From Umboniibacter marinipuniceus (GTDB taxonomy: Bacteria; Pseudomonadota; Gammaproteobacteria; Pseudomonadales; DSM-25080): DNA of 64,000 bases. How positions within the stretch are numbered: position 1 is the first letter of the stretch; each line of letters starts with the position of its first letter. The notes under the pieces were generated by a model that made no database searches, was not told where the DNA came from, and saw only the letters and a list, made by a program, of their open reading frames with translations. The position numbers were made by a program, and so were the translations under genes. The DNA is taken from assembly GCF_003688415.1 (NCBI RefSeq), contig NZ_REFJ01000002.1, positions 1 to 64,000 of the forward strand, in the 5' to 3' direction. Below are positions 1 to 64,000 of this stretch, in pieces.

Positions 1-37
1 TTCCTAACCTGAGGGATCGTGCTTCTTAGAGAGTTGA

Positions 38-98
38 ATATAACAAATCGTTGTTGCTGCCTTCGCTTCGCGTCGGCCGCAAAACGAAAACGTTATGT
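38..98 (+). other. attC site of the preceding cassette
   Basis: R'' ATATAAC (38-44) and R' GTTATGT (92-98) form near-complementary ends around an internal GC-rich imperfect palindrome. The length of 61 bp is typical of a short attC. It closes a cassette whose gene lies left of the window. Confidence 0.75.
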
Positions 99-116
99 TC
101 ATTCGGAGATTTCAAA

Positions 117-389
117 ATGACAGCAGAAATTAATGGATTCAGTATTCCCGTCAGTTTCCTGACGACGTATGTTTTTGTGTCGATGATAATATCCGTAATT
201 ATAGTTTTAGTACTAACACGATCATTAACCAAGTCTGTTAGAGTGGTATGTTGCTTTATTGCAGTGATACTTTGCTTTTCTCTATATGGACAATGGGTCT
301 ATCTTGCATTTATGTCACTATTCTCTTTTTTCTTAAGTGAACATAACAACCGCAGGCAGTCCGCCCCTTATCGGTCCTCGGAGTCGTAA
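117..389 (+). CDS. small membrane protein, cassette cargo
   Basis: I do not recognise a family for this 90-residue protein. After a short polar N-terminus it has two strongly hydrophobic segments (about residues 14-34 and 43-72), so it is probably an inner-membrane protein with two or three helices, ending in a polar Arg/Ser-rich tail. ATG 117 is preferred because GGAG lies 9 bases upstream. The frame is open back to a TTG at 51, but that lies inside the previous attC. The last 16 codons run into this cassette's own attC (341-408), a common arrangement for cassette cargo. Confidence 0.6.
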   Translation: MTAEINGFSIPVSFLTTYVFVSMIISVIIVLVLTRSLTKSVRVVCCFIAVILCFSLYGQWVYLAFMSLFSFFLSEHNNRRQSAPYRSSES

Positions 390-408
390 GCTGTTGCGAG
401 AGTTATGT
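341..408 (+). other. attC site
   Basis: R'' ACATAAC (341-347) and R' GTTATGT (402-408) are perfect reverse complements, 68 bp end to end. The site overlaps the 3' end of the gene ending at 389 and is followed directly by the next cassette gene. Confidence 0.85.
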
Positions 409-425
409 TCGGAAAGGTGTGGCCC

Positions 426-695
426 ATGAGTGATCAAAGTCTGACAAAATCTCCGCAATCAACTTCTAACCTTCATTGGGCTTTAATTGTACTGTGTATC
501 CTGCTTCCCTGGGTCGGTATTATAGCCGCGTTAGGCTGTTTGGTCGTGGGGTTAGTAAGAGATGGAACAAGGTATTTGAAATTTTCAAAACAACTCTTTT
601 TGTGGTCGATCGTTGCTATTTTAATGTGGCTAGGTCTTAGTTTACTGCTTTCCAGTATCCCATTTGTAGGTACGTGGACACCAAGTCGCCCGTAA
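426..695 (+). CDS. small two-helix membrane protein, cassette cargo
   Basis: This 89-residue protein has no family I can name. A Ser/Thr-rich N-terminus is followed by two hydrophobic segments (about residues 19-45 and 59-82) separated by a basic loop, which suggests a helical hairpin in the inner membrane. ATG 426 is chosen over the ATG at 405 because 405 lies within the R' end of the preceding attC, while GGAAAGG sits 8 bases upstream of 426. The stop is followed within 6 bases by the next attC. Confidence 0.6.
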   Translation: MSDQSLTKSPQSTSNLHWALIVLCILLPWVGIIAALGCLVVGLVRDGTRYLKFSKQLFLWSIVAILMWLGLSLLLSSIPFVGTWTPSRP

Positions 696-700
696 TAAGA

Positions 701-767
701 ACATAACAAAGCCGTCTAAATCGACGGCCTTAAAAAACAAAGGCCGCGATTAACGGCGGTGTTATGT
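701..767 (+). other. attC site
   Basis: R'' ACATAAC (701-707) and R' GTTATGT (761-767) are perfect complements. The interior holds a strong imperfect palindrome (CCGTC/GACGG, then GGCCGC and GGCGG). A diverged copy of the same attC type lies at 11877-11942. Confidence 0.88.
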
Positions 768-785
768 GCCTAGAGAGCTAATCTT

Positions 786-1466
786 ATGAACCAAATTAGG
801 TCGATTTTTCTTTTACTCACATTGGCTCCACTCGCATCGGTTGCTGATAGTGGAACAGTCTATTGGTCCATAGAAATTCCGACTCCAGAAATAGCTGAGA
901 ATATCCTTTCAGATACAAATGAAAAGTTTTACAGCAAGAATGTTACGTTTGACGTTAGTGACATAGAGCCAGATTCCATTGGTAGTTTCTACAACAGTTT
1001 CTTCACTGAGATGGGGTGGGCCGACCCGTCGGCAGCTTTGCCAAGTCAATTCCAAAGGCCTGGCGGCTGGAGCGGTTACAGCATGCGCATTAACGAGTCC
1101 GGCCAGCCGGAAGCTGCTTATGGACGCATGTGGAAATCCGTGAACCCACCCGCAATCGGCTCGTTGCAGCTTGTGCTCAGTAACTATACTGAAGCTGGCT
1201 TCTCCGGCGTTGTTACGGTTTCAATAACCCCAGAAATTGATACTAACTCCTTGATGCAGCTCAATCAGCTGCTGGGCAACGATCCAAAGAACCTTTTTAA
1301 TTTGTTTAACGCTGTCGGTACAAATCCCTTCGAGATACAGAACATAGTAGTTCCAGCCAACTTTACTAACGAAGAAGATCCTTTGCTTGTAGAGTATTTC
1401 GGAATAGTTAACGAAGTGATCGAACAATATTATGAATTTGGTCAGAAGTACGTTGAGCAACAGTGA
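786..1466 (+). CDS. exported protein of unknown function, cassette cargo
   Basis: The 226-residue product begins with a likely Sec signal peptide (basic start, hydrophobic stretch to about residue 17, cleavage probably after an Ala near 19-20), so it should be periplasmic or secreted. The rest is soluble, rich in Asn, Pro and aromatic residues, with no motif I recognise and only one Cys-free fold-like pattern. It has its own attC 10 bases after the stop. The family assignment is unknown; the coding call rests on length, signal peptide and cassette position. Confidence 0.65.
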   Translation: MNQIRSIFLLLTLAPLASVADSGTVYWSIEIPTPEIAENILSDTNEKFYSKNVTFDVSDIEPDSIGSFYNSFFTEMGWADPSAALPSQFQRPGGWSGYSMRINESGQPEAAYGRMWKSVNPPAIGSLQLVLSNYTEAGFSGVVTVSITPEIDTNSLMQLNQLLGNDPKNLFNLFNAVGTNPFEIQNIVVPANFTNEEDPLLVEYFGIVNEVIEQYYEFGQKYVEQQ

Positions 1467-1476
1467 GTTTTTCGGC

Positions 1477-1551
1477 ACATAACCAGTCAAGGCAGTATGC
1501 AGCTTCGCCGCCGGACGTGGCTACGCCACGCCGCTGCTTGAGGCGTTAGCC
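1477..1551 (+). other. attC site
   Basis: R'' ACATAAC (1477-1483) and R' GTTAGCC (1545-1551), 75 bp. The centre contains GGACGTGGCTACGCCACGCC-like self-complementary sequence. R' fits the GTTRRRY consensus except at one position. Confidence 0.78.
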
Positions 1552-1567
1552 ATACATAAGGATCTGC

Positions 1568-2014
1568 ATGAGCGTTGTAGCAAGGGTTAAGAAATCAGTC
1601 TGGAATCTTGGAGCTGTTTGCTTTTTTATTTGGTTTGGATTTAAGGCTATAGGTTATGGGATGGATCTTTTTGACATTGAAGGGCCATCACTTTGCTCCT
1701 ATACCGACGTAGCAGAATTTACTTCTCCAAATGGCAAAAAAATTGCGAAGCTTGGTTATTCGGATTGCGGTGCAACGACTAACTGGCAAACAGGTATAAA
1801 TATTGTCGATGTAGAAACTGGTAAAGTATTCAATGGCTTCTTTGGTTTAAACGGGAAACCAGACAACTTGGAAGTAATATGGGAATCAGATATAAAGTTA
1901 ACTTTAACCAACTTCCCAATAGAAAACTTACTATGGTTCAATCAAGATTACTTTTCAGGAGTATCAGTTGAAATCAAGTCGAGTATGGCTAACAAGTCAA
2001 TCAAGCAGGACTAA
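1568..2014 (+). CDS. membrane-anchored protein, cassette cargo
   Basis: This 148-residue protein has one N-terminal hydrophobic segment (about residues 12-31) that could be an anchor or uncleaved signal, followed by a soluble domain. Two cysteines (about residues 43 and 67) could form a disulfide on the periplasmic side. The domain pattern (FTSPNGKKIAKL) resembles small periplasmic beta-rich proteins, but I cannot name a family. AAGGA lies upstream of ATG 1568. The C-terminus overlaps the attC beginning at 1987. Confidence 0.6.
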   Translation: MSVVARVKKSVWNLGAVCFFIWFGFKAIGYGMDLFDIEGPSLCSYTDVAEFTSPNGKKIAKLGYSDCGATTNWQTGINIVDVETGKVFNGFFGLNGKPDNLEVIWESDIKLTLTNFPIENLLWFNQDYFSGVSVEIKSSMANKSIKQD

Positions 2015-2085
2015 AAACAGTTTGCTGTTGCTCATTCCTCGCGATTTTAGCAAACAATTTTTAGCCTCTTATTGAGGCGTTAAGC
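1987..2085 (+). other. attC site
   Basis: R'' GGCTAAC (1987-1993) and R' GTTAAGC (2079-2085), 99 bp, with TTGAGGC before R' as in other sites. The interior is an imperfect palindrome (AAACAGTTTGCTG versus TAGCAAACAA). It overlaps the preceding gene by 28 bases. Confidence 0.75.
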
Positions 2086-2103
2086 ATCCACAAGGAGCAA
2101 ACC

Positions 2104-2709
2104 ATGGAATCATTTGCGAGAGCATTATCTGTACTTGCCATTCCCCTAGGAATTATCAATATGTTTGGCGGCATCGTCTCTGGCATATGGCTGGCTATTC
2201 TTGGTGAGTGGGGGTTGATCGGTTACGGCATTCTGGCGCTAATTGTGTCGGGTATGGGTATCGGGTTAGCCATGATGCCGGGCATGATTTTCGCAGCTCC
2301 CGCAGCTGTCATGCTCGAAAAGGGCAACAAATTCGGTGGGTACGTTTTTGGCTTTCTTAGCTCGCTTTATACTATTGGCGTTCTTGTTGCGTGGTGTGTC
2401 TTGGTTCTAATTTATTACACTAAGCAAGCAAATCACGATTCAATAATTCCTGTTTTAATTTGGTCATATGGTATTGCTACCGGGCCAATTGCATGGCTTG
2501 CTCAAAAAGACCTACAGGCCGGCAATGAGTACGCGATGGTATCTACATTCTTTATTCAGGTGGCGTATCTGTTAACTATTCTGGGCATTCTTTTTGTTGG
2601 CATGTCATTGCTAAATGTACTTATTCTGTTTGGTGTAATTATGGCTATTGGGCTAGTCGTCCAGTTCTCAATGGCCTATCTCACCGAAAAATCACAGAGT
2701 TACTACTAA
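2104..2709 (+). CDS. multi-pass membrane protein, cassette cargo
   Basis: A 201-residue, highly hydrophobic protein with five or six predicted transmembrane helices (about residues 7-38, 41-68, 78-103, 113-131, 147-188). Gly-rich helices and few charged residues suggest an integral inner-membrane protein, possibly a small transporter-like or structural protein. No family is recognised. AAGGAG lies 8 bases before ATG 2104. The gene ends one base before its attC. Confidence 0.65.
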   Translation: MESFARALSVLAIPLGIINMFGGIVSGIWLAILGEWGLIGYGILALIVSGMGIGLAMMPGMIFAAPAAVMLEKGNKFGGYVFGFLSSLYTIGVLVAWCVLVLIYYTKQANHDSIIPVLIWSYGIATGPIAWLAQKDLQAGNEYAMVSTFFIQVAYLLTILGILFVGMSLLNVLILFGVIMAIGLVVQFSMAYLTEKSQSYY

Positions 2710-2710
2710 T

Positions 2711-2782
2711 GCTTAACAAGGCGCAGCTGTCGGACAGATTTTCCGCTGCGCTCCAAATTTGCCGCAGAGCGCGGCGTTAAAT
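2711..2782 (+). other. attC site
   Basis: R'' GCTTAAC (2711-2717) and R' GTTAAAT (2776-2782), 72 bp. The internal stem halves GGCGCAGC and GCTGCGC support a foldable site. It separates the membrane-protein cassette from the BrnTA cassette. Confidence 0.8.
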
Positions 2783-2819
2783 GCCACTCTGCACAGGCTT
2801 CTTGCCAAATCCTCAAAAA

Positions 2820-2836
2820 GGTATACTTTCTATACC
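2820..2836 (+). promoter_or_regulatory. palindromic operator/promoter of the BrnT-BrnA module
   Basis: GGTATA-CTTTC-TATACC is a perfect 6-bp inverted repeat directly before the first conserved BrnT codons. It contains a good -10 element (TATACT, 2822-2827), with a weak -35 (TTCTTG) 17 bases upstream. BrnA antitoxins are known to repress their own promoters; that this repeat is the binding site is inference. Confidence 0.6.
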
Positions 2837-3103
2837 ATTATTACATTTGAATTTGATCCCAAAGAGAGTCTCAGTAATGCCTATAAACACGGTATCGACT
2901 TTGAGCAAGCACAGGCTCTATGGGATGACCCAGATCTACTCATTATTGACTCCAAGGCGCTCGACGAGCCCCGGCAGTTGGTAATCGGGATGATCGATGG
3001 CAAGCATTCGTCTGTAATCATCACAGATCGACCGCCCAATACACGTATTATCTCTGTTAGAAGGTCTCGAAAGTCTGAGGTGGATATTTATGAAAGCAAA
3101 TGA
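2837..3103 (+). CDS. brnT: BrnT family type II toxin (RNase-like)
   Basis: Recognised by the BrnT signature: ITFEFDP at the start, KHGIDF, WDDP, then the C-terminal block ending SVRRSRKSEVDIYES. Family members are about 90-residue ribonuclease toxins with a RelE-like fold that arrest translation and are neutralised by BrnA. The start is a problem. No ATG, GTG or TTG precedes the conserved core except a TTG at 2759 inside the attC; homologues begin MITFEFDP, which corresponds to ATT 2837. With a -10 box at 2822-2827 the transcript may be leaderless and start at a non-AUG codon. It overlaps brnA by 14 bases. Confidence 0.8.
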   Translation: MITFEFDPKESLSNAYKHGIDFEQAQALWDDPDLLIIDSKALDEPRQLVIGMIDGKHSSVIITDRPPNTRIISVRRSRKSEVDIYESK

Positions 3104-3329
3104 ACTAGACGAAAAATTCGACGCCGGCAATGAAGACATTGTTGGCGATTTTGATCTAACGACCGCCAAGCGTTCTAATCGGCAACAGCGTCGAGTAAAT
3201 GTTGATTTCCCTATTTGGATGATCGACTCTCTCGATAAGGAAGCTTCTCGCCTAGGCGTTACACGCCAATCAATTATTAAAGTTTGGCTAGCTGATCGTT
3301 TAGAAGGCATTGCATCAGCAAAACACTGA
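3090..3329 (+). CDS. brnA: BrnA family antitoxin
   Basis: The 79-residue product has an acidic N-terminal toxin-binding part and a C-terminal ribbon-helix-helix DNA-binding part (RRVNVDFPIWMIDSLDKEA, then GVTRQSIIKVWLADRL), as in BrnA/CopG-like antitoxins. It should bind BrnT and repress the shared promoter. The order toxin first, antitoxin second, with a 14-base overlap, is the usual brnTA arrangement and implies translational coupling. The pair forms one cassette closed by the attC at 3335. Confidence 0.82.
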   Translation: MKANELDEKFDAGNEDIVGDFDLTTAKRSNRQQRRVNVDFPIWMIDSLDKEASRLGVTRQSIIKVWLADRLEGIASAKH

Positions 3330-3334
3330 TCTGC

Positions 3335-3457
3335 ATTTAACAAGCGCATGCATCGGAGTCGTATTGGCTCCGATAACATATTGTCTAAGCAGCGCTTTGC
3401 GCAAATACGCTTAGACCTTATCTCCACCAACACTCCCCGCAGAGCTAGGCGTTAGAT
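3335..3457 (+). other. attC site
   Basis: R'' ATTTAAC (3335-3341) and R' GTTAGAT (3451-3457), 123 bp. GGAGTC/GGCTCC and GCGCTTTGCGC add internal stems. It belongs to the same long attC type as those at 4073 and 4772, though more diverged. Confidence 0.82.
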
Positions 3458-3491
3458 TTCCCCATTGCCCCATTTCCACAACTCACCTAGA

Positions 3492-3511
3492 AGTGCTACT
3501 ATAGTGTCACT
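3492..3511 (+). promoter_or_regulatory. candidate antitoxin operator over the -10 box
   Basis: AGTG-CTACTATAGTGT-CACT matches its own reverse complement at 16 of 20 positions and includes a TATAGT -10 element. It lies 15 bases before ATG 3526, with GGAGG between. Autorepression by the Phd-like antitoxin alone or with its toxin is the likely use (inference from the family). Confidence 0.5.
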
Positions 3512-3525
3512 TTGGAGGATTTATT

Positions 3526-3783
3526 ATGCGTACTGAACTAGTCACATCGTTAAAGCGTCAAGCAACAACCATACTCGCACAGCTTCATGAGGATAAAGAG
3601 CCCATACTTATTACCGAGCATGGTAAGCCCTCTGCGTACCTTGTCGATGTATCTGATTATGACGCAATGGCAAAACGAATGGAGATTCTTGAAGGTATTG
3701 CTCGTGGTCAAAGGGATGTTCTCGAAGGGCGCGTTAAGACGCAGAGTGAAGCGAAGGAAATGTTCTCTAAATGGCTCAAGTAA
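3526..3783 (+). CDS. Phd/YefM family antitoxin
   Basis: An 85-residue protein with the Phd/YefM N-terminal DNA-binding fold: LKRQATTILAQLHEDKEPILITEHGKPSAYLVDVSDYD is the classic pattern (Thr/Ala-rich helix, then the EPILITEHGKPSA strand and loop). The charged, probably flexible C-terminus (GQRDVLEGRV to the end) would bind the toxin. GGAGG lies 7 bases before ATG 3526. It overlaps the downstream toxin gene by 13 bases. It should neutralise that toxin and autoregulate through the palindrome at 3492. Confidence 0.82.
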   Translation: MRTELVTSLKRQATTILAQLHEDKEPILITEHGKPSAYLVDVSDYDAMAKRMEILEGIARGQRDVLEGRVKTQSEAKEMFSKWLK

Positions 3784-4070
3784 TTTGGACTGAGAACGCT
3801 CTGCTAGGTCTAAGAGAAGTCGTCGAGTACATTGAATTGTTTAATCCTGGGGCTGCAAGCTCACTCGCTCAGCAGGTATTCGAAGCTACAGACCAATTGG
3901 TCGAATTTCCCGAAAGTTGTCTGCTGGTAGAAGAACTTCCTGATCATAATTTTCGGCAGCTATTAGTTAGCCAACTTAGATTACTCTATTCCTATGAAGT
4001 TGATAAAGTCACTATCGTGCACGTCGTTCGACAAGAACGAAGCCTTCGTAAACTAATTTCTGAAGGTTAG
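3771..4070 (+). CDS. RelE/ParE family toxin
   Basis: The 99-residue product fits the RelE/ParE superfamily: N-terminal VIWTENALLGLREVVEYI helix pair, FPESCLLVEELPDHNFRQLLV, then the strand-rich end RLLYSYEVDKVTIVHVVRQERSLR. ParE members poison gyrase and RelE members cleave ribosome-bound mRNA; the sequence alone does not settle which. The conserved Arg-Leu-Leu-Tyr and V-H-V-V-R strand are typical of the ParE/RelE-stbE side. The start ATG lies inside the antitoxin gene. Confidence 0.82.
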   Translation: MAQVIWTENALLGLREVVEYIELFNPGAASSLAQQVFEATDQLVEFPESCLLVEELPDHNFRQLLVSQLRLLYSYEVDKVTIVHVVRQERSLRKLISEG

Positions 4071-4072
4071 CA

Positions 4073-4190
4073 ATCTAACATGCGCGTGCAGACGGAGTCA
4101 TAACCGCTCCGCCTCTCATGCGATTGCACTGCGAGCAATTTATCGCATGATCAGCTTCACTCTTATTCCCCGTTGACGCGGGCGTTAAAT
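4073..4190 (+). other. attC site
   Basis: R'' ATCTAAC (4073-4079) and R' GTTAAAT (4184-4190), 118 bp. It is almost identical to the attC at 4772-4890 (GCGCGTGCAG, CATAACCGCTCCGCCTC, GATCAGCTTCAC and more), so the two cassettes recently shared an attC ancestor. Confidence 0.85.
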
Positions 4191-4210
4191 CTTACACTTG
4201 CACAATATCT

Positions 4211-4243
4211 CGTACATGTTAAACTTGTACATTATTTAGTACA
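4211..4243 (+). promoter_or_regulatory. YefM-type operator with three GTACA motifs
   Basis: Hexamers CGTACA (4211), TGTACA (4226) and AGTACA (4238) lie before the antitoxin gene. In E. coli the YefM-YoeB complex binds paired TGTACA cores about 12 bp apart; the 4226/4238 pair has exactly that spacing. A plausible promoter (TTGCAC at about 4198, TAAACT at about 4220) overlaps the motifs. Recognition by this YefM is inferred. Confidence 0.65.
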
Positions 4244-4252
4244 GGTGTCGCT

Positions 4253-4507
4253 ATGCGTATCGTTAATTTCTCAGAAGCTCGCAATCATTTAAAATCAGTG
4301 CTTGATCAAGTAGTGAATGACGCAGACTACACAGTTATCACTCGGAGAGATTCTGAAGATACCGTAGTCATGTCTCTAGATCATTTCAACGGCCTGATGG
4401 AAACTGTACATCTTTTAAAGTCGCCTGCAAATGCCGCCCACTTAGCAGAGTCAATTGCTCAGTTTAAGTCCGGTGCGGTCATTGATGGCGGCCTAACTGA
4501 TGACTAG
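4253..4507 (+). CDS. yefM: YefM antitoxin
   Basis: The 84-residue protein is a clear YefM: MRIVNFSEARNHLKSVLDQV opens the Phd/YefM fold, followed by DYTVITRRDSEDTVVMSLDHFNGLMET, and an acidic, flexible C-terminal tail that binds YoeB. It overlaps yoeB by 8 bases. Together with the TGTACA operator upstream it forms a complete, self-regulated module in one cassette. The canonical R-R-D-x-E-D/TVV pattern is intact, so it is probably functional. Confidence 0.92.
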   Translation: MRIVNFSEARNHLKSVLDQVVNDADYTVITRRDSEDTVVMSLDHFNGLMETVHLLKSPANAAHLAESIAQFKSGAVIDGGLTDD

Positions 4508-4760
4508 GAAAGTTTCATTTACTAAAGCCGCGTTCGATGATTATGTCTATTGGCAATCTCAGGATAAGAAGACTCTGCGGCGTATAAATAAGTTAGTCGA
4601 CGACACGTTACGAGAACCCTTTGAAGGAATAGGTAAGCCTGAACCACTAAAGGAAAACTTATCCGGATTTTGGTCACGAAGAATCGACGGTGAGCACAGG
4701 CTAGTCTACGCAGTTGATGATCTCGCCATTACGATAATTTCTTGTCGTTATCATTACTAA
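4500..4760 (+). CDS. yoeB: YoeB toxin (ribosome-dependent mRNA interferase)
   Basis: An 86-residue YoeB with the diagnostic C-terminal CRYHY (His and Tyr catalytic), the conserved PFEGIGKPEPLKENLSGFWSRRI segment carrying the catalytic Glu and Arg, and EHRLVYAV. YoeB cleaves mRNA in the ribosomal A site when freed from YefM. Length matches E. coli YoeB (84). Stop at 4760, followed by an attC at 4772. No damage is visible. Confidence 0.93.
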   Translation: MTRKVSFTKAAFDDYVYWQSQDKKTLRRINKLVDDTLREPFEGIGKPEPLKENLSGFWSRRIDGEHRLVYAVDDLAITIISCRYHY

Positions 4761-4771
4761 TTATTAGAACG

Positions 4772-4890
4772 ATTTAACAAGCGCGTGCAGGCGGAGTCAT
4801 AACCGCTCCGCCTCTCATGCGATTGCACTGCGTGCAATTTTATCGCATGATCAGCTTCACTATTATTCCCCGCTGACGCAGGCGTTAACT
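4772..4890 (+). other. attC site
   Basis: R'' ATTTAAC (4772-4778) and R' GTTAACT (4884-4890), 119 bp, near-identical to the attC at 4073-4190. The 100 bases following R' resemble the start of the BrnTA cassette (GCCA..C.CGCACAG.CTT.TTGCCA), which suggests a lost brnTA-type cassette behind it. Confidence 0.85.
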
Positions 4891-5011
4891 GCCAACACGC
4901 ACAGACTTTTTGCCATAAAATCAACAAAGATTGGTGATACCTAGGTTTCTCGGACCGTCCCAGACCTTATCAATGACTTAACCCCAAAGGACTCCCACAT
5001 AGAGGCTATCT

Positions 5012-5986
5012 ATGCACTTTCAATTAGAGAAAGATATCAGCAGTAAAACTATAAATAGAATTGTCGTACTAGGTCAGGGCGTCATGGGCGTTGATATTGC
5101 TCTCACTCTTGCGTTGGCAGGCTATGAGGTCACCGGAGTGGATTTGCTTGACTCACAGCTTAAAACCGCAGAAACACGCACACGGGCGAATTTAAGCCTT
5201 ATGGTGAAAGGAGGCTTAGTCGAACAAGAAGCTGCAACACAGGCGCTAACTCGAATTCGGCGTTCAACAGACTGGGACACTTCGATTGCCGAGGCAGACT
5301 TTATCATGGAAGTGGTACCTGAAGACCTCACTAAGAAGCAGGCCGTATTCAAAAAATGCGATGAGCTTTGCGCTCCCGATGTGATTATCGCTTCTAACAC
5401 GTCTTCGATGAGTATTAGCTTAATTGCCGAAGCGATGCAGCACCCGCAGCGAGCAATTACCGCGCATTGGACTATTCCAGCCCACCTTAGCCCGTTAGTT
5501 GAAGTGGTCGCCGGCGTAGAAACGCTAAAGGCGACGGAAGCTAAGACAGTGGCGGTGCTCGAGCGCCTAGGTAAGCATCCCGTGATCTGCAAAGATACGC
5601 CAGGGTTCATTCATAATGCACTTCAGGGCGCTTTAATTAAAGCGTCGATGGATTTGATGGATATGGGCATTGCAACCGCGGAGGAAATCGATGCGGTCGT
5701 TAAAAATGGCTTTGGATTAAGAATGCCGAGCGTGGGTCCCATTCAGTTCATGGATATGGTCGGACTCGATTCCATTGTGAATGTCGGTGACTACGTGGCC
5801 AAAACTCTCGACAATCCTGCGTACCGCGCCCATCAAAGAATCCGCGAGAAAGTTGAGCAAGGCGATTTAGGCGTTAAAACAGGTCAAGGCTTCTACCAAT
5901 ATCCAAACGCGAACGCGGAGGAGTTCTGGGAAGATATTAACGGTCGTATCATCAAAACGTTGAAAGCGAATTACTACCAGACCTAA
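5012..5986 (+). CDS. 3-hydroxyacyl-CoA dehydrogenase family protein
   Basis: The 324-residue protein has the N-terminal NAD-binding fold (G-Q-G-V-M-G at 21-26, acidic VD at about 43), the SNTS substrate segment (128-131), the catalytic His152-Glu164 pair with the usual spacing, and a C-terminal helical dimerisation domain ending GVKTGQGFYQYP. It should oxidise a 3-hydroxyacyl-CoA or similar 3-hydroxy acid (carnitine or gulonate dehydrogenases share this fold), so the substrate is open. It is a single-domain enzyme, unlike the fused one at 28612. A strong hairpin follows the stop. It sits behind an intact attC, unusual cargo for an integron. Confidence 0.85.
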   Translation: MHFQLEKDISSKTINRIVVLGQGVMGVDIALTLALAGYEVTGVDLLDSQLKTAETRTRANLSLMVKGGLVEQEAATQALTRIRRSTDWDTSIAEADFIMEVVPEDLTKKQAVFKKCDELCAPDVIIASNTSSMSISLIAEAMQHPQRAITAHWTIPAHLSPLVEVVAGVETLKATEAKTVAVLERLGKHPVICKDTPGFIHNALQGALIKASMDLMDMGIATAEEIDAVVKNGFGLRMPSVGPIQFMDMVGLDSIVNVGDYVAKTLDNPAYRAHQRIREKVEQGDLGVKTGQGFYQYPNANAEEFWEDINGRIIKTLKANYYQT

Positions 5987-5994
5987 GCCTCAAT

Positions 5995-6025
5995 GCGTTC
6001 TTGCCGATTGCTTCGGCAAGAACGC
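5995..6025 (+). terminator. hairpin, probable transcription terminator
   Basis: A perfect 13-bp stem (GCGTTCTTGCCGA / TCGGCAAGAACGC) with a 5-base loop begins 9 bases after the dehydrogenase stop. The tail TTAATTAG is only weakly T-rich, so termination is likely but not certain. Confidence 0.6.
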
Positions 6026-6143
6026 TTAATTAGCACTAGCGTCGCCAACTTACTCGTCTCTGTGCAATATAGTAACTAGGCCTCATCTCAGGAATGACCA
6101 AACACCGATATAACCTGAAGATACTTTCCATCAGCGATCGTTA

Positions 6144-6206
6144 ATCTAACAAGCCTTGCAAAAGCCGATATCTAACAATGTCGGCTCGTGTTCAGTGGCG
6201 TTCTTA
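6144..6206 (+). other. degenerate attC-like site
   Basis: ATCTAACAAG (6144) looks like an R'' end, AGCCGA/TCGGCT form an internal stem, and GTGGCGTTCTTAC (ending near 6207) resembles a decayed R' (GTTCTTA instead of GTTRRRY). A second ATCTAAC lies at 6170. It is probably a dead attC that once closed the dehydrogenase cassette. Confidence 0.4.
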
Positions 6207-6233
6207 CACAAACAAAGCACTGATGGATGCTTT

Positions 6234-7526
6234 TTAAGCAGCCTTACATTTCTTGAGTTCTTTCTTCAATCGAGCTCTGAATGAGTAATCATCAACGGTT
6301 ATTGTATGTCTTGGCGTGTCGATTTGTTTCACATCAGGATTCGCTAGCTCTTTTTCAATAAGCTCTTTAATGGATTGTTTGGGTTTCCAATTGCCGAGCA
6401 GATGTTGAGCGGCGAGTTTCGATTGAAGCTCTGCACCCGGCCAGATGCAGCCCAGCGGTTGAAAAAGGCCTATGAAATACAAGTTGTTGATATCAGCGGG
6501 AATCATCTTATGAAGCAGCGGAACTTTCCCTTCTTCATAATTAACGAGGCTCTTTTCGAAAAATCGATGTTTAATCTTAAAGCCAGTACAGGCAATGATC
6601 ACATCAAAGGTTTCGCGCTTGCCATCTTTAAAGATAACCTCATTGCCTTCGTATCTTTCGATATCTACGTGGGGCGTGACTTTTCCGTGTCTGACGGCAT
6701 AGTAAAGTTCTGAGTTTACGGTTGGGTGAGTTGCGCTTAGCCCTTTGTCGGGCTTTTGTAATCCAATATCTTCATTCTTTCCTTGGAAGATCTCGAGCAT
6801 CCATTCTGTAAATGGTCCTCGAATAAAATCTGGCATCCAGCGATTTTTTAATGCTTGTAAATCGGTGGGTAAGCCGTACATGAACTTAGGAATAAGATAG
6901 TATCCACGTCGCCAACTGATGGCAGTGGTTTTAGATACGCGCGCTGTTTCTACGGCAACATCGCAGGCAGAGTTTCCGCCGCCAATGACCAAAACTCGTT
7001 TGTCCTGAAACGGCCTCGCTGACTTAAAGTCATGCGAGTGGATCAACTCCCCGGTAAATTCACCCGGATAATCTGGGTATCTCGGTTCATGATGATGCCC
7101 ATTACATACAACAAGTGCATCGAATTCCTCGGTAATTTTTTCGTCGGACCCCAAAGCGTTCCATTCGACTTGCCATCGCTCCCCGTCGATCTTCTTACAC
7201 TGGGTTACTTCCGTATTAAATTTAATGAGCTTTTTAATATCGAAGTGATCTGCGTAAGCGTTGAAGTAGCTCAATAATTCTGAATGCGATGGGTAGTCGG
7301 GTGTATTTTCAGGCAAAGGGAAATCTTGGTAGAACGACGTGTGCTTTGAGCTAATCAGATGCGTCGTTTCAAATACGCTAGAGTGCCCAGACGGATCGTT
7401 GAACCTCCAGTTTCCGCCAACTCCCTCGCATCGATCAAAAGCCGTTACCTCAAAACCTTGGTCTGCGAAGTTCTTGATTGCTGTTATTCCTGATGGTCCA
7501 GCTCCAATAATGGCTACTCTTTTCAT
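6234..7526 (-). CDS. flavin-containing monooxygenase (FMO family)
   Basis: The 430-residue protein has a FAD-binding GAGPSG (8-13), the FMO fingerprint FTGELIHSHDF (157-167, FxGxxxHxxxF) and a NADPH-binding GGGNSA (182-187), followed by ATG-like ACTGF near the C-terminus. FMOs oxygenate N, S or carbonyl-containing soft nucleophiles using NADPH and O2. The pattern lacks the Trp-Pro of classical Baeyer-Villiger enzymes. The start is the ATG whose complement is at 7524-7526, since upstream codons precede the Rossmann motif. It runs against all cassette genes and lies between two attC relics. It resembles the FMO at 33318. Confidence 0.88.
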   Translation of the reverse strand: MKRVAIIGAGPSGITAIKNFADQGFEVTAFDRCEGVGGNWRFNDPSGHSSVFETTHLISSKHTSFYQDFPLPENTPDYPSHSELLSYFNAYADHFDIKKLIKFNTEVTQCKKIDGERWQVEWNALGSDEKITEEFDALVVCNGHHHEPRYPDYPGEFTGELIHSHDFKSARPFQDKRVLVIGGGNSACDVAVETARVSKTTAISWRRGYYLIPKFMYGLPTDLQALKNRWMPDFIRGPFTEWMLEIFQGKNEDIGLQKPDKGLSATHPTVNSELYYAVRHGKVTPHVDIERYEGNEVIFKDGKRETFDVIIACTGFKIKHRFFEKSLVNYEEGKVPLLHKMIPADINNLYFIGLFQPLGCIWPGAELQSKLAAQHLLGNWKPKQSIKELIEKELANPDVKQIDTPRHTITVDDYSFRARLKKELKKCKAA

Positions 7527-7883
7527 ATGTCTTGTCTCGTTGTTATATTCGTTATAGAAACTGTCTACTAACTGGTAACTTCTTAGCGCTACTAGATGAA
7601 TGCAAACCTGCTCGTGACCACTGCTCATTGGATGCGACCGCACTGAATACGAATTCATCGCAGGATCAGCTTCACAATTTCTCTTCGTTCAAAGGAAGGA
7701 TCGACCCAACGTAGCGTATAAATTTGTTTAGGGCTATCTCGGAAGTGACAACACCCGAGGTTGATTCAATCAGGTGGAATCAGGCTTTATATCTTATAAC
7801 ACGCCTTTCAAAATAGGTTTACTAGATGAATGCCATTAACGGTTAAACTTGTTGTTTAATCGTTAATTTTTAGGAGGTGTAAA
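7527..7883. other. intergenic region with attC relic (7623-7687)
   Basis: Bases 7623-7687 align by eye with the centre of the attC at 4772-4890: GCGA..GCACTG, ATCGCA.GATCAGCTTCAC and a pyrimidine-rich tail are shared. No proper R' follows. TGGTAAC at about 7573 could be the old R''. The rest of the gap shows only the strong ribosome-binding site of the next gene. Confidence 0.55.
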
Positions 7884-8393
7884 TTGAACATAACCATCCG
7901 AGATGAAAGCCCAAAAGACCTGCAAAGCATCCATGAGGTCACTGTTTCAGCATTTCTCGAGGCTCAGTACACCGATCATACCGAACAATTTATTTTGAAG
8001 GCGCTCCGTGATGCAGGCGCTCTAACGGTCTCGCTCGTAGCCGAAGAGGGCGGTGTTATTGTTGGTCATGTGGCGGTTTCTCCAGTAGCTATCTCAGACG
8101 ATTCCACCGGTTGGTATGGTCTGGGTCCAATATCTGTACTTCCGAGCATTCAAGGAAAAGGTATTGGCTCAAAGTTGATGAATGCAGCGATTAAGGCGCT
8201 TAAAGGGATTCGAGCCAATGGCTGCGTATTGCTCGGCGACCCCAACTACTACTCGCGTTTCGGTTTTAAGCCAAAGGAGGGATTAATTCTACCGGAGGTT
8301 CCACCCGAGTATTTTCAGGCGTTACTACTACAAGGTGGCCTACCTCAGGGTGACGTGACTTATCACGAGGCATTTTCCGCAAGCGATTCTTAA
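7884..8393 (+). CDS. GNAT family N-acetyltransferase (YhbS-like)
   Basis: The 169-residue protein carries the GNAT acetyl-CoA motif A (LGPISVLPSIQGKGIGSKLM, Q90-G95) and the YhbS-type ending LLGDPNYYSRFGFKP. It should transfer an acetyl group from acetyl-CoA to an unknown amine. Start is TTG 7884 because TAGGAGGTG lies 6 bases upstream, an excellent Shine-Dalgarno sequence, and the first residues (NITIRDE) match the family. Its 422-base downstream gap has no clear attC. Confidence 0.85.
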   Translation: MNITIRDESPKDLQSIHEVTVSAFLEAQYTDHTEQFILKALRDAGALTVSLVAEEGGVIVGHVAVSPVAISDDSTGWYGLGPISVLPSIQGKGIGSKLMNAAIKALKGIRANGCVLLGDPNYYSRFGFKPKEGLILPEVPPEYFQALLLQGGLPQGDVTYHEAFSASDS

Positions 8394-8815
8394 AGCCGCC
8401 AAAAGAGATGTTCATGCTATCGTGTAATGACACGATCATCCGTAGTGGAGCGACTCGCCCGGCTTCACGTTTGGGCGTTCACTTCGGCTGGACTGCTCGC
8501 ACTTGCTGGTTACGCTCCTGCGAGGTGACGTTCGTTCGATCGTTGGTGGCAAAGTAATTGATCGATTGAAGTACAGAGTTAACTCACGTATTTAGGCAAA
8601 GTTGGCTGATTAGCTGTTCAAATATCTGCTTTGCTTTAGAGTTTCTATGATGCTCTATTCAGCATCGATTCGCGAGAAAGTGAGCGGTGTGTCACAGGGT
8701 TTATGGAACTACGTCACTCAGTGTGGGCTAGGGTGAGCGGTTGACTATCCATGAAACCCGATCTACTCTACGTTCAATGAGTTGTAATCAAAAATATTAT
8801 TTAAGGATGAGCAAT
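8394..8815. other. gene-free region
   Basis: No supported gene. The first 150 bases contain several self-complementary GC-rich stretches (CGTGTAATGACACG at about 8421; CGAGTCGCTCC-like and GCCCGGCTTCACGTTTGGGC) that could be a decayed attC, but no R'/R'' pair is convincing. The rest is unremarkable until the start of the Hcp-like gene. Confidence 0.4.
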
Positions 8816-9343
8816 ATGAAGATTAAGGCATTAGGGTTTTTATTGATATTAGCGCCGAGTATTTCTCTCGCTTCGGTAGATATGTTTCTGGATATTGAGG
8901 GTGTAACGGGTGATTCACTCTATCAGGGGCATGAAAGAGAAATCGATGTTCTGGCTTGGTCTTGGGATACGTCGTTTGATGGTCGTTGTGCCAACATCGA
9001 AGATGTTTCGTTAACTAAGTGGGTTGATTCTAGCTCGCCGGTGCTACTTATGGGGCAGCTCATGGGGCGCGAATATGAAAAAGCGACGTTTACGGTGTCT
9101 AGTCCGAAGTCTATATCTGGAGGTGCCCGAGATCATTCTGGTCCCGATTATATTAAGATAGAATTCCGCAATTTGTTTGTGTCGGCAATTTCGTTGGACA
9201 GTTCTCGAGACGACGAACGATTGACTGAGACGGTGAGCTTTAGCTTTGAAAGTGCTACCTACACTTATACGCCATTAGATGAGAGTGGGCGGCCTGGTAG
9301 ACCTGTCACTGCAGAAGTATATTCAGGGCGTGGTTGTAGATAG
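8816..9343 (+). CDS. Hcp-like protein with signal peptide
   Basis: Residues 22-175 match the Hcp (type VI secretion tube protein) family pattern: DMFLDIEGVTGDS, GHEREIDVLAWSW, LMGQLMGREYEKATFTVSS, then YIKIEFRNLFVSAIS and a C-terminal beta-strand TETVSFSFESATYTYTP. Unlike canonical Hcp, it starts with a Sec signal peptide (MKIKALGFLLILAPSISLAS), so it should enter the periplasm rather than be loaded into the T6SS sheath. Start ATG 8816 is favoured by AAGGA upstream; ATG 8807 is possible. No other T6SS genes are present. Two Cys could form a disulfide. Confidence 0.8.
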   Translation: MKIKALGFLLILAPSISLASVDMFLDIEGVTGDSLYQGHEREIDVLAWSWDTSFDGRCANIEDVSLTKWVDSSSPVLLMGQLMGREYEKATFTVSSPKSISGGARDHSGPDYIKIEFRNLFVSAISLDSSRDDERLTETVSFSFESATYTYTPLDESGRPGRPVTAEVYSGRGCR

Positions 9344-9508
9344 CCAATAGGATTCTCGCGCAGGGATTCCTGTGGTAAAAATGGTACGTCGCTACTCTGT
9401 GAAAGGCCGGGGGCGAGGCGGTGTTTGAGGGGCCCTAAATTGACCGTGCTCGCGTGCCGTTGTAGTCTGGGTTGAATAGCTAACGGCTCAAACTGCTACG
9501 AAGAAAGC

Positions 9509-9625
9509 ATGAAATATCACGGAAGTTGCCTCTTTGGTGCCATCCAGTTTGAAGTCGATGCGCCTAAATCGATAGAAGCCGATCGTTGTACTTGCTCTAG
9601 ATTTACCAAATCGGGGGTACTTGCA
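9509..9625 (+). pseudogene. truncated GFA-domain gene (5' fragment)
   Basis: The first 38 codons read KYHGSCLFGAIQFEVDAP, EADRCTCSRFTKSG, an N-terminal GFA (glutathione-dependent formaldehyde-activating-like) zinc domain. One zinc Cys of the usual GSCHCGA is replaced by Phe (SCLFGA) and the rest of the gene is missing. At about 9620 the reading passes into unrelated epimerase sequence. An open frame of 61 codons exists but ends in a hydrophobic non-GFA tail. Confidence 0.75.
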
Positions 9626-9919
9626 ATAGGGCTCTTGAAAATGTTGATGTTATCATTCATACCTCGGCTCTTCATGCTCCTCATGTTGGTTTAGTACCTG
9701 ATTCAGAGTTTCAATCTATCAACGTAGGCGCGACTGGGAAACTGGCTCTGGCTGGATTAAAAGCAGGAATTAAACACTTTATTTTTACCAGTACAACTGC
9801 GTTGTAAGGCAATGCTTCGACACCTAAAAGTATTGCAGGTTGAATTGATGAGAAAGCTACCCCTCAACCCAAGTCGATTTATCATAAAAGTAAATATGCT
9901 TGTCGCACCTTAATGCGAC
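9622..9919 (+). pseudogene. fragment of NAD-dependent epimerase/dehydratase gene
   Basis: One frame reads ENVDVIIHTSALHAPHVGLV, INVGATGKLALAGLKAGIKHFIF, TSTTAL-stop-GNASTPK, G-stop-IDEKA, IYHKSKYAC: the middle of an extended short-chain dehydrogenase including the catalytic YxxxK (YHKSK, 9880-9894). Two in-frame stops (TAA 9805-9807 where Tyr is expected, TGA 9841-9843 where Trp is expected) and loss of both ends make it dead. It is joined upstream to the GFA fragment and ends at a possible attC R' (GTTATAC, 9920-9926). Confidence 0.82.
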
Positions 9920-9938
9920 GTTATACACAGGAGATATC

Positions 9939-10268
9939 GTGAGTATTTATTGGAAGATATTTACACCTGCAGGTAGTAAAGATAAGGCAATGAAAGTTGC
10001 CAAGTCTGTAGTCAAATCCATCGGCGTTTCACACTCCGAGCTAGTAGTTGAGCCATACCATAAAGGTGGTTTTACCTGCTCATTTGAAACCATAGTTTCC
10101 AAAGGTGACTGGTCTTGTGTGGTATTTGAAACGATCGAATTAGCCCAAATTATTGGAAGGGCATATACCATAACTGGAAGTATTCATGATGAGCTTGATA
10201 TGTGGTCAAATGAGCCGAGTGTTTCTGGGGTCACTAACATCCAAGTAATGGCAGAAAAAAGAGCATAA
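9939..10268 (+). CDS. hypothetical protein, cassette cargo
   Basis: A 109-residue soluble protein of unknown family. It begins SIYWKIFTPAGSKDKAM and has a mixed alpha/beta look, with no signal peptide or transmembrane segment. GTG 9939 is chosen because CAGGAG lies 8 bases upstream; the longer frame from 9900 would run through the presumed attC end at 9920-9926. The stop codon lies inside R'' of the following attC (10263), typical of cassette cargo. Confidence 0.6.
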   Translation: MSIYWKIFTPAGSKDKAMKVAKSVVKSIGVSHSELVVEPYHKGGFTCSFETIVSKGDWSCVVFETIELAQIIGRAYTITGSIHDELDMWSNEPSVSGVTNIQVMAEKRA

Positions 10269-10335
10269 CAAAAAGTTAAACGCGGCCACAGCAGTTTACG
10301 TGTTAAGAAAGGGAGTCCCGTCTTGAGGCTTAGGC
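10263..10335 (+). other. attC site with damaged R'
   Basis: R'' GCATAAC (10263-10269) is good; the right end reads TTGAGGCTTAGGC, as if the G of GCGTTAGGC had been lost (CTTAGGC, 10329-10335). The R'' overlaps the preceding stop codon. Recombination at this end is probably impaired. Confidence 0.55.
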
Positions 10336-10356
10336 ATAACAAGGATTAATCCAGAA

Positions 10357-10794
10357 ATGCAGAATGAAGTAGTACTTATTCAAGATGAAGAAGACATCAC
10401 TCTTTGCTTTGACGCCTTCAAAGCATTGCGGCCACACCTTAACAAGCAAGACTTCATTGAACAAGTTGCGCGTCAGGCAAAAGACTCCTATCAAATTGTC
10501 GCAATCAAAAAGGACGGTGTAGTGCCTAGCGCCGCCGGTTTCCGTATTACTGAATTTCTGGCATGGGGAAAGGTGCTTTATATTGATGATCTAACAACAT
10601 GCGAAGAGTATAGGGGTAATGGCTATGCATCTACTCTCATGGACTGGTTAATCAATCATGCGAAGGAAAATGGCTGCGAAGCCCTTCATCTAGATACAGG
10701 GCATCATAGGCATGTTGCACATAAGCTTTATCTTAAAAAAGGTCTTAGCATTACGTCGCATCATTTGTCCATCGGGGGGCTACAGAATGCGTAA
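10357..10794 (+). CDS. GNAT family N-acetyltransferase, cassette cargo
   Basis: The 145-residue protein has the GNAT core: VLYIDDLTTCEEYRGNGYASTLMDWL with the acetyl-CoA loop RGNGYA (86-91), then CEALHLDTGHHRHVAHKLYLKKGL, the usual beta-alpha end. Substrate unknown; similar small acetyltransferases are frequent integron cargo. The last codons overlap R'' of the attC at 10789. Confidence 0.82.
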   Translation: MQNEVVLIQDEEDITLCFDAFKALRPHLNKQDFIEQVARQAKDSYQIVAIKKDGVVPSAAGFRITEFLAWGKVLYIDDLTTCEEYRGNGYASTLMDWLINHAKENGCEALHLDTGHHRHVAHKLYLKKGLSITSHHLSIGGLQNA

Positions 10795-10881
10795 CAGCTC
10801 TACCTTACACACCGCAGCGGCAAGCTGCTGAGGAACCTTCTGTCCGCGTCTTCACAACGGTGAAAAACCTTGTAGTTAGGT
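10789..10881 (+). other. attC site
   Basis: R'' GCGTAAC (10789-10795) and R' GTTAGGT (10875-10881), 93 bp, with an internal stem GCAGCGGCAAGCTGCTG. This is the rightmost site with an R' that fits GTTRRRY. Confidence 0.72.
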
Positions 10882-10897
10882 TTCCCTAAGTGCAAAG

Positions 10898-10987
10898 CAT
10901 TAACCATTTCATTTGCTCGTGCCACTTCGTGGCTGGACAGTCTAAGGCGCGATACGCACAAAGCTGCCGACTATAAATGCATTATGC
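10898..10987 (+). other. attC-like site without its own gene
   Basis: CATTAAC (10898-10904) and ATTATGC (10981-10987) are partly complementary ends; CGTGCCACTTCGTGGCTGG gives an internal stem. It follows the 10789 attC with no gene between, so it could be an empty or gene-less cassette. R' is degenerate (ATTATGC). Confidence 0.4.
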
Positions 10988-11004
10988 CCAAGGGAAGCTA
11001 GTTT

Positions 11005-11580
11005 ATGCCTGAAGCCGAACCATCTAAACTCGTAGAGTTTGAAACCCCGAATGGTCTTGAAAAGTGGCTTGAGTCGAATCACTCTATTGAAAGCGAATTA
11101 TGGGTCAAGATTTTCAAGAAAAAGTCTAAAATAGCGAGTGTGACTTGGGATGAGGTCGTGGTCGAATCGCTTTGCTGGGGCTGGATTGATGGTGTGAAGA
11201 AATCAGTTGATGAAAATTCCTACCTGCAAAGGATTACTCCGAGAAGAGCACGAAGTAATTGGTCAAAAAGGAATAGAGATCATGTTGAGAGGCTCGTCAG
11301 TGACGGCCGCATGAAAGAGGCTGGACTTATTCATGTTAATGCTGCGAAATTAGACGGAAGATGGGAACGGGCTTATTCGGCAAGCGAAATGATAGTTCCT
11401 CCTGATTTTATTGAAGCGTTAGACAGTAATCCTTCGGCGAAAGAATTTTTCGGTACGCTTACTAAATCAAGTCATTATGTAATAGCCCTGGGATTGACTA
11501 GTGCCAAGAAACTAGAGACAAGACAGAGACGGTTTGATAAATACATGGGTATGCTCATCAGTAAAGAAAAGCCTACCTAG
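11005..11580 (+). CDS. YdeI/OmpD-associated family protein
   Basis: The 191-residue protein has the YdeI-family pattern: W-L-E-S-N-H then ELWVKIFKKKSK, VTWDEVVVESLCWGWIDGVKK, YLQRITPRRARSNWSKRN, VERLVSDGRMKEAG and KLDGRWERAYSASE. Family members are small cytoplasmic proteins linked to stress or antimicrobial resistance; no enzymatic activity is established. Length is normal. Such genes are often found as integron or genomic-island cargo. Confidence 0.85.
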   Translation: MPEAEPSKLVEFETPNGLEKWLESNHSIESELWVKIFKKKSKIASVTWDEVVVESLCWGWIDGVKKSVDENSYLQRITPRRARSNWSKRNRDHVERLVSDGRMKEAGLIHVNAAKLDGRWERAYSASEMIVPPDFIEALDSNPSAKEFFGTLTKSSHYVIALGLTSAKKLETRQRRFDKYMGMLISKEKPT

Positions 11581-11603
11581 TAGTTAGAAAAAGGAAGACG
11601 GCC

Positions 11604-11882
11604 TTGATAGCAGGGTATGACGATAAAACGGTGAAGAACCCTAAGTTGCTTGCCGATCGCATCGGTAACCTTCTTTTCATGACGTCGTTGCTAATTCTGG
11701 CCTTATATGTTGATATTGAGTATCACTCAGGAGTCTCGAGTTTTGGCTGGGTGATTGTAATCTCGCTATGTATAGCTCCTGTCTTTCTAGCGTTTCTAGC
11801 GTTTCTAGCGTTTCTAGCGTTTCTAGCGTTTCTAGCGTTTCGAGCGTTTCGAGCGTTTCGACTGGACGCGAAAAATATTTAA
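11604..11882 (+). CDS. small membrane protein with Phe-Leu-Ala repeats
   Basis: A 92-residue protein with two hydrophobic segments (about residues 23-36 and 48-78). From residue 61 it consists of six FLA triplets, two FRA triplets and FRLDAKNI, encoded by a 9-bp tandem repeat. The first 60 codons look like a genuine small membrane protein; the repeat has extended its second helix. Start TTG 11604 is uncertain, with GGAAGA upstream. Because the unit is 9 bp, copy-number change would alter length without frameshift. It precedes a decayed attC. Confidence 0.5.
   Translation: MIAGYDDKTVKNPKLLADRIGNLLFMTSLLILALYVDIEYHSGVSSFGWVIVISLCIAPVFLAFLAFLAFLAFLAFLAFRAFRAFRLDAKNI
11784..11861 (+). repeat. 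9-bp tandem repeat (TTTCTAGCG x6, TTTCGAGCG x2, partial)
   Basis: Six perfect TTTCTAGCG units (11784-11837), two TTTCGAGCG units (11838-11855) and a partial third. It lies in frame within a reading frame and codes FLA/FRA. The copy number probably changes by slippage. Confidence 0.97.
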
Positions 11883-11942
11883 CAAAATCGTCTGAAGCTA
11901 CAGTCTTAGAAAACAAAGCTGCGATTAACGGCGGAACTAATT
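11877..11942 (+). other. attC site with decayed R'
   Basis: R'' ATTTAAC (11877-11883) overlaps the preceding stop. The interior closely follows the attC at 701-767 (TCGTCT, CTTA.AAAACAAAG, GCGATTAACGGCGG), but the right end reads ACTAATT instead of GTTATGT. A homologous but dead copy. Confidence 0.65.
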
Positions 11943-12071
11943 GAAGGATCTGAGCACTATAGCCGTTTCCACAGTTAGGACTAACTACCTAATCACTCGG
12001 GACTCGGTAAATCGACACCATCTGGTTGTGGGTAGCTTCACAGTTCGTTATTTTTTTAGAAGCGTTCACTA

Positions 12072-12539
12072 ATGTATCGAAATTTAGCAAAGATAATCAT
12101 AGTCATACTCTTCCTTTCAGGTTGTGCTGAAAGAGCGATAACTATTTCTGACCAAGAGGATAGGATTGTAGGAGGGTGTATAGCTGGCTATGATTGGCAT
12201 TTTTACGGCCTTCAAGACTCTATTGATTATATGCTGTACGAGTGTGCTAAAGACTCAATAGCGGAAGGTTTTACGATCTCTGATGAACGCCTTCTTACGC
12301 TAGATTTTACCTTACCGCAACCTCCAGAGGGCTTATCTTGGAATAAAAGGTTGGCAATGCAACACTTCCATAGTGGAAGCATCACCGAGAGAGAACTGGG
12401 TTATATTCTTGCTGCTATTGAGTACGAATATCAGAAGGTTGCTTGGCCTGCGGAAGATGATTTAGCCAGCGGCAAAATCAATCAGGATGAATTCAATGAA
12501 ATAGTCAGCGCTGCAAAATTTAAATGGCTTGGTGAATAA
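12072..12539 (+). CDS. lipoprotein of unknown function
   Basis: The 155-residue product starts with a lipoprotein signal (IIIVILFLSGC, lipid-modified Cys18), so it should be attached to the inner or outer membrane. The mature part is acidic, mostly helical and contains three Cys. The C-terminal third (SITERELGYILAAIEYEYQKV, DLASGKINQDEFNEIV) has EF-hand-like spacing but lacks a complete calcium loop. No family is recognised. TTATAAC of a probable attC follows its stop. Confidence 0.65.
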   Translation: MYRNLAKIIIVILFLSGCAERAITISDQEDRIVGGCIAGYDWHFYGLQDSIDYMLYECAKDSIAEGFTISDERLLTLDFTLPQPPEGLSWNKRLAMQHFHSGSITERELGYILAAIEYEYQKVAWPAEDDLASGKINQDEFNEIVSAAKFKWLGE

Positions 12540-12542
12540 AGC

Positions 12543-12662
12543 TTATAACAAGCCGTCCCAGCTACTCTATTTGCCAATTGTCCGAAGTTGATGTTAGTGA
12601 TATGGTTGAATGATCAACTTTAGCAGTGTGGCAGCTTCTTCGCTTGCTTGCGAAGGTTAGCC
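12543..12662 (+). other. probable attC site
   Basis: R'' TTATAAC (12543-12549) with AAGCC after it, R' GTTAGCC (12656-12662), 120 bp; TTCTTCGCTTGCTTGCGAAG gives an internal stem. Less certain than sites on the left because both ends deviate from consensus. Confidence 0.45.
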
Positions 12663-12813
12663 TTGGTTGGGTCTAATGATGGGTGTATGTAGTGCGGTTG
12701 GTAACTTCGATTTAGAATTAAATAATTTACTAATGTTTAAGCTCGGCGATTAACTTTAGAGCGCTATGATTCCATGGCCTTGTTAATAGCGGTATTGAAT
12801 AGCGCCTTGGGGG

Positions 12814-13053
12814 ATGCAAGGAATGGGGCCGTCACTTTTTCAACTTATTATACTACTGCCATTTGTGCTGTTTTTTTGTTCGATAGTACCGGCGGTCCTA
12901 AGCTACCTGGTGGCAGGAAGGAAAAACAGGTCGCGGGGCGGCTGTGCTTCAGTAGCATTCTTATTGGGGTTCACTTTTTTCCTGGGTTGGTGCTATTTAC
13001 TCGTACTTGCGTTGATGCCGCCAAAGGAAATTAGGGCTAACGAAGCGTTTTAG
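12814..13053 (+). CDS. small membrane protein, probable cassette cargo
   Basis: A 79-residue protein with two transmembrane segments (about residues 9-33 and 46-67) separated by a basic loop (AGRKNRSRGG), suggesting N-out/C-out topology. No family recognised. An overlapping frame (12774-13034) is less protein-like. ATG 12823 is an equally good start, with GGGGGA upstream. The last codons overlap R'' of the next attC-like site, which supports this frame. Confidence 0.5.
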   Translation: MQGMGPSLFQLIILLPFVLFFCSIVPAVLSYLVAGRKNRSRGGCASVAFLLGFTFFLGWCYLLVLALMPPKEIRANEAF

Positions 13054-13172
13054 GTTCCCAGTTCTTGGCGTTGATTAGCAGGCATTGAATGTGAACTACA
13101 AACTTCAAACCACCTAGGCGTTAAGGTCGAAGGCGCTAAGCCTCGAGGCTGCGATTTTAGCCGGCGTTATTC
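13035..13172 (+). other. probable attC site, last of the array
   Basis: R'' GGCTAAC (13035-13041) overlaps the preceding gene's end; the right end GAGGCTGCGATTTTAGCCGGCGTTATTC (R' GTTATTC, 13166-13172) resembles that of the attC at 701-767. GGCGTTAAGG at about 13118-13126 is an alternative R'. Confidence 0.45.
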
Positions 13173-13190
13173 CATTTTGAGAAGATTGTA

Positions 13191-13478
13191 ATGAAGACTA
13201 TTACTATATTATTTCTATTCGCTATTCTTTCTGGCTGTGTAACAAGTTCTAAGGAAATGGAGCAGGCAGCCCGTGAAAATGAGGAGCGCTCCCTTGCCGC
13301 TCAGGAGCGAGCAAAACGTCATGGAGAATTTCCAGGCTCTCATGACAATATTGAGGGAATAGAGCGCGCAAATGACGATGCGCTTCATTTTCAGAAGGAG
13401 GCGAACAAAGATCGGGGAGCTATGTATGAATTCTTCAGCTTGTTACTGGATGTGGTAGTAGAGAACTATAAGCGCTAA
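13191..13478 (+). CDS. small lipoprotein
   Basis: A 95-residue lipoprotein: MKTITILFLFAILSGC gives a lipobox with lipidated Cys16. The mature part is a highly charged helical segment (Glu/Lys/Arg/Ala-rich, residues 20-50, potential coiled coil) ending in a short hydrophobic helix (EFFSLLLDVVVENY). Function unknown. It lies directly behind the last attC-like site and may be the final cassette. TAAC right at its stop could belong to another decayed attC. Confidence 0.6.
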   Translation: MKTITILFLFAILSGCVTSSKEMEQAARENEERSLAAQERAKRHGEFPGSHDNIEGIERANDDALHFQKEANKDRGAMYEFFSLLLDVVVENYKR

Positions 13479-13786
13479 CTGCATTCTTTTAGGCAGTCTT
13501 CAGAGCGCCTAGCTAGCCCCCTAGCGATAAACTTTTTGATACTAGATACCTTCACTGTACTCCTGCTGTAAAAAGGAAATGACGCGAATCGCGTTGCACT
13601 GACTGTGAAATCCAAAAAAATATTCTGCCTGCTCTACGCTGACGAATTCTAAACTCTACTATGTGCTAGGTTCGCAGCCAAGGGAATGGCTATCGGCGCT
13701 GGTTATCTCTACAATTTTTTTCTAAGGGCTGACACTTGGCGTTGTTAAGTGCGTACGTCATACAATGATATGTGAGGGGGGGTTAT
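13479..13786. other. gene-free region at the array edge
   Basis: No gene supported. GTTATCT (13702) and GTTAAGT (13744) could be R' relics, but no partner R'' at suitable distance is clear. A G-rich run (13774-13781) serves as ribosome-binding site of the next gene. Confidence 0.4.
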
Positions 13787-14356
13787 ATGAAATGTTCTTG
13801 CTTCATCGCAACCAGTGTAGACGGCTACATTGCAACGGCGGACGACAGTGTAGAGTGGCTGACAACTTCGGGAAAGCAAGGCGTAGATCTTGGTGTGAAC
13901 GCTGACATGGGGTTCAATTACTATCTCGACACTGTGGATTGCATGATAATGGGCCGCAAGTGCCTGGAAAAGCTTGCGAGTTTTAAGCTTAGCGCCGAGC
14001 AGTGGCCCTATCGAGATCTTCGAATCATAGCGCTTACTAGTTCATTATCTCAGGTGCCAGAAGGTCTTCCTGCTCCGATTGAACTGCACTCGGGTGATAT
14101 TCAGCTGCTGGTTAAGCAACTTGAACAAGATGGCTTCAAGCATGCATATATTGATGGCGGAGCAACCATTACTGGATTTCTTAACAAGCAGTTGCTCAAT
14201 GAAATAACCACAACTCAGGCGCCAATTTTACTCGGTTCGGGTAAGCCTTTGTTTGGACTAATGAGTAAGTCGGTTGCGGTGGTTAACCCAAGGGCCATTG
14301 TGTATGACAATGACTTTGTACAGATTAGCTATACGCTGAGCTATCATCATAACTAG
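13787..14356 (+). CDS. RibD C-terminal/DHFR-fold reductase family protein
   Basis: The 189-residue protein has the RibD_C (dihydrofolate-reductase-like) pattern: SCFIATSVDGYIA at the start, DCMIMGRKCLEKL, LRIIALTSSL, FKHAYIDGGATITGFL and EITTTQAPILLGSGKPLF. Members bind NADPH and reduce pterin- or flavin-precursor-like substrates; the substrate here is unknown. ATG 13787 is chosen because GAGGGGGG precedes it and the family starts with this strand; ATG-like starts upstream add only five residues. Confidence 0.87.
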   Translation: MKCSCFIATSVDGYIATADDSVEWLTTSGKQGVDLGVNADMGFNYYLDTVDCMIMGRKCLEKLASFKLSAEQWPYRDLRIIALTSSLSQVPEGLPAPIELHSGDIQLLVKQLEQDGFKHAYIDGGATITGFLNKQLLNEITTTQAPILLGSGKPLFGLMSKSVAVVNPRAIVYDNDFVQISYTLSYHHN

Positions 14357-14460
14357 GTTGATAGGGTTGAGCTTATTTCACAGTATTGATGTCTCCGTGT
14401 GTTAGGGCATCGGCGGAGTTACTTGCCTATACTGAAAACTAAATCGCGAGGGAGTCGAGC

Positions 14461-15273
14461 ATGGTGTACAAGGGAAAGGCATATTCTGTTTTGGTGTTAG
14501 CTGCTATGTCTGTGCTATGGACCAATGTGGTGTTTTCGGAATCAAACGAGGAACTTGCCAAAAAGTTATCCAATCCAATCGCTTCGTTGATAAGTGTCCC
14601 ACTGCAGCTTAATCATGATTCAAACATTGGCAAGGCCGATGAAGGCCAGCGTTTGCTATTGAACGTACAGCCGGTTATTCCCGTATCACTCAATGATGAC
14701 TGGAATCTTATCTCAAGAACCATATTACCTGTTGTTTCACAGCAGGATATGTTTGCAAATTCGGGCAGTCAATTTGGCTTAGGGGATGTGGTACAGAGTG
14801 CCTTTTTTTCACCCACCCAACCCACCGAAAGTGGCTGGATTTGGGGAGCAGGGCCTGTGTTGCTTCTTCCTACCGCAACCGATGAATTACTTGGTGCTGA
14901 TAAGTGGGGACTCGGTCCCACCGCCGTGGCACTAAGGCAAGATGGCCCGTGGACCTATGGTACCTTAGCAAACCATATTTGGTCGGTAGCAGGGAATGAC
15001 CAACGACAGGACATCAACGCTACCTTCTTGCAGCCGTTTCTCTCCTACACAACCCCGGACGCCATTACTTTCGCGCTCAATACTGAATCAACGTATGATT
15101 GGGAGTCGGAACAGTGGTCCGTACCCATCAACTTCAACGCCACAAAGGTCACTAAAATAGGAAATCAGTTGGTGAGTGTTGGCGGTGGCATCCGTTACTG
15201 GGCTGAAAGTTCGGATAATGGGCCAGAAGGGTTTGGAATAAGAATTCTATTCACGCTACTCTATCCCAAGTAG
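14461..15273 (+). CDS. outer-membrane protein, phenol MetA-pathway-like (transporter)
   Basis: A 270-residue protein with a Sec signal peptide (cleavage near residues 27-28, FSES), then a beta-barrel-like sequence with alternating strands (LLLNVQPVIPVSLNDDWNLI, GLGDVVQSAFFSP, WIWGAGPVLLLPTATDELLG, KWGLGPTAVAL). This fits the Phenol_MetA_deg/outer-membrane transporter-like family, which is proposed to aid uptake or efflux of hydrophobic compounds. GGGAG lies upstream of ATG 14461. It stands alone. Confidence 0.75.
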   Translation: MVYKGKAYSVLVLAAMSVLWTNVVFSESNEELAKKLSNPIASLISVPLQLNHDSNIGKADEGQRLLLNVQPVIPVSLNDDWNLISRTILPVVSQQDMFANSGSQFGLGDVVQSAFFSPTQPTESGWIWGAGPVLLLPTATDELLGADKWGLGPTAVALRQDGPWTYGTLANHIWSVAGNDQRQDINATFLQPFLSYTTPDAITFALNTESTYDWESEQWSVPINFNATKVTKIGNQLVSVGGGIRYWAESSDNGPEGFGIRILFTLLYPK

Positions 15274-15309
15274 CAGGCGCTCCCCAGCGCTGGGTAATGG
15301 ATTAGAATA

Positions 15310-15735
15310 ATGAACTTGCAACTGTGTGAATCTAAAGATTTAGCTGCGTCTGCTCAGCTTAGCCTAACTAATATGCAACCCTACTATGACATGTACGGTG
15401 TTGAGTGGGGTGTTGCCGACATCCATAGGGCGATTAGCGAACTCCTAAATTATGACATTGTCAGTGATCACGGTATTGTGGGAGCGGTGCGCTTGTCCTT
15501 TGACGGAGCCGGTTGCCAGCTGCGCGATATACAGATAGCGGACCCCAACAAGGGCAAGGGATTTGGTGCCAAGATAATTGGGATGATTAGGGAGTTGGCC
15601 GTGAAACGGGGAATGGAACGGATTGAATTGAAAGTTTTTCAGCGCAGCCCAGCTGTCCACCTATATCTTCGTTGTGGGTTTGTTCAAACTGAAGCGGATG
15701 AGCGATTCTTTTTCATGCGATTAAACTTGCCCTAA
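15310..15735 (+). CDS. GNAT family N-acetyltransferase
   Basis: The 141-residue protein has a compact GNAT fold: CQLRDIQIADPNKGKGFGAKIIGMIRELA (acetyl-CoA loop NKGKGFG) and ERIELKVFQRSPAVHLYLRCGFVQTEADERFFFMRL, the typical final strands. Substrate unknown. It begins 36 bases after the MetA-like gene and may be cotranscribed with it. TAATG spacing gives no strong ribosome-binding site. Confidence 0.82.
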   Translation: MNLQLCESKDLAASAQLSLTNMQPYYDMYGVEWGVADIHRAISELLNYDIVSDHGIVGAVRLSFDGAGCQLRDIQIADPNKGKGFGAKIIGMIRELAVKRGMERIELKVFQRSPAVHLYLRCGFVQTEADERFFFMRLNLP

Positions 15736-15961
15736 GGCAAAGCCGATCACTAATGTTACCCTCTTAGGTATAGCCCTAACAGACTTGAACTCTCCATTTG
15801 TCCAACGGACGGACGAGTTTGAACCAATTTTTACAGTTCTTGCCCTTTGCAGCTGTTGGTTGAAATGCGAGTATTTTGGCGTGAATTCACTCTAGATGAG
15901 AACGCTAATAATACAGAATTCAGGATAGTTAAGAAAAGCCGAAGGGCTGAGGAAGCATGGT

Positions 15962-17830
15962 ATGGAGAAGCATCAAGCTAAACATGGCTGTCTGTGCTGT
16001 AATGGCGAACTTCATCGTATCGTCGCCTCAAATAAGCAACTGGAATCACTAGCTACAGCATCAAGGCAACCCGGGTGGTCATGTAATCTCGGAATCAATT
16101 TTAACCAGCTTAGCCGTCGAGATTTCTTGAAGGGAAGTGCAGTGTTTGCTGGACTATTTGGCCTCCTACCGAGCTGTGCCAAGGATGAAAAAGCCCGCGC
16201 GCAAGCTGCGATTGATACCACGATTTTTACTGGTGGAACTATCATGACGGTTGATGCGGAGTTTTCTGAAGTTGAGGCAATCGCTATTCGTGGTAATCGC
16301 ATTATCGCGGTGGGTGAGCTGAGGGCGGTCGTCAACTCGGCAGGAGAAAATGCCACTACTATTGATCTCGCGGGTAGAACGCTACTGCCAGGCTTTGTTG
16401 ACCCGCACTCTCACGCGGTTTCTGGCGCTGTAGTAGATTCTATTATGGATTATGTTGGGATGGCTCGCTTCCAAACTACGGATGAAGTGCTGGCTCATAT
16501 TGCTCATAGGGCTAACAATTCGCCGCCAGGCGAGTGGTTAGTATTTCGCAATTTTGATCCCGCCGTGCAAGGTGGTCTAAGCGCACTTAGTTTTGCAGAA
16601 TTGGACCCTATTTCGGCAGTTCATCCAATCTTCGTTATGAATGCCTCAGGCCATATTGCCTATGCTAACTCCAAGGCCTTCGAGGTCGCCAACATCGCTC
16701 AAGGCATTGTTAATCCTGCGGGGGGCGAATTTGTTAGAAATGAAGGCGGTGAGCTAACTGGTGTTATGAAGAATAATGTAGCCTTTATGATGGTGATCTC
16801 ACACTACCCAGCTATGGTTGATGCAGACCCAATTAGCGGATTGACGACGCTTTTGAATAAGTGGAGTGCAGTGGGCTTAACCACCGTTTCAGAATTGAGT
16901 CTAGGTGCACTAACACAATCTCCAGCTGATGCTCAGCTAATGAATGCCGCAGCTCAGACGGGGCAGTTAGCTGCTCGAATTCGCGCTTACCCATTCTATA
17001 CAATCGGGGCAGAGGCATGGGACAAAGCTGGAATAAAGCCTGGTGATGGTTCGGCGTTGGCTCGAGTTTCTGGCTATAAACTCGTCGCAGATGGGTCTAA
17101 TCAAGGATATACCGGTTTACAGAGAGAAGCCTACTTAGGTACAGAGGATAAAGGTCTTGCTTACATGAGTTTAGAGGAACTCACGGAGACGGCTCTAGAG
17201 CGAGCTAAAGCAGGTTGGCCCCTAGCTATCCACGGTAATGGTGACGCGGCGATTGACAATATTCTAACCACTTGTGAAGCTCTGCAAGCTGCAGGTATTG
17301 ACTTACAAACGGTCCGACCGCGTATAGAGCACTGTTCAATTCTTCACGATGATCAAATAGCGAGGATGAGGGCACTGGGAGTATCAGCGAGTTTCTTGAT
17401 CGGCCATGTTCACTACTGGGGAATTGCGATGCGCGATGAGGTCTTTGGTGAAGAAAAAGTTCAGCTATTAGACCGTTGTAAGAGTCTGGAGAACGCGGGC
17501 GTTAGTTTCACTTTGCACTCCGATTTCATGGTCACCGATCCTAACCCGTTGCATATGATTGAGATGGCCGTGACACGGACTACGTGGAAGGAACCGAACT
17601 ATGTGTTGGCTCCTCAAGAACGAATTTCGGTTGAGTCGGCAATTCGTGCAATGACCTCGGAGGCAGCCTGGCAATTGTACTCTGAGCATGAGTTTGGGAG
17701 CTTGGAGGTTGGTAAGTTTGCAGATTTAGTGATTTTGGATAAAGACCCTAGGAGTGTTCGTCCAGAGCAGATCAGGGCTATTAAAGTGGTTGAAACATGG
17801 ATGGATGGAAAGTGTGTTTATGGCACATGA
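15962..17830 (+). CDS. Tat-exported amidohydrolase, YtcJ-like
   Basis: The 622-residue protein has a Tat motif (SRRDFLKG, 51-58), hydrophobic stretch and lipobox LLPSC (Cys72), so it is probably exported folded and lipid-anchored. The metal-dependent amidohydrolase (Amidohydro_3) domain follows: DPHSH (147-151), YKLVADGSNQG, AIHGNGDAA, RIEHCSI, HSDFMVTDPNP, and the C-terminal EFGSLEVGKFADLVILDKDP. YtcJ-like enzymes hydrolyse amide or carbamate bonds. The first 50 residues, with a C-x-C-C pattern (CLCCNG, 10-15), are unusual; an internal start nearer the Tat motif cannot be excluded. Confidence 0.87.
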   Translation: MEKHQAKHGCLCCNGELHRIVASNKQLESLATASRQPGWSCNLGINFNQLSRRDFLKGSAVFAGLFGLLPSCAKDEKARAQAAIDTTIFTGGTIMTVDAEFSEVEAIAIRGNRIIAVGELRAVVNSAGENATTIDLAGRTLLPGFVDPHSHAVSGAVVDSIMDYVGMARFQTTDEVLAHIAHRANNSPPGEWLVFRNFDPAVQGGLSALSFAELDPISAVHPIFVMNASGHIAYANSKAFEVANIAQGIVNPAGGEFVRNEGGELTGVMKNNVAFMMVISHYPAMVDADPISGLTTLLNKWSAVGLTTVSELSLGALTQSPADAQLMNAAAQTGQLAARIRAYPFYTIGAEAWDKAGIKPGDGSALARVSGYKLVADGSNQGYTGLQREAYLGTEDKGLAYMSLEELTETALERAKAGWPLAIHGNGDAAIDNILTTCEALQAAGIDLQTVRPRIEHCSILHDDQIARMRALGVSASFLIGHVHYWGIAMRDEVFGEEKVQLLDRCKSLENAGVSFTLHSDFMVTDPNPLHMIEMAVTRTTWKEPNYVLAPQERISVESAIRAMTSEAAWQLYSEHEFGSLEVGKFADLVILDKDPRSVRPEQIRAIKVVETWMDGKCVYGT

Positions 17831-18007
17831 ATTCGTCGCTTGAATTAGCAAAGAACCTTGTGAAAATTAAATGGCTGTTTAGTTAGGCTAATACGGGAGT
17901 CGCGCTGTCCTTTCTTCGTGAGGGTGATTTGAATTCCTTCTTGCTATACGGGCGTTTGGCCGAACGGGTTACAAAGGAAATCGAGTAGATTAAACGCACG
18001 CTGCTAG

Positions 18008-18057
18008 GCTGTTAAGAGGATCGCGAATTTCGCGTTATTAGACGCGCCATTAACAGC
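18008..18057 (+). promoter_or_regulatory. nested inverted repeats upstream of the VOC gene
   Basis: GCTGTTAA (18008-18015) and TTAACAGC (18050-18057) are perfect complements and enclose CGCGAATTTCGCG (18022-18034), a second palindrome. The element ends 12 bases before ATG 18069, so as RNA it would overlap the translation start region. Purpose unknown. Confidence 0.55.
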
Positions 18058-18068
18058 AGGGGAATATC

Positions 18069-18563
18069 ATGTCTACGTACCCAAGAACCTTCTCACATAT
18101 AGGTATTTCGGTGCCCGATGTAGAAAAAGCGGCAAAGTTTTACAGTGATGTGATGGGGTGGTATCACATTATGGAGCCAACGGTCATCAACGAGGAAGCT
18201 GATACGCCAATAGGCCAGATGTGTATTGATGTATTTGGTACGGGTTGGGGGTCGTTCAAGATTGCTCACATGTCTACAGGTGATAAGATTGGTGTTGAGA
18301 TGTTTGAATTTAGCAACAACGAAACACCAACGAACTTTGAGTACTGGAAAACAAGTACTTTTCACTTTTGTGTTCAGGACCCGGATATTGAGGGATTAGT
18401 TGAAAAAATTGTGGCGAACGGCGGTAAGCAGCGAATGCCAATTCGTGAATACTATCCCGGCGAAAAACCCTATAAAATGTGTTACGTTGAGGATCCCTTT
18501 GGCTTAATATTTGAAGTGTATTCGCACAGCTACGAGTTAACCTACTCTCAGGGAGCTTACTAG
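18069..18563 (+). CDS. VOC family (glyoxalase-fold) protein
   Basis: The 164-residue protein has the vicinal-oxygen-chelate fold: FSHIGISVPDVEKAAKFYSDVMGW at the start and a second module FHFCVQDPDIEGLVEKIVANGGK, YKMCYVEDPFGLIFEVYSHSYE at the end. Candidate metal ligands are His11, His in STFHFCV and Glu in FEVYSHS. Members are lyases, dioxygenases or isomerases; lactoylglutathione-lyase-like or ring-cleavage activity cannot be told apart here. AGCAGGGG precedes ATG 18069. Confidence 0.85.
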   Translation: MSTYPRTFSHIGISVPDVEKAAKFYSDVMGWYHIMEPTVINEEADTPIGQMCIDVFGTGWGSFKIAHMSTGDKIGVEMFEFSNNETPTNFEYWKTSTFHFCVQDPDIEGLVEKIVANGGKQRMPIREYYPGEKPYKMCYVEDPFGLIFEVYSHSYELTYSQGAY

Positions 18564-18638
18564 CTGAGAGCATTGCGATGACACGGTTGAACTATTAGGT
18601 TTAGCTTTAGAAAACTGCGATATCAGAGAATAATAACA

Positions 18639-19019
18639 ATGCAACAAATCTATAAGATCCTATTGGTGTTGGGGCTACTAACGCTGGGGGGGTGCTCAGA
18701 CCCTTTGCCCAGCGACTATTCATCCTACGCGGGGGATTGGCGCAGTGCCGAGATGCGATTGCTGATTTTGGCAGACGGTTCAGTTTCCTATCAGCGTATT
18801 CAGAATGGTATGACCACATCAATCAATGCGCCGATAAAGCACTTTGAGGGTGACGATTTTGTTGTAGGTATTGGTTTTTTTGATACCACTTTCGTGGTGA
18901 ATCAGCGGCCTTATCAGAAAGGCGGCCGGTGGTTTATGGTAGTTGATGAGGTTACACTGCAACGCGCTGAGATCCAGCCCGTTCGAGTTATTGATAAGGA
19001 CGCTGGCCAGCGACTGTAG
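18639..19019 (+). CDS. small lipoprotein
   Basis: The 126-residue product has a lipoprotein signal (ILLVLGLLTLGGC, lipidated Cys19). The mature part is beta-rich with a YAGDWRSAEMRLLILADGSVSYQR segment reminiscent of small lipocalin-like or META-like barrels. Family not identified. It is cotranscribable with the VOC gene 75 bases upstream, but no promoter decides this. Confidence 0.68.
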   Translation: MQQIYKILLVLGLLTLGGCSDPLPSDYSSYAGDWRSAEMRLLILADGSVSYQRIQNGMTTSINAPIKHFEGDDFVVGIGFFDTTFVVNQRPYQKGGRWFMVVDEVTLQRAEIQPVRVIDKDAGQRL

Positions 19020-19137
19020 CAGAGCGAGCTGGGTGTTGGACCAGCGATGATCCGGCGCTTGTTACTGGCTGTAGTGACTAATTTTATTATTGCAGTGGAC
19101 TACTGTGTTTTTCGATGAGTCCAGAAGGAGTTGAGGT

Positions 19138-19476
19138 TTGAACAAGTTGTTTTTAGGTATAAAAAGTCATGTGGTATGTCTTGATAAGCGCGACGGTAAG
19201 GAACTTTGGCGAACAAAATTGAAGACCTCTACCGTAACGAACGTTTACTATGAAAACGATCAGGTCTTTGCCTACGCTGGAGGCCATCTCTTCTGCCTTA
19301 GCACCCTAGATGGCAAGATTGTTTGGACCAACACACTTAAAGGCCTTGGCTTCAGCACCTGTATTATCGCCAGCGAGCAACAGAGTACCTCTGTGATCAC
19401 TAGCCAAGTTGCCGCTCAGCAGGCTGCTACTGCAGCAACGGTGGGAGCAGGTGCAGCGGTTGCGGCAAGTAATTAA
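19138..19476 (+). CDS. short PQQ-like beta-propeller repeat protein
   Basis: The 112-residue protein contains about two PQQ/WD-like beta-propeller blades (residues 5-30, VVCLDKRDGKELWRTKL; 40-66, LFCLSTLDGKIVWTNTL), each with the A-x-D/L-DGK-x-x-W motif. It then ends in an Ala/Thr-rich tail (SQVAAQQAATAATVGAGAAVAA). Full propellers need six to eight blades, so it may form an oligomer or be a fragment of a longer gene. TTG 19138 is preferred because GGAG lies 10 bases upstream. No signal peptide. Confidence 0.65.
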   Translation: MNKLFLGIKSHVVCLDKRDGKELWRTKLKTSTVTNVYYENDQVFAYAGGHLFCLSTLDGKIVWTNTLKGLGFSTCIIASEQQSTSVITSQVAAQQAATAATVGAGAAVAASN

Positions 19477-19479
19477 TCA

Positions 19480-19509
19480 GTTAGTTGGTTAGTTGGTTAG
19501 TTGGTTAGT
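19480..19509 (+). repeat. 8-bp tandem repeat (GTTAGTTG, 3.75 copies)
   Basis: GTTAGTTG repeats perfectly from 19480, starting three bases after the stop codon of the propeller-repeat gene. No function evident; likely a slippage product. Confidence 0.95.
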
Positions 19510-19646
19510 GTTTAGTAGCCTAACTCGAAAAGCTAATCCCTGTTGAGACATTTTCAGTGCTTAGTTACTCCTAGCAAATGAGATCCTGTGCGAGTTTAGT
19601 GAACCAAGGTCGTTAAAAAGACGTACTCTTCCGACAGGGAGTACCT

Positions 19647-20984
19647 ATGAAAACTGGATTGTATTGGTTCAACACAGATCTTCGATTGGAAGACAACGTC
19701 TCACTATTAGAGTTACTCAATAGATCCGAGCGAGTAGCCTTTGTGTACGTCATAGATCCTCGGTGGTTTCGCCCGCTGCACTTTCACCAACCAAGGATGG
19801 CGCCACATCGATGGTTATTTTTGAAGCAAAGCTTATCTGACCTTCATCAATCCTTGCAGCGAAAAGGACACGCTCTCAGTGTTTTAGTGGGCGATCCCGT
19901 GGTAGAGATTACCCGTCATTTGCAAAAGTGGGATGTTTCGGTCCTAGGATGTGCCAGACCTTCGGGATTGATTGAGGCGCAACAGCTTAAAGCACTTTCA
20001 GCCGAGGTTCCTCGCGTCATAGCAAACACGGATTTAACGTTATTTGATGCTGCCCAAATTGAGCAAGATAGCCCGAAATTGACAAGTTTTAGTCAGTTTC
20101 GACGATATATCGAAAGCAGTGATTTGGCGGTCGCCTCGCCGTGTGCATCGCACAGTTTGGAATTAGCTTCGGTAGCTACCACAGACTCAATAGATGATAT
20201 TTTTACGCAAATTGAACAGAAATATCCGCAGCTAGGGGCGGTTACTAGCGGTGTCTTTAATAGCGGCTATGGTGCAGCCCAATTACACCTAACAAACTAT
20301 TTCACTACCTCCAATCCGTTGCGCTACAAGGCAACAAGAAATGCGTTAGATAGGTGGGACGCTTCGACCAAACTGAGCCCTTACTTAGCAAGCGGAATCC
20401 TATCTGCTAGACAGGTTTGGAGCGCCATTGAAGGCTTCGAGCGAGCGTTTACCGCTAATGAGTCTACCTATTGGATTCGCTTTGAGTTGTTGTGGCGTGA
20501 ATACTTTCACCAACTCGCTATTCGCGACGGGGCCAAGCTCTTTAAGTTTCAAGGTAGAGCGGCTACACGGCCGTTAACCTATTTCAATGCCATACGTTTC
20601 GCGCAATGGAGTTCGGGTTCTACAGAATTCCCACTGGTGAACGCCTGTATGAACCAACTCCGTGAGACCGGCTATATTTCCAATAGGGCGAGACAGATAG
20701 TGGCGAGTTGCCTCGTGAATGAACTCGCGTGCGACTGGCGCTTTGGTGCTGCTTATTTCGAGCAATATCTTGTTGACTACGACGTTGCTGCTAATTGGGG
20801 AAATTGGCAGTACATCGCTGGCGTGGGGGCAGATACTCGTGGTGGTCGCCACTTTGATCTGGCCAAGCAAACGGAAATCTATGATCCAGACGGGACCTAT
20901 CGGACTAAATGGCTAGGTGGTGAGAGTCATTTTGTCGCGCCTTGGGTTGATGCCGTAGATTGGCCGATTGATCCTAGTCAATAA
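19647..20984 (+). CDS. cryptochrome/DNA photolyase, DASH family
   Basis: The 445-residue protein has the N-terminal antenna-binding alpha/beta domain (GLYWFNTDLRLEDN) and the C-terminal FAD domain: TYWIRFELLWREYFHQLA, SRARQIVASCLVNELACDWRFGAAYFEQYLVDYDVAANWGNWQYIAGVGADTRGG. The WREYF and NWQYIAGVGADTRGGRHF segments are typical of DASH cryptochromes, which repair cyclobutane dimers in single-stranded DNA. The start has CAGGGAG upstream. A class I CPD photolyase is the alternative. Confidence 0.9.
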   Translation: MKTGLYWFNTDLRLEDNVSLLELLNRSERVAFVYVIDPRWFRPLHFHQPRMAPHRWLFLKQSLSDLHQSLQRKGHALSVLVGDPVVEITRHLQKWDVSVLGCARPSGLIEAQQLKALSAEVPRVIANTDLTLFDAAQIEQDSPKLTSFSQFRRYIESSDLAVASPCASHSLELASVATTDSIDDIFTQIEQKYPQLGAVTSGVFNSGYGAAQLHLTNYFTTSNPLRYKATRNALDRWDASTKLSPYLASGILSARQVWSAIEGFERAFTANESTYWIRFELLWREYFHQLAIRDGAKLFKFQGRAATRPLTYFNAIRFAQWSSGSTEFPLVNACMNQLRETGYISNRARQIVASCLVNELACDWRFGAAYFEQYLVDYDVAANWGNWQYIAGVGADTRGGRHFDLAKQTEIYDPDGTYRTKWLGGESHFVAPWVDAVDWPIDPSQ

Positions 20985-21110
20985 AATGGCGGTGAAATTC
21001 TTCGGGTTAAACGATGATTACGCAATCAATAGGACTTAAAACTTATCAGCGCGACATATTAACGCTATTATTGGGTTCAGATAGCGCTTTCTAAAATAAC
21101 GAGGTGGTTC

Positions 21111-21779
21111 ATGATTCGAGTAGCTTTGATTTTGGTTTCTATGCTGGTAGTGGCGAATGCTAATGCCCAATGGACTTCGGCTATTGGTAAGCGAGGGGGC
21201 CACTGGGAGGGCACCTTTGGACTCAAATATCAGGATAGTGAATTCCTTGGTAGTCAAGAGGGATCGTCTCTTAAGTTCGAATCGGATTATGGCTTTATGT
21301 TTGGTTTAGCCTATAACTTTAGCGATCATTTTAGCGCTGGCTTCGATGTGGATTATCTCCGCGCGTATTATCAAGCGGATCTTATTTCGGCTACTCCAGG
21401 AGAGCCTGATATACAGTTTGGGCATAAGGGCGATTTCAGCTCGTTTATGTTCAACGGTACTTACAACTTCATTTCAGGGTCCTTTACTCCTTACGTTTCG
21501 GCTTCGGCAGGCTGGCAGTATTTTGACTCGAATATTATCGATGGTGATCCGGTCATAGGCTGTTACTGGCATCCCTATTGGGGCTATATTTGTAATGACT
21601 ACTATCAGACCTACACCGAAACTAGCTTTGGCTATGGCGCCACCGCTGGCCTTCGCTGGGAAATTGATTCCAGCATGTTTATTAAAGCAAGCGTGTCCCA
21701 GGATTGGTTCGACATGAGCGGCGCCCATTCGGACCCCAGCTTTATCAGCGGCGCAATAGAGTTCGGTACGCGCTTCTAG
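21111..21779 (+). CDS. outer-membrane beta-barrel protein
   Basis: A 222-residue protein with a Sec signal peptide (cleaved after NANA, residue 19). The rest is an eight-strand beta-barrel pattern (GTFGLKYQDSEF, YGFMFGLAYNFSDHFSAGFDVDY, GTYNFISGSFTPYVSASAGWQYF, GYGATAGLRWEI) ending with Phe (FGTRF), the C-terminal outer-membrane sorting signal. Two Cys in a Trp/Tyr-rich loop (CYWHPYWGYIC) probably form an external disulfide. Family: OmpA/OmpX-type barrels, function unknown. GAGG precedes ATG 21111. Confidence 0.82.
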   Translation: MIRVALILVSMLVVANANAQWTSAIGKRGGHWEGTFGLKYQDSEFLGSQEGSSLKFESDYGFMFGLAYNFSDHFSAGFDVDYLRAYYQADLISATPGEPDIQFGHKGDFSSFMFNGTYNFISGSFTPYVSASAGWQYFDSNIIDGDPVIGCYWHPYWGYICNDYYQTYTETSFGYGATAGLRWEIDSSMFIKASVSQDWFDMSGAHSDPSFISGAIEFGTRF

Positions 21780-21809
21780 TTTTTTATGAAGATTTACATT
21801 CTCTATACC

Positions 21810-21834
21810 AAAGCGGCTAAGACAGCCGCTTTTT
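21810..21834 (+). terminator. rho-independent terminator
   Basis: A perfect 9-bp stem (AAAGCGGCT/AGCCGCTTT) with loop AAGAC is followed by a T run, 30 bases after the barrel gene stop. Confidence 0.9.
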
Positions 21835-21858
21835 GTTGTCTTAAAGGGCTGATTTTTT

Positions 21859-23691
21859 ATGAAGTGGTTGTACAAACGGTTCGAACGCTGGACCAAGCCT
21901 TACCCAGAGATTGACCATCGTCCTATCCCGTCAAGCCTGTGGGGTTTTTGTCGTCACTTCACGAGAGGTTTTGAACGGCCACTGTTGCTGATGGCGATAC
22001 TAAGCGCAGTGGTTGCAGGCTTCGAGGTCGCGCTATTCAATTTTGTGGGAACGCTCATTGATTGGCTGAGCGTGTATTCCAAGGATGAACTGTTGGCAGA
22101 AAAGGGCGAGTTGCTTGCTTGGTTGGGCGCTTTTATCCTACTAGGAGCACCACTGTTGGTGGGCGTGCATTCATTGCTTTCCCATCAAAGTTTACTGGGC
22201 AACTTTCCCATGGCAATTCGTTGGCAATCGCATCAGCATTTGCTTCGACACGGCATTAGTTTCTATCAGAAGGATTTTGCGGGGCGCATTGCCACCAAAG
22301 TCATGCAGACTTCCTTAGCGGTGCGCGAAGCGGTGATGAAGCTGCTGGATGTTGCTGTGTATGCTTTGGTATATATGTCTGCCATTATTGTGGTATTGGG
22401 GTATGCAGATTGGCGATTAATGCTACCGATGCTGGGGTGGGTTGTTGCGTACGCCGCAATTCTTCGCTGGTATATTCCCAAGTTAAAAAAGGTGTCAATG
22501 GAGCAAGCGGATGCACGCTCGCAAATGACCGGAAGAATTGTGGACACTTATTCCAATATCACCACTGTTAAACTGTTCTCTCACACTGCTCGGGAGACCG
22601 CTTACGCCAAGGAATCCATGGACGGTTTTCTAGTGACGGTTCATAAACAAATGCGTTTGGTGACGGGACTTAACTTTTGGGTTGAAGCGTCTAATTACAT
22701 CCTACTATTTGCTGTGGCCGCGCTGTCATTGCACCTCTGGTTCAATGATCTGCTGGGTGCTGGGGCTATTGCTGTCTCGTTGGCACTGGTCTTGCGGTTA
22801 AACGGAATGGCGCATTGGATTATGTGGGAGGTTTCGAGCCTCTTTGAGAATATCGGTACGGTAGCAGATGGTATGACCACACTCTGTGAACCTCTGCCAT
22901 CGGAGCCGGATCAACCTCAGCCCTTGGAGATTGAAGACGGAGAGATTCTTTTTAATGGTGTGGGCTTTTCCTATGATGATCAGGCGGCGGTGATTGAGGA
23001 TATTTCGCTGCGAATTAGCGGTGGAGAGAAGATTGGCCTAGTGGGACGTTCCGGGGCAGGGAAGTCAACCTTAGTGAATTTGCTATTGGGCTTCTTCAGT
23101 TTGAAGCAGGGTAAGATCTTAATTGATGATCAGGATATCGCCGATATAGCGAAGGACGATTTACGACAGCACATTGGGATGATTACCCAAGATACATCTT
23201 TGCTTCATCGAACTATTCGAGAAAATATCCTCTACGGCAGACCCAACGCGACGGATGCAGAACTCATCGCAGCGGCTAAGCAGGCTCATGCGTACGATTT
23301 CATATCAGGCTTAGTTGATGATCAAGGTAATAGAGGCTTTGATGCCCAGGTAGGTGAGCGTGGCGTTAAGCTATCGGGTGGTCAACGCCAGAGAATCGCT
23401 ATTGCGCGGGTGTTATTAAAAGACGCGCCGATTCTTGTGATGGACGAGGCGACATCGGCCTTAGATTCTGAGATTGAGCAGGCTATTACCGAAAGCTTAA
23501 GCGAATTAATGACAAATAAGACGGTTATTGCCATTGCTCACCGTTTATCAACGATTGCGGCAATGGATCGTTTGGTTGTCATGGATCAAGGGCGAATTGT
23601 TGAGGTGGGAAGCCATCGGGAGCTGTTGGCTAAAGAAGGCCTCTATTATTCGCTTTGGCAGCGTCAGAGTGGTGGCTTTCTGGCGGATTAA
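21859..23691 (+). CDS. ABC exporter, fused permease/ATPase
   Basis: The 610-residue half-transporter has an N-terminal six-helix membrane domain (residues about 40-340) and a C-terminal ATPase: Walker A GRSGAGKST, Q-loop MITQDTSLLH, signature LSGGQRQR, Walker B ILVMDEATSALD, H-loop IAHRLST. All catalytic motifs are intact. It should form a homodimer exporting a lipid, peptide or drug (MsbA/McjD-like type); substrate unknown. It has no neighbouring partner half, which favours homodimerisation. The start lies 24 bases after the terminator, with an AAAGGG ribosome site. Confidence 0.92.
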   Translation: MKWLYKRFERWTKPYPEIDHRPIPSSLWGFCRHFTRGFERPLLLMAILSAVVAGFEVALFNFVGTLIDWLSVYSKDELLAEKGELLAWLGAFILLGAPLLVGVHSLLSHQSLLGNFPMAIRWQSHQHLLRHGISFYQKDFAGRIATKVMQTSLAVREAVMKLLDVAVYALVYMSAIIVVLGYADWRLMLPMLGWVVAYAAILRWYIPKLKKVSMEQADARSQMTGRIVDTYSNITTVKLFSHTARETAYAKESMDGFLVTVHKQMRLVTGLNFWVEASNYILLFAVAALSLHLWFNDLLGAGAIAVSLALVLRLNGMAHWIMWEVSSLFENIGTVADGMTTLCEPLPSEPDQPQPLEIEDGEILFNGVGFSYDDQAAVIEDISLRISGGEKIGLVGRSGAGKSTLVNLLLGFFSLKQGKILIDDQDIADIAKDDLRQHIGMITQDTSLLHRTIRENILYGRPNATDAELIAAAKQAHAYDFISGLVDDQGNRGFDAQVGERGVKLSGGQRQRIAIARVLLKDAPILVMDEATSALDSEIEQAITESLSELMTNKTVIAIAHRLSTIAAMDRLVVMDQGRIVEVGSHRELLAKEGLYYSLWQRQSGGFLAD

Positions 23692-23841
23692 GGGAAGCTA
23701 TTTTTGTCAGGAGCTTGTCAGCGTGCCTGAGTTTATTGTGCTCTCGTAACAGTTTTTTGCCTCGGCCTTAAGTTTGTTTTATGGTCAGTAGTAAATGCGT
23801 GATGCTGAGTTTCGAAAGATGGACTGCTAAACTTTATCATC

Positions 23842-24330
23842 ATGACCCTTCAACGGATTGGAGCGCATAGCATGTCTATGGTTAACGAACCTGCAATGAC
23901 CGCAAATTTTGAGTTATCGGTGGAAATCTCAGCGCCTCTGGGAGAAGTGTGGAGGTCACTGATTGATGATATCGGATTGTGGTGGCCGCCGGAATTTTTT
24001 ACGTCGGATAAGACTAAATCCATTGCTCTGGAACCATTTCCTGGAGGAAGGCTCTTTGAGGACTACGGGGAGCACGGTGGCTTACTTTGGTATCACGTTG
24101 TAGCCATAGAGAAGGAGTCATCACTGTTGCTCTCAGGTTATCTATTACCGCCGTTTGGCGGTCCCGCTGTCACTTCGCTTCGCGTGGCCCTTGCTAAGTC
24201 CTCTTCTGGGGTGATTTTGACTATAAACGATGCCATTTTTGGTGCTGTAGGTGGCTACGACCCCGTTGAGGATTGGCGACTGTTGTTTGAAGGCGGATTT
24301 AAAACCTTCGTTGAACGGCCGAAGCAGTAA
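23842..24330 (+). CDS. SRPBCC (START-like) domain protein
   Basis: The 162-residue protein has a SRPBCC/AHSA1-like pattern: TANFELSVEISAPLGEVWRSLIDDIGLWWPPEFFT, EPFPGGRLFEDYGEHGG, LLWYHVVAIEKESSLLLSGYL, then a C-terminal helix DWRLLFEGGFKTFVE. This helix-grip fold binds hydrophobic ligands or assists chaperones. Several in-frame ATGs (23842, 23872 and later) are possible; the domain begins about residue 21, so a shorter protein is likely. Confidence 0.78.
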   Translation: MTLQRIGAHSMSMVNEPAMTANFELSVEISAPLGEVWRSLIDDIGLWWPPEFFTSDKTKSIALEPFPGGRLFEDYGEHGGLLWYHVVAIEKESSLLLSGYLLPPFGGPAVTSLRVALAKSSSGVILTINDAIFGAVGGYDPVEDWRLLFEGGFKTFVERPKQ

Positions 24331-24428
24331 GTGACTTGGTGTTCTCAGGACGAAAGCCGCAGCGTTAATTCAGTACGAAAGTTATCTCGTCTAACTAATT
24401 TTTTGGATCAAACATTGGAGAGTTCGAA

Positions 24429-24668
24429 ATGGAAATGTCAGAAATTATCTCACTATTCGGTTGGATGTCAGTGATTCACATCATTGTGTTGAGCTCAGCG
24501 AGCCTTCTATTGGTGGCGGCTCGAAAGCCCATAGCGCGGTTGCACTCATCGCTGTTGGGTGTTCCGGAAGCTGAGTTGCCCTCGCTGTATTTTAGTTATC
24601 TAGGACATTACAAGATAATTGCGCTGTGCACGGCCGTTGCGCCATACGTGGCACTGCGCCTGATTTAG
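24429..24668 (+). CDS. small two-helix membrane protein (DUF6868-like)
   Basis: A 79-residue protein with two transmembrane segments (about 9-30 and 59-78) and a central amphipathic loop (RKPIARLHSSLLGVPEAELPSLY). The FGW.....I ... LYFSYLGHYK ... APYVALRLI pattern matches what I recall of DUF6868. Function unknown. GGAG lies 10 bases before ATG 24429. Confidence 0.65.
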   Translation: MEMSEIISLFGWMSVIHIIVLSSASLLLVAARKPIARLHSSLLGVPEAELPSLYFSYLGHYKIIALCTAVAPYVALRLI

Positions 24669-24821
24669 TTAGTCTGGATACTACAAGCCATTCGCGCTCA
24701 GCGCGGAAAGTCTGTGGTATCAAGCGCTGCTTCTAATCTAGCGTTATGATGCAGTCGTTGCTTTGCAGCGCGAAGCGATGGGTTTGCTCAAGCTAATTAT
24801 TACGGAAAAGTACATTTAATA

Positions 24822-26015
24822 ATGCGAAGACATTTACTGCTTAAAGAACTATCTATCGCCAGCCTATGGGCTCTCACTGTTACCTCGCAGGCGGCTTTCG
24901 GCTTTGAAGCACAAAGCTCGGCGGGGTCATCCAGTGCTGTTAGTGCTAGTGTACCTAGTCAGTCTGAAGAGCATGGAAGTGCTGGTTACGAAGAGGCTGA
25001 GAAAACAGAAGGAGCTGTAACGACTGACGAGATTGAAGTAAATGAAGAGTCCCCCTGGTTATTAACGCCAACTCTGTCCAGCGACCCAAAAATGGGGAGT
25101 TCCATAGGATTTCTCGCCGGTTACGTCCATTATTTTGATGAGGCGTCGCCGTCTTCAATTATTGGCTTAACAGGTAGTTATAGTGATACTGATTCGTCGG
25201 TTCAGGGGGCATTTGCCTCCACCTATTTTGATAAGGACCGTCAACGTCTGCAAGCCGCTTACGTGACTATGAAGATTGAAAATGATTACCAAGATTACCT
25301 GGGTACGGGATTAGATGTCCGCACAACCGATGAAGCATCGCTGTCATTCCTGCGCTATTTACGTCGAGTTTCCAGTAGTTGGTTTCTAGGCGGGCAGGCT
25401 ATTCATGCGGATTACTCCATTACCGGCAGAGACGCATTCTCTCAGGCGATATTAAAGCTATTTGGTATTGATGGGTTTAATGGCACCGCGGTAGGGTTGG
25501 TCGCTGAGCGGGACTCACGAGACAACGTTAATAATCCTCAGTCTGGAAGCTATTTTCAAGTGACCAACACCCAGTACCTCGAGGCGCTTAATGACGACCT
25601 TGAATTTGGGGTTTGGCAAGCGAAATATTCTCGCTTTGACCCGATCAATGATGATCATCTCATCGCCACCCAGCTAACTGGGCGATATACCAATGATGCC
25701 CCTAAGGCCGCTTATAGCTCGGTAAGATTGCGTGGTTATACCGTGGGGGAGTATTTGGCGCCTCATAATATGAGTGTTGAAATTGAGGATCGTATTAAAT
25801 TGTCTAGTAGATGGGGCGCTACGGTTTTCGCTGGGGCAACCTGTCTCTTTGGTGATGGTGAAGACTGCGGTGACACAAGCAATTGGTTTCCAATGGTCGG
25901 GGCGGGTGTTACCTACCTGCTAAAGCCTTCTGAGGGCATGGTTGTTCGTCTAGAGGGCGCCAAAGGTCAGGATGATAGCTATGGGGTGTATTTACAGTTT
26001 GGCAATTCGTTTTAG
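24822..26015 (+). CDS. BamA/TamA-type surface antigen beta-barrel protein
   Basis: The 397-residue protein has a signal peptide (residues 1-28), a low-complexity Ser/Glu-rich linker (30-75), then an Omp85-type C-terminal barrel: TPTLSSDPKMGSSIGFLAGY, RDSRDNVNNPQSGSYFQV, YSSVRLRGYTVGEY (the Omp85 lid-loop-like R-G-Y), ending LQFGNSF with terminal Phe. There are no POTRA domains, so it is unlikely to assemble other proteins; an adhesin- or patatin-like-associated barrel is possible. Function unknown. Confidence 0.78.
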   Translation: MRRHLLLKELSIASLWALTVTSQAAFGFEAQSSAGSSSAVSASVPSQSEEHGSAGYEEAEKTEGAVTTDEIEVNEESPWLLTPTLSSDPKMGSSIGFLAGYVHYFDEASPSSIIGLTGSYSDTDSSVQGAFASTYFDKDRQRLQAAYVTMKIENDYQDYLGTGLDVRTTDEASLSFLRYLRRVSSSWFLGGQAIHADYSITGRDAFSQAILKLFGIDGFNGTAVGLVAERDSRDNVNNPQSGSYFQVTNTQYLEALNDDLEFGVWQAKYSRFDPINDDHLIATQLTGRYTNDAPKAAYSSVRLRGYTVGEYLAPHNMSVEIEDRIKLSSRWGATVFAGATCLFGDGEDCGDTSNWFPMVGAGVTYLLKPSEGMVVRLEGAKGQDDSYGVYLQFGNSF

Positions 26016-26125
26016 ATGGTAGGTGTTGAGCCGATTACCTCTATGTCGCCTAATAGCCGAACGACGCATCGCTACCTCATAAATTGAAATGGTGAGTTGA
26101 AACCTATGAGTAGGAGGTCGTAGCA

Positions 26126-27160
26126 GTGAGCAAATTGATTGTTCCAAAATCATTACTTAGCGCTCAACTTGCCGGGGTTGGTGAAGATTCAGCGCTCGCA
26201 AAGTCGTTACTACTTCAAGCAGGCTTAGCGAGTGATACCTTGGAGAGCCTCGACGGGTCGATCACGCTCGCGCAATATTCGCATATTCTTACCCTGCTAT
26301 TTCAAACCCTTGATGATGAAGCTGGTGGTTTTTTGTTGAAACCAATGCGCCTTGGCTCATTTGATCTGATGTGCCATGGCTTGATGGGCGCTGAGGATTT
26401 AGGCGCGGCCTTAGTGCGCCTAGCTCGATTTTCTCGAGTCCTATCGGAGGAGCTAAGCTATCGTTTATGGGAGTTTGAAGAGGAAGTATTTTTCGAGATT
26501 AACTACCGTAATGAACAGCAAAAACAGAGTAGTTTCTTTCTCAGCGCCATAGCCACAATCTGTATGCGACTTTGGTGTTGGCTAGTGGATCAGCCGTTGT
26601 TATTGCATCGTGTAGAGTTTAGCTTTGAACAGCCTCCGTTTAGCGACGAACTCGAGGCAATCTTTAGCACTGGTATTAGCTATGGTAAAGCAACCACTCG
26701 CTTAGTGATGCCCAGTGATTATTTGCGCTATCCACTGCGCCAAAACCAGGCATCATTGAAAACTTTCCTTGAAGCCGCACCGCTTTCGCTGCTAACGCAA
26801 TATCGTAAAGATGATTCGTTTACGGCGCAGCTAAACGGTTGCATGAGTGCGTTGATTGAATCGGGTGTGCGATTTGCCGATATTCGTTTTGAACACATTG
26901 CGAGCGAATTATCATTGCCGCCACACACGCTACGGCGACGCTTAAAAGATGAGTCTCAGAGTTTTCAGTCGCTCTATGATAACTACCGACGCCGAACTGC
27001 AATGGCTTGGCTCCAAAACCGCGACGAGCCTTTGGCGATAATTGCTGAAGAATTAGGATTCAGCGAGCCAGCGGCTTTTCATCGTGCCTTTAAACGCTGG
27101 ACGGGCCAATCACCTAGTAGCTATCGGAAATCACTACTCAGCGGGACCTCGTCGGTCTAG
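26126..27160 (+). CDS. AraC family transcriptional regulator
   Basis: The 344-residue protein has an N-terminal arabinose-binding-like (OruR/ArgR-type) ligand domain (residues about 15-195) and a C-terminal AraC double helix-turn-helix (240-335): IASELSLPPHTLRRRLKDESQSFQSLYDNYRRR, then LAIIAEELGFSEPAAFHRAFKRWTGQSPSSYRK. It lies upstream of and on the same strand as the acyl-CoA operon starting at 27400 and is probably its activator. GTG 26126 has AGGAGG upstream. A 25-bp direct repeat in the intervening gap is the likely binding site. Confidence 0.9.
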   Translation: MSKLIVPKSLLSAQLAGVGEDSALAKSLLLQAGLASDTLESLDGSITLAQYSHILTLLFQTLDDEAGGFLLKPMRLGSFDLMCHGLMGAEDLGAALVRLARFSRVLSEELSYRLWEFEEEVFFEINYRNEQQKQSSFFLSAIATICMRLWCWLVDQPLLLHRVEFSFEQPPFSDELEAIFSTGISYGKATTRLVMPSDYLRYPLRQNQASLKTFLEAAPLSLLTQYRKDDSFTAQLNGCMSALIESGVRFADIRFEHIASELSLPPHTLRRRLKDESQSFQSLYDNYRRRTAMAWLQNRDEPLAIIAEELGFSEPAAFHRAFKRWTGQSPSSYRKSLLSGTSSV

Positions 27161-27189
27161 CCCTAGATTCTAAGGCCACCCCATAGCTG

Positions 27190-27239
27190 CACACATAGTC
27201 TGTCTATTCCTTGCCACACATATTCTGTACATTCCTTGC
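27190..27239 (+). promoter_or_regulatory. 25-bp direct repeat, candidate AraC-type operator
   Basis: CACACATA.TCTGT..ATTCCTTGC occurs twice head to tail (27190-27214, 27215-27239) with 3 mismatches. It sits in the 239-base gap between the AraC-type gene and the catabolic operon. AraC proteins bind direct repeats, so an activator site is plausible. The distance to ATG 27400 leaves room for a promoter. Confidence 0.6.
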
Positions 27240-27399
27240 CGCCCTTTTTTGATTGGTACATGCCACCTGTTTATTGGCTGTTAATTTGGGTGTGAGTTGA
27301 AGATTGTAAATTTCAGTCAATTGTTTGTTATCTCACATCATTGAGAGGCTGGTGCCGAGGTCGTATGGTAGGTCTATCAATTAGAAGTGAGACTCTACT

Positions 27400-28602
27400 A
27401 TGGAAGCGTATATTTACGACGCAATTCGAACTCCTCGAGGCATTGGAAAGGCCAAGGGTTCATTGCATGAGGTTAAACCCGTCACACTGGTCGCGGACCT
27501 GCTAAATCATCTTCAACAGCGTAATGGCTTTGCGACCGAAACCATCGATGATGTGGTGCTAGGCTGTGTGTCCGCCGTGGGCGATCAGGGGGCGAATATC
27601 GCCAAGTCTGCGGCACTCTTAGCTGGTTGGGATGATGATGTTGCTGGTGTGACGCTGAATCGTTTTTGTGCCTCGGGGCTTGAGGCGGTAAACCTCGCCG
27701 CGATGAAAGTGAAGTCTGGCTGGGAAGAATTGGTGGTTGCCGGTGGCGTTGAATCAATGTCTCGCGTCAAGATGGGCTCGGATGGCGGCGCTTGGGCGCT
27801 GGATCCCGAGACCAACATGAAAACGGGCTTCGCTCCGCAAGGGATTGGTGCGGACTTAATTGCCACCTTGGGCGGGTATGATCGCGCTGCGGTGGATGAG
27901 TTTGCGGTGAGATCTCATAAGCGTGCTCACCAAGCTTGGGAGCGCGGTGCGTTTGATCACTCAGTTATCCCGGTAACAGATCGCAATGGTGTAACCATTC
28001 TGGCGCGTGACGAACTTATTCGCCCAGAAGCGAGCAGCGAATCACTGGCTGCTCTGAAAGCTTCCTTTGCGGGAATGGGCGATATGGGCTTTGATCGCAT
28101 TGCCCGTGCTCGCTATCCGCAGGTCGAAAAAATTGATCATGTGCACACGCCCGGCAATGCATCGGGAATCGTGGATGGCGCCGCGCTTGTTTTAGTGGGC
28201 TCAGCGGAAGCGGGTGCCCGGATGGGTATTCGGCCGAGGGCTAGAGTTGTTTCAACCGCCTTGGTGGGAACTGAGCCTACCATCATGCTCACAGGGCCTT
28301 CTCCGGCCGCTAACAAGGCACTGGCAAAGGCGGGTATGACCATTGAAGAAATCGATTTGTTTGAAGTGAATGAAGCCTTTGCTTCGGTGGTTATGCGCTT
28401 CATGGACGAACAAGGGATTTCCGCCGATAAGGTAAATGTCAATGGTGGCGCGATTGCGATGGGTCATCCGTTAGGCGCTACGGGAGCGATGATCCTAGGG
28501 AGCCTGATTGATGAGTTAGAAGCTCGACAGCAACGCTTCGGAATGGCCACGCTCTGTGCCGGTGGCGGTATTGGTATTGCCACGATTGTTGAACGTCTTT
28601 AG
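27400..28602 (+). CDS. acetyl-CoA C-acyltransferase (thiolase)
   Basis: The 400-residue thiolase has all catalytic residues: Cys90 ([11 protein letters not shown]), His356 ([15 protein letters not shown]) and Cys386 ([10 protein letters not shown]). It should cleave a 3-ketoacyl-CoA with CoA in the last step of beta-oxidation; acetyl-CoA acetyltransferase activity is the alternative. It is first in an operon with the FadB/J-like gene 9 bases downstream, the usual pairing. Expression probably depends on the AraC-type regulator upstream. Confidence 0.93.
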
Positions 28603-28611
28603 GAGTTAGTC

Positions 28612-30750
28612 ATGTCTAGTATTCAGATTAAGCAGTTAGAAAATGAGATCGTTCAGCTCATACTCGACAATCCGAACGGTTCCAGCAACCTAATGAATCA
28701 GGCGTTTACGGCTGACTTTATTGCCGTTGTCGAAACACTCAAGTCCACGCCGTTTCGCGGTATCGTGATTACTTCGGCGAAGAAGACCTTCTTCGCGGGT
28801 GGGGACCTAAGTGAGTTGATCCAAGTTGATCGCACTACGGCGGCCCAGAGCTATGAGGGTGTGCAGGCTCTAAAGCTGGCCATGCGTTGGTTGGAAACTT
28901 GCGGCAAGCCGGTAGTGGCATGTATCAACGGTGCAGCATTGGGTGGCGGTTTAGAACTGGCTCTGCATTGCCATCACCGCATCGCGGTTACTAAAGGGGT
29001 TAGCCTGGGGCTGCCTGAGGTGACATTAGGGCTACTTCCCGGCGGCGGCGGGGTAGTCCGTTTAACGCGGCTCTTAGGGCTTCAGGCGGCAATGCCCTAT
29101 CTGTTAGAGGGTAAGCAGTTTAAACCAGCCAAAGCATTGGAGTTGGGGCTTGTTGACCAGTTGGTGGAGCACCAAGATGAACTATTGCCGCAGGCGATGG
29201 GCTTTATTCTCGCCACGGAAGGTGAGGTGAAACAGCGCTTTGACCAAAAGGGCTATCGGGTGCCTGGCGGCAAGCCCTCTCACCCCAGTGTTGCTGGGCT
29301 ACTTCCTATCGCGCCAGCAATGATCAGGTTGAAGACCAAGGGTGTGATGCCGGCGCCGGAGGCCATCTTGAGTGTTATGGTGGAAAGCTTACAGGTAGAT
29401 GTTGATGCAGCCGATCGCATTGAGTCACGCTATTTTGTTGAGCTTGCCAGCGGCGCGGTCGCCAAGAATATGATCAATACCTTTTGGTTTCAGCTCAATG
29501 CACTCAAGTCAGGGGCCTCAAGGCCGGCTGTTGAACAACGTTTTAGTTGTCAGAAGTTGGGTGTTTTGGGGGCCGGCATGATGGGGGCTGGCATAGCCTA
29601 CGCGGCGGCGAGTAAAGGTATTCAGGTGGTACTCAATGACGTGTCCGATGAAGCCGCAGAGCAGGGCAAGGCCTACACCGCAAAACTCTTGAGTAATAAA
29701 GTAGCTAAGGGTTACCTGAGTGAGGAGGCGGCCACGCAGGTGTTAGCGGCTATTAAGGCAACAAGCGATACGAAGGAGTTAGCCGCCTGTGACTTGATCA
29801 TTGAAGCGGTTCCCGAAGTACGTGCGCTAAAAGCCGAGGTGACTCAACGTGCTATTGCGAGCGCCGGAGAGGAGGTGCTCTTTGCCTCGAATACCTCAAC
29901 GCTCCCGATTACCGGTCTAGCCAAAGCATCGCCACGGGCTGATCGCTTTATTGGGCTTCATTTCTTCTCGCCGGTCAACAAAATGCCGCTAGTAGAAATT
30001 ATTCGCGGCGAGCATACCTCCGATGAAACCTTGGCACAGGCGTATGATTTCGTGCAGCAGATTGCGAAGACTCCGATTGTGGTCAACGATAGCCGGGGCT
30101 TCTTCACATCTAGAGTCTTTGGCACTTTCACTCAAGAGGCGATGACCATGATTGCCGAAGGCGTTCCCGCAGCAGTGATTGAAAACGCGGCCTACGAAGC
30201 AGGCTTTCCAGTGGGGCCCTTAGCTATCATTGACGAAGTGTCGCTCACACTGATTCAGAAGGTTCGTGCGCAAACTGAAGCGGATATGGCGGCACTAGGG
30301 GATGTCTATCTCACTACGCCAAGTGACCAGGTGCTTGACGCAATGATTGAGCAGGGTCGCTGTGGCAAAGCCGCAGGCGCTGGTTTTTACGAGTATTCAG
30401 AGGGCGCCAAGCAGTTATGGGGCGGGCTAGCTACGACCTTTAGCAATCAACCCCCAATCCCATTTGCCGACGTTAAGGATCGTCTGCTCTATCGTCAAGC
30501 GTTGGAGGCCGTTCGCGCGCTTGACGAAGGTGTGATCAATTCGGTGGGTGACGCCAATATTGGTTCCATCATGGGAATTGGCTTCCCGCCGTGGACCGGC
30601 GGAGTCCTTCAGTTCGTGAATCAACATGGCTTAGCTCAGTTTGTAGAGCGAGCCGATGAATTAGCACAGGGTTATGGCGCAGGCTTTAGCGTCCCAGCAA
30701 GTTTAAGAGAGCGGGCAACCGACAACAGGGAGTATCAAGATGAAGCGTAA
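28612..30750 (+). CDS. fused enoyl-CoA hydratase/3-hydroxyacyl-CoA dehydrogenase
   Basis: The 712-residue protein is FadB/FadJ-like. The N-terminal crotonase domain (1 to about 190) has the oxyanion loops FFAGGDLSEL and GAALGGGLELALHCHHR and ends with LPGGGGVVRL. The NAD-binding dehydrogenase (GAGMMG, 320-325; SNTS; HFFSPVNKMPLVEII) and C-terminal domains follow. It performs hydration and oxidation of enoyl-CoA. It overlaps the next gene by 11 bases. GGAG at about 28602-28605 is its ribosome site. Confidence 0.93.
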   Translation: MSSIQIKQLENEIVQLILDNPNGSSNLMNQAFTADFIAVVETLKSTPFRGIVITSAKKTFFAGGDLSELIQVDRTTAAQSYEGVQALKLAMRWLETCGKPVVACINGAALGGGLELALHCHHRIAVTKGVSLGLPEVTLGLLPGGGGVVRLTRLLGLQAAMPYLLEGKQFKPAKALELGLVDQLVEHQDELLPQAMGFILATEGEVKQRFDQKGYRVPGGKPSHPSVAGLLPIAPAMIRLKTKGVMPAPEAILSVMVESLQVDVDAADRIESRYFVELASGAVAKNMINTFWFQLNALKSGASRPAVEQRFSCQKLGVLGAGMMGAGIAYAAASKGIQVVLNDVSDEAAEQGKAYTAKLLSNKVAKGYLSEEAATQVLAAIKATSDTKELAACDLIIEAVPEVRALKAEVTQRAIASAGEEVLFASNTSTLPITGLAKASPRADRFIGLHFFSPVNKMPLVEIIRGEHTSDETLAQAYDFVQQIAKTPIVVNDSRGFFTSRVFGTFTQEAMTMIAEGVPAAVIENAAYEAGFPVGPLAIIDEVSLTLIQKVRAQTEADMAALGDVYLTTPSDQVLDAMIEQGRCGKAAGAGFYEYSEGAKQLWGGLATTFSNQPPIPFADVKDRLLYRQALEAVRALDEGVINSVGDANIGSIMGIGFPPWTGGVLQFVNQHGLAQFVERADELAQGYGAGFSVPASLRERATDNREYQDEA

Positions 30751-31879
30751 GTTATTTGACAGTGATCATGAGCAGTTTCGTGCCAGCGTTCGAAAGTTTT
30801 TAGCCGAAGAAGCGGCGCCTCATAGAGAGGCGTGGGAAAAGGACGGCCAAGTCAGTCGCGAAATTTGGCGGCGTGCCGGCGAACTTGGCATGCTGTGTCC
30901 CACCATTCCTGAAGAGTATGGCGGCGTGGGTGTAGACTTTCGCTACAACGTAATTGTTGATGAGGAGGTAGCGCGTTGCGGTGTGTCAGGTCTGGGCTTT
31001 GGGCTTCATAGTGATATTTCAGTACCCTATCTATTAGCTTATGGGACTGAAGCACAGAAGCAAAAATATCTTCCAGGTTGTATTGATGGCTCAATTATCA
31101 CGGCTATCGCAATGACTGAGCCGGGCACCGGATCCGATCTTCAAAGTGTTAAAACCTTTGCTAGAAAGGAAGGCGATGAGTTTGTGCTCAACGGTTCGAA
31201 AACCTTCATTACGAATGGTCAGATGGCAGATCTCGTCTTTGTGGTTGCCAAAAGTGGCGATGGTGAAGGTGCAAAAGCTGTCAGCCTATTCCTTGTTGAA
31301 GCTGGCACGCCGGGATTCACCAAGGGTAAGAACTTAGAGAAGATTGGTTTAAAGTCTCAGGATACCTCGGAGTTATTCTTTCAGGACGTCCGAATTCCGG
31401 CTGACAACCTGCTGGGTGAAGCGGGGATGGGCTTCATTTACTTAATGCAAGAGCTGTCTCAGGAACGGCTTTCTGTCGCGGTGGCTGCGGTAGCGGTTAG
31501 CGAGTGGATTCTGGAAGAAACCGTTAATTATGTCAAAGAGCGTCATGCCTTTGGCCGGCCTATTGCCGCACTTCAAAATACCCAGTTCAAGCTCGCAGAG
31601 CTTTCAGCGGAGGCGACTCAAGCGAGGATATTTGTAGACTATTGCCTGGAACAACATTTGGCTGGGGAGCTAGATCAAGTTCTCGCTGCAAAATTAAAAC
31701 TACTTACCACCGACCTACAGTGCAAATTAGTGGATGAATGTCTTCAGCTACATGGGGGCTATGGTTATATGTGGGAATACCCAGTCGCACGGGCGTTCGC
31801 TGACTCTCGCGTGCAAAAGATTTACGCTGGAACGAACGAAATTATGAAGCTGATTATTGGCAGAACACTCATCTCATGA
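30740..31879 (+). CDS. acyl-CoA dehydrogenase
   Basis: The 379-residue FAD enzyme shows the ACAD signatures: AMTEPGTGSDLQS (FAD/substrate loop), TFITNG, and the C-terminal QLHGGYGYMWEYPVARAFADSRVQKIYAGTNEIMKLIIGR. The catalytic Glu is expected in the YAGTNEI region. It introduces the first double bond in beta-oxidation; chain length or branched specificity is not evident. It overlaps the preceding gene by 11 bases and the next by 4 (ATGA), so the genes are translationally coupled. Confidence 0.94.
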   Translation: MKRKLFDSDHEQFRASVRKFLAEEAAPHREAWEKDGQVSREIWRRAGELGMLCPTIPEEYGGVGVDFRYNVIVDEEVARCGVSGLGFGLHSDISVPYLLAYGTEAQKQKYLPGCIDGSIITAIAMTEPGTGSDLQSVKTFARKEGDEFVLNGSKTFITNGQMADLVFVVAKSGDGEGAKAVSLFLVEAGTPGFTKGKNLEKIGLKSQDTSELFFQDVRIPADNLLGEAGMGFIYLMQELSQERLSVAVAAVAVSEWILEETVNYVKERHAFGRPIAALQNTQFKLAELSAEATQARIFVDYCLEQHLAGELDQVLAAKLKLLTTDLQCKLVDECLQLHGGYGYMWEYPVARAFADSRVQKIYAGTNEIMKLIIGRTLIS

Positions 31880-33063
31880 CGCAGACAAACTCAACAGGTG
31901 GACCTTTGGCGGGGCTGAAAGTGATTGATTTCACTACGCTGCTCCCCGGACCTTACGCCACTCACTTACTGGCAGATATGGGCGCGGAGGTGATTCGTGT
32001 TGAATCGATTTCTCGCCCCGATCTATTGAAAATGGTTCAGCCGTTAGTTGACGGTCAGTCTGCTGCGCACTTAAGCATTAATCGTAACAAGCAGTCCGTG
32101 GCGCTAGATTTGAAGCACGAAGTTGGCCAGCGAATAGCGCAGGCATTAATCGCTACCGCTGATATCGTGATCGAAGGTTTTCGCCCTGGCGTGATGGCTC
32201 GGCTTAATTTGGACTATGGGGCGTTGAGTTCCAGCCAGCCGGAGCTGATCTATTGCTCCATAACCGGTTACGGACAAACCGGAGGCTTAGCGCAGCGTGC
32301 AGGTCATGATATTAACTATCTTGCCAGGTCGGGATTGGCGAGCTATTCGGGGAAGGCGGAGCATGGACCTAGCTTAAGTGGTTTTCAGATTGCCGACATC
32401 GCTGGTGGCTCGCAACAGGCGGTAATGGCTGTGTGTGCGGCGGTGATTGAGCGATTCCGAACGGGCCAAGGGCAGTATCTGGATATTAGTATGCTCGACG
32501 CGGCATTAGCCTTGAACACCATGACCGGCGCGAGCTATTTGGCCGGTGGCGCCTGCCCGCAGTTGGGAAGTGAGCTGCTCGCAGGTGGGAGTCTCTATGA
32601 CTACTACCAAACAGCGGATGAGCGCTATTTGAGTATCGGATCACTAGAGCCGCAGTTCTTAGCCCAACTGCTTACCGCCTTAGGGCTTTCGTCATATTTA
32701 GCTAATCCAACTGAGTTGGGGAAAAAGCTGGTTGAACTTAAAGCCGATATTACACGCGTCATTCGCAGCGAAAGCCTGACACATTGGAGCGCGTGTTTTG
32801 CTGAGCTGGATTGTTGCGTGGAGCCGGTCATGAGTCTTGAGGAAGTCATGGCAGAAGACTGGGTGGCGGAACGAGGTATGCGCGTTGAGGCGAAGCTACC
32901 CAGCGGTGAGACGATCACACAGCTAAGGTCGTCTCTGCCCTTTGCCGTGGATAAGTACGAGAGCGGCAGTGAGCTTGGTGCGCACACTGAGCAACTATTG
33001 AAGGCCTTAGGTTATGTCCCCAGCGAAGTCGAAAAGCTTCGAGAGCTGGGTGTCATTGCTTAG
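31876..33063 (+). CDS. CaiB/BaiF family CoA-transferase
   Basis: The 395-residue class III CoA-transferase has LAGLKVIDFTTLLPGPYATHLLADMGAEVIRVE, ADIVIEGFRPGVMARLNLDY, and the catalytic Asp region AGHDINYLARSG; the C-terminus has VEPVMSLEEV. It moves CoA from one acyl-CoA to an acid, activating the substrate without ATP. Alpha-methylacyl-CoA racemases (AMACR) share this fold, so epimerisation of a 2-methyl branch is an alternative. ATG overlaps the upstream stop. Its last 12 codons lie in a 52-bp tandem duplication. Confidence 0.9.
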   Translation: MTQTNSTGGPLAGLKVIDFTTLLPGPYATHLLADMGAEVIRVESISRPDLLKMVQPLVDGQSAAHLSINRNKQSVALDLKHEVGQRIAQALIATADIVIEGFRPGVMARLNLDYGALSSSQPELIYCSITGYGQTGGLAQRAGHDINYLARSGLASYSGKAEHGPSLSGFQIADIAGGSQQAVMAVCAAVIERFRTGQGQYLDISMLDAALALNTMTGASYLAGGACPQLGSELLAGGSLYDYYQTADERYLSIGSLEPQFLAQLLTALGLSSYLANPTELGKKLVELKADITRVIRSESLTHWSACFAELDCCVEPVMSLEEVMAEDWVAERGMRVEAKLPSGETITQLRSSLPFAVDKYESGSELGAHTEQLLKALGYVPSEVEKLRELGVIA

Positions 33064-33131
33064 CTAGGTTGTTGGCAATGTCGAAAAGTTTCGAGAGCTG
33101 GGTGTCATAGCTTAGCTACTTGGTTGACGAT
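33028..33131 (+). repeat. 52-bp tandem duplication across a gene end
   Basis: Bases 33028-33079 and 33080-33131 are near-identical (GTCGAAAAG.TTCGAGAGCTG and beyond). The first copy holds the last codons and stop of the CoA-transferase; the second copy is a non-coding echo including a second stop. It looks like a recent local duplication. Confidence 0.9.
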
Positions 33132-33317
33132 GCTGCAATGCTTGCAAAAGTCTCCTGCTCTGCGCACACTGGGTTTTATAACAATAAGATTCAGTGCTAG
33201 CGTGATTTAGCTCCATATAATCGGGTTGCTTTCGATGTCCTTTGCGTTGAGTGAAGGAGTATCACCCTCCGAAAACAGGCTGCTTTAACTTGGTGCTAGC
33301 ATCCAAGGAGAAAGTTC

Positions 33318-34607
33318 GTGAAGCCTTATATTGTCATTGGTGCCGGGCCGTCGGGCCTGGCTGCTGTGCGCCGATTAATTGAAGAAGATATCCCGGTTAT
33401 TGGTGTTGAAACTCACCATGATGTGGGCGGACTTTGGGACATCGATAGTGCGACCAGTACCCTGTACAACAGTGCGCATTTAATCTCGTCAAAATCGATG
33501 ACCCAATTCGATGACTTTCCAATGCGAGAAGATGTTGCTACCTACCCAAAGCACACCGAACTCAGAGATTACTTTAACGACTTCGCCACACACTTCGATC
33601 TCAAGAAATACTACCGTTTTAACACCTACGTGAGCTGGATGGAACCTGAAGATGGTGGCTGGAAGGTTCGCCTGATCTGTGACGGTGTGACCGAAGAAGT
33701 TGCGGCGGCAGGTGTATTGCTGGCAAACGGAACCCTCCATGAGCCTAAGCGATTGAAACTCCCTGGCGAATTTGCCGGTGAGCGACTGCATAGTAGCGAA
33801 TACCGCGATGCGGCGCGCTTTGAAAATAAGCGAGTGCTCATCGTTGGCTGTGGTAACAGCGGCTGTGATATTGCAGTGGATGCGGTTCATCGTGCTAAAT
33901 CCGTTGATATGGTGGTTCGCAGGGGCTACTACTTCCTACCTAAATACGTTATGGGGAAGCCGACTGATACGCTGGGTGGTCTAGTTAAGCTCCCGGGGCA
34001 GATTAAACAGTTGGTGGACGGGCTTTTAGTGAGGTTGATATCCGGTAAGCCAAGTCAATTCGGGCTCCCCGATCCCGATTATAAAATGTATGAGTCTCAT
34101 CCCGTCATCAACTCGATGTTCCTGCATCACATCGGGCACGGCGATATCACGGTTCGACCAAGCATCATCAACTGCGATGGTCACACGGTGCATTTTGATG
34201 ATGGTAGCTCCGGTGAGTACGACCTGATCCTAGAGGCAACGGGTTATGTGTTGCACTTTCCGTTTATCGACGCTGCTCACCTTAACTGGCAGCGCGAAGC
34301 GCCAGACTTGTATCTCAAGATGTTTACACCAGAGCACGATAACCTCTTTTGTGTAGGAATGGTGGAAGCAGCGGGTTTAGGCTGGCAGCCTCGGGATGAT
34401 CAGGCGCGGATCATTGCGCGCTTTATTAAGGGGCGTGCACAAAATAGCCCCGGAGCGAATAAGCTCTGGGATAAGATTCGCTCTCGAAATTATGAGCCGC
34501 TCAATGCCGGCTTCAATTATCTTAAATTGGAGAGAATGTCTTTCTACGTGAATAAGCAGGCGTATCTCGACGCGCTAAAGAAAACTGTTAAACATTTGGA
34601 GCATTAG
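33318..34607 (+). CDS. flavin-containing monooxygenase (FMO family)
   Basis: The 429-residue protein has FAD-binding GAGPSG (8-13), FMO fingerprint FAGERLHSSEY (152-162) and NADPH-binding GCGNSG (177-182). It oxygenates a soft nucleophile or ketone using NADPH and O2; the fingerprint is FMO rather than Baeyer-Villiger type. It is similar in layout to the FMO at 6234-7526. The next gene follows after 1 base, so it is cotranscribed with the symporter and SDR genes. AAGGAG lies upstream of the GTG start. Confidence 0.9.
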   Translation: MKPYIVIGAGPSGLAAVRRLIEEDIPVIGVETHHDVGGLWDIDSATSTLYNSAHLISSKSMTQFDDFPMREDVATYPKHTELRDYFNDFATHFDLKKYYRFNTYVSWMEPEDGGWKVRLICDGVTEEVAAAGVLLANGTLHEPKRLKLPGEFAGERLHSSEYRDAARFENKRVLIVGCGNSGCDIAVDAVHRAKSVDMVVRRGYYFLPKYVMGKPTDTLGGLVKLPGQIKQLVDGLLVRLISGKPSQFGLPDPDYKMYESHPVINSMFLHHIGHGDITVRPSIINCDGHTVHFDDGSSGEYDLILEATGYVLHFPFIDAAHLNWQREAPDLYLKMFTPEHDNLFCVGMVEAAGLGWQPRDDQARIIARFIKGRAQNSPGANKLWDKIRSRNYEPLNAGFNYLKLERMSFYVNKQAYLDALKKTVKHLEH

Positions 34608-34608
34608 T

Positions 34609-35499
34609 ATGTCGCCAGGCTTCATGATTGCGCTGAATTTAGTACTGGGCTGTATGATGTTTGGTATTGCCTTGAGTCTCAGCCCTGCCGATTTTAAACG
34701 GGTGGCGGTTATGCCGAAGGCGGCAGGAGTAGGACTGATTTGTCAGTTTATCCTATTACCGTTTATTAGCTATTTAATTACCGTCATATTTCAGGTTCCC
34801 GCCGAGGTCGCCCTTGGTCTTATTCTGGTTGGCTGCTGCCCAGGCGGAACGTTTTCGAACATAATGACCTATTTAGCTCGTGGAAATGCGGCGTTGTCGG
34901 TATCGATGACCGCCGTTTCCAGTTCCGTGGCGGCCTTCGCGACACCGGCGAACTTTTTACTTTATGCATCATTGAATCCCGAGACGGCAGGACTCGTTAC
35001 CGCTATTGATGTGGGCGTGACGGGTATTGTTAGCTTTGTGGTGGGTGTATTAATCATTCCGTTGGTGTTGGGCTTGAGCGTTCGTCATCGGTGGCCTCAG
35101 TTAGCGATCAAGTTCGAAGTGCCGTTTCGTCGCTTCTCATTGCTACTGTTGCTGAGCTTTGCGGTGATTGCCCTGGCGTCCCATTGGGGGCAATTTGCCG
35201 CTGGTGTCACGGGCTATGCTTTGCTAGTTATACTGCATAATTTAGTTGCCCTGATGATTGGTTTTGCGATGGCAAGCCTGGCAGGTTTGAATGTGGCGGA
35301 TCGGCGCGCAGTGACACTGGAAACAGGGATTCAAAATTCGGGTTTGGGCCTTGGTATTATTTTTAGCTTCTTCCCCGGCTACGGGGAGATGGCCATTATT
35401 GCCGGAGCCTGGAGTATTTGGCACCTAACTAGTGGTTTGATACTGAGTAGCTGGTGGGCAAGACGAACACCAAGCATTTCAACGGGCGTAGCATCATGA
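34609..35499 (+). CDS. SBF family (bile acid:sodium) symporter
   Basis: The 296-residue membrane protein has nine or ten helices with the SBF/BASS pattern: LILVGCCPGGTFSNIMTYLARGNAALSVSMTAVSS (crossover helix with sodium-site motif) and TLETGIQNSGLGLGIIF (the second crossover, conserved E-x-G-x-Q-N). It should import an organic anion with sodium; bile acids are only the family's namesake substrate. Its place between a monooxygenase and two dehydrogenases suggests it imports the substrate of this operon. The next gene starts within its stop codon. Confidence 0.92.
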   Translation: MSPGFMIALNLVLGCMMFGIALSLSPADFKRVAVMPKAAGVGLICQFILLPFISYLITVIFQVPAEVALGLILVGCCPGGTFSNIMTYLARGNAALSVSMTAVSSSVAAFATPANFLLYASLNPETAGLVTAIDVGVTGIVSFVVGVLIIPLVLGLSVRHRWPQLAIKFEVPFRRFSLLLLLSFAVIALASHWGQFAAGVTGYALLVILHNLVALMIGFAMASLAGLNVADRRAVTLETGIQNSGLGLGIIFSFFPGYGEMAIIAGAWSIWHLTSGLILSSWWARRTPSISTGVAS

Positions 35500-36431
35500 A
35501 TAAGCGAATTCTTATTACGGGTTCCGAGGGCTACGTTGGCAGAAGAATTGTAGCGAGGCTGGCCACAACACATGCCGTTTTCGGCATTGATTTAGCCGCT
35601 ACGCCAAGTCAAAACTATAGCTACCAGCAGATGGATATTCGCTCTGCGGAGGTGTCGGCACTGCTGCAGCTTTGGCGGATTACTCATATCATTCACTTAG
35701 CAAGTATTGTTAGTCCCTCTGCGGATGAGCATAGAGATTATGATATTGATGTGAATGGCACCAAAAACCTGCTGAATTGCGCCGTAGAAAGTGGCGTAGC
35801 ACATTTTACTGTCACCAGTAGTGGCGCGGCTTACGGCTATTACGCCGACAATCCGCAATGGCTGTCGGAAACGGACCCGCTGCGTGGTAATGAGGTCTTT
35901 TCATACTCACGCCATAAACGCTTAGTTGAGACGTTATTGGCTGAATTTAATACCGATAGCCCAGAACTGAAGCAGCTAATATTGCGCCCTGGGACCGTGT
36001 TGGGTGAGCATACCGACAACTTAATTACTCGTCTTTTTCAACGCTCACGTATCTTAGCGATTCGTGGGTCGAATTCGCCTTTTGTCTTTATTTGGGATGA
36101 AGATCTGGTCAATATTATTATTCAAGGTATTGAAGGTGATATCACGGGAGCCTTTAATGTGGCGGGTTCGGGAGCAGTACCAATTCGTGAATTGGCCCAA
36201 CTAATGGGCAAACCGGTGCTTGACGTTCCTGCTGGTGTGCTTCGCTGTTTATTAACGCTGGGACGGCTTTTACGATTAACGCCCTTCGGACCTGAACAGC
36301 TCGACTTTCTTCGTTATCGTCCAGTGCTTAGCAATCAGAAACTGATTGATAAGTTCCCTTACACACCCGCGAAAAGTTCGTTAGAGACCTTTCGCTACTA
36401 CCTCTTGGCGCAGCGAGAAAAGAATGACTAA
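35496..36431 (+). CDS. NAD-dependent epimerase/3-beta-HSD-like dehydrogenase
   Basis: The 311-residue extended SDR begins RILITGSEGYVGRRIVARL (Rossmann GxxGxxG at about residues 8-14), with catalytic YSRHK and the SSGAAYGYY segment. This is the atypical/extended SDR fold, as in 3-beta-hydroxysteroid dehydrogenases and UDP-sugar epimerases. Start ATG 35496 overlaps the symporter stop (ATGA); the longer frame from 35454 lies in the symporter. It overlaps the next SDR by 8 bases. The context favours hydroxyl oxidation of the operon's substrate. Confidence 0.86.
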   Translation: MNKRILITGSEGYVGRRIVARLATTHAVFGIDLAATPSQNYSYQQMDIRSAEVSALLQLWRITHIIHLASIVSPSADEHRDYDIDVNGTKNLLNCAVESGVAHFTVTSSGAAYGYYADNPQWLSETDPLRGNEVFSYSRHKRLVETLLAEFNTDSPELKQLILRPGTVLGEHTDNLITRLFQRSRILAIRGSNSPFVFIWDEDLVNIIIQGIEGDITGAFNVAGSGAVPIRELAQLMGKPVLDVPAGVLRCLLTLGRLLRLTPFGPEQLDFLRYRPVLSNQKLIDKFPYTPAKSSLETFRYYLLAQREKND

Positions 36432-37221
36432 ACCGATTGCCGTGATTACCGGCGCCGCATCAGGCATTGGCAAAGCCTTAGCGGAGCAGCTTGCCGACAG
36501 CCATCGCTTAGTGCTGGTAGATCGCGATGAGGCGGCGTTGTTGCATGTCGCCACCGGAAAAAAAGATCGCCTTGTGCAGGTGGTAGACCTAAGTAATACA
36601 GAAGAAATAGACGCCTTGGTTGCAACAATTAGTGGCTTGGAGGGCAGATTGGCGCTATTGATCAATAGCGCTGGGATTACCCACCGCTCGATGGCCAGCG
36701 AAACTGAACTGGCGGTCATTCAGCGGGTTATGCAGGTTGATTATTTTGCGCCGGTGCAACTTGTTTCTGGGTTATTCGCTAGACTGAATCATGACAGGAG
36801 CTTGGTGGTTAATTTAGGGTCCATGGCTGGTTGGATGCCTGTTGCCGGGCGTGCGGGCTATTGCGCGGCGAAGTCGGCACTTAGCCAATATTTCGAGACG
36901 CTTCGTGCCGAAAGCCACGGCCTAGGTCTGGGTATCTTGATGGTTTACCCAACCTTTGTTGCCACACCTATTGAACAGAATGCCTTAAATGCCAGCGGTA
37001 AAGTAGCAACTAAATCACGCTCCACGGCGGGTAGAGTCCAGTCGCTGGACAGTGTGGTTAGCAAGATAATGGCTGCCATTCATCGGCGAGAGCAGCGGCT
37101 TTATTTCGATTATTTTACTCGTTTCGCCACCTGGATTTATAAGTTTTCACCTGGACTGTATCAGTATTTAATGAGACGCAAGTTCCAGGTGGAAATTAAT
37201 GCTGAGGCGGCAGAGCGATGA
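36424..37221 (+). CDS. short-chain dehydrogenase/reductase
   Basis: A 265-residue classical SDR: GAASGIGKALAEQL cofactor motif, NSAGITHRS, catalytic Ser in NLGSMAGW and YCAAK (Tyr and Lys). It is expected to interconvert a hydroxyl and a ketone with NAD(P). It has a C-terminal extension (IYKFSPGLYQYLMRRKFQVEI) typical of membrane-peripheral SDRs acting on lipophilic substrates. Overlap with the upstream SDR gene indicates the same operon. Confidence 0.9.
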   Translation: MTKPIAVITGAASGIGKALAEQLADSHRLVLVDRDEAALLHVATGKKDRLVQVVDLSNTEEIDALVATISGLEGRLALLINSAGITHRSMASETELAVIQRVMQVDYFAPVQLVSGLFARLNHDRSLVVNLGSMAGWMPVAGRAGYCAAKSALSQYFETLRAESHGLGLGILMVYPTFVATPIEQNALNASGKVATKSRSTAGRVQSLDSVVSKIMAAIHRREQRLYFDYFTRFATWIYKFSPGLYQYLMRRKFQVEINAEAAER

Positions 37222-37297
37222 GCACAGACTGCTCTCATTATGTCATTTAAATTAGTAGTCAAAGCGCCCAGCTATTGCGCGCTACGGAGGGGGTCCA

Positions 37298-37509
37298 ATG
37301 TCAATGGATAGCGCGCCAAAAGGGCTTATTCACGCCCTGGAATTGGATGGCCAAGGCGGAGCGTCACCGCTGGCTTGGGAGGAGGTAAACTGGAGTGCAG
37401 GTCAAAACCTTTGGCTGCACTTCGATTTTGAGGATGTAAATTCAGTTGGCGTGATTTGTCTGGTACTGACTTGCCTGATGGCGGTGTTCTTTCGTTGGCG
37501 GCGTTGGTT
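37298..37509 (+). pseudogene. remnant of ZntB/CorA-type zinc transporter (N-terminus)
   Basis: The first 45 codons read GLIHALELDGQGGASPLAWEE, then NLWLHFDF, matching the start of ZntB (GLIHA...LDGKGGA...LW.HLDY). A one-base frame change near 37447 is needed to continue the match: another frame gives WRDLSGTDLPDGGVLSLAALV, like the ZntB segment WLR..SGL. The rest of the gene is absent, replaced by the hydrolase gene starting at 37510. Pseudogene, transporter not made. Confidence 0.7.
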
Positions 37510-39351
37510 ATGAATTGGTCGATGGGTCATGTATTCGGAAGGTTGCTAGCTCTGGGCCTGCTGTTCGGGGTTCAAGTCATCCACGCCGAGGCTCAGCGTC
37601 TTAAGAGCCAAATGGTACCCATGCGTGACGGGGTGGAGTTATCCACCGATATTTATTTACCTGCTGCCTCGGAGGCCGCCTATCCAACGGTACTGATTCG
37701 AACTGTCTACAACAAAAATAATACCTTTGAATGGAACCCAGTTTGGGCTGAACTGATTGAGCAGGGCTATGTGATCGCGATTCAAGATATTCGCGGTCGC
37801 TTTGAGTCCGGCGGGGAATACGTTATCGCCGAAGGGCGGAGAGAGGATGGCGTTGATACCTTATCTTGGTTAACGTCCCAACCTTGGTCAAACGGTAAGG
37901 TGGCGCTTGCCGGCTGTAGCTATCTTGGCGAGACCCAAGTTGTTCTTGCAGCGACTAATCACCCTAGTTTAGTGACGGCTGTCCCGATGTCGCCGGCGTC
38001 CGGCTATTATGAGCCTGGCCGGGCCTGGCAGGCTTTTAGCGGTGGCGCCTTTGAACTCGGCCAGACCGCGGGGTGGTTCGCTGGAAGTGGGTCAAAAGTC
38101 TACACTCAGCCTCCGGCAGGGATAGCGCGTGGCGAGTACTTTCAGACTCTCGATGAACCCATTGTCATGACCCCAGAGGTGGATTTCTCTCGTTATCTCT
38201 CTGAGCTTGCCGTTCTGCCTATTATTGATGTGTTAGACCGCGCGGGTATTCCCGAGAACGACTTTAAACGCTGGCGGATATCTCATCCGGACGGGGAATA
38301 CTTTCGGAACTTAGACTTGGTCTCGAAGGATGACTCGGTGAGTATCCCCATGCTCTTTATGGATTCGTGGTACGACTACGGAGCGACCGAGACCTTGGCA
38401 ATGATGGCGACCTTCGAGCGCAATGCACAAACCGAAGAAGCAAAAGCGCATCAATTTCTGGTCATTGGCCCCGGGACTCACTGTAATTACGACGATACCA
38501 GCACAAACACTGTAGTAGGGGAGCGGAATGTAGGTGATGCCCAATTTGATTATGCGCAATTGCAACTGGACTGGTATAACTTTTGGATGAAGGGTGAGCG
38601 CAATGGTGTGCTCGATAGGCCGAAGATCCACTATTATCAAATGGGGTCTAACGAATGGCGATCAACAAACCAGTGGCCACCCGAAGGCTCCGAAAGTCAG
38701 CGCTGGTACCTCGCTAGTTTCGGCGCCGCGAATAGCCTAACGGGTGACGGTAGCTTGCGGACTACGCCGCCTGAGCACTCGGTGGTGGACGAATTCAGTT
38801 ATGATCCTAACAATCCGGTCCCATCGCTTGGCGGTCATACGTGCTGTACCGGTACGGATACGGAAGCGGGGGGGTATGATCAACGACCCATAGAGCAGCG
38901 GCAGGATGTGCTGGTGTATACCAGCGATCCATTAACGGATGACGTTGAGATGGCCGGACGAATTCGTGCTGTGCTGACCGTTGAATCATCCGCCGTCGAT
39001 ACTGATTTTAGCGTTAAGCTCGTAGATGTTTATCCATCAGGCGAGGCGTTTAACGTTCAAGAGGGCATGCGCAGAATGCGTTATCGGGATAGTCTTTCCG
39101 AAGCAACTTTGATGGTGCCGGGGCAGCAGTATCAGATTGAAGTTGATCTTCATACCACTGCAAATACCTTTCTCCGCGGACATCGAATTCGATTAGAAGT
39201 GAGCTCGTCAAACTATCCCCGTATTGAACGAAACCTCAATACCGGTGGAAATAACTACGATGAGTTGACGGGAGTGATAGCGATGAATCGTGTACACACC
39301 GGGCCGGAAGTTGAGGCTTATGTTGAGTTTCCAGTCTTGGCTAGGCCTTAG
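37510..39351 (+). CDS. secreted CocE/NonD family hydrolase
   Basis: The 613-residue alpha/beta-hydrolase begins with a Sec signal peptide (cleaved after about residue 28, IHAEA). CocE-type features: VPMRDGVELSTDIYLP, AIQDIRGRFESGG, nucleophile elbow AGCSYLGETQ (Ser), GPGTHCNYDD (His), then a C-terminal jelly-roll domain (VELSSNYPRIERN-like). CocE/NonD enzymes hydrolyse esters or acyl peptides, so it may release the acid used by the upstream operon. ATG 37510 is chosen as it opens a clear signal peptide; the longer frame from 37456 is the ZntB remnant. Confidence 0.87.
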   Translation: MNWSMGHVFGRLLALGLLFGVQVIHAEAQRLKSQMVPMRDGVELSTDIYLPAASEAAYPTVLIRTVYNKNNTFEWNPVWAELIEQGYVIAIQDIRGRFESGGEYVIAEGRREDGVDTLSWLTSQPWSNGKVALAGCSYLGETQVVLAATNHPSLVTAVPMSPASGYYEPGRAWQAFSGGAFELGQTAGWFAGSGSKVYTQPPAGIARGEYFQTLDEPIVMTPEVDFSRYLSELAVLPIIDVLDRAGIPENDFKRWRISHPDGEYFRNLDLVSKDDSVSIPMLFMDSWYDYGATETLAMMATFERNAQTEEAKAHQFLVIGPGTHCNYDDTSTNTVVGERNVGDAQFDYAQLQLDWYNFWMKGERNGVLDRPKIHYYQMGSNEWRSTNQWPPEGSESQRWYLASFGAANSLTGDGSLRTTPPEHSVVDEFSYDPNNPVPSLGGHTCCTGTDTEAGGYDQRPIEQRQDVLVYTSDPLTDDVEMAGRIRAVLTVESSAVDTDFSVKLVDVYPSGEAFNVQEGMRRMRYRDSLSEATLMVPGQQYQIEVDLHTTANTFLRGHRIRLEVSSSNYPRIERNLNTGGNNYDELTGVIAMNRVHTGPEVEAYVEFPVLARP

Positions 39352-39388
39352 CGGCGAGGTCTTTGCTAGGGCCTAGAGTAGGAGAAGG

Positions 39389-39685
39389 CTAGGGTAGGGG
39401 CACGCCTTCTTTGGCCTCTTTCTCTTCTTCTAAACGTTCAATGGTTTCTTCGAAATGCTCGATTTCTTCGGCGCGGATTTCCTCGGCTTCGGCATCGATA
39501 TCTTCGTTGCTCTCAGCCGTGTCATATTCTTTGTCACAGCGTGTGAGGCCTTCGCCAATTCCACAGTGGTGATAATAGCCTTCACGGTCAATATAGACTT
39601 CTTCGGCGCGGATATTTGGGCTTGAATGGCTACAGCCGACACTAACTAGGAGAATGCAGCTGATAATACTGGCGGACTTGAGCAT
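39389..39685 (-). CDS. small acidic lipoprotein
   Basis: The 98-residue lipoprotein signal is IISCILLVSVGC (lipidated Cys18). The mature part ends in an extended Glu-rich helix (residues 58-92, E/A/I/R), probably a coiled coil. One Cys pair (about 41, 50) may be disulfide-bonded. Family unknown. It points toward the secreted hydrolase gene (convergent). Confidence 0.65.
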   Translation of the reverse strand: MLKSASIISCILLVSVGCSHSSPNIRAEEVYIDREGYYHHCGIGEGLTRCDKEYDTAESNEDIDAEAEEIRAEEIEHFEETIERLEEEKEAKEGVPLP

Positions 39686-39928
39686 AGAGGCCTCAATCTA
39701 TAGAGTTGATTTTAACTATAGTTGGTTCGCGTGATTGGAGCAATGAGCTATCCATTTAAAGCGGTGTGGCATAGGTCTTCAGCGAGCAGGATGCTGGTTA
39801 AGACGCTCACCTAAGTCTTCTGTTATTGAGGCTATGAGAATTTGCCATAGTCCAAGGGTGTGAGCCTTCGCACAGATCAACTACAATATCGGCAATTGAA
39901 ACTGCTTGCGCATATCGCTAGAGGAATT

Positions 39929-41062
39929 ATGACTAAAATATTGACCACTCACGTTGGCTCGTTACCCCGTACTCAGGAAGTTGTGGATTTTATCTTCGCG
40001 CGCGAAAACGGTGAAGCCTATGAGCAAAGTGCGTTTGACGCTTGTATGGCAAGACACGTCGACGAAGTCGTAGCGCGTCAGGTTGCAGCGGGCGTAGACG
40101 TTGTTAGCGATGGTGAGACCTCAAAGATTTCCTACGCCACTTACGTGAAAGACCGCTATACCGGTTTTTCGGGTGATAGTGAGCGCAATCCGCCCGCTGA
40201 TTTGCTTAAATTTCCCTCTTTTTTGAAGCGTTTAGCCGATGGCGGCGGTACACCCACTTATCGTCGTCCCATGTGTACGGGTGAAGTGAAAGTAAAGGAT
40301 CATGTTGATTTGAATAAGGACATCGCCAACTTAAAGTCGGCGATGGCGAATCATGGTGCTCAGCGTGGCTTTATGAATGCTGCGTCGCCGGGGGTGATTA
40401 GCTTATTCCTCCAGAATGCTCACTACGCCAAGCGCGAAGATTATCTGGCGGCGCTTGCCGAAGCCATGCGAGAAGAGTACGAGATCATTATTGCCGCGGG
40501 CTTGGATCTGCAGCTTGATTGTCCTGATCTAGCGCTGTCGCGTCATATGTTGTTTAACGACCTGAGTGATGACGAGTTTGTGGCGATCGCCAACACTCAC
40601 GTTGAAGCATTAAATTACGCCCTTAAGAACGTGCCCGAGGAACGAGTCAGATTGCACATTTGTTGGGGTAACTATGAGGGGCCACACGTTTGTGACATCG
40701 GTATGGATAAGGTTTTTGACACGCTAATGCAGTCTAAGGCTCGCTATCTAGCTTTCGAAACCTCCAACCCTCGGCATGCGCACGAATGGACGGTGTTCCG
40801 GGATCGCAAAGCCGATATTCCGGACACCAAGGTGCTAATGCCTGGTGTCATTGATTCAACCACTAACTTTGTAGAGCACCCTGAGGTGGTGGCACAGCGA
40901 CTTGATCGCTTTACCGCTATTGTTGGGAATGAACGAGTGATGGCCGGTTCGGACTGTGGCTTCGGTACTTTCGCAGGTTTTGGCTCCGTGGATCCCGATA
41001 TTGCTTATGCGAAGTTAAGCTCGCTGTCAGAAGGTGCAGAGATTGCCTCAAAGCGGAGCTGA
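39929..41062 (+). CDS. cobalamin-independent methionine synthase II (MetE C-domain)-like protein
   Basis: The 377-residue protein begins TKILTTHVGSLPRTQEVVDF, the MetE C-terminal-type barrel, with the zinc-site pattern HICWGN and C..GFGTFAGFGSVD at the end (ASDCGFGTF). It lacks the N-terminal MetE half. Such stand-alone proteins (UROD/MetE-like) transfer methyl groups or degrade 5-methyl-tetrahydrofolate or epoxide/thiol substrates; not proven here. GAGGA precedes ATG 39929; the longer frame from 39860 is unlikely. Confidence 0.85.
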   Translation: MTKILTTHVGSLPRTQEVVDFIFARENGEAYEQSAFDACMARHVDEVVARQVAAGVDVVSDGETSKISYATYVKDRYTGFSGDSERNPPADLLKFPSFLKRLADGGGTPTYRRPMCTGEVKVKDHVDLNKDIANLKSAMANHGAQRGFMNAASPGVISLFLQNAHYAKREDYLAALAEAMREEYEIIIAAGLDLQLDCPDLALSRHMLFNDLSDDEFVAIANTHVEALNYALKNVPEERVRLHICWGNYEGPHVCDIGMDKVFDTLMQSKARYLAFETSNPRHAHEWTVFRDRKADIPDTKVLMPGVIDSTTNFVEHPEVVAQRLDRFTAIVGNERVMAGSDCGFGTFAGFGSVDPDIAYAKLSSLSEGAEIASKRS

Positions 41063-41141
41063 AACCCCGCTACTTAATACTTGCATTTACGCTGGCTAGC
41101 GCTACCCTGTTGACTGGGCAATTGAATATAATTCCAACCGT

Positions 41142-41180
41142 CAACGGGGTGTAAATGAGCAAACGAAATAACCCCCGTTG
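41142..41180 (+). terminator. hairpin, possible terminator
   Basis: CAACGGGG (41142-41149) and CCCCGTTG (41173-41180) are perfect complements with a 23-base loop, followed by TTTGG. It lies 80 bases after the methionine-synthase-like gene. Long loop and poor T run make the role uncertain. Confidence 0.4.
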
Positions 41181-41223
41181 TTTGGCTTACTACTCAGTCG
41201 CGTAAATAACGGGAGTACTTGAA

Positions 41224-41829
41224 ATGAAACTATTTTGGCTGATCGGCTTCACCGCGGTATTAGTTTGGTCGGGGATTAATCCCAAGGATCAGTTCACTTG
41301 GTTTCTAGAAGTGCTTCCAGCGCTCATTGGGTTGGTATTGCTTGCCGTCAGCTACCAACGTTTCCCGCTAACGCCAATGTTGTATGGTTTTATTCTCCTC
41401 CATTGTTGGATACTCATGGTGGGTGGGCATTATACCTATGCTGAGGTCCCCGCCTTTGATTGGCTGCGTGACACCTTCAATATGGAACGAAATAATTACG
41501 ATAAAGTCGGCCACTTTGCACAGGGTTTCATTCCGGCGTTATTGGCCCGAGAGATCCTTATTCGCCGTCAGGTTGTGAAGAGTATTGCGTGGATGAACCT
41601 GTTCATCGTATCGATTTGTTTAGCGTTTAGCGCCTTTTATGAATTAATCGAATGGTGGGTGGCGGTAGCCAGCGGGGAGGGCGCAGAGGCCTTCTTGGGT
41701 ACTCAAGGGTACGTTTGGGATACTCAGTCAGACATGGCATTGGCGCTAGTGGGGGCAATTTGTTCAGTGATTCTACTCGCCAAGTGGCATGACCGACAGC
41801 TAACTCAGCTATTGGGTGATACGGCATAA
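41224..41829 (+). CDS. DUF2238 family membrane protein
   Basis: The 201-residue protein matches DUF2238 (YjdF-like): NYDKVGHFAQGFIPALLARE, LAFSAFYELIEWWVAVASGEGAEAFLGTQGYVWDTQSDMALALVGA. Six transmembrane helices (about 4-20, 27-42, 49-68, 101-118, 123-145, 172-190). Function unknown. The gene starts with a good context (GGGAG upstream of ATG 41224) and is followed after 9 bases by the deacetylase, suggesting one operon. Confidence 0.88.
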   Translation: MKLFWLIGFTAVLVWSGINPKDQFTWFLEVLPALIGLVLLAVSYQRFPLTPMLYGFILLHCWILMVGGHYTYAEVPAFDWLRDTFNMERNNYDKVGHFAQGFIPALLAREILIRRQVVKSIAWMNLFIVSICLAFSAFYELIEWWVAVASGEGAEAFLGTQGYVWDTQSDMALALVGAICSVILLAKWHDRQLTQLLGDTA

Positions 41830-41838
41830 GTGTCCTAG

Positions 41839-42582
41839 GTGTTGATCGTGAAACCCGTTTGGCTGATTCGTTGTATTACCCTGGCTATCGCCGCTGCTTT
41901 GTTGCTGTACTCGGCTGTATTGTGGTGGCTGCTGGCCTTATTATTAGCCTATATTTGCCTCATGGCATGGATTGCCTTTCATCCTAATACTCAAATATTT
42001 TCGCCCTGCTATTATCGCCATCAAGGAAACCTGGTTAGCCTCAGCTTTGACGACGGCCCGCATCCTGACACCACCCCAGAATTACTCCAGTTATTGGCTA
42101 AATATCAGATCAAAGCCACTTTTTTTCTCGTTGGGGCTAGGGCTGAAGCGTATCCAGAACTGGTTCAACAGATTGCGGCCGAGGGTCACGAGATTGGTAA
42201 TCATTCTCACACTCACAGCTACTTGATCAGTCTGTTCTCCAAGGGGGGCTGGGATGAAGAATTGGCTGCGTGTCAGCAAAGTTTGACGAAGGTTCTGGGC
42301 TATTCGCCGCTAATTTATCGGCCACCATACGGTGTCTCAACACCCAACACCGTCCACGCGGCAGCGCGGCATTCGCTTCAACAGATTGGCTGGAGTTGCC
42401 ATGGCCGAGATTTCTTTGGATCGGTTGGGGAGATAACTCAGCGCCTTCGTGGCGTTAAACGCGGGGATATTGTGTTGCTGCATGAAACCAAGATCAATAC
42501 GATATCAGCGCTAGCGGATTGGTTAGCCACCGAGCAGGCCAGTAAACTGGACTTTACCACCGTTAGTCATGGTGCTAACTGA
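41839..42582 (+). CDS. membrane-anchored polysaccharide deacetylase (NodB domain)
   Basis: The 247-residue protein has an N-terminal transmembrane pair (residues 9-47), then the NodB deacetylase core: SLSFDDGPHPDTTPE (catalytic Asp-Asp), KATFFLVG, HEIGNHSHTHSYL (metal-binding H-x-x-x-H), YRPPYGVSTPN, ending IVLLHET. It should remove acetyl from a glycan such as chitin or peptidoglycan. Start is TTG 41839 or GTG 41848; the SD-like AGG fits either. It overlaps no neighbours but converges with the methyltransferase. Confidence 0.88.
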   Translation: MLIVKPVWLIRCITLAIAAALLLYSAVLWWLLALLLAYICLMAWIAFHPNTQIFSPCYYRHQGNLVSLSFDDGPHPDTTPELLQLLAKYQIKATFFLVGARAEAYPELVQQIAAEGHEIGNHSHTHSYLISLFSKGGWDEELAACQQSLTKVLGYSPLIYRPPYGVSTPNTVHAAARHSLQQIGWSCHGRDFFGSVGEITQRLRGVKRGDIVLLHETKINTISALADWLATEQASKLDFTTVSHGAN

Positions 42583-42586
42583 CACG

Positions 42587-43336
42587 TTAATCACGCTGAA
42601 TAAACACCCCGGTAAGGTATTTATTACAGCGACCGTGGACGAGCAGCGCATGGACGCGAGTTATCAAGGTCCAGGGTTTTTTAAGGTAATACTTAAGTAG
42701 GTTTCGCCCAACTCCCTTAGCCCTGCTTGTTGATTCCGCTGAGTCGTCGGCCATGAGATCATCGTATACCCATTCCTGTACCTGTTCGAAACCAGTGGAA
42801 AAATCGAATCCATACTGACGCAATAAACGTTTAAAGCTCCTTTCGCTAAAGTCTTGTAGGTGGTGCGGGTTACCGTCGCACGTTGGCGTTGTGGGGACCG
42901 AGGCGATAAGTTTGCCATTGGGTACTAGCAATCGTTTGAAGTTCTGAAACAGTGCATCCACTGCTGGTAGGTGTTCAATGGTCTCGAGGCTGACAATAGT
43001 CTGGAAGGCTTGCTTGGATTGAAACAGTGTTGCGTTAGCGCTCAGGTAACGAAGATTAGGTAGTTGATAGTTTTCCTCTGCGTAACGGACGGCTTCTGGG
43101 TCAATATCAACGCCGGTGAAAGACTTGTCGGGGTGTGCGGCAGCCATGAGCGCCGTGCCGTAGCCACAGCCGCAAGCAAGGTCTAAGATTCGTTCACCAG
43201 ACAGCTGTTTTACCGCGTACTCATATCGTTGTTGATGTAGCTCAATTGAGTCGCGATCAGCGGCTTTGTTTGGGTCCATCTGTCTGGGATAAATTCGTTC
43301 TAAAGAAGTATTGGCTACGCGGTTATTATTTATCAT
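42587..43336 (-). CDS. class I SAM-dependent methyltransferase
   Basis: The 249-residue protein has the SAM-binding motif I LDLACGCGYGTALM, acidic VDID, then LSANATLF, SLETIEHLP and a C-terminal extension without helices. The motif-I Cys-rich LACGCG is typical of UbiE/Coq3-like or lipid/small-molecule methyltransferases. The C-terminal YLKKPWTLITRVHALL segment could bind a membrane or glycan. Substrate unknown. Divergent from the ZIP transporter. Confidence 0.87.
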   Translation of the reverse strand: MINNNRVANTSLERIYPRQMDPNKAADRDSIELHQQRYEYAVKQLSGERILDLACGCGYGTALMAAAHPDKSFTGVDIDPEAVRYAEENYQLPNLRYLSANATLFQSKQAFQTIVSLETIEHLPAVDALFQNFKRLLVPNGKLIASVPTTPTCDGNPHHLQDFSERSFKRLLRQYGFDFSTGFEQVQEWVYDDLMADDSAESTSRAKGVGRNLLKYYLKKPWTLITRVHALLVHGRCNKYLTGVFIQRD

Positions 43337-43381
43337 TGGCTCACCGTGGCATATAAATTTAATACTGCTGATTGATCCACT

Positions 43382-43404
43382 ATTAGTCTAGACTATAGAC
43401 TAAT
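43382..43404 (+). promoter_or_regulatory. palindromic operator upstream of the ZIP transporter
   Basis: ATTAGTCTA-GACTA-TAGACTAAT has perfect 9-bp arms around a 5-base spacer. It lies in the divergent gap between the methyltransferase and the ZIP gene (58 bases before ATG 43463). The TTAG...CTAA ends resemble DtxR/MntR-type boxes, so a metal-responsive repressor site is plausible; the regulator is not in the window. Confidence 0.6.
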
Positions 43405-43462
43405 GAGTTCTGCTGAACAAATATACCGATGTTGACCACGTAGCTGCACATGGATCCCACCT

Positions 43463-44170
43463 ATGACAGAACATTTACTATTGGTAATACTTTCGACGCT
43501 CCTCGCTGGCTTAGCGATGCCCCTAGGCGCCTTCATAAGCTCCTTTTCTGCGGTGAGTTCGAAGAATGAATTGCGGCATACGATTATGGCGTTTGGTGGC
43601 GGGGCGTTACTCTCGGCGATAGCGCTGGTGTTAGTACCAGAGGGAGTGGTTGGTTTTGGACCGTTCAGCGCAGCGGGGCTGCTGGTACTAGGAGGGCTGC
43701 TATTCATGGCTCTTGATATCTGGCTGGCACGCTCTAATACGCCAGCTAGTCAGTTGGCGGCTATGTTAGCTGACTTTATTCCTGAGTCAGTAGCACTGGG
43801 TGCGGCGTTCGCAACTGGGTCAGAGAACGCGTTTTTGCTTGCTTTGCTTATCGGTTTACAGAACCTGCCAGAGGGTTTTAATGCCTACTTAGAACTTCGT
43901 AGTGATGCGGTGGTCCGCGGCGCTAAGATTATTCTGATCTTCATAGCGATGTCTCTACTGGGCCCCATTGCAGGGTCAATTGGCTATTTATACTTAACAG
44001 ACTATCCGCAATGGGTTTCCGGAATTATGCTGGTAGCATCGGGGGGAATACTCTATTCAGTATTCCAAGACATCGCCCCGAAGGTCCGTTTGGAAACGCA
44101 TTGGCTGCCGCCCATGGGGGCGGTCCTTGGCTTCATGCTGGGCCTAGTAGGTTCAATGTGGACTGGGTAG
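43463..44170 (+). CDS. ZIP family metal transporter
   Basis: The 235-residue protein has seven or eight helices and the ZIP-family core: SVALGAAFATGSENA and IGLQNLPEGFNAYLELR (conserved H/N-x-x-P-E-G), together with an early PLGAFIS. It imports zinc, iron or manganese; ZupT-like members are broad. In the classical motif His is present where this sequence has Asn (QNLPEG), which may modify specificity. It lies behind a strong palindrome. Confidence 0.88.
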   Translation: MTEHLLLVILSTLLAGLAMPLGAFISSFSAVSSKNELRHTIMAFGGGALLSAIALVLVPEGVVGFGPFSAAGLLVLGGLLFMALDIWLARSNTPASQLAAMLADFIPESVALGAAFATGSENAFLLALLIGLQNLPEGFNAYLELRSDAVVRGAKIILIFIAMSLLGPIAGSIGYLYLTDYPQWVSGIMLVASGGILYSVFQDIAPKVRLETHWLPPMGAVLGFMLGLVGSMWTG

Positions 44171-44225
44171 TAGCGCTAAGTCAATTCCCGCTTTTAGTTA
44201 GGTTTAAGGACGCGAGAACGTCAGC

Positions 44226-44537
44226 ATGAAGCAAGTTTATACCCACCCGATTCTGGCGATGGTCCAACAGATGGCGAATGTCCTTGAGTTACGACAGGTT
44301 CCTTCCGAAGTGCGGAATCAGTATGCAGCGGGTGCTGCAGGAGAACTGGCTTTCGTTGATTCATGGCCGCAGTTAGTGGTGGACGATATAGATTTTCAGC
44401 GTGCGTTGCGGTTTGTTGATCAAGAGTTAAAGCAAACGGGCGAGGACTGGGTTTGCCCAGAATGCAAAGAGTACAACGGCTTTGCATTCGGCGCTTGCTG
44501 GCAATGTGGTTCTACCCATCCGGAGGATGCGATATGA
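44226..44537 (+). CDS. DUF2007 domain protein with C-terminal zinc ribbon
   Basis: The 103-residue protein starts KQVYTHPILAMVQQMANVLEL, then the DUF2007 pattern RNQYAAGAAGELAFVDSWPQLVVDDIDFQRAL, and ends with a zinc ribbon (CPECKEYNGFAFGACWQCG, four Cys). DUF2007 is a putative regulatory domain of unknown role. The stop overlaps the next start (ATGA at 44534). Four genes to 46121 form a coupled operon. Confidence 0.88.
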   Translation: MKQVYTHPILAMVQQMANVLELRQVPSEVRNQYAAGAAGELAFVDSWPQLVVDDIDFQRALRFVDQELKQTGEDWVCPECKEYNGFAFGACWQCGSTHPEDAI

Positions 44538-44869
44538 CGATTAGCTGGGAAGATTTTAGTAAGATCGATTTGCGCGCAGGAACCATTGTCGATGCGAAGA
44601 TTTTTGAGCAGGCGCTAAGGCCCGCTTACCTTCTATGGGTCGATTTCGGCGATGAGCTCGGCATTAAAAAGTCCAGCGCTCAAATCACCGTGCATTATGA
44701 TTTAAACGAACTGATTGGTAAGCAGGTACTAGCGGTCGTGAACTTTCCACCGAAGCAGATTGGTCCAATTCGCAGTGAGTGCTTGGTCACGGGTTTTTAT
44801 GATCAAAACGGCGATGTGGTGTTAGCAGTTCCAGAGCGCGCGCTTAACAATGGCGCGAAACTGGGCTAA
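44534..44869 (+). CDS. csaA: tRNA-binding protein, CsaA type
   Basis: The 111-residue protein is a stand-alone OB-fold tRNA-binding domain (Arc1p/EMAP-II-like) as in CsaA: SWEDFSKIDLRAGTIVDAKIFEQALRPAYLLWVDFGDELGIKKSSAQITVHY and AVVNFPPKQIGPIRSECLVTGFYD. CsaA binds tRNA and has chaperone-like roles in export. ATG 44534 overlaps the upstream stop; the longer frame from 44453 is not credible. The stop overlaps the next gene's ATG (44869). Confidence 0.9.
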   Translation: MTISWEDFSKIDLRAGTIVDAKIFEQALRPAYLLWVDFGDELGIKKSSAQITVHYDLNELIGKQVLAVVNFPPKQIGPIRSECLVTGFYDQNGDVVLAVPERALNNGAKLG

Positions 44870-45585
44870 TGACGCGCTTAGTGGGTGCGGATCTTGCTTG
44901 GAGACTGGAGAAGAATAATAGTGCGTTAGCACTAATGGACGCTAGCCACGGTGTCTTAACGCTGTGCGAGGTGATTCCGACTATTATCGGTTCCTTTGAC
45001 GTCCTAGCTAAAATTGACGAATGGCAGCCAGCAGGGCTAGCGATTGATGCGCCGCTGGTGGTTAAAAATCAAACGGGAATGCGCAAGTGTGAACGAGAGC
45101 TGAACCGAGTGTACCGCGCAAAATACGCCGGATGTCATCCCTCCAATCTAAACTTATATCCTCGCCAGGAGATTGGTCACTTTAGCTATTTACTTCGCCA
45201 GCAAGGGTTTGAGCATTTGGCCGAAGAGCGTTGGCAAATTGAGTGCTATCCGCATCCTACCCTCATCGAGTGGTTCCAGCTTGAGCGACGATTGGCCTAT
45301 AAACGTGGTACGGTGGATCACCGCCGAGCCGGACAGATCGCGCTCGTTGAACTACTAAACGAGTGGGTATCTGGCGGTAAGTTCGTGGTCGCTAAATCCG
45401 TTGAGTACCTCTTCGAATCGAAGCGTATTGAGTGCCTTAAAGGAAAGTCTTTAAAAATTAACGAAGACGCATTAGATGCGATTATCTGTGGTTTGGTAGC
45501 AGGATGCTATCATTTCAGGCGAATGCACTACTGCTTCGGGAATGTTGATGACGGGTATATCTGGGTCCCTAAGGAATCGTTATGA
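44869..45585 (+). CDS. DUF429 domain protein (predicted nuclease-like)
   Basis: The 238-residue protein matches DUF429: VGADLAWRLEKNNSALALM (acidic D-start, RNase-H-like), AIDAPLVVKNQTGMRKCERELNRVYRAKYAG, YPHPTLIEWFQLERRLAYKRG and INEDALDAIICGLVAGCY with late acidic residues. The fold is RNase-H-like; activity not established. Translationally coupled to CsaA (overlap of one base) and to the lipocalin (4 bases). Confidence 0.87.
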   Translation: MTRLVGADLAWRLEKNNSALALMDASHGVLTLCEVIPTIIGSFDVLAKIDEWQPAGLAIDAPLVVKNQTGMRKCERELNRVYRAKYAGCHPSNLNLYPRQEIGHFSYLLRQQGFEHLAEERWQIECYPHPTLIEWFQLERRLAYKRGTVDHRRAGQIALVELLNEWVSGGKFVVAKSVEYLFESKRIECLKGKSLKINEDALDAIICGLVAGCYHFRRMHYCFGNVDDGYIWVPKESL

Positions 45586-46121
45586 AAGTAGTTAAAAAAC
45601 TTAAGATCATTGTTTTGCTATTCTTGGTGACCGCCTGTACGGGGGTGCCCGAGGGGTTGTCTCCAGTTAGTAATTTCTCCCTCCAGCGATACAGCGGCAC
45701 CTGGTTTGAAATCGCCCGTTTGGATCATTCCTTTGAACGAGGACTAGTAGATGTCACCGCTGAATATCAAGTTAACGAAGATGGTTCGGTACGAGTGTTG
45801 AATCGGGGCTTTAACGTAGAAGACAACACTTGGTCTCAGGCGGAGGGGGTTGCCTATTTTGTGGATGACCCAGAGACAGGGCACTTAAAAGTCAGCTTTT
45901 TTCGTCCATTCTACGCGAGTTATGTGGTGCTAAGCCTAGATGACGATTATCAGTATTCGGTGGTAACGGGGTTCAATCGTGATTATCTATGGCTGTTATC
46001 GAGAACCCCAATTATTACTGCGCAAGAACGTCAGCGTTTTGAGGCGTTTGCCGTTCAGGCAGGATTTGACCTATCTGAGCTCATCTGGGTGGAACAGGAG
46101 CGAGCGTTGAAACCGTTGTAA
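45582..46121 (+). CDS. blc: outer-membrane lipocalin (Blc type)
   Basis: The 179-residue protein has a lipoprotein signal ending LVTAC (Cys19) and the lipocalin signatures: RYSGTWFEIARLDHSFERGLVDVTAEY (GxW motif), GHLKVSFFRPFYASYVVLSLDDDYQYSVVTGFNRDYLWLLSRTP (TDY/R motif). Blc is a lipid-binding outer-membrane lipoprotein induced in stationary or envelope stress. ATG overlaps the preceding stop. Confidence 0.93.
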   Translation: MKVVKKLKIIVLLFLVTACTGVPEGLSPVSNFSLQRYSGTWFEIARLDHSFERGLVDVTAEYQVNEDGSVRVLNRGFNVEDNTWSQAEGVAYFVDDPETGHLKVSFFRPFYASYVVLSLDDDYQYSVVTGFNRDYLWLLSRTPIITAQERQRFEAFAVQAGFDLSELIWVEQERALKPL

Positions 46122-46162
46122 GAGAATTAACGCCCTACCGACTCGTAACGCGAAGAGGGCAA

Positions 46163-47665
46163 CTAATTCGTTGCGTTGGTGGGGTGCCAAATACGCTGAT
46201 TCCTGCCGGCGTTTTTAGCCTCATAGAGTGCGTTATCTGCCGCCTGATAAAGTTCTGCTGGCGCAGTCATTTTCCTCGTAAGCTCGGAGCAGCCAATTGA
46301 TATTGTTAGCTTATTAAAGGGGCTAGCACGATGTTCGATTGCAAGCTTCGTGAGCGCTTTGTTAACGGATTTTAGCAAACCATTGAAGTCGTCTCTATTT
46401 CCTCCTGCAACTAAAATTGCAAACTCTTCGCCACCGACACGGGCACAGCTATCCACACATCGTTTGAGTTTAGATTTAAATATTTTCGCCAATGAACGCA
46501 AGGCTTCGTCCCCTTGAGGGTGCCCATAGTGATCGTTGTACTCCTTGAAATGGTCGATGTCTACAATGGCCATCATTAATGGCAGATCAAGGCGCTTGCA
46601 CTTGCTAAAGTTGTCTTCAAGTAAGGAGTCAAAAGCTCGTCGGTTGGATAATTCGGTTAGATCATCCGTCTCAGCAAGCTCCCTCAGAGATATGTTCGCT
46701 TGCTCGAGTTTACTCTCCTGCTCTCTCCGAGCAGACACATCGTGTAAGTTAATGACAAATAGTTTTCGATTAGCGAGTTTAAGCTCACTCACTCCCAATT
46801 CTAGAAACTGAGGGCTGCCTTTTGATCTGTGTTTAGGTTGGATATTAATATGGGATGAAAATTCATCGCTATCTCCGGTGAGCAAAAAGCGTTTTAATTT
46901 AGCAGCGAATAGCCTACTACCTTCCGCATTTAGATAGTCTTGAAGATGGCTGTCTGTCAGTGCTTCAGCGTCTGTGCACAATAGCTCTGCGGCGGCGGCA
47001 TTGGCAATTTCGATTACACCTTGGTAATCAGCTAAAACGATGCCATCTCGCACATTTAGTAGAATTGCATCGAGTAGCTGATTATTGGCAAGGAGCTCGG
47101 CTTCAATCTGCTGTTTCTGCTGCTGCTGACGGAAAGCATTCACCATGGTAGCGCAAGTGAATGTAATCGGTTCGAGAAGAGCAGCGAGTTGACTAGTATA
47201 TCCGCCAGGCCGATTGGCTAACCCAATTAGGCCAAGCATTTTTCCGTCATGAATAATAGGTAGACCGAGATATGAAGCCATCCTCGGATGTCCTCTGGGT
47301 AAGCCGCCGCTGCGAGGGTCAGCAGCTGGATCATTGGAGATAACTAGTTCCTGCGTGATGAGCGATACACCGAAAAGCGTGTTCAGGTTCCGAAATTCAA
47401 AGCCTTTAGCCATCTGTTGTTCGTAGAAGGCTTTACTGTCGCTATCCCAGCTCACGTCCGTGAGTGCATGCGCGATCATGTAGGGTGATGGATCGTGGTG
47501 AATTTCGCCAATGAAACCATAATCGCTTCCGGTTAAGGTCAGTAGCTCAGAAAGGATCCGAGAAAAGGCTGATTTGAGGTCAAGTTGACCGATAAAGGAC
47601 TGTTGAATCGTTAGGACAGAGCTCAACAGGGAGTGATCAAAACTGTCCCATTGTTGTTTGTTCAT
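46163..47665 (-). CDS. diguanylate cyclase with GAF and PAS domains
   Basis: The 500-residue protein has an N-terminal GAF-like sensor (about 20-175), a PAS domain (about 195-310) and a C-terminal GGDEF domain: LTELSNRRAFDSLLEDNF, IVDIDHFKEYNDHYGHPQGDEALR, RVGGEEFAILVAG (active GGEEF). It should make cyclic di-GMP in response to a ligand bound by GAF/PAS. No transmembrane helices. The I-site RxxD five residues before GGEEF is not obvious (SCARVGGEEF). Cytoplasmic. Confidence 0.92.
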   Translation of the reverse strand: MNKQQWDSFDHSLLSSVLTIQQSFIGQLDLKSAFSRILSELLTLTGSDYGFIGEIHHDPSPYMIAHALTDVSWDSDSKAFYEQQMAKGFEFRNLNTLFGVSLITQELVISNDPAADPRSGGLPRGHPRMASYLGLPIIHDGKMLGLIGLANRPGGYTSQLAALLEPITFTCATMVNAFRQQQQKQQIEAELLANNQLLDAILLNVRDGIVLADYQGVIEIANAAAAELLCTDAEALTDSHLQDYLNAEGSRLFAAKLKRFLLTGDSDEFSSHINIQPKHRSKGSPQFLELGVSELKLANRKLFVINLHDVSARREQESKLEQANISLRELAETDDLTELSNRRAFDSLLEDNFSKCKRLDLPLMMAIVDIDHFKEYNDHYGHPQGDEALRSLAKIFKSKLKRCVDSCARVGGEEFAILVAGGNRDDFNGLLKSVNKALTKLAIEHRASPFNKLTISIGCSELTRKMTAPAELYQAADNALYEAKNAGRNQRIWHPTNATN

Positions 47666-47988
47666 GTTTATGTCGACCGCGTATACATGTTAGTTCACTC
47701 TTAATGGCAGGTGTTATCGAAATGTTGTTTTCAGATTAACTGGTCTTTCCCCCCGATACCGCAAATCTAATTAAAGATCAGTCCACTTAGATATCAAGTT
47801 TTCAATCAATCAAGGCCTTTTTTGGCCGTGACGGATGATTATTCTTCGCGGAATTACCGCTGTGGTCGTTGGTAGGTTAAATGCGTGCAGAGTAGTAAGT
47901 GGTTCTCGGTTCTTCACATCGAAAAAAGCAATCCAACTGCCGCTATTGGTCGTAACCAAGCCCAAGATAACGACAACTGGGTTTTAAG
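47666..47988. other. gene-free region
   Basis: The 323-base gap between the divergent cyclase gene and the DUF2878 gene contains no supported ORF. GGCC-TTTTTT-GGCC (about 47814-47827) is a small inverted repeat. Promoters for both sides must lie here, but none is convincing. Confidence 0.4.
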
Positions 47989-48528
47989 ATGACGTCACCA
48001 CCATTACAAGCTACCCACCGCGTTGCTTGGTTCGCCGAGTTAGCGTGGTTTAACGCTACCTGGGCAAGTTTGGTATTCGGCCATCAGGCGCTACCCTGGC
48101 TGGGACCTGGTTTGGCCCTCTTAGGGCTCACGTTCATAAGCATCCGCAACCAGCTGCGGTCTGTGCTTGTGCTGGCACTCATAGGCTGCGCTATTGATCA
48201 GAGCCTCACCGCTTTGGGCCTGTTTAGTTTCGCAGGGGGTAGCGAGGATCTGCGATTAATTCCCTATTGGTTGGTGGTTCTGTGGTTCTGCTTTTCAGCA
48301 ACGCTTCATAGTAGCTTGGCTTGGCTTGTCGAAAAGCCTGTTGTCATCACTGTGGTTGCCTTTGGGATCTCGGGCCCATTTTCCTATTGGGTAGCTTTCA
48401 AGGCCGGTGCCTATAGCCTGCCGCATGGGCTGGAAGTTAGCGTACTGATCTTGGGACTAGTTTGGGCGTTCTTCGGCTGGTTATTTCCTCATTTACTGAC
48501 CTCTCACTCTAGGCAGATAAAGTCATGA
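47989..48528 (+). CDS. DUF2878 family membrane protein
   Basis: The 179-residue protein has five or six transmembrane helices and the DUF2878 pattern: AELAWFNATWASLVFGHQALPWLGPGLALLGL, GCAIDQSLTALGLFSFAGG, LIPYWLVVLWFCFSATLHSSLAWL, PFSYWVAFKAGAYSLPHGLEV. Function unknown. It overlaps the next gene (chalcone-isomerase-like) by 4 bases. The trio with the DUF3833 gene is a recurring arrangement that I recall from gammaproteobacteria. Confidence 0.88.
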   Translation: MTSPPLQATHRVAWFAELAWFNATWASLVFGHQALPWLGPGLALLGLTFISIRNQLRSVLVLALIGCAIDQSLTALGLFSFAGGSEDLRLIPYWLVVLWFCFSATLHSSLAWLVEKPVVITVVAFGISGPFSYWVAFKAGAYSLPHGLEVSVLILGLVWAFFGWLFPHLLTSHSRQIKS

Positions 48529-49025
48529 ATATTCTTAAGATTATCGCAGTAATCATCTTTTTGGCGCCGTTTAGCGCCGAAGCGAGCTGTAAACAGTGGG
48601 CCAAAGTAGGCGAAACAGAGCTCACGAAGCTATGGTTTGATATCTATCGGGCGGAATTGCGGACACCAGCGGGAACTTATCGGCGAGGAGAACCGCTCTG
48701 TCTGCGTCTCAACTATCTCATCGATATTAGCAAGTCCGATTTATTAGCGGCCACTGAAGACTCTTGGAAGCACTTGGGCGTCAGTGCCCAACAGCGTTCA
48801 AACTGGCTTACAGAGTTGACTGCTGTATATCGAGATATTCAGGAGGGAGATACCTTTGAACTCATGATTGATGAAAGTGGTCATGCCATCTTTCACCACA
48901 ACGAGCAGCACACGGGAGTAGTAATGGATCAAGAGTTTAGTCAGCAGTTTTCGGCAATCTGGTTGGCAGAAGAAGCCCAGTACCCTGAGCTTGGTGCGGA
49001 GCTACGCGGTGAGGTTTCGCCATGA
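48525..49025 (+). CDS. chalcone isomerase-like family protein
   Basis: The 166-residue exported protein has a signal peptide (cleaved near residue 20, SAEAS) and the chalcone-isomerase-like pattern: WAKVGETELTKLWFDIYRAELRTPAGTY, PLCLRLNYLIDISKSDLLAATEDSWKHLG, YRDIQEGDTFELMID, FSQQFSAIWLAEEAQYPELGAELRG. Bacterial members are of uncertain role, possibly fatty-acid binding. It overlaps both neighbours by 4 bases. Confidence 0.85.
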   Translation: MNILKIIAVIIFLAPFSAEASCKQWAKVGETELTKLWFDIYRAELRTPAGTYRRGEPLCLRLNYLIDISKSDLLAATEDSWKHLGVSAQQRSNWLTELTAVYRDIQEGDTFELMIDESGHAIFHHNEQHTGVVMDQEFSQQFSAIWLAEEAQYPELGAELRGEVSP

Positions 49026-49573
49026 TTAAAGTTCTTTGTCAGCGTCTGGCCGTAGTGGCAGTGGCAGTGTTTGCCTTAGGATCGTGTACGCCGGCGAATT
49101 ATGATCACCTCGAACCGCGTTTTGATATTGAAGGATTCTTCAACGGCGAACTTCACGCCTACGGAATTGTCCGCAGCCGAGGTGGTGAGTTAATGCGACG
49201 ATTTAAGGTAAATCTACTGGGGACTTGGGAGGAGGGCGTAGGGACGCTCGATGAACAGTTTCTCTACGATGATGGAGAGCGAGCGCAGCGTGTTTGGACC
49301 TTTGTTAAAGATGGTGATGGCAATTTTAGCGGCACTGCCAATGACACTTTGAGTACCGCGATACTTCGTGTTTCAGGTCCAGAATTAACCTTGAACTATA
49401 ACATCCTGCTTGATGTGGGTGATTCCAGCTACGAAGTCCGTTTCGATGATTGGATCTATGCGATTGATAACGACCGAGTTATCAACGTAAGTGAAATTTC
49501 TAAGTTTGGGCTGACCCTTGGTGAAGTTATACTGGTAATGGAACGAGGACATCAGCCGTTGACGTTTGATTAG
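49022..49573 (+). CDS. DUF3833 family lipoprotein
   Basis: The 183-residue protein has a lipoprotein signal (ALGSC, Cys22) and the DUF3833 pattern: PRFDIEGFFNGELHAYGIVRSRGGELMRRFKVNLLGTWEEGVGTLDEQFLYDDGE, SYEVRFDDWIYAIDNDRVINVSEISKFG. The fold resembles a lipocalin-like barrel; activity unknown. Last of a three-gene coupled set. Confidence 0.88.
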   Translation: MIKVLCQRLAVVAVAVFALGSCTPANYDHLEPRFDIEGFFNGELHAYGIVRSRGGELMRRFKVNLLGTWEEGVGTLDEQFLYDDGERAQRVWTFVKDGDGNFSGTANDTLSTAILRVSGPELTLNYNILLDVGDSSYEVRFDDWIYAIDNDRVINVSEISKFGLTLGEVILVMERGHQPLTFD

Positions 49574-49648
49574 CTTAATTTTTTCATCGACGCACTGGCC
49601 CTCTGATACACTTACCGTATTCGCAACTAGCACCCACAGGGCATCTAA

Positions 49649-50221
49649 ATGGAAAAAGTATACATCTCAGCGCAAGAACTACTCGAAGATTCCGCTAAGC
49701 TCGCTTTACAGATTTTCGAGAGCGGCTTTCGACCGGACTACATTGTAGGTGTTTGGCGAGGTGGCGCACCAGTGGGTATCATGGTTCAAGAGGTGCTAGA
49801 TGTGTTAGGCGTTGAGTCCGATCATATTGCAATTCGAACCTCTTCCTATACTGGGATTGGCGAACGAAGCCGTACCGTGAAGGTGCATGGTCTTACCTAC
49901 CTGATTAAGCGACTTGAGTCTGAAGACTCGCTGTTGATTGTTGACGATGTCTATGACTCGGGATTGAGCATTCAGCAGACTATCATCGATTTGCAAAAAG
50001 CCTGTAAGAAAAATACGCCAGAGATTCGCATCGCGACGCCTTATTTTAAACCCTCGAATAATCAGACCGAGCGTACCCCAGAATACTATATCCATGAGTC
50101 GAATGAGTGGTTGGTTTTTCCCCATGAAATTGATGGCCTGTCTGCGCAAGAGATTCGAGCGAACAAACCCGAGTTTTCTGTGATCGCCGATAAATTGATC
50201 GAACTGGGTAAGCTTTCTTAA
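49649..50221 (+). CDS. phosphoribosyltransferase, hypoxanthine type
   Basis: The 190-residue protein has the PRTase fold: PDYIVGVWRGGAPVGIMVQEVLDVLG, the PRPP-binding loop LLIVDDVYDSGLS (95-107, two Asp), and ends PHEIDGLSAQEIRANKPEF. It belongs to the hypoxanthine/xanthine phosphoribosyltransferase family, converting free purine and PRPP to nucleotide. A typical purine-salvage PRTase has a Lys in this segment; substrate preference is not certain. Confidence 0.88.
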   Translation: MEKVYISAQELLEDSAKLALQIFESGFRPDYIVGVWRGGAPVGIMVQEVLDVLGVESDHIAIRTSSYTGIGERSRTVKVHGLTYLIKRLESEDSLLIVDDVYDSGLSIQQTIIDLQKACKKNTPEIRIATPYFKPSNNQTERTPEYYIHESNEWLVFPHEIDGLSAQEIRANKPEFSVIADKLIELGKLS

Positions 50222-50411
50222 GCTCCGTTCTACGCTAGGTGCTGCCGCTTAGCGCGGTAACCATAACTTAGCGACTAGCTACGAACCATTCTGGGCGCGT
50301 TAATTACGCGCTTAGCGTTTCGTTGCCGCGCCTTTTCCTTGTATGATGGCTTAAACAAAGCGGTTACTGAGGTAGAACCCTCGTTAACCAATGGTGCTTA
50401 CAAGGTGTAAA

Positions 50412-50855
50412 ATGCGAATATATGCTGCAGGATTAGGCGATGTACCTCTCATCGCACCACTGTTTGATAGCTATCGTCAGTTTTATCAATGCCAAAGCGA
50501 TATAGCTGCGGCGACTTCCTATCTTTACGAACGCTTAGCTGCGGATGAATGTCATGTCTTTGCTGCGGAACATGAGGGCCGTATAGTAGGGTTTACGCTC
50601 CTTTACGCCAGCTATTGTTCGTTAGCCTTGATGCCGATTTATATTCTCTATGATCTCTACGTGGATGCGTCAGCGCGCAGACTAAGCGTGGCGTCTAAGT
50701 TAATGACCGCTGCGGAAGAATTTGCCAAAGAGCGGGGCGCCTGTCGAATTCAGTTGGAAACTAACCATTCAAATACTACTGCAATTAAGCTCTACGAGAC
50801 TCGTGGTTACGAGCTCGATACGGTTTATCGCGCTTATATTAGAGAGTTTGCGTAA
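50412..50855 (+). CDS. GNAT family N-acetyltransferase
   Basis: The 147-residue protein has the GNAT fold: YILYDLYVDASARRLSVASKLMTAAEEFAKERGACRIQLETNHSNTTAIKLYETRGYELD. The acetyl-CoA loop is ARRLSVAS (degenerate Q/RxxGxG/A). ATG 50412 is chosen because AAGGTG lies 5 bases upstream and the domain begins there; the frame from 50391 adds seven residues. YaiI starts two bases after its stop, so they are cotranscribed. Confidence 0.85.
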   Translation: MRIYAAGLGDVPLIAPLFDSYRQFYQCQSDIAAATSYLYERLAADECHVFAAEHEGRIVGFTLLYASYCSLALMPIYILYDLYVDASARRLSVASKLMTAAEEFAKERGACRIQLETNHSNTTAIKLYETRGYELDTVYRAYIREFA

Positions 50856-50857
50856 CG

Positions 50858-51319
50858 ATGAAAATTTGGCTCGATGCGGATGCTTCGCCACGTCCCGTAA
50901 AAGAAACGCTTTACCGTGCTGTTCAGCGCGTTGAGCTACCGTTAACCGTGGTCTCTAATCACGCCTTCGAGATTCCTCGATCTCCGTTTATTGAACGCCT
51001 TCTGGTAGCAAGCGGCTTTGATGAAGCGGATAACGAGATTGTGGCGCGCTGCGAGCAGGGTGATATGGTAATTACCAATGATATTCCCCTCTCTGCGGAG
51101 GCCATCGAAAAAGGCGCAATGGTATTGAATTTCCGGGGCGAGAAGTTGACTAAGGCGAATATCAGCGCACGTTTATCGATGCGAAACTTTATGGATGAAC
51201 TCAGATCAAGTGGTGTTGATACGGGTGGGCCCAAGGCATTTAGCGCCGCTGATACACGTGAATTTGCGAATTCACTAGACCGTGAACTTAGCGCAGCGCT
51301 GCGTAGAGGTAGCAAATAG
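50858..51319 (+). CDS. yaiI: YaiI/YqxD family protein (UPF0178)
   Basis: The 153-residue protein matches UPF0178: MKIWLDADASPRPVKETLYRA, LTVVSNH, VASGFDEADNEIVARCEQGDMVITNDIPLSAEAIEKGAMVLNFRGE, MRNFMDELRSSGVDTGGPKAFSAADTREFANSLDREL. A PIN-like (nuclease-like) fold with conserved acidic residues; the in-cell substrate is unknown. Two bases after the acetyltransferase stop. Confidence 0.94.
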   Translation: MKIWLDADASPRPVKETLYRAVQRVELPLTVVSNHAFEIPRSPFIERLLVASGFDEADNEIVARCEQGDMVITNDIPLSAEAIEKGAMVLNFRGEKLTKANISARLSMRNFMDELRSSGVDTGGPKAFSAADTREFANSLDRELSAALRRGSK

Positions 51320-51410
51320 CCCCAGTGATTTGAGCTAAATTTTGCTTTACCGTGCCAATCTAGAATTCCTAGATATACTTCAGTTAACTAGACAACAAAG
51401 GTAATGGTAT

Positions 51411-52100
51411 ATGAAAGCGATCATGGCGGAGTTCTGGGGTACCTTCTGGTTAGTGCTTGGTGGCTGCGGTTCGGCGGTCCTGGCAGCGAGTTTTCCTGAA
51501 GTGGGCATTGGCTTGCTTGGGGTGTCTCTGGCCTTTGGCTTAACGGTTGTGACCATGGCTTATGCGATTGGCCCTATTTCAGGGTGTCATCTTAATCCAG
51601 CCGTATCCTTCGGCCTATGGGCTGCGGGTAGGTTCGAGCGAAAACAACTTCTGCCCTATATCGCTTCTCAATGCCTCGGAGCGATCACTGCTGGTGGAGT
51701 GCTCTACGTTATCGCCTCAGGTGCAGCGGGCTTTGATGTGAGCAATGGCTTCGCCGCAAATGGCTATGAAGCGCATTCGCCGGGAGGCTATAGTCTCTCG
51801 GCCGTTATTGTGGCCGAAACCGTATTAACAGCCATGTTTTTGTTAGTGATTCTTGGCAGTACCGATAAAAAAGCGCCTGCAGGTTTTGCACCGCTAGCCA
51901 TTGGCTTGTGTCTCACGCTAATTCACCTCATCAGTATTCCCGTGAGCAACACTTCGGTGAATCCGGCTCGAAGCCTGGGTGTGGGAGTCTATGTGGGTGA
52001 CTGGGCAATGCTACAAATGTGGGTTTTTTGGCTAGCTCCCCTTGTAGGAGCGTTAGCAGGTGCGTTAATTTATAAGACAATCACCACTGAAGAGGAATAA
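51411..52100 (+). CDS. aqpZ: aquaporin Z
   Basis: The 229-residue protein has six transmembrane helices and the two half-helices with NPA boxes: [13 protein letters not shown] and [13 protein letters not shown], and the selectivity Arg after the second NPA, typical of AqpZ (water channel). Length is normal. The neighbouring small membrane protein starts 3 bases after it. Inner membrane. Confidence 0.95.
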
Positions 52101-52103
52101 TTG

Positions 52104-52328
52104 ATGTCTCATCTTGCTAGGCTTATTGCTATTGTCGGCACCATCGCGTGTTTTATTTATGTGCCAGTTTCGGCATTGGGGATCGAAAGCTATTACTTTA
52201 TCTGGGAAAGCCAAGCCGGTGTGCACGCCTATGAACATATCAACTGGGAGCGCTTAGCGTTGCAGCTGGTAGTCGTTTACGTGCTTGCATTAGTCCTAGC
52301 CAACGCTAAGAAGTTATTTGGTAAGTAA
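52104..52328 (+). CDS. small membrane protein
   Basis: The 74-residue protein has two transmembrane segments (about 6-26 and 47-66) and a central loop with ESYYFIWESQAGVHAYEHINWERL. ATG 52104 follows the aqpZ stop by 3 bases, so it is cotranscribed with aqpZ. The family is unknown; a role in aquaporin or osmotic function is only suggested by context. Confidence 0.65.
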   Translation: MSHLARLIAIVGTIACFIYVPVSALGIESYYFIWESQAGVHAYEHINWERLALQLVVVYVLALVLANAKKLFGK

Positions 52329-52330
52329 CG

Positions 52331-52804
52331 ATGCCTCAACATGCCGTTTCGTTTTCGCCATGGAAGGGCATGCGAATTGTATTTCAACATCAAACCCATC
52401 AAGTTAGTTATTCTGCCGCGGCGCTGTCAGGCGCCGAGGTTATTCGGGTAGATAACAAGCTTGTTGAACATACGGTGGTGAGCGAGGCTCCCCGCAGCTT
52501 GCGGTTTGTAGTAGACGAAGTGGAGTTTATGATTTGTACCGCTTCGTGTTCAGATAGAAGCAATGCCATCACCGCGGTGTTGACGGCTAATGGCCGCGAA
52601 GTTGATGGCTTCGACCTTAGCTTCTTGCCGCTTAAACGAGTGCTGTTTCGGCGTTTGTTGCTGGTTATGTTGTTGAGCGTTCTGATTGCAGTGGGTTTTG
52701 CCAGTGGTTTGGTAGATTGGTGGGCCACGCTCTTATCCGGCGCGTTAGCAGCAATGCTACCACTCTTTGGTGTCCGCGGACGTTGGCTTATTGAACGACG
52801 ATAG
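52331..52804 (+). CDS. membrane protein of unknown function
   Basis: The 157-residue protein has a soluble N-terminal half (residues 1-100, beta-rich) and two C-terminal transmembrane helices (about 104-146). No family recognised. It begins two bases after the preceding stop, so it belongs to the aqpZ operon. Confidence 0.65.
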   Translation: MPQHAVSFSPWKGMRIVFQHQTHQVSYSAAALSGAEVIRVDNKLVEHTVVSEAPRSLRFVVDEVEFMICTASCSDRSNAITAVLTANGREVDGFDLSFLPLKRVLFRRLLLVMLLSVLIAVGFASGLVDWWATLLSGALAAMLPLFGVRGRWLIERR

Positions 52805-53012
52805 CTAATCTAGTTGGCCTAGTAAAGTACGCCTAATTGCTGCGATTATGAACAAGTATCCTGTCATATTCTTCGACTTGAACTCATTTTAGAAAGTTAT
52901 AGTGCCTAGAAATCGAAAGTCTGTGTTAATATTGTGACTAATTGGTCATAAGTCCTAGGATTTAGCAAAAGTACCATAATAATAAAATAGAATTTGGAGT
53001 AGTTGAGAGCAT

Positions 53013-53615
53013 ATGATAACCGCCAAACAAGGCCTTGATCGTCTTAAGGCTGGCAACACGTCATTTGTTGCCGAGCGTCGTTCTGTGGGTAAAGCAAGTA
53101 TCGAACGAAGACTTGAACTAGTCGCAGGGCAATTCCCTTTCGCCATCATTTTGGGGTGTTCTGATTCAAGAGTACCGGCGGAAATTATCTTTAACCAGGG
53201 CTTAGGTGATCTGTTCGTTATCCGCGTTGCGGGGAACATTGTTGCACCGTCACAGATTGGCAGTATTGAGTACGCTGCTGAGATGTTTGGCACGCCATTA
53301 GTGGTAGTGATGGGTCACTCTAATTGTGGCGCCGTTGAAGCCACGCTTCAAGCTCTGGACAATCCGTCATCTGAACGCAGTGATAACCTAAAGTCTATTG
53401 TTGAACGGATTCGTCCGGCGGTGATTGATTGTGATCATAGCCTCGCACCGGATGCGCGCTTGGATGAGGCGGTTCGAGCCAACATTTTGGCGTCGGTTCA
53501 GAACTTAAAGCAGGGCTCGGATATCATCAAACAGTTACTCGCCGACGGCCGACTCACTATTGTTGGCGCTGAGTATTCGTTGGAAACGGGTTGTGTCAGC
53601 TTTATAGATGTCTAA
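53013..53615 (+). CDS. beta-class carbonic anhydrase
   Basis: The 200-residue protein has zinc ligands Cys49 (GCSDSRVP), His102 and Cys105 (GHSNCGA), plus catalytic Asp51/Arg53. It hydrates CO2 reversibly. The C-terminus (VGAEYSLETGCVSFID) is typical. Overlaps the next gene by 8 bases, so coupled. Confidence 0.95.
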   Translation: MITAKQGLDRLKAGNTSFVAERRSVGKASIERRLELVAGQFPFAIILGCSDSRVPAEIIFNQGLGDLFVIRVAGNIVAPSQIGSIEYAAEMFGTPLVVVMGHSNCGAVEATLQALDNPSSERSDNLKSIVERIRPAVIDCDHSLAPDARLDEAVRANILASVQNLKQGSDIIKQLLADGRLTIVGAEYSLETGCVSFIDV

Positions 53616-54003
53616 GCTGAGCTTTCGCTGCAGTTGCGGAGCGTGCCAAGGTGAAATACTTGCCGATCCGCAGCGTGTATCCCTTTGCTACTGCATGAGC
53701 TGCAGGAAGCGTACCGGTTCGGTGGTGGCCGCTCAAGCACGCTTTTTATCTTCAGATATCCGCCTTAGTGCTAACACTCAGGCCTACAAACGCATCACCA
53801 GCTCGGGTTCGGAGATCGTTTTTGATTTTTGTCCAGACTGCGGCAGTACAGTTCGTTATCGCCATGAAGCGCTTGAGCAGCAAACCATCATTCCTCTGGG
53901 GGTCATTGATGAAGTTGAGCTCTGGCAACCAACTGCTGCCATCTACGATGATAGGCGTCCAGCATGGCTGCCTCATAATGAGCATATAGAGTGGTTGGAC
54001 TAG
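53608..54003 (+). CDS. GFA (CENP-V) family protein
   Basis: The 131-residue protein has the GFA zinc domain: SFRCSCGACQGEI, SLCYCMSCRKRTGS, FCPDCGSTVRYR (three Cys pairs). This domain is found in glutathione-dependent formaldehyde-activating enzymes and related S-lyases; here the substrate is unknown. It overlaps the carbonic anhydrase gene by 8 bases. A second, broken GFA gene exists at 9509. Confidence 0.93.
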   Translation: MSKLSFRCSCGACQGEILADPQRVSLCYCMSCRKRTGSVVAAQARFLSSDIRLSANTQAYKRITSSGSEIVFDFCPDCGSTVRYRHEALEQQTIIPLGVIDEVELWQPTAAIYDDRRPAWLPHNEHIEWLD

Positions 54004-54090
54004 GGGTTTTTGCGCATGAAAAAACGAAGAAAAACACCCGATGCTGCGTTATAGTTAATTTACTGACCCTGATTAAAGAAGAGGCCGCTG

Positions 54091-54429
54091 ATGCGTTACT
54101 TATGTGGAGCTTGCACGACTCATTTCCGTCTGGATGGAATGGCGCTCAACCACGAGTCAAAAGGTCAGCGGAAGCGATTAGTCTGTCCACACTGTAAGGC
54201 CAAGATCTTAGCGTTGGAGCCGTTTAATTCGGCCTGGCGGAACGAGGTGAGCTATTGGGTGCTAGGAACAGTGGTAGCGATGTATGTGGTTCAGCTACTC
54301 ATTAATGGCATTCCAAACAGTCATTATTTTTACTCGTCAATGGGTCAGGTGTTTGTCGCCTTGGCCAGTTTCCAGTGCTACCAAAAGTTTGGCACTATTT
54401 TTACCAAAGCGGATAAAAGTGACGATTAG
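54091..54429 (+). CDS. zinc-ribbon membrane protein
   Basis: The 112-residue protein starts with a zinc ribbon (LCGACTTHF, LVCPHCKAKI; four Cys) followed by one or two transmembrane helices (about 54-72 and 84-100). Function unknown. The rule-of-thumb family is the MJ0042-type finger proteins. Confidence 0.65.
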   Translation: MRYLCGACTTHFRLDGMALNHESKGQRKRLVCPHCKAKILALEPFNSAWRNEVSYWVLGTVVAMYVVQLLINGIPNSHYFYSSMGQVFVALASFQCYQKFGTIFTKADKSDD

Positions 54430-54510
54430 CCGCTAGGACTCATCGATATCTTCCCATCATAAAGCGGCAACACTGCAACCGTGAACTTAATTCTGGTACA
54501 AGTTATCGGG

Positions 54511-54558
54511 TGAGGTCTGGGTTGAGGTCTGGGTTGAGGTCTGGGTTGAGGTCTGGGT
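54511..54558 (+). repeat. 12-bp tandem repeat (TGAGGTCTGGGT x4)
   Basis: Four perfect copies of TGAGGTCTGGGT (54511-54558) in the convergent gap between the zinc-ribbon gene and the TonB receptor gene. No function evident. Confidence 0.97.
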
Positions 54559-54624
54559 TTAAGCTTAAGTGTCACTTAGTCAGCTGTTATCCAATGCGAC
54601 AAAGCCCTCAGATCACTGTAACAA

Positions 54625-54645
54625 ACGAGAGCGAGCTGCTCTCGT
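54625..54645 (-). terminator. hairpin, probable terminator of the TonB receptor
   Basis: ACGAGAGC/GCTCTCGT with a 5-base loop, 29 bases beyond the receptor stop on the minus strand. Followed on that strand by TTTGTTAC, only a weak T run. Confidence 0.55.
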
Positions 54646-54673
54646 CTGCTACAACGTGACGGCCAGCTACTGG

Positions 54674-56704
54674 TTACCAGTTAGCTGTCGCGCTGATGCC
54701 AATTTGGCGAGGCGCACCCAGTTGAACGTAGGTCTCTGTCACGTAGCCGTTAGCTGGATTGTTGCCAAAACTTCCAAAGCCACGTGTTTGCGTTACTTCA
54801 TCGGTTAAGTTCTTAGCCCAAAGCTGCAGTTCCCAGTTGCTTAGCGACCAGTTTAAGCTGGCATTCAGTAAAACGTAGTTCTCCGATTGCGCCTCATGAC
54901 GGGTAGAAAAGTAGAAGGAATCCTTCGCTTCGATACCAACTCTACCGCTAAGTGTTGTTGACAATTGATAGTCCAAGTCTACCGTAGCGCTATAGCTTGG
55001 CGCGTGTGCAGATTCGCGATCGCTTAAACCAGAACTACTATCGTTTAGTTCAGTGTGTAGTAGCCCGATATTGGCCTGAAGCGCTAGGGATTGATTGATG
55101 CGCCATTGTGTGTCTGCTTCAATACCATAACTAACGCCTTCGGCCGAATTCGCGGTGTAATCTACGAACTGGGTGCTGCCATCGGGGCGAGATATCAAGC
55201 GAGATGCCTTAATCTGAACATCTTCACGATCTTGGCGAAAGATGCCGATGCGATAATCAAACTGCTCGCCGTTAGCAATTACGCCCAGTTCGGTATTCCA
55301 GAGTGTCTCGGTTTCGTAACTACGCAGTGCCACGGGGAGCTCAGTGCTACTGTTGAAGCCGCCAGCTTTGTAACCACGTGATACCAAACCGTAAAATCGA
55401 TGGGTATCCGATAGCAGCCATTCGTAGGATAGTTTACCACCCCACATGGTTTCTGACGGGGCGCTGGAGATACCATCTGAATCGCGATAGTCGGCGTCCC
55501 ATTGCTCTACGCGAGCACCCGCTAGTAAGCGAGAATAGTCATTTATTGAAACCGTTGCTTCACCAAATAGTGCATGGGTTGAGGCGTCGAAACTGGATGA
55601 AAAGGGGCCTGCGAGATAGGTGTATTCACGGCGTAGGTCGGTGCCACGTTGAGCAGTGTATAGGCCAATCGTCCAATCTAGAGGGGCATCGTCCTTGGCA
55701 CGAATTCGTACGGTGCCATTATAGGAGTTAGCGTCTCGGAAGTAGGCATCGTAACTCGAGTATTCCCAAGGATGAAAACCAACGTATGACCAGTCCTCAT
55801 CGTAAGCATAGAGTAGATCTGACTGCTGTACCGCCAGGTTCCACTCAATGTTGACTTGACTAAGTCCACGATGAGTTGCCGCCAACGATGCCGCCACAGT
55901 TTCCTGCTGATCTACACCCGGCTGATCCGATTGAGTGGTGTAATCATTATCGAAGTTGAAGGTGTCGTAGCCGTTGTCCATATCAAGGTAGTAGGCGGTC
56001 AGTCGGTATTCAGAGTCCGTTGACGGGGTGTAGTCTATGGCGAGACGAAGGCTGTGTTCTTCTCGGTTCTGGGTTTCGTCAATCACATAGCTATTAAAAT
56101 AGAAACCGTCACTGGTAAGACGCTTCGCGGCAATGCGCACGGCTAGCGCTTCATTGATCGGCGCGTTGGCGGTTACACCGATTTCTCGGGTGTTGAAGCG
56201 TGACGCGCCGAGCTCCAGCGCGAATGACGACGTTTGCTGGGCTCGATTACCTGCTACATAAATCAGGCCGGCTAAGGCATTGGCTCCGTGGAATGTGCCC
56301 TGCGGTCCACGAAGTACCTCTACTTGCTGAGTATCAATAAGATTTGCGCCGGCTGCTAAACCGCTCATTTCAATACCATCTACAACTAGCCCAACAGATG
56401 GGTTAAGTGGCTCAACGAATTGTGACCTAGCACCGATACCTCGAATCTGAAAGAAACGGGGGTTCGAACCGCCGGAAGCAAAGTTTACGTTGGCGAGGCT
56501 ACTAACGGCTTCAGCTAAGTTGGTGGCTTGGCGCTGGTTGATTTCCTCAGCGCTGACGACCGAAGTAGATGCTTCCGAATTACTGAGTAAGCGATCGGAG
56601 TGGTTCGCTGTGACCACAATTTCTTCAATAGCTTGTGACAGAGCAGACGGCGCAGCGGCAATGGATAACATAGCAACGGCAAGCGTGTTTCGAGCAGAAT
56701 TCAT
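54674..56704 (-). CDS. TonB-dependent receptor, probable thiamin(-precursor) uptake
   Basis: The 676-residue receptor has a signal peptide (cleaved after ALSQA, residue 25), TonB-box-like EEIVVTA, plug domain (VEVLRGPQGTFHGANALAGLIYV) and a C-terminal beta-barrel ending SATANW. A TPP riboswitch directly upstream (56771-56852) shows thiamin control, so it probably imports thiamin or a precursor. Start ATG 56704 is chosen because GGAG lies 7 bases before it; the TTG 4 codons upstream is not favoured. Energy comes from TonB-ExbBD. Confidence 0.88.
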   Translation of the reverse strand: MNSARNTLAVAMLSIAAAPSALSQAIEEIVVTANHSDRLLSNSEASTSVVSAEEINQRQATNLAEAVSSLANVNFASGGSNPRFFQIRGIGARSQFVEPLNPSVGLVVDGIEMSGLAAGANLIDTQQVEVLRGPQGTFHGANALAGLIYVAGNRAQQTSSFALELGASRFNTREIGVTANAPINEALAVRIAAKRLTSDGFYFNSYVIDETQNREEHSLRLAIDYTPSTDSEYRLTAYYLDMDNGYDTFNFDNDYTTQSDQPGVDQQETVAASLAATHRGLSQVNIEWNLAVQQSDLLYAYDEDWSYVGFHPWEYSSYDAYFRDANSYNGTVRIRAKDDAPLDWTIGLYTAQRGTDLRREYTYLAGPFSSSFDASTHALFGEATVSINDYSRLLAGARVEQWDADYRDSDGISSAPSETMWGGKLSYEWLLSDTHRFYGLVSRGYKAGGFNSSTELPVALRSYETETLWNTELGVIANGEQFDYRIGIFRQDREDVQIKASRLISRPDGSTQFVDYTANSAEGVSYGIEADTQWRINQSLALQANIGLLHTELNDSSSGLSDRESAHAPSYSATVDLDYQLSTTLSGRVGIEAKDSFYFSTRHEAQSENYVLLNASLNWSLSNWELQLWAKNLTDEVTQTRGFGSFGNNPANGYVTETYVQLGAPRQIGISATANW

Positions 56705-56770
56705 GGTTTTCTCCAATATAACAGATAGAAAACCGGGGTAGACGTATAGAAGGATAACGCAAAAAGAGAG

Positions 56771-56852
56771 ACCTATTCCTACGCCGGTATCACCCGGATC
56801 AGGTTCAAAGGGTTTGTCTAAGACATCTCAGGCTGAGCCACCCCTTAGGTAG
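56771..56852 (-). promoter_or_regulatory. TPP (thiamin pyrophosphate) riboswitch
   Basis: On the minus strand the leader contains the thi-box core: CTGAGA (56826-56831), ACCC/TTTGAACCTGATC (56797-56812) and CCGGGT...ACCGGCGTAGG (56771-56796), with stem P1 in the flanks (CTACCTA / TAGGAATAG). The receptor gene starts 67 bases downstream. It should shut off expression when TPP is plentiful. No terminator is obvious, so translational control is likely. Confidence 0.95.
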
Positions 56853-56968
56853 TTGATTGAGCTTGCAATCAACGGCGCAATCATAACGCTTGAATTGCTC
56901 AGTCGCAACCCACTGAGGTTGGTGATCAACGGATTAACTCCTCGTTGCGCTGCTTTCGGTTCCCTTGA

Positions 56969-58051
56969 TTACGCTGAGTTAACGGCTAATCCGCACTGAG
57001 AAAGTAGCTCGCTAATCAGTTTTGCGTGCGCTCGTTGCGCGGTAATTAAAGTACCTTGCAGCGCATGGCGGTTTTCAATGTAGCGACGCTGCTGTATTGA
57101 TAGGTACGGTAACAGTGGAGTTTCTATTCGGGTTAAAGCGTCATTAAGTTGCCGCCATTGTTGCAGCGTTTCGCTACCAGGCTGTTGAATATTCGTGTTG
57201 AAGTAGTTGACCACTAATCCATGAAACCTTCGCGCCTTTCGAGTGGGCGAGGGCTGAAAGCAAAGTGGGCCAGTGTTGAGCTGGCGAAGTAATATTTGAT
57301 TGGCTGATAAGTAGAAGGCCAATTCTTGCCGAGCGTACCGAAAAAGATAGCTGGCTGCGTTGGAGTGGTATATCTGGCCGAATCGCTCTTCAAGATGAAG
57401 GCGCGACGGCGAGTAGTCACCTGAACTCCAGCGCTCTACCAGCCCACCTAGTTGCCGTAAGCCGGCTAGTCCCGAGCTAATGTTAGTCGGCTGCGGTTGG
57501 AGATTACTGTGGAGCCGGGACCACTCTGGCCCGTTGAGCGTTGCTTGGTAGATAGTGCTTGGCAGTGTGTTGATCTTTGCGGTGCGCAGCTGTGCGAGCT
57601 GATTGGCGAGTTCGGCATGTTCAGCTTCAATAATGGCTATACAGGTGGGGGTTTGTTCAATGACGGTCAACTCGTAGAGCAATTGTTGCGAGGGTTGTTG
57701 GAATTTTCCGAGGTTTGAGTTGCGCAGGGCAATGGTTTGGTGGAGTGCGCAGGGCTTAAGCTGCCAGAATTCAACGAGGCTAATGGATGGTGGCGCTGTT
57801 GCAATGCTTTCAGGTTTGTTTGATGACCACGTTGGTGAGGGAGGCACGCTAACGATTTCCGCGGGTATTTGACTTAACACTGTGCTTAAACGCTCAAGGT
57901 AGTTCGCCCATTGGTCATGGCGAGAAGGGGGTTCAGAGCATGCTGATAGCAGGGTAAAAGCAAATAGTAACGATAATTTGCAGATGATAACTATTATCAC
58001 TTGCGTTTGTTTTTGATAATCATTATCATTTGCGCAACTTGAGGAATTCAT
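56969..58051 (-). CDS. DUF3080 family lipoprotein
   Basis: The 360-residue protein has a lipoprotein signal (FTLLSAC, lipidated Cys about residue 38) and the DUF3080-type sequence W-x-NYLERLSTVL and FHGLVVNYFNTN. Start ATG 58051 has a weak AAGG 9 bases upstream, giving an unusually long signal region (38 residues). GTG 58000 would give a normal 21-residue signal but lacks a ribosome site. Its first codons overlap a Fur box. It is divergent from the FecA-like receptor. Confidence 0.7.
   Translation of the reverse strand: MNSSSCANDNDYQKQTQVIIVIICKLSLLFAFTLLSACSEPPSRHDQWANYLERLSTVLSQIPAEIVSVPPSPTWSSNKPESIATAPPSISLVEFWQLKPCALHQTIALRNSNLGKFQQPSQQLLYELTVIEQTPTCIAIIEAEHAELANQLAQLRTAKINTLPSTIYQATLNGPEWSRLHSNLQPQPTNISSGLAGLRQLGGLVERWSSGDYSPSRLHLEERFGQIYHSNAASYLFRYARQELAFYLSANQILLRQLNTGPLCFQPSPTRKARRFHGLVVNYFNTNIQQPGSETLQQWRQLNDALTRIETPLLPYLSIQQRRYIENRHALQGTLITAQRAHAKLISELLSQCGLAVNSA
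57985..58027. promoter_or_regulatory. two Fur boxes in the divergent promoter region
   Basis: GATAATCATTATC (58015-58027) is a perfect 13-bp palindrome matching the Fur core (GATAATGATAATCATTATC). TGATAACTATTATCA (57985-57999) is a near-palindromic second box. Both lie in the N-terminal codons of the DUF3080 gene and upstream of the receptor start at 58080. Iron repression of the receptor is likely. Confidence 0.85.
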
Positions 58052-58079
58052 TTAAACAACCTTAGAGAACGCAGCCTTT

Positions 58080-60293
58080 ATGTTAGTACGTAATCAACTA
58101 AGTTTAGCGATTAGTTTATTAGCAACAACCGGTATGGTTAATGCCGCGCCGGACCTTCAAAGTGCTAATTTGTACTTAGAAGAAACTACGGTTATTGGTC
58201 AGCAGGATCGAGCTAAAGAGATTTCGGCCTCAGCTATTGTCCTAGATGAAACAGATTTGGAAGTCTTCCACAGTCGAGACATTAACAAGATTTTGCTGGA
58301 TGCGCCCGGCGTCTATGTTGCCGCGGAAGAAGGCTGGGGATTACGCCCTAATATTGGCATTCGGGGAACCGGCACCTCTCGCAGCAGTAAGGTAACGATT
58401 CTTGAAGATGGCGTGTTGGTCGCGCCAGCCCCTTACTCCAATCCAGAAGCCTATTACTTTCCTACAACAAGCCGAATGGTAGGCGTAGAAGTACTTAAGG
58501 GATCGCCAATTCTAGAGTATGGCCCAGCTACCATCGGTGGTGTACTGAACCTCGTATCGGCTCAGATTCCTGAAGCGGGCTTTGAGGCCAGAGCGAATGT
58601 TGAGGCGGGTTCATTTGATACTTACCGCGCATTAGCCAACGTGGGTGGTCACGGTGCCAATGTTGGGTGGATGATTGAAGCGCAAAACTTCCAGTCTGGA
58701 GGTTTTCAGGATATTGATCGCAGTGCCCAAGATACTGGCTTTGATAAGAACGACGTCACCGCTAAGTTCCGTGTACACAGTGATAATGTCCCGGGTCGGT
58801 TATATCATCAGCTTGACGTGAAGTATCAGTACGCTGAAGAGACTTCGAATATGTCTTACTTTGGTCTCACTGACGCCGACTTCAACCAGGATGCCGACCG
58901 TCGCTATGGGCTGACCGAGTTGGATGAGATGGATAATAGTCGTGATAGCTACTCAGTAAACTATCAGCTTCGTCTTTCACCTGCTTTCAGCGTTAGTGCA
59001 CTGGCATACCGTAATGAGTTTCAGCGTGATTGGTTCAAGGTGGATAAAATCAACGGTGTATCGGGTAGCTCCATAATAGGCACCATTAACACAAACGGAA
59101 CGGACGCCGCACTATATCAATCGTGGTTGGATGGCTCGGCTGATGTGGCCGATATTGATATTAAGCACAATAACCGTGCCTATGTGTCCGAAGGTGTTCA
59201 GTTGGTGGTTAACGGGAAGTTCGAACTCGGCGGAACGCAACACGATGTGCGTATTGGGGTTCGTGATCACCGCGACGAAATGGATCGCTTCCAGCCTGTT
59301 GAGAGCTTTGCGCAGGTGAATGGCGAACTTATTTTTGTCGATTCCACCGCAGGCAATGTAACGGGTTCGAATAACCGCATTGAGACGGCTGACGCGCTCG
59401 CTTTCTGGTTAATTGACGACATTCAAGTCAGTGAAGCTTTAAAAGTCAATGTGTCTATTCGTAACGAAGATATGGATGTGAGTCGTCGTACCTTTGGTGA
59501 TAACGACCGAGTGAACACCCCAGCAAAGACTACGAATGACGCTAATGAATGGTTATTTGGTACTTCGGCTAGCTATAAGCTCAGCGATGCTTGGACTGTC
59601 TTAGGTGGCGTTCAGCAGGGTATGACGCCCATATCGGGAGGATCGAAGAAGCCCGATGCACCCGAGACCTCAACCAACTATGAGTTAGGCGCTCGCTGGA
59701 CTGCGGCGGCCACTGAAATCTCGATGATCGGATTCTATAGTGACTATGCGAATACCGTGCAATACTGTTCGAATGCGTATCCATGTGATAATGGCGACAC
59801 TCAGGGAGCGCTAAGTTTGGGCGAGTCAGAGGTCATCGGTCTAGAACTCCGTGCTGATACTACGGCACAGTTTAGCCGTCTTAGCATGCCAATCGGCGTT
59901 GCCTATACCTACACTCAAGCTGAAGTAACTGAAGGCGTGAACGGCGCCACCGACGTCAGCGGTGACGAGTGGGCTTATATTCCAGCTAACCAACTTTCAG
60001 CTACGATTGGATTGATTGATGGTGCCACAGGCCTATCCGGATACCTACGCGCTTCATATGTAGAAGGTTCATGCGTTGTGACCGGGTGTAATCGAACTGG
60101 GGATACATTCTCGAAGACTGACGATCAGCTTTCGCTTGACGCCTCGGCGCACTATGCACTCACGGATAGAGCCGACCTCTATTTGAATGTCGATAATCTG
60201 TTGGATGAGCGGACCATCGTCTCGCGCAGCCCTTACGGAGCTCGGGCAAATATGCCTCGTTCATTTACGCTGGGCGTAGACTATAAGTTCTAA
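58080..60293 (+). CDS. TonB-dependent siderophore/ferric receptor (FecA-like)
   Basis: The 737-residue receptor has a signal peptide (residues 1-23), a TonB box region (ETTVIGQQDR), plug (GIRGTGTSRSSKVTILEDGVLVAPAPYSNPEAYYFP, RMVGVEVLKGSPILEYGPATIGGVLNLVS) and a barrel ending LGVDYKF. The plug resembles FecA-type ferric-chelate receptors. Two Fur boxes upstream point to iron limitation as the inducer. There is no FecIR pair here, so regulation is likely Fur alone. Confidence 0.9.
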   Translation: MLVRNQLSLAISLLATTGMVNAAPDLQSANLYLEETTVIGQQDRAKEISASAIVLDETDLEVFHSRDINKILLDAPGVYVAAEEGWGLRPNIGIRGTGTSRSSKVTILEDGVLVAPAPYSNPEAYYFPTTSRMVGVEVLKGSPILEYGPATIGGVLNLVSAQIPEAGFEARANVEAGSFDTYRALANVGGHGANVGWMIEAQNFQSGGFQDIDRSAQDTGFDKNDVTAKFRVHSDNVPGRLYHQLDVKYQYAEETSNMSYFGLTDADFNQDADRRYGLTELDEMDNSRDSYSVNYQLRLSPAFSVSALAYRNEFQRDWFKVDKINGVSGSSIIGTINTNGTDAALYQSWLDGSADVADIDIKHNNRAYVSEGVQLVVNGKFELGGTQHDVRIGVRDHRDEMDRFQPVESFAQVNGELIFVDSTAGNVTGSNNRIETADALAFWLIDDIQVSEALKVNVSIRNEDMDVSRRTFGDNDRVNTPAKTTNDANEWLFGTSASYKLSDAWTVLGGVQQGMTPISGGSKKPDAPETSTNYELGARWTAAATEISMIGFYSDYANTVQYCSNAYPCDNGDTQGALSLGESEVIGLELRADTTAQFSRLSMPIGVAYTYTQAEVTEGVNGATDVSGDEWAYIPANQLSATIGLIDGATGLSGYLRASYVEGSCVVTGCNRTGDTFSKTDDQLSLDASAHYALTDRADLYLNVDNLLDERTIVSRSPYGARANMPRSFTLGVDYKF

Positions 60294-60335
60294 ACGATAA
60301 GTTTTAGACGATAGGTTCTAGACTATAAGTTAGAA
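60280..60335 (+). repeat. 14-bp imperfect tandem repeat (4 copies)
   Basis: ACTATAAGTTCTAA, ACGATAAGTTTTAG, ACGATAGGTTCTAG, ACTATAAGTTAGAA follow each other from 60280. The first copy encodes the end of the receptor (DYKF and stop); the rest lies between stop and terminator. Confidence 0.9.
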
Positions 60336-60358
60336 ATAGGTGAGCAGTAGGAAATCAG

Positions 60359-60386
60359 AAAGCCGTTCAGAGATGAACGGCTTTTT
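60359..60386. terminator. bidirectional rho-independent terminator
   Basis: Stem AAAGCCGTTCA/TGAACGGCTTT (11 bp) with loop GAGA, T run on the plus side and A run at its other side. It can stop both the receptor gene and the convergent small gene. Confidence 0.92.
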
Positions 60387-60400
60387 AGCTTTAGGCGATG

Positions 60401-60640
60401 CTAGTCGTCGTCATCATCCAGTTCATCATCTTCGGCTGAAGGGTCTTCAACAAGATAGCTAGCGAGCACGACCTCTAGATTTTGATTGTCGAAATCGATG
60501 ACGCCGTCGAGCTCTAATTCATCCGTTGACAGTCCTTCAATTAATGTATCCTCCAGCCCGCCATCTAATAACCAGGTATAAAATGCCTCGGCCATGGTTT
60601 CGGATCGATCACCGATAAAGTTGAGTGTTACCTTACGCAT
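60401..60640 (-). CDS. small acidic protein
   Basis: A 79-residue acidic protein with conserved-looking N-terminus (RKVTLNFIGDRSETMAEAFYTWLLDGGLEDTLIEGL) and an Asp/Glu-rich tail ending in five Asp. Family unknown; conserved small proteins with this start occur in marine gammaproteobacteria as I recall. The codon start has GTAAGG-like upstream sequence. It converges on the receptor. Confidence 0.65.
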   Translation of the reverse strand: MRKVTLNFIGDRSETMAEAFYTWLLDGGLEDTLIEGLSTDELELDGVIDFDNQNLEVVLASYLVEDPSAEDDELDDDDD

Positions 60641-60749
60641 ACGGTTGTCCTAATTAAGTTGAATTGCTACTGGTTAACACAGCGTAGATGATATTTTCTA
60701 AAATGACTCTATAATCGCAGCCAATACTATTTTTTCAGGGGTAGGGTAG

Positions 60750-62030
60750 ATGACGAAATCCGTGGGTGTTTGGCGTTCGTGGGCGCTAGTAGTGGGTACG
60801 ATGGTAGGATCAGGTGTGTTTCTTCTGCCCGCGGTACTTGCTCCCTATGGCGCTAACAGTCTCTGGGGTTGGATGTTTGCCGGCGCCGGAACGCTCTTTA
60901 TAGCGCTATCACTGGCATCCCTAGCGAGCCATTATCCAAAGGTGGGTGGTCCTTACGCTTATACTAGAGAGGCCTTTGGGCCCTTCGTTGGTTTCCTTAT
61001 TGCATTTGGGTATTGGATATCACTGTGGAGTGGTGTGTCGGCCGTGGCGATTGCGTTTGCTGGCTATACCGATACCTTAGCAGGCGGGAATCTTGGTGCC
61101 TTCGGGCAACTCGCCGTAGCGCTGGGGATTATTGCGGTACTGTGTTTCGTTAATTGCCGGGGTGTTGAATCCGCAAGCGTGGTGCAGCTGGTTACCACAC
61201 TTCTGAAGTTAGTGCCCTTGGTGTTGGTAGGATTTGTGGGCTTTAGTATGGGCGATTGGCATGCCGTTGAGCCGCTCAATCCGGATAATCAGTCTTCCGT
61301 CGCCATGCTGTCTTCAATGGCTTTGCTTATTATGTGGGCCTTTATTGGCGTAGAATCCGCTACTATTCCGGCCGAAGATACCATCAATGCCAAGCGCACC
61401 ATTCCCATTGCTTTGGTTGCCGGTACACTAACGGCCACGGCGGTTTACATTCTAGCGACTTACGGCGTTCAACTATTAATTCCGGCCGAACAGTTGGCGG
61501 TCTCTACCTCGCCGTTCACCGATGCAGCACTTATTCTCTTTGGTCCCGTTGGCGCTTGGTTAATTGGTCTTGGGGCGCTGGTGGCGATCGCTGGTGCACT
61601 CAATGCACTGATATTATTTAGTGGCCAAATGACCTTGGCTCTTGCGAAAGATGGCATCTTCCCGGCTTCATTTGCCAAGCTTAATAAGCGAGGCGTGCCG
61701 ACCACCGGTTTGATTACCGCGTCGTTACTTGCTGCCTTCTTCGTGGCAATGAATTACACCGATGATTTGGTTAGTGCGTTTACCTGGATTATTAAATTAT
61801 CAACCTTGATGGTTATCCTTCCGTATGCGGTCTGTGCATTGGCTGATCTCGTGTTACAACGTCGCAATGGGAATATGACGCCATTGAAAGTGATGGTAGC
61901 GGTGTTGGCGTTAGGGTATTCCATCTTTGCTGTCATTGGCTCCGGTGCGGAGACAGTGTATCTTGGTGGGTTACTTCTGGTGGCTGGGATGCCGCTGTAT
62001 TTTGCGCTAAGATCTGGCCATAAAAAATAG
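60750..62030 (+). CDS. APC family amino-acid permease
   Basis: The 426-residue transporter has 12 helices and the APC pattern: RSWALVVGTMVGSGVFLLPAVLAPYG (the Gly-Ser-Gly substrate site in helix 1), GGPYAYTREAFGPFVGFLIAF, IMWAFIGVESATIPAEDTINAKRTIP. This resembles ArcD/PotE/AdiC-type carriers that move basic amino acids or polyamines. The DDAH-like gene starts 8 bases downstream, so the substrate may be arginine or a methylarginine/citrulline. Confidence 0.92.
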   Translation: MTKSVGVWRSWALVVGTMVGSGVFLLPAVLAPYGANSLWGWMFAGAGTLFIALSLASLASHYPKVGGPYAYTREAFGPFVGFLIAFGYWISLWSGVSAVAIAFAGYTDTLAGGNLGAFGQLAVALGIIAVLCFVNCRGVESASVVQLVTTLLKLVPLVLVGFVGFSMGDWHAVEPLNPDNQSSVAMLSSMALLIMWAFIGVESATIPAEDTINAKRTIPIALVAGTLTATAVYILATYGVQLLIPAEQLAVSTSPFTDAALILFGPVGAWLIGLGALVAIAGALNALILFSGQMTLALAKDGIFPASFAKLNKRGVPTTGLITASLLAAFFVAMNYTDDLVSAFTWIIKLSTLMVILPYAVCALADLVLQRRNGNMTPLKVMVAVLALGYSIFAVIGSGAETVYLGGLLLVAGMPLYFALRSGHKK

Positions 62031-62038
62031 GTGAAAAT

Positions 62039-62803
62039 ATGATGTTCAAACAGGCGATAGTTCGTAAACCGTCACGTTCGATCAGCGAAGGCTTGACCGG
62101 CGCTGATCTAGGCACCCCAGATTACCAGCAGTCGTTACTGCAACACCAAAGTTATACCAATATGCTCACAGCCCTAGGTTTGACGGTAACACAGTTGCCA
62201 GCACTCGATGACTTAGCCGATGCAACGTTCGTGGAGGATGTTGCCTTGCTCGTTGATGACGTAGCAGTATTAACTCGTCCTGGCGCTAAGAGTCGCGAGC
62301 CTGAAGTTTCCTTCATGGCGGAAACCATCAGGGAGTTCTTTACTGAGGTTCACACTATTACTCACCCTGGCACGCTGGAAGCTGGTGATATTATGCGCGT
62401 TGAAAATAAGCTCTATGTTGGCTTGTCGGATCGCACCAACGAAGCAGGTGTGGCGCAATTGGCGAGTATCTTCGCGCCGCATGGTGTAGATGTCATTCGA
62501 GTGAAGATGTCGGAGATGCTTCACCTGAAAACTGGCGTAAACTATCTCAGTAATAAACAAATGCTAGTCTGTGGCGAATTTGTAGGTCATCCTGCCTTCG
62601 CTGATTACGAGTGTTTTGAAATTCCGGAGGGTGAAGAGTACGCCGCTAACTCTCTGTGGATTAATGGTTCTGTTATTGTGCCAACCGGCTTCGATAAAAC
62701 GGCAAGTTTGATTGAAGAGCTCGGTTATCCAGTGGTTCGTGTTGATACTACTGAGTTTAGAAAAATTGATGGTGGTTTGAGCTGCCTGAGCTTGCGATTT
62801 TAG
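62039..62803 (+). CDS. dimethylarginine dimethylaminohydrolase-like enzyme
   Basis: The 254-residue protein belongs to the guanidine-modifying (arginine deiminase/DDAH) superfamily: FVEDVALLVDDVAVLTRPGA (acidic substrate site), HPGTLEAGDIMRV, LHLKTGVNYL (His) and GGLSCLSLRF with catalytic Cys249. DDAH hydrolyses methylated arginine to citrulline plus methylamine. Cotranscribed with the permease; the pair suggests scavenging of methylarginines. Arginine deiminase proper is longer (about 400 residues). Confidence 0.9.
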   Translation: MMFKQAIVRKPSRSISEGLTGADLGTPDYQQSLLQHQSYTNMLTALGLTVTQLPALDDLADATFVEDVALLVDDVAVLTRPGAKSREPEVSFMAETIREFFTEVHTITHPGTLEAGDIMRVENKLYVGLSDRTNEAGVAQLASIFAPHGVDVIRVKMSEMLHLKTGVNYLSNKQMLVCGEFVGHPAFADYECFEIPEGEEYAANSLWINGSVIVPTGFDKTASLIEELGYPVVRVDTTEFRKIDGGLSCLSLRF

Positions 62804-62811
62804 GAGTTACT

Positions 62812-63039
62812 ATGGGATTTAATACTAAGCCAGACTATGAGGGTACCGTAACCTGGAGTCCGCTACGCAGTGAGGGTGGTCCACACGGTCTTTCTCGTAC
62901 CGCCGTCCCGGGTGGGTGGTTAGTTGCGTTTAATCCTAACCCATCTAGTGCGGGGGGCTTAACATTTATGCCAGACCCAACGCATTCGTGGGATGGAAAT
63001 TCACTTGTGCTCGATGAGCCCACACCGTCGGAAGACTAA
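62812..63039 (+). CDS. conserved small protein
   Basis: A 75-residue soluble protein without signal or helices (GTVTWSPLRSEGGPHGLSRTAVPGGWLVAFNPNPSSAGGLTFMPDPTHSWDG). Family unknown. It starts 8 bases after the DDAH stop with AGGAG upstream, so it is in the operon. Gly/Pro-rich loop-like sequence. Confidence 0.7.
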   Translation: MGFNTKPDYEGTVTWSPLRSEGGPHGLSRTAVPGGWLVAFNPNPSSAGGLTFMPDPTHSWDGNSLVLDEPTPSED

Positions 63040-63127
63040 TCGAAAACTGCTACTACAACGCAACGGAGCGGCATGTTAAAGTTTTCGTTCAGCATGTTGC
63101 AATTACAATTATAAGAAAGGTTTTTAC

Positions 63128-64000
63128 ATGACAGTTTCTCGAGAACACTTCGGTTCGCGCCTAGGATTTGTCCTAGCGGCGGCAGGTTCAGCCGTTGGTA
63201 TTGGCAATTTAGTTGGTTTTCCAGTGGCTGCAGCCAAGAACGGCGGTGGCGCATTTCTTCTAGTTTACGCGCTCTTTGTCGCGTTCATATGTCTGCCTAT
63301 TATGATGGCCGAGCTAACCATGGGTAGGGCTAGCCAAAAGGATCCAAGTAAGGCCTATTCCGCTCTGGGTGGTCGCGGTCCTATCTGGGGATTCGCAGGC
63401 ATTATTGGCGTGCTAACCCCCTTCATGATTGCTGTCTTCTACTCAGTGATCACGGTTTGGATCTTAGGTTATTTCACCGCCATTATTAGTGGTGATTTGG
63501 TTGATCTAGCTGATCCAAGTTATTTTGGTTCGTTTATTTCAAGTGATGCGGTCTTTGGCTATTTAGCTGCCGTGGGTGTTATTGTATTTGCTATTCTTGC
63601 CGGTGGGGTGAAGGACGGTATTGAGCGCGCTGCTAAACTCCTGATGCCAACGTTGTTCGTGATGTTAATAGCCATGGTGATTTATACACTCACCTTACCT
63701 AATGCAATGGCCGGTGTGAGTTATTACTTGATACCTGATGTAAGTAAAATTACACCATCAGTGATCAATGGCGCCCTGAGTCAGGCTTTCTTCTCGTTGA
63801 GCCTTGGTATGGGGATTTTAATTACCTACGGCTCGTATATGGATCGCAACACGGATATCAAACAAAGTGCCAAATTAGTGGCACTCACTGATACCTTAGT
63901 AGCGTTTAGCGCCGGCTTACTCATCCTCCCAGCTATCTTTTCATTTGACCCACAGATCAATACCTCGGAACTTTCTGAGTCTTCAGTCTCACTGATGTTT
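63128..64000 (+). CDS. NSS family sodium-dependent symporter (partial, cut by window end)
   Basis: The first 291 codons read TVSREHFGSRLGFVLAAAGSAVGIGNLVGFPVAAAKNGGGAFLLVYALFVAFICLPIMMAELTMGRASQ, the NSS (neurotransmitter:sodium symporter) first helices with the unwound GSAVGIGNLVGFP sodium/substrate site, and continue in frame to the window end (about 7 helices). LeuT/TnaT-like members import amino acids with sodium. AGAAAGG precedes ATG 63128. The remaining C-terminus lies outside. Confidence 0.9.
   Translation, partial: MTVSREHFGSRLGFVLAAAGSAVGIGNLVGFPVAAAKNGGGAFLLVYALFVAFICLPIMMAELTMGRASQKDPSKAYSALGGRGPIWGFAGIIGVLTPFMIAVFYSVITVWILGYFTAIISGDLVDLADPSYFGSFISSDAVFGYLAAVGVIVFAILAGGVKDGIERAAKLLMPTLFVMLIAMVIYTLTLPNAMAGVSYYLIPDVSKITPSVINGALSQAFFSLSLGMGILITYGSYMDRNTDIKQSAKLVALTDTLVAFSAGLLILPAIFSFDPQINTSELSESSVSLMF

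Follow-up and report, generated by a model that had tools for sequence, protein, structure and literature searches.

A TPP riboswitch precedes a TonB-dependent receptor gene

The window analysed here is a stretch of 64,000 nucleotides (64 kb), and an Rfam scan of both its strands returned a single family above its cut-off, the TPP riboswitch (RF00059). The match is full length (model positions 1-105 of 105), scores 77.4 bits at E 1.5e-13, with the gathering cut-off at 54.3, and places a TPP aptamer, or thi-box, at 56759-56855 on the minus strand; it is the only RF00059 copy detected genome-wide. The 3′ end of the aptamer lies 54 bases upstream of the ATG (56704) of a gene for a TonB-dependent outer-membrane receptor on the same strand (54674-56704). 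The open reading frame, whose stop end is at 54674, could start as early as a TTG at 56716; the ATG at 56704 is the choice that fits both a Shine-Dalgarno site (GGAG, 56711-56714) and the relatives, and yields by count a protein of 676 residues. Protein analyses were run on 54674-56701, without the first Met, and residue numbers refer to this 675-residue sequence. Its Plug (PF07715, 64.1 bits) and TonB_dep_Rec_b-barrel (PF00593, 90.2 bits) domains both score above the Pfam cut-offs, and with its membership of receptor family A1 and the riboswitch linkage described below they mark it as a predicted thiamin importer of the omr1/OMthi type.

The sequence-only reading had seen a thi-box preceding a TonB receptor gene here, and this observation is correct. 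Chance as the source of the aptamer match is ruled out by the RF00059 score and by the recurrence of the element in relatives. The locus itself, bounded in that reading at 54674-56852, stands as well, except that its outer end falls 3 bases short of the aptamer 5′ end at 56855. No thiamin synthesis genes were said to lie nearby, and indeed none was found among the four neighbours scanned with HMMs, which are a DUF3080 gene, a second TonB receptor, an amino-acid permease and a dimethylargininase-like protein.

The DUF3080 gene (56969-58051, minus strand) adjoins the predicted thiamin receptor, and the second TonB receptor (58080-60293, plus strand) diverges from this DUF3080 gene. The top equivalog model for this second receptor is FecA, at 68.3 of 1100 bits and hence far under the cut-off, and its neighbourhood is common to the window and one relative (G002, L077).

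Fold and invariant loops of the receptor

The receptor model (pLDDT 77.6, pTM 0.80) has as its nearest solved structure the yersiniabactin receptor FyuA, with TM scores of 0.79 by query and 0.84 by target at 20% identity. The best 50 matches of the structure search are TonB receptors of many substrates, and the search therefore indicates the fold and not the substrate. Three loops of the model are long (198-212, 246-261 and 302-316), and their alternation with short turns suggests that they face outward. Outside the plug, 39 residues are invariant, and 16 of these lie in the long loops or within 4 residues of them: G199, N203, T210 and E215 at the first, N243, G244, Y245, D246, D251, P261, G262 and D264 at the second, and Y298, D301, D303 and W304 at the third. 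The stretch holding the invariant NGYD, D251, PGxD and YxxDxDW is unaligned in FyuA except for its last residues. Such acidic and aromatic loop residues would be suited to a cationic aromatic ligand.

Linkage of riboswitch and receptor in relatives

We compared 56 genomes, namely the window's own, 2 of its genus and 53 of its order. A TPP riboswitch was found at E<=0.001 in 36 of them, at 45 places, and 30 of these places were fetched as loci and read for their first downstream open reading frame. This frame encoded a receptor of the window type at 14 loci and ThiC at 11, the latter positions agreeing with the ThiC search; the remainder, named by reading the sequences, consisted of 2 thiD-like frames followed by an ABC ATPase (L019, L024), 1 ThiY-like frame (L030) and 2 ThiB-like ones.

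The receptor profile (A1) was made of 18 receptors, and family membership was called at E<=1e-90. Receptors of this family occur in 17 of the 56 genomes with a TPP riboswitch directly upstream in 17/17, and the search of these genomes found no family member without one. This linkage is partly built in, because the profile itself contains 16 of the 17 receptors and most of its rows were chosen for following a TPP riboswitch; a sample of the class gives a fairer figure. In that draw of 276 genomes, for which a completeness of at least 90% was requested, the family was found in 15 genomes besides the window's own, with the riboswitch at the gene in 14/15, and none of these 15 receptors belonged to the A1 profile. 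The exception (L107, G096:C123) has two tRNA genes upstream, and its regulation may have disappeared or been altered. The riboswitch is also present at the receptor gene in two relatives, a Cocleimonas MAG (L002) and an Arenicellaceae MAG (L003), and in the latter PnuT-like and kinase-like genes adjoin it.

Comparison of carriers and non-carriers of the receptor shows that ThiC, ThiE and ThiG are all absent in 15/17 of the former versus 4/39 of the latter (G001, G033, G049 and G054), with a Fisher p of 2.7e-8 obtained on relatives that are not independent draws, the 17 carriers spanning 12 of 46 families. Among genomes that are at least 90% complete and at most 5% contaminated, all three are missing from 14/16 carriers versus 2/33 others. 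For ThiG, absence was scored by strong matches, and 7 of the 15 receptor genomes so scored hold matches below the cut-off, of 19.1-22.4 bits. Over the 56 genomes ThiG gives 35 strong matches, 44 at E<=0.001 and 36 above the cut-off, the 36th genome over the cut-off being G054, with weak pieces only (24.8 bits together). Two carriers, G025 and G040, also hold ThiC, ThiE and ThiG, and therefore the presence of the receptor is no proof of auxotrophy. Since 15 of the 17 carriers are without the three proteins, the receptor family nevertheless seems to be of use as a genomic marker for dependence on the complete vitamin, as opposed to a precursor.

A gene of the PnuC/PnuT family lies directly downstream of the receptor gene, on the same strand, in 11 of the 17 carriers (G005, G010, G012, G025, G026, G040, G043, G048, G052, G053 and G055). 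As for the other carriers, a kinase gene directly follows the receptor in G042, the PnuC-family gene is 0.8 kb farther on from the receptor in G011, receptor and transporter are on separate contigs and close to contig ends in G014, and the two are apart in G000 and G002. In G041 the PnuC-family gene, located on a separate contig next to a NadR-like gene (by reading of the sequence), probably encodes a true PnuC; because of this copy we do not claim PnuT in every receptor genome.

In G001, of the same genus as the window, the transporter and kinase genes are kept (L057) and we found no match for ThiC, ThiE or ThiG, no receptor and no TPP riboswitch. The missing receptor and riboswitch are perhaps a gap, because this assembly is 87% complete and in 310 contigs.

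Thiamin genes in the genome of the window

The genome of the window measures 2.69 Mb and is 99.42% complete with 0.02% contamination; the window lies on contig C2. At E<=0.001 it yielded 0 matches for ThiC, for ThiE/TenI (TMP-TENI) and for ThiG, and equal searches gave strong matches in 34/56, 37/56 and 35/56 genomes, respectively. The bacterium hence seems unable to make vitamin B1, as far as its gene content tells. The same genome does contain ThiL (C1:377649-378596, 275.4 bits) and one PnuC-family protein (C1:369789-370316, 152.9 bits). The receptor gene is on C2 and the PnuC/PnuT-family gene apart from it on C1, and no TPP riboswitch over the cut-off was found in the 14 kb around this transporter gene (L055). 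Thiamin pyrophosphokinase was considered for the final step and rejected: its Pfam catalytic domain (TPK_catalytic) has no match in any of the 56 genomes, and 7 of 14 control genomes were positive.

A genome search for thiC, thiD and thiE had been proposed as the way to decide which moiety is imported, and the lack of matches for ThiC and ThiE favours intact thiamin. The broader claim, that the organism salvages thiamin or precursors, is supported and can be narrowed. Because ThiC, ThiE/TenI and ThiG are unmatched while ThiL is present along with an APH-family kinase and a transporter of the PnuC/PnuT family, the receptor most probably takes up thiamin whole, as such or in phosphorylated form, and not a precursor. 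Uptake of precursors alone would be useless to a cell in which a TMP synthase of the ThiE family is missing.

The transporter and the adjoining kinase

The transporter takes the NCBIfam name PnuC (TIGR01528) at 59.3 bits, above a cut-off of 42.45. Its identity is 43% to the operon members of G026 and G012 and 28% to the G041 copy linked to the NadR-like gene. In a small tree, which contains a G033 row built on a wrong open reading frame and to be disregarded, and from which the PnuC protein of G027 was left out, the transporters of the genus were not cleanly separated from the NadR-linked ones. No solved relative of the transporter came up at E<=0.001.

The open reading frame that follows the transporter gene overlaps it and encodes a kinase of the APH family (47.3 bits, cut-off 23.2). 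Scored against ThiK (TIGR02721) this kinase reaches 45.9 bits, under the cut-off of 299.45, and does not qualify as ThiK by that model; the guanitoxin kinase model GntI scores higher, at 63.3 of 357 bits, again far below its cut-off. We use the label APH-family kinase because the ThiK cut-off is missed and GntI scores higher. The H-x-D-x4-N and D residues of such kinases are invariant in 13 of 13 aligned proteins, that of the window's genome included, and we predict that it acts like ThiK.

A PnuC/PnuT-family gene beside an APH-kinase-like frame, the kinases being recognized by reading, was also seen at L049 (G033) and L050 (G032), in genomes without the receptor family. G032 has ThiC, ThiE and ThiG, and G033 has none of them.

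A proposed switch in the leader RNA

The leader of the receptor gene contains a candidate hairpin that would mask the Shine-Dalgarno site. Its 5′ arm GGUUUUCU (56727-56734, minus strand) would pair with the 3′ arm AGAAAACC (56705-56712, minus strand), which covers part of the Shine-Dalgarno site and ends at the start codon. Most usable receptor leaders terminate in a hairpin whose 3′ arm spans the Shine-Dalgarno region up to the start codon, and across the relatives the letters of the arms vary with the pairing preserved (GGUCUCU/AGAGACC, GGUUCUUUU/AAAAGGAACC and GGAUUUCUU/AAGGAAUCC). From 33 leaders, 5 were left out (L104, L108, L111, L109 and L021) for which no ATG with a Shine-Dalgarno site was picked. 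Measured against dinucleotide shuffles, hairpin pairing reached p<0.05 in 7 of the 28 others, with a combined p of 1.4e-7 that overstates the evidence because the leaders are related. The hairpin of the window on its own gave p = 0.085, with nothing exceptional in its local fold (z -0.39). The thiC leaders used as a control gave 1/11 at p<0.05 and a combined p of 0.16, on small numbers.

By the 5′ arm there is often a CCGG(G/A)UC or a variant of it, the complement of the aptamer strand GAUCCGG, and CCGG is present in 18 of 24 leaders. The CCGG of the window (56733-56736, minus strand), the putative switching strand, overlaps the 5′ arm of the hairpin, and the aptamer strand GAUCCGG (56794-56800, minus strand) is its proposed partner without TPP. 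Four of the 28 leaders (L103, L101, L099 and L100) showed no P4 motif by pattern, which leaves 24 for a test of complementarity between aptamer and leader. It was significant at p<0.05 in 16/24, with a combined p of 1.8e-16 that relatedness likewise inflates, and the best complementary stretch overlapped the 5′ hairpin arm in 20/24 leaders and in 15 of the 16 significant ones. For the window alone p was 0.087, and for the thiC control, with 6 of 11 leaders usable and hence small numbers, it was 0.25.

When the switch was modelled energetically, the 8 leaders used gave an equivocal picture. Enforcing the alternative pairing on the window leader gave -31.9 versus -39.1 kcal/mol for the free fold, about 7 worse, and did not fully open the start site. 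The alternative pairing was the minimum-energy fold in G002 (L014) and G011 (L015), and in the other five leaders the free fold was better by 1.3 to 5.1 kcal/mol. A simple consensus scan found no terminator-like site on the minus strand at 56600-57000. Overall, the design of the leader suggests translational control, with a signal that is strong across relatives and weak in the window copy alone.

A probable thiamin receptor under feedback by TPP

The reading that best accounts for these results, to which we give a probability of about 0.85, is that the gene encodes a thiamin-uptake receptor under feedback by its own end product TPP, with intact thiamin or thiamin phosphate as the cargo and with a translational switch. 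We infer that TPP binds the aptamer and that control is exerted on translation and not on transcription. When TPP is low, the aptamer strand GAUCCGG would hold the 5′ arm of the hairpin, so that the ribosome-binding site and start site of the leader RNA are accessible and the outer-membrane receptor can be translated. The substrates that we infer for the receptor and the kinase define the rest of the route: the receptor would pull scarce intact thiamin or thiamin phosphate across the outer membrane with TonB energy, the PnuT-type permease encoded on the other contig would move thiamin into the cytoplasm, the APH-family kinase adjoining the permease would turn it into thiamin monophosphate, and ThiL would then make TPP. 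With ample TPP the aptamer would stay folded, and the leader strand thereby freed would let the hairpin close over the Shine-Dalgarno site as far as the start codon, which would stop translation.

We consider it improbable that the cargo is instead a precursor of thiamin (HMP or thiazole) or one of its breakdown products. Precursor transporters are also found under TPP riboswitches, such as the thiD-like and ABC ATPase loci and the ThiY-like locus among the relatives. However, the genome gave no match to ThiE/TenI, the type of TMP synthase covered by the search, and would be unable to link precursors by that route; the two genomes of the precursor-salvage type without ThiC (G016 and G051) retain ThiE-family matches; and the receptor has as its operon partners a transporter of the PnuC/PnuT family and a kinase of the APH family. 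A receptor for an iron-siderophore or some other compound, with the riboswitch incidental or there for another reason, is very unlikely. The similarity to FyuA points that way, as does the top NCBIfam match, TonB-siderophor, which reaches 142.5 bits and stays below its cut-off of 223.5. Against it stand the riboswitch linkage in 17/17 relatives and in 14/15 further members of the class, the adjoining pnuT in 11/17 and the strong association with lost thiamin synthesis, and the invariant NGYD, D251, PGxD and YxxDxDW sit in or by the loops of the model, nearly all in the part unaligned in FyuA.

The function could also be as proposed while TPP acts by terminating transcription, which we judge unlikely. 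The window fold lacks a clean toggle, as termination would allow, but the scan of 56600-57000 returned no terminator-like site, the hairpin, which reaches right up to the start codon, lacks a U-run, and the hairpin signal recurs across the 28 leaders. Returning to translational feedback on thiamin uptake, it is possible, though we lean against it, that Gammaproteobacteria have their own complete route for intact thiamin, made of PnuT, ThiL, APH-family thiamin kinases that form a new clade, and an omr1-type receptor whose conserved acidic and aromatic outer loops (NGYD...PGxD...YDEDW) recognise the cationic, aromatic vitamin, together with a lineage-specific translational switch in which the 5′ arm of the start-site hairpin is contested by the aptamer strand GAUCCGG, and with a regulon shrunk in the window's genus to the outer-membrane gate. 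We lower the odds of this wider proposal because GntI, and not ThiK, is the best model for the window kinase.

Relation to known systems

Natural waters contain little vitamin B1, and many bacteria rely on others for their supply. The idea of a predicted thiamin TonB transporter reportedly originates with Rodionov et al. 2002. A later paper has such predicted transporters encoded with pnuT, the assignment still to be proven (PMC2771747), and a 2013 survey of 564 TPP sites states that in some lineages the abundance of TPP-regulated transporters tracks predicted thiamin auxotrophy (PMC3766115). The closest description is that of omr1, which is listed as potential B1 transport and, in two clusters each of SAR86 and Flavobacteriales, lies near a TPP riboswitch (PMC10881298), and which is transcribed by Baltic Cellvibrionales described as B1 consumers, its specificity being marked unclear (PMC12442306). 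Like the window receptor, omr1 of SAR86, Flavobacteriales and Cellvibrionales is a TonB-dependent potential B1 transporter near a TPP riboswitch, and, going by the published description, the two are probably one family.

The arrangement can also be likened to OMthi (BT2390) of Bacteroides thetaiotaomicron with its pnuT-tnr3, which combines a TPP riboswitch, a TonB-dependent outer-membrane thiamin transporter and the inner-membrane transporter PnuT, the proposed counterparts here being the aptamer, the receptor and the PnuC/PnuT-family protein. Deletion of OMthi or PnuT in a biosynthesis mutant raised the thiamin need about tenfold (PMC5613172). Such receptors had been called scarcely studied experimentally, which is fair for Gammaproteobacteria in the literature covered; the Bacteroides receptor, however, has been tested by deletion in the report just cited, and the idea itself is old. 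In Bacteroides the thiamin pyrophosphokinase Tnr3 completes the route, whereas the window's genome has an APH-family kinase beside pnuT plus ThiL, and its receptor and pnuT are split, unlike in the OMthi system. In E. coli, thiM is a kinase gene of thiamin salvage, and its riboswitch controls a kinase gene where that of the window precedes a receptor gene. The proposed window switch resembles it in mode, both being translational: the thiM Shine-Dalgarno site is masked upon ligand binding (PMC3280964).

The locus illustrates well an arrangement, omr1/OMthi, that earlier publications had predicted, and is no new kind of system. What is added here is the version with an APH kinase plus ThiL, the split regulon and the proposed switch. 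The open-licence literature searched showed neither the gammaproteobacterial kinase linkage nor the leader design, which argues weakly that they are unreported. Direct tests are possible on the loop residues, the kinase and the proposed switch.

Other features of the window

The permease gene (60750-62030) resembles basic amino acid antiporters (253.7 bits, cut-off 409) and is directly followed by the gene for the dimethylargininase-like protein (62039-62803; 293.2 bits, cut-off 450), a pair that perhaps serves the use of methylated arginine. On the 3′ side of the receptor gene, at 54511-54559, there is a perfect 12-bp tandem repeat of TGAGGTCTGGGT in 4.1 copies, and exact copies of the 12-mer GAGGTCTGGGTT within the window are confined to it. 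A 9-bp tandem repeat of TTTCTAGCG occupies 11784-11859, with 8.4 copies and a 98% match.
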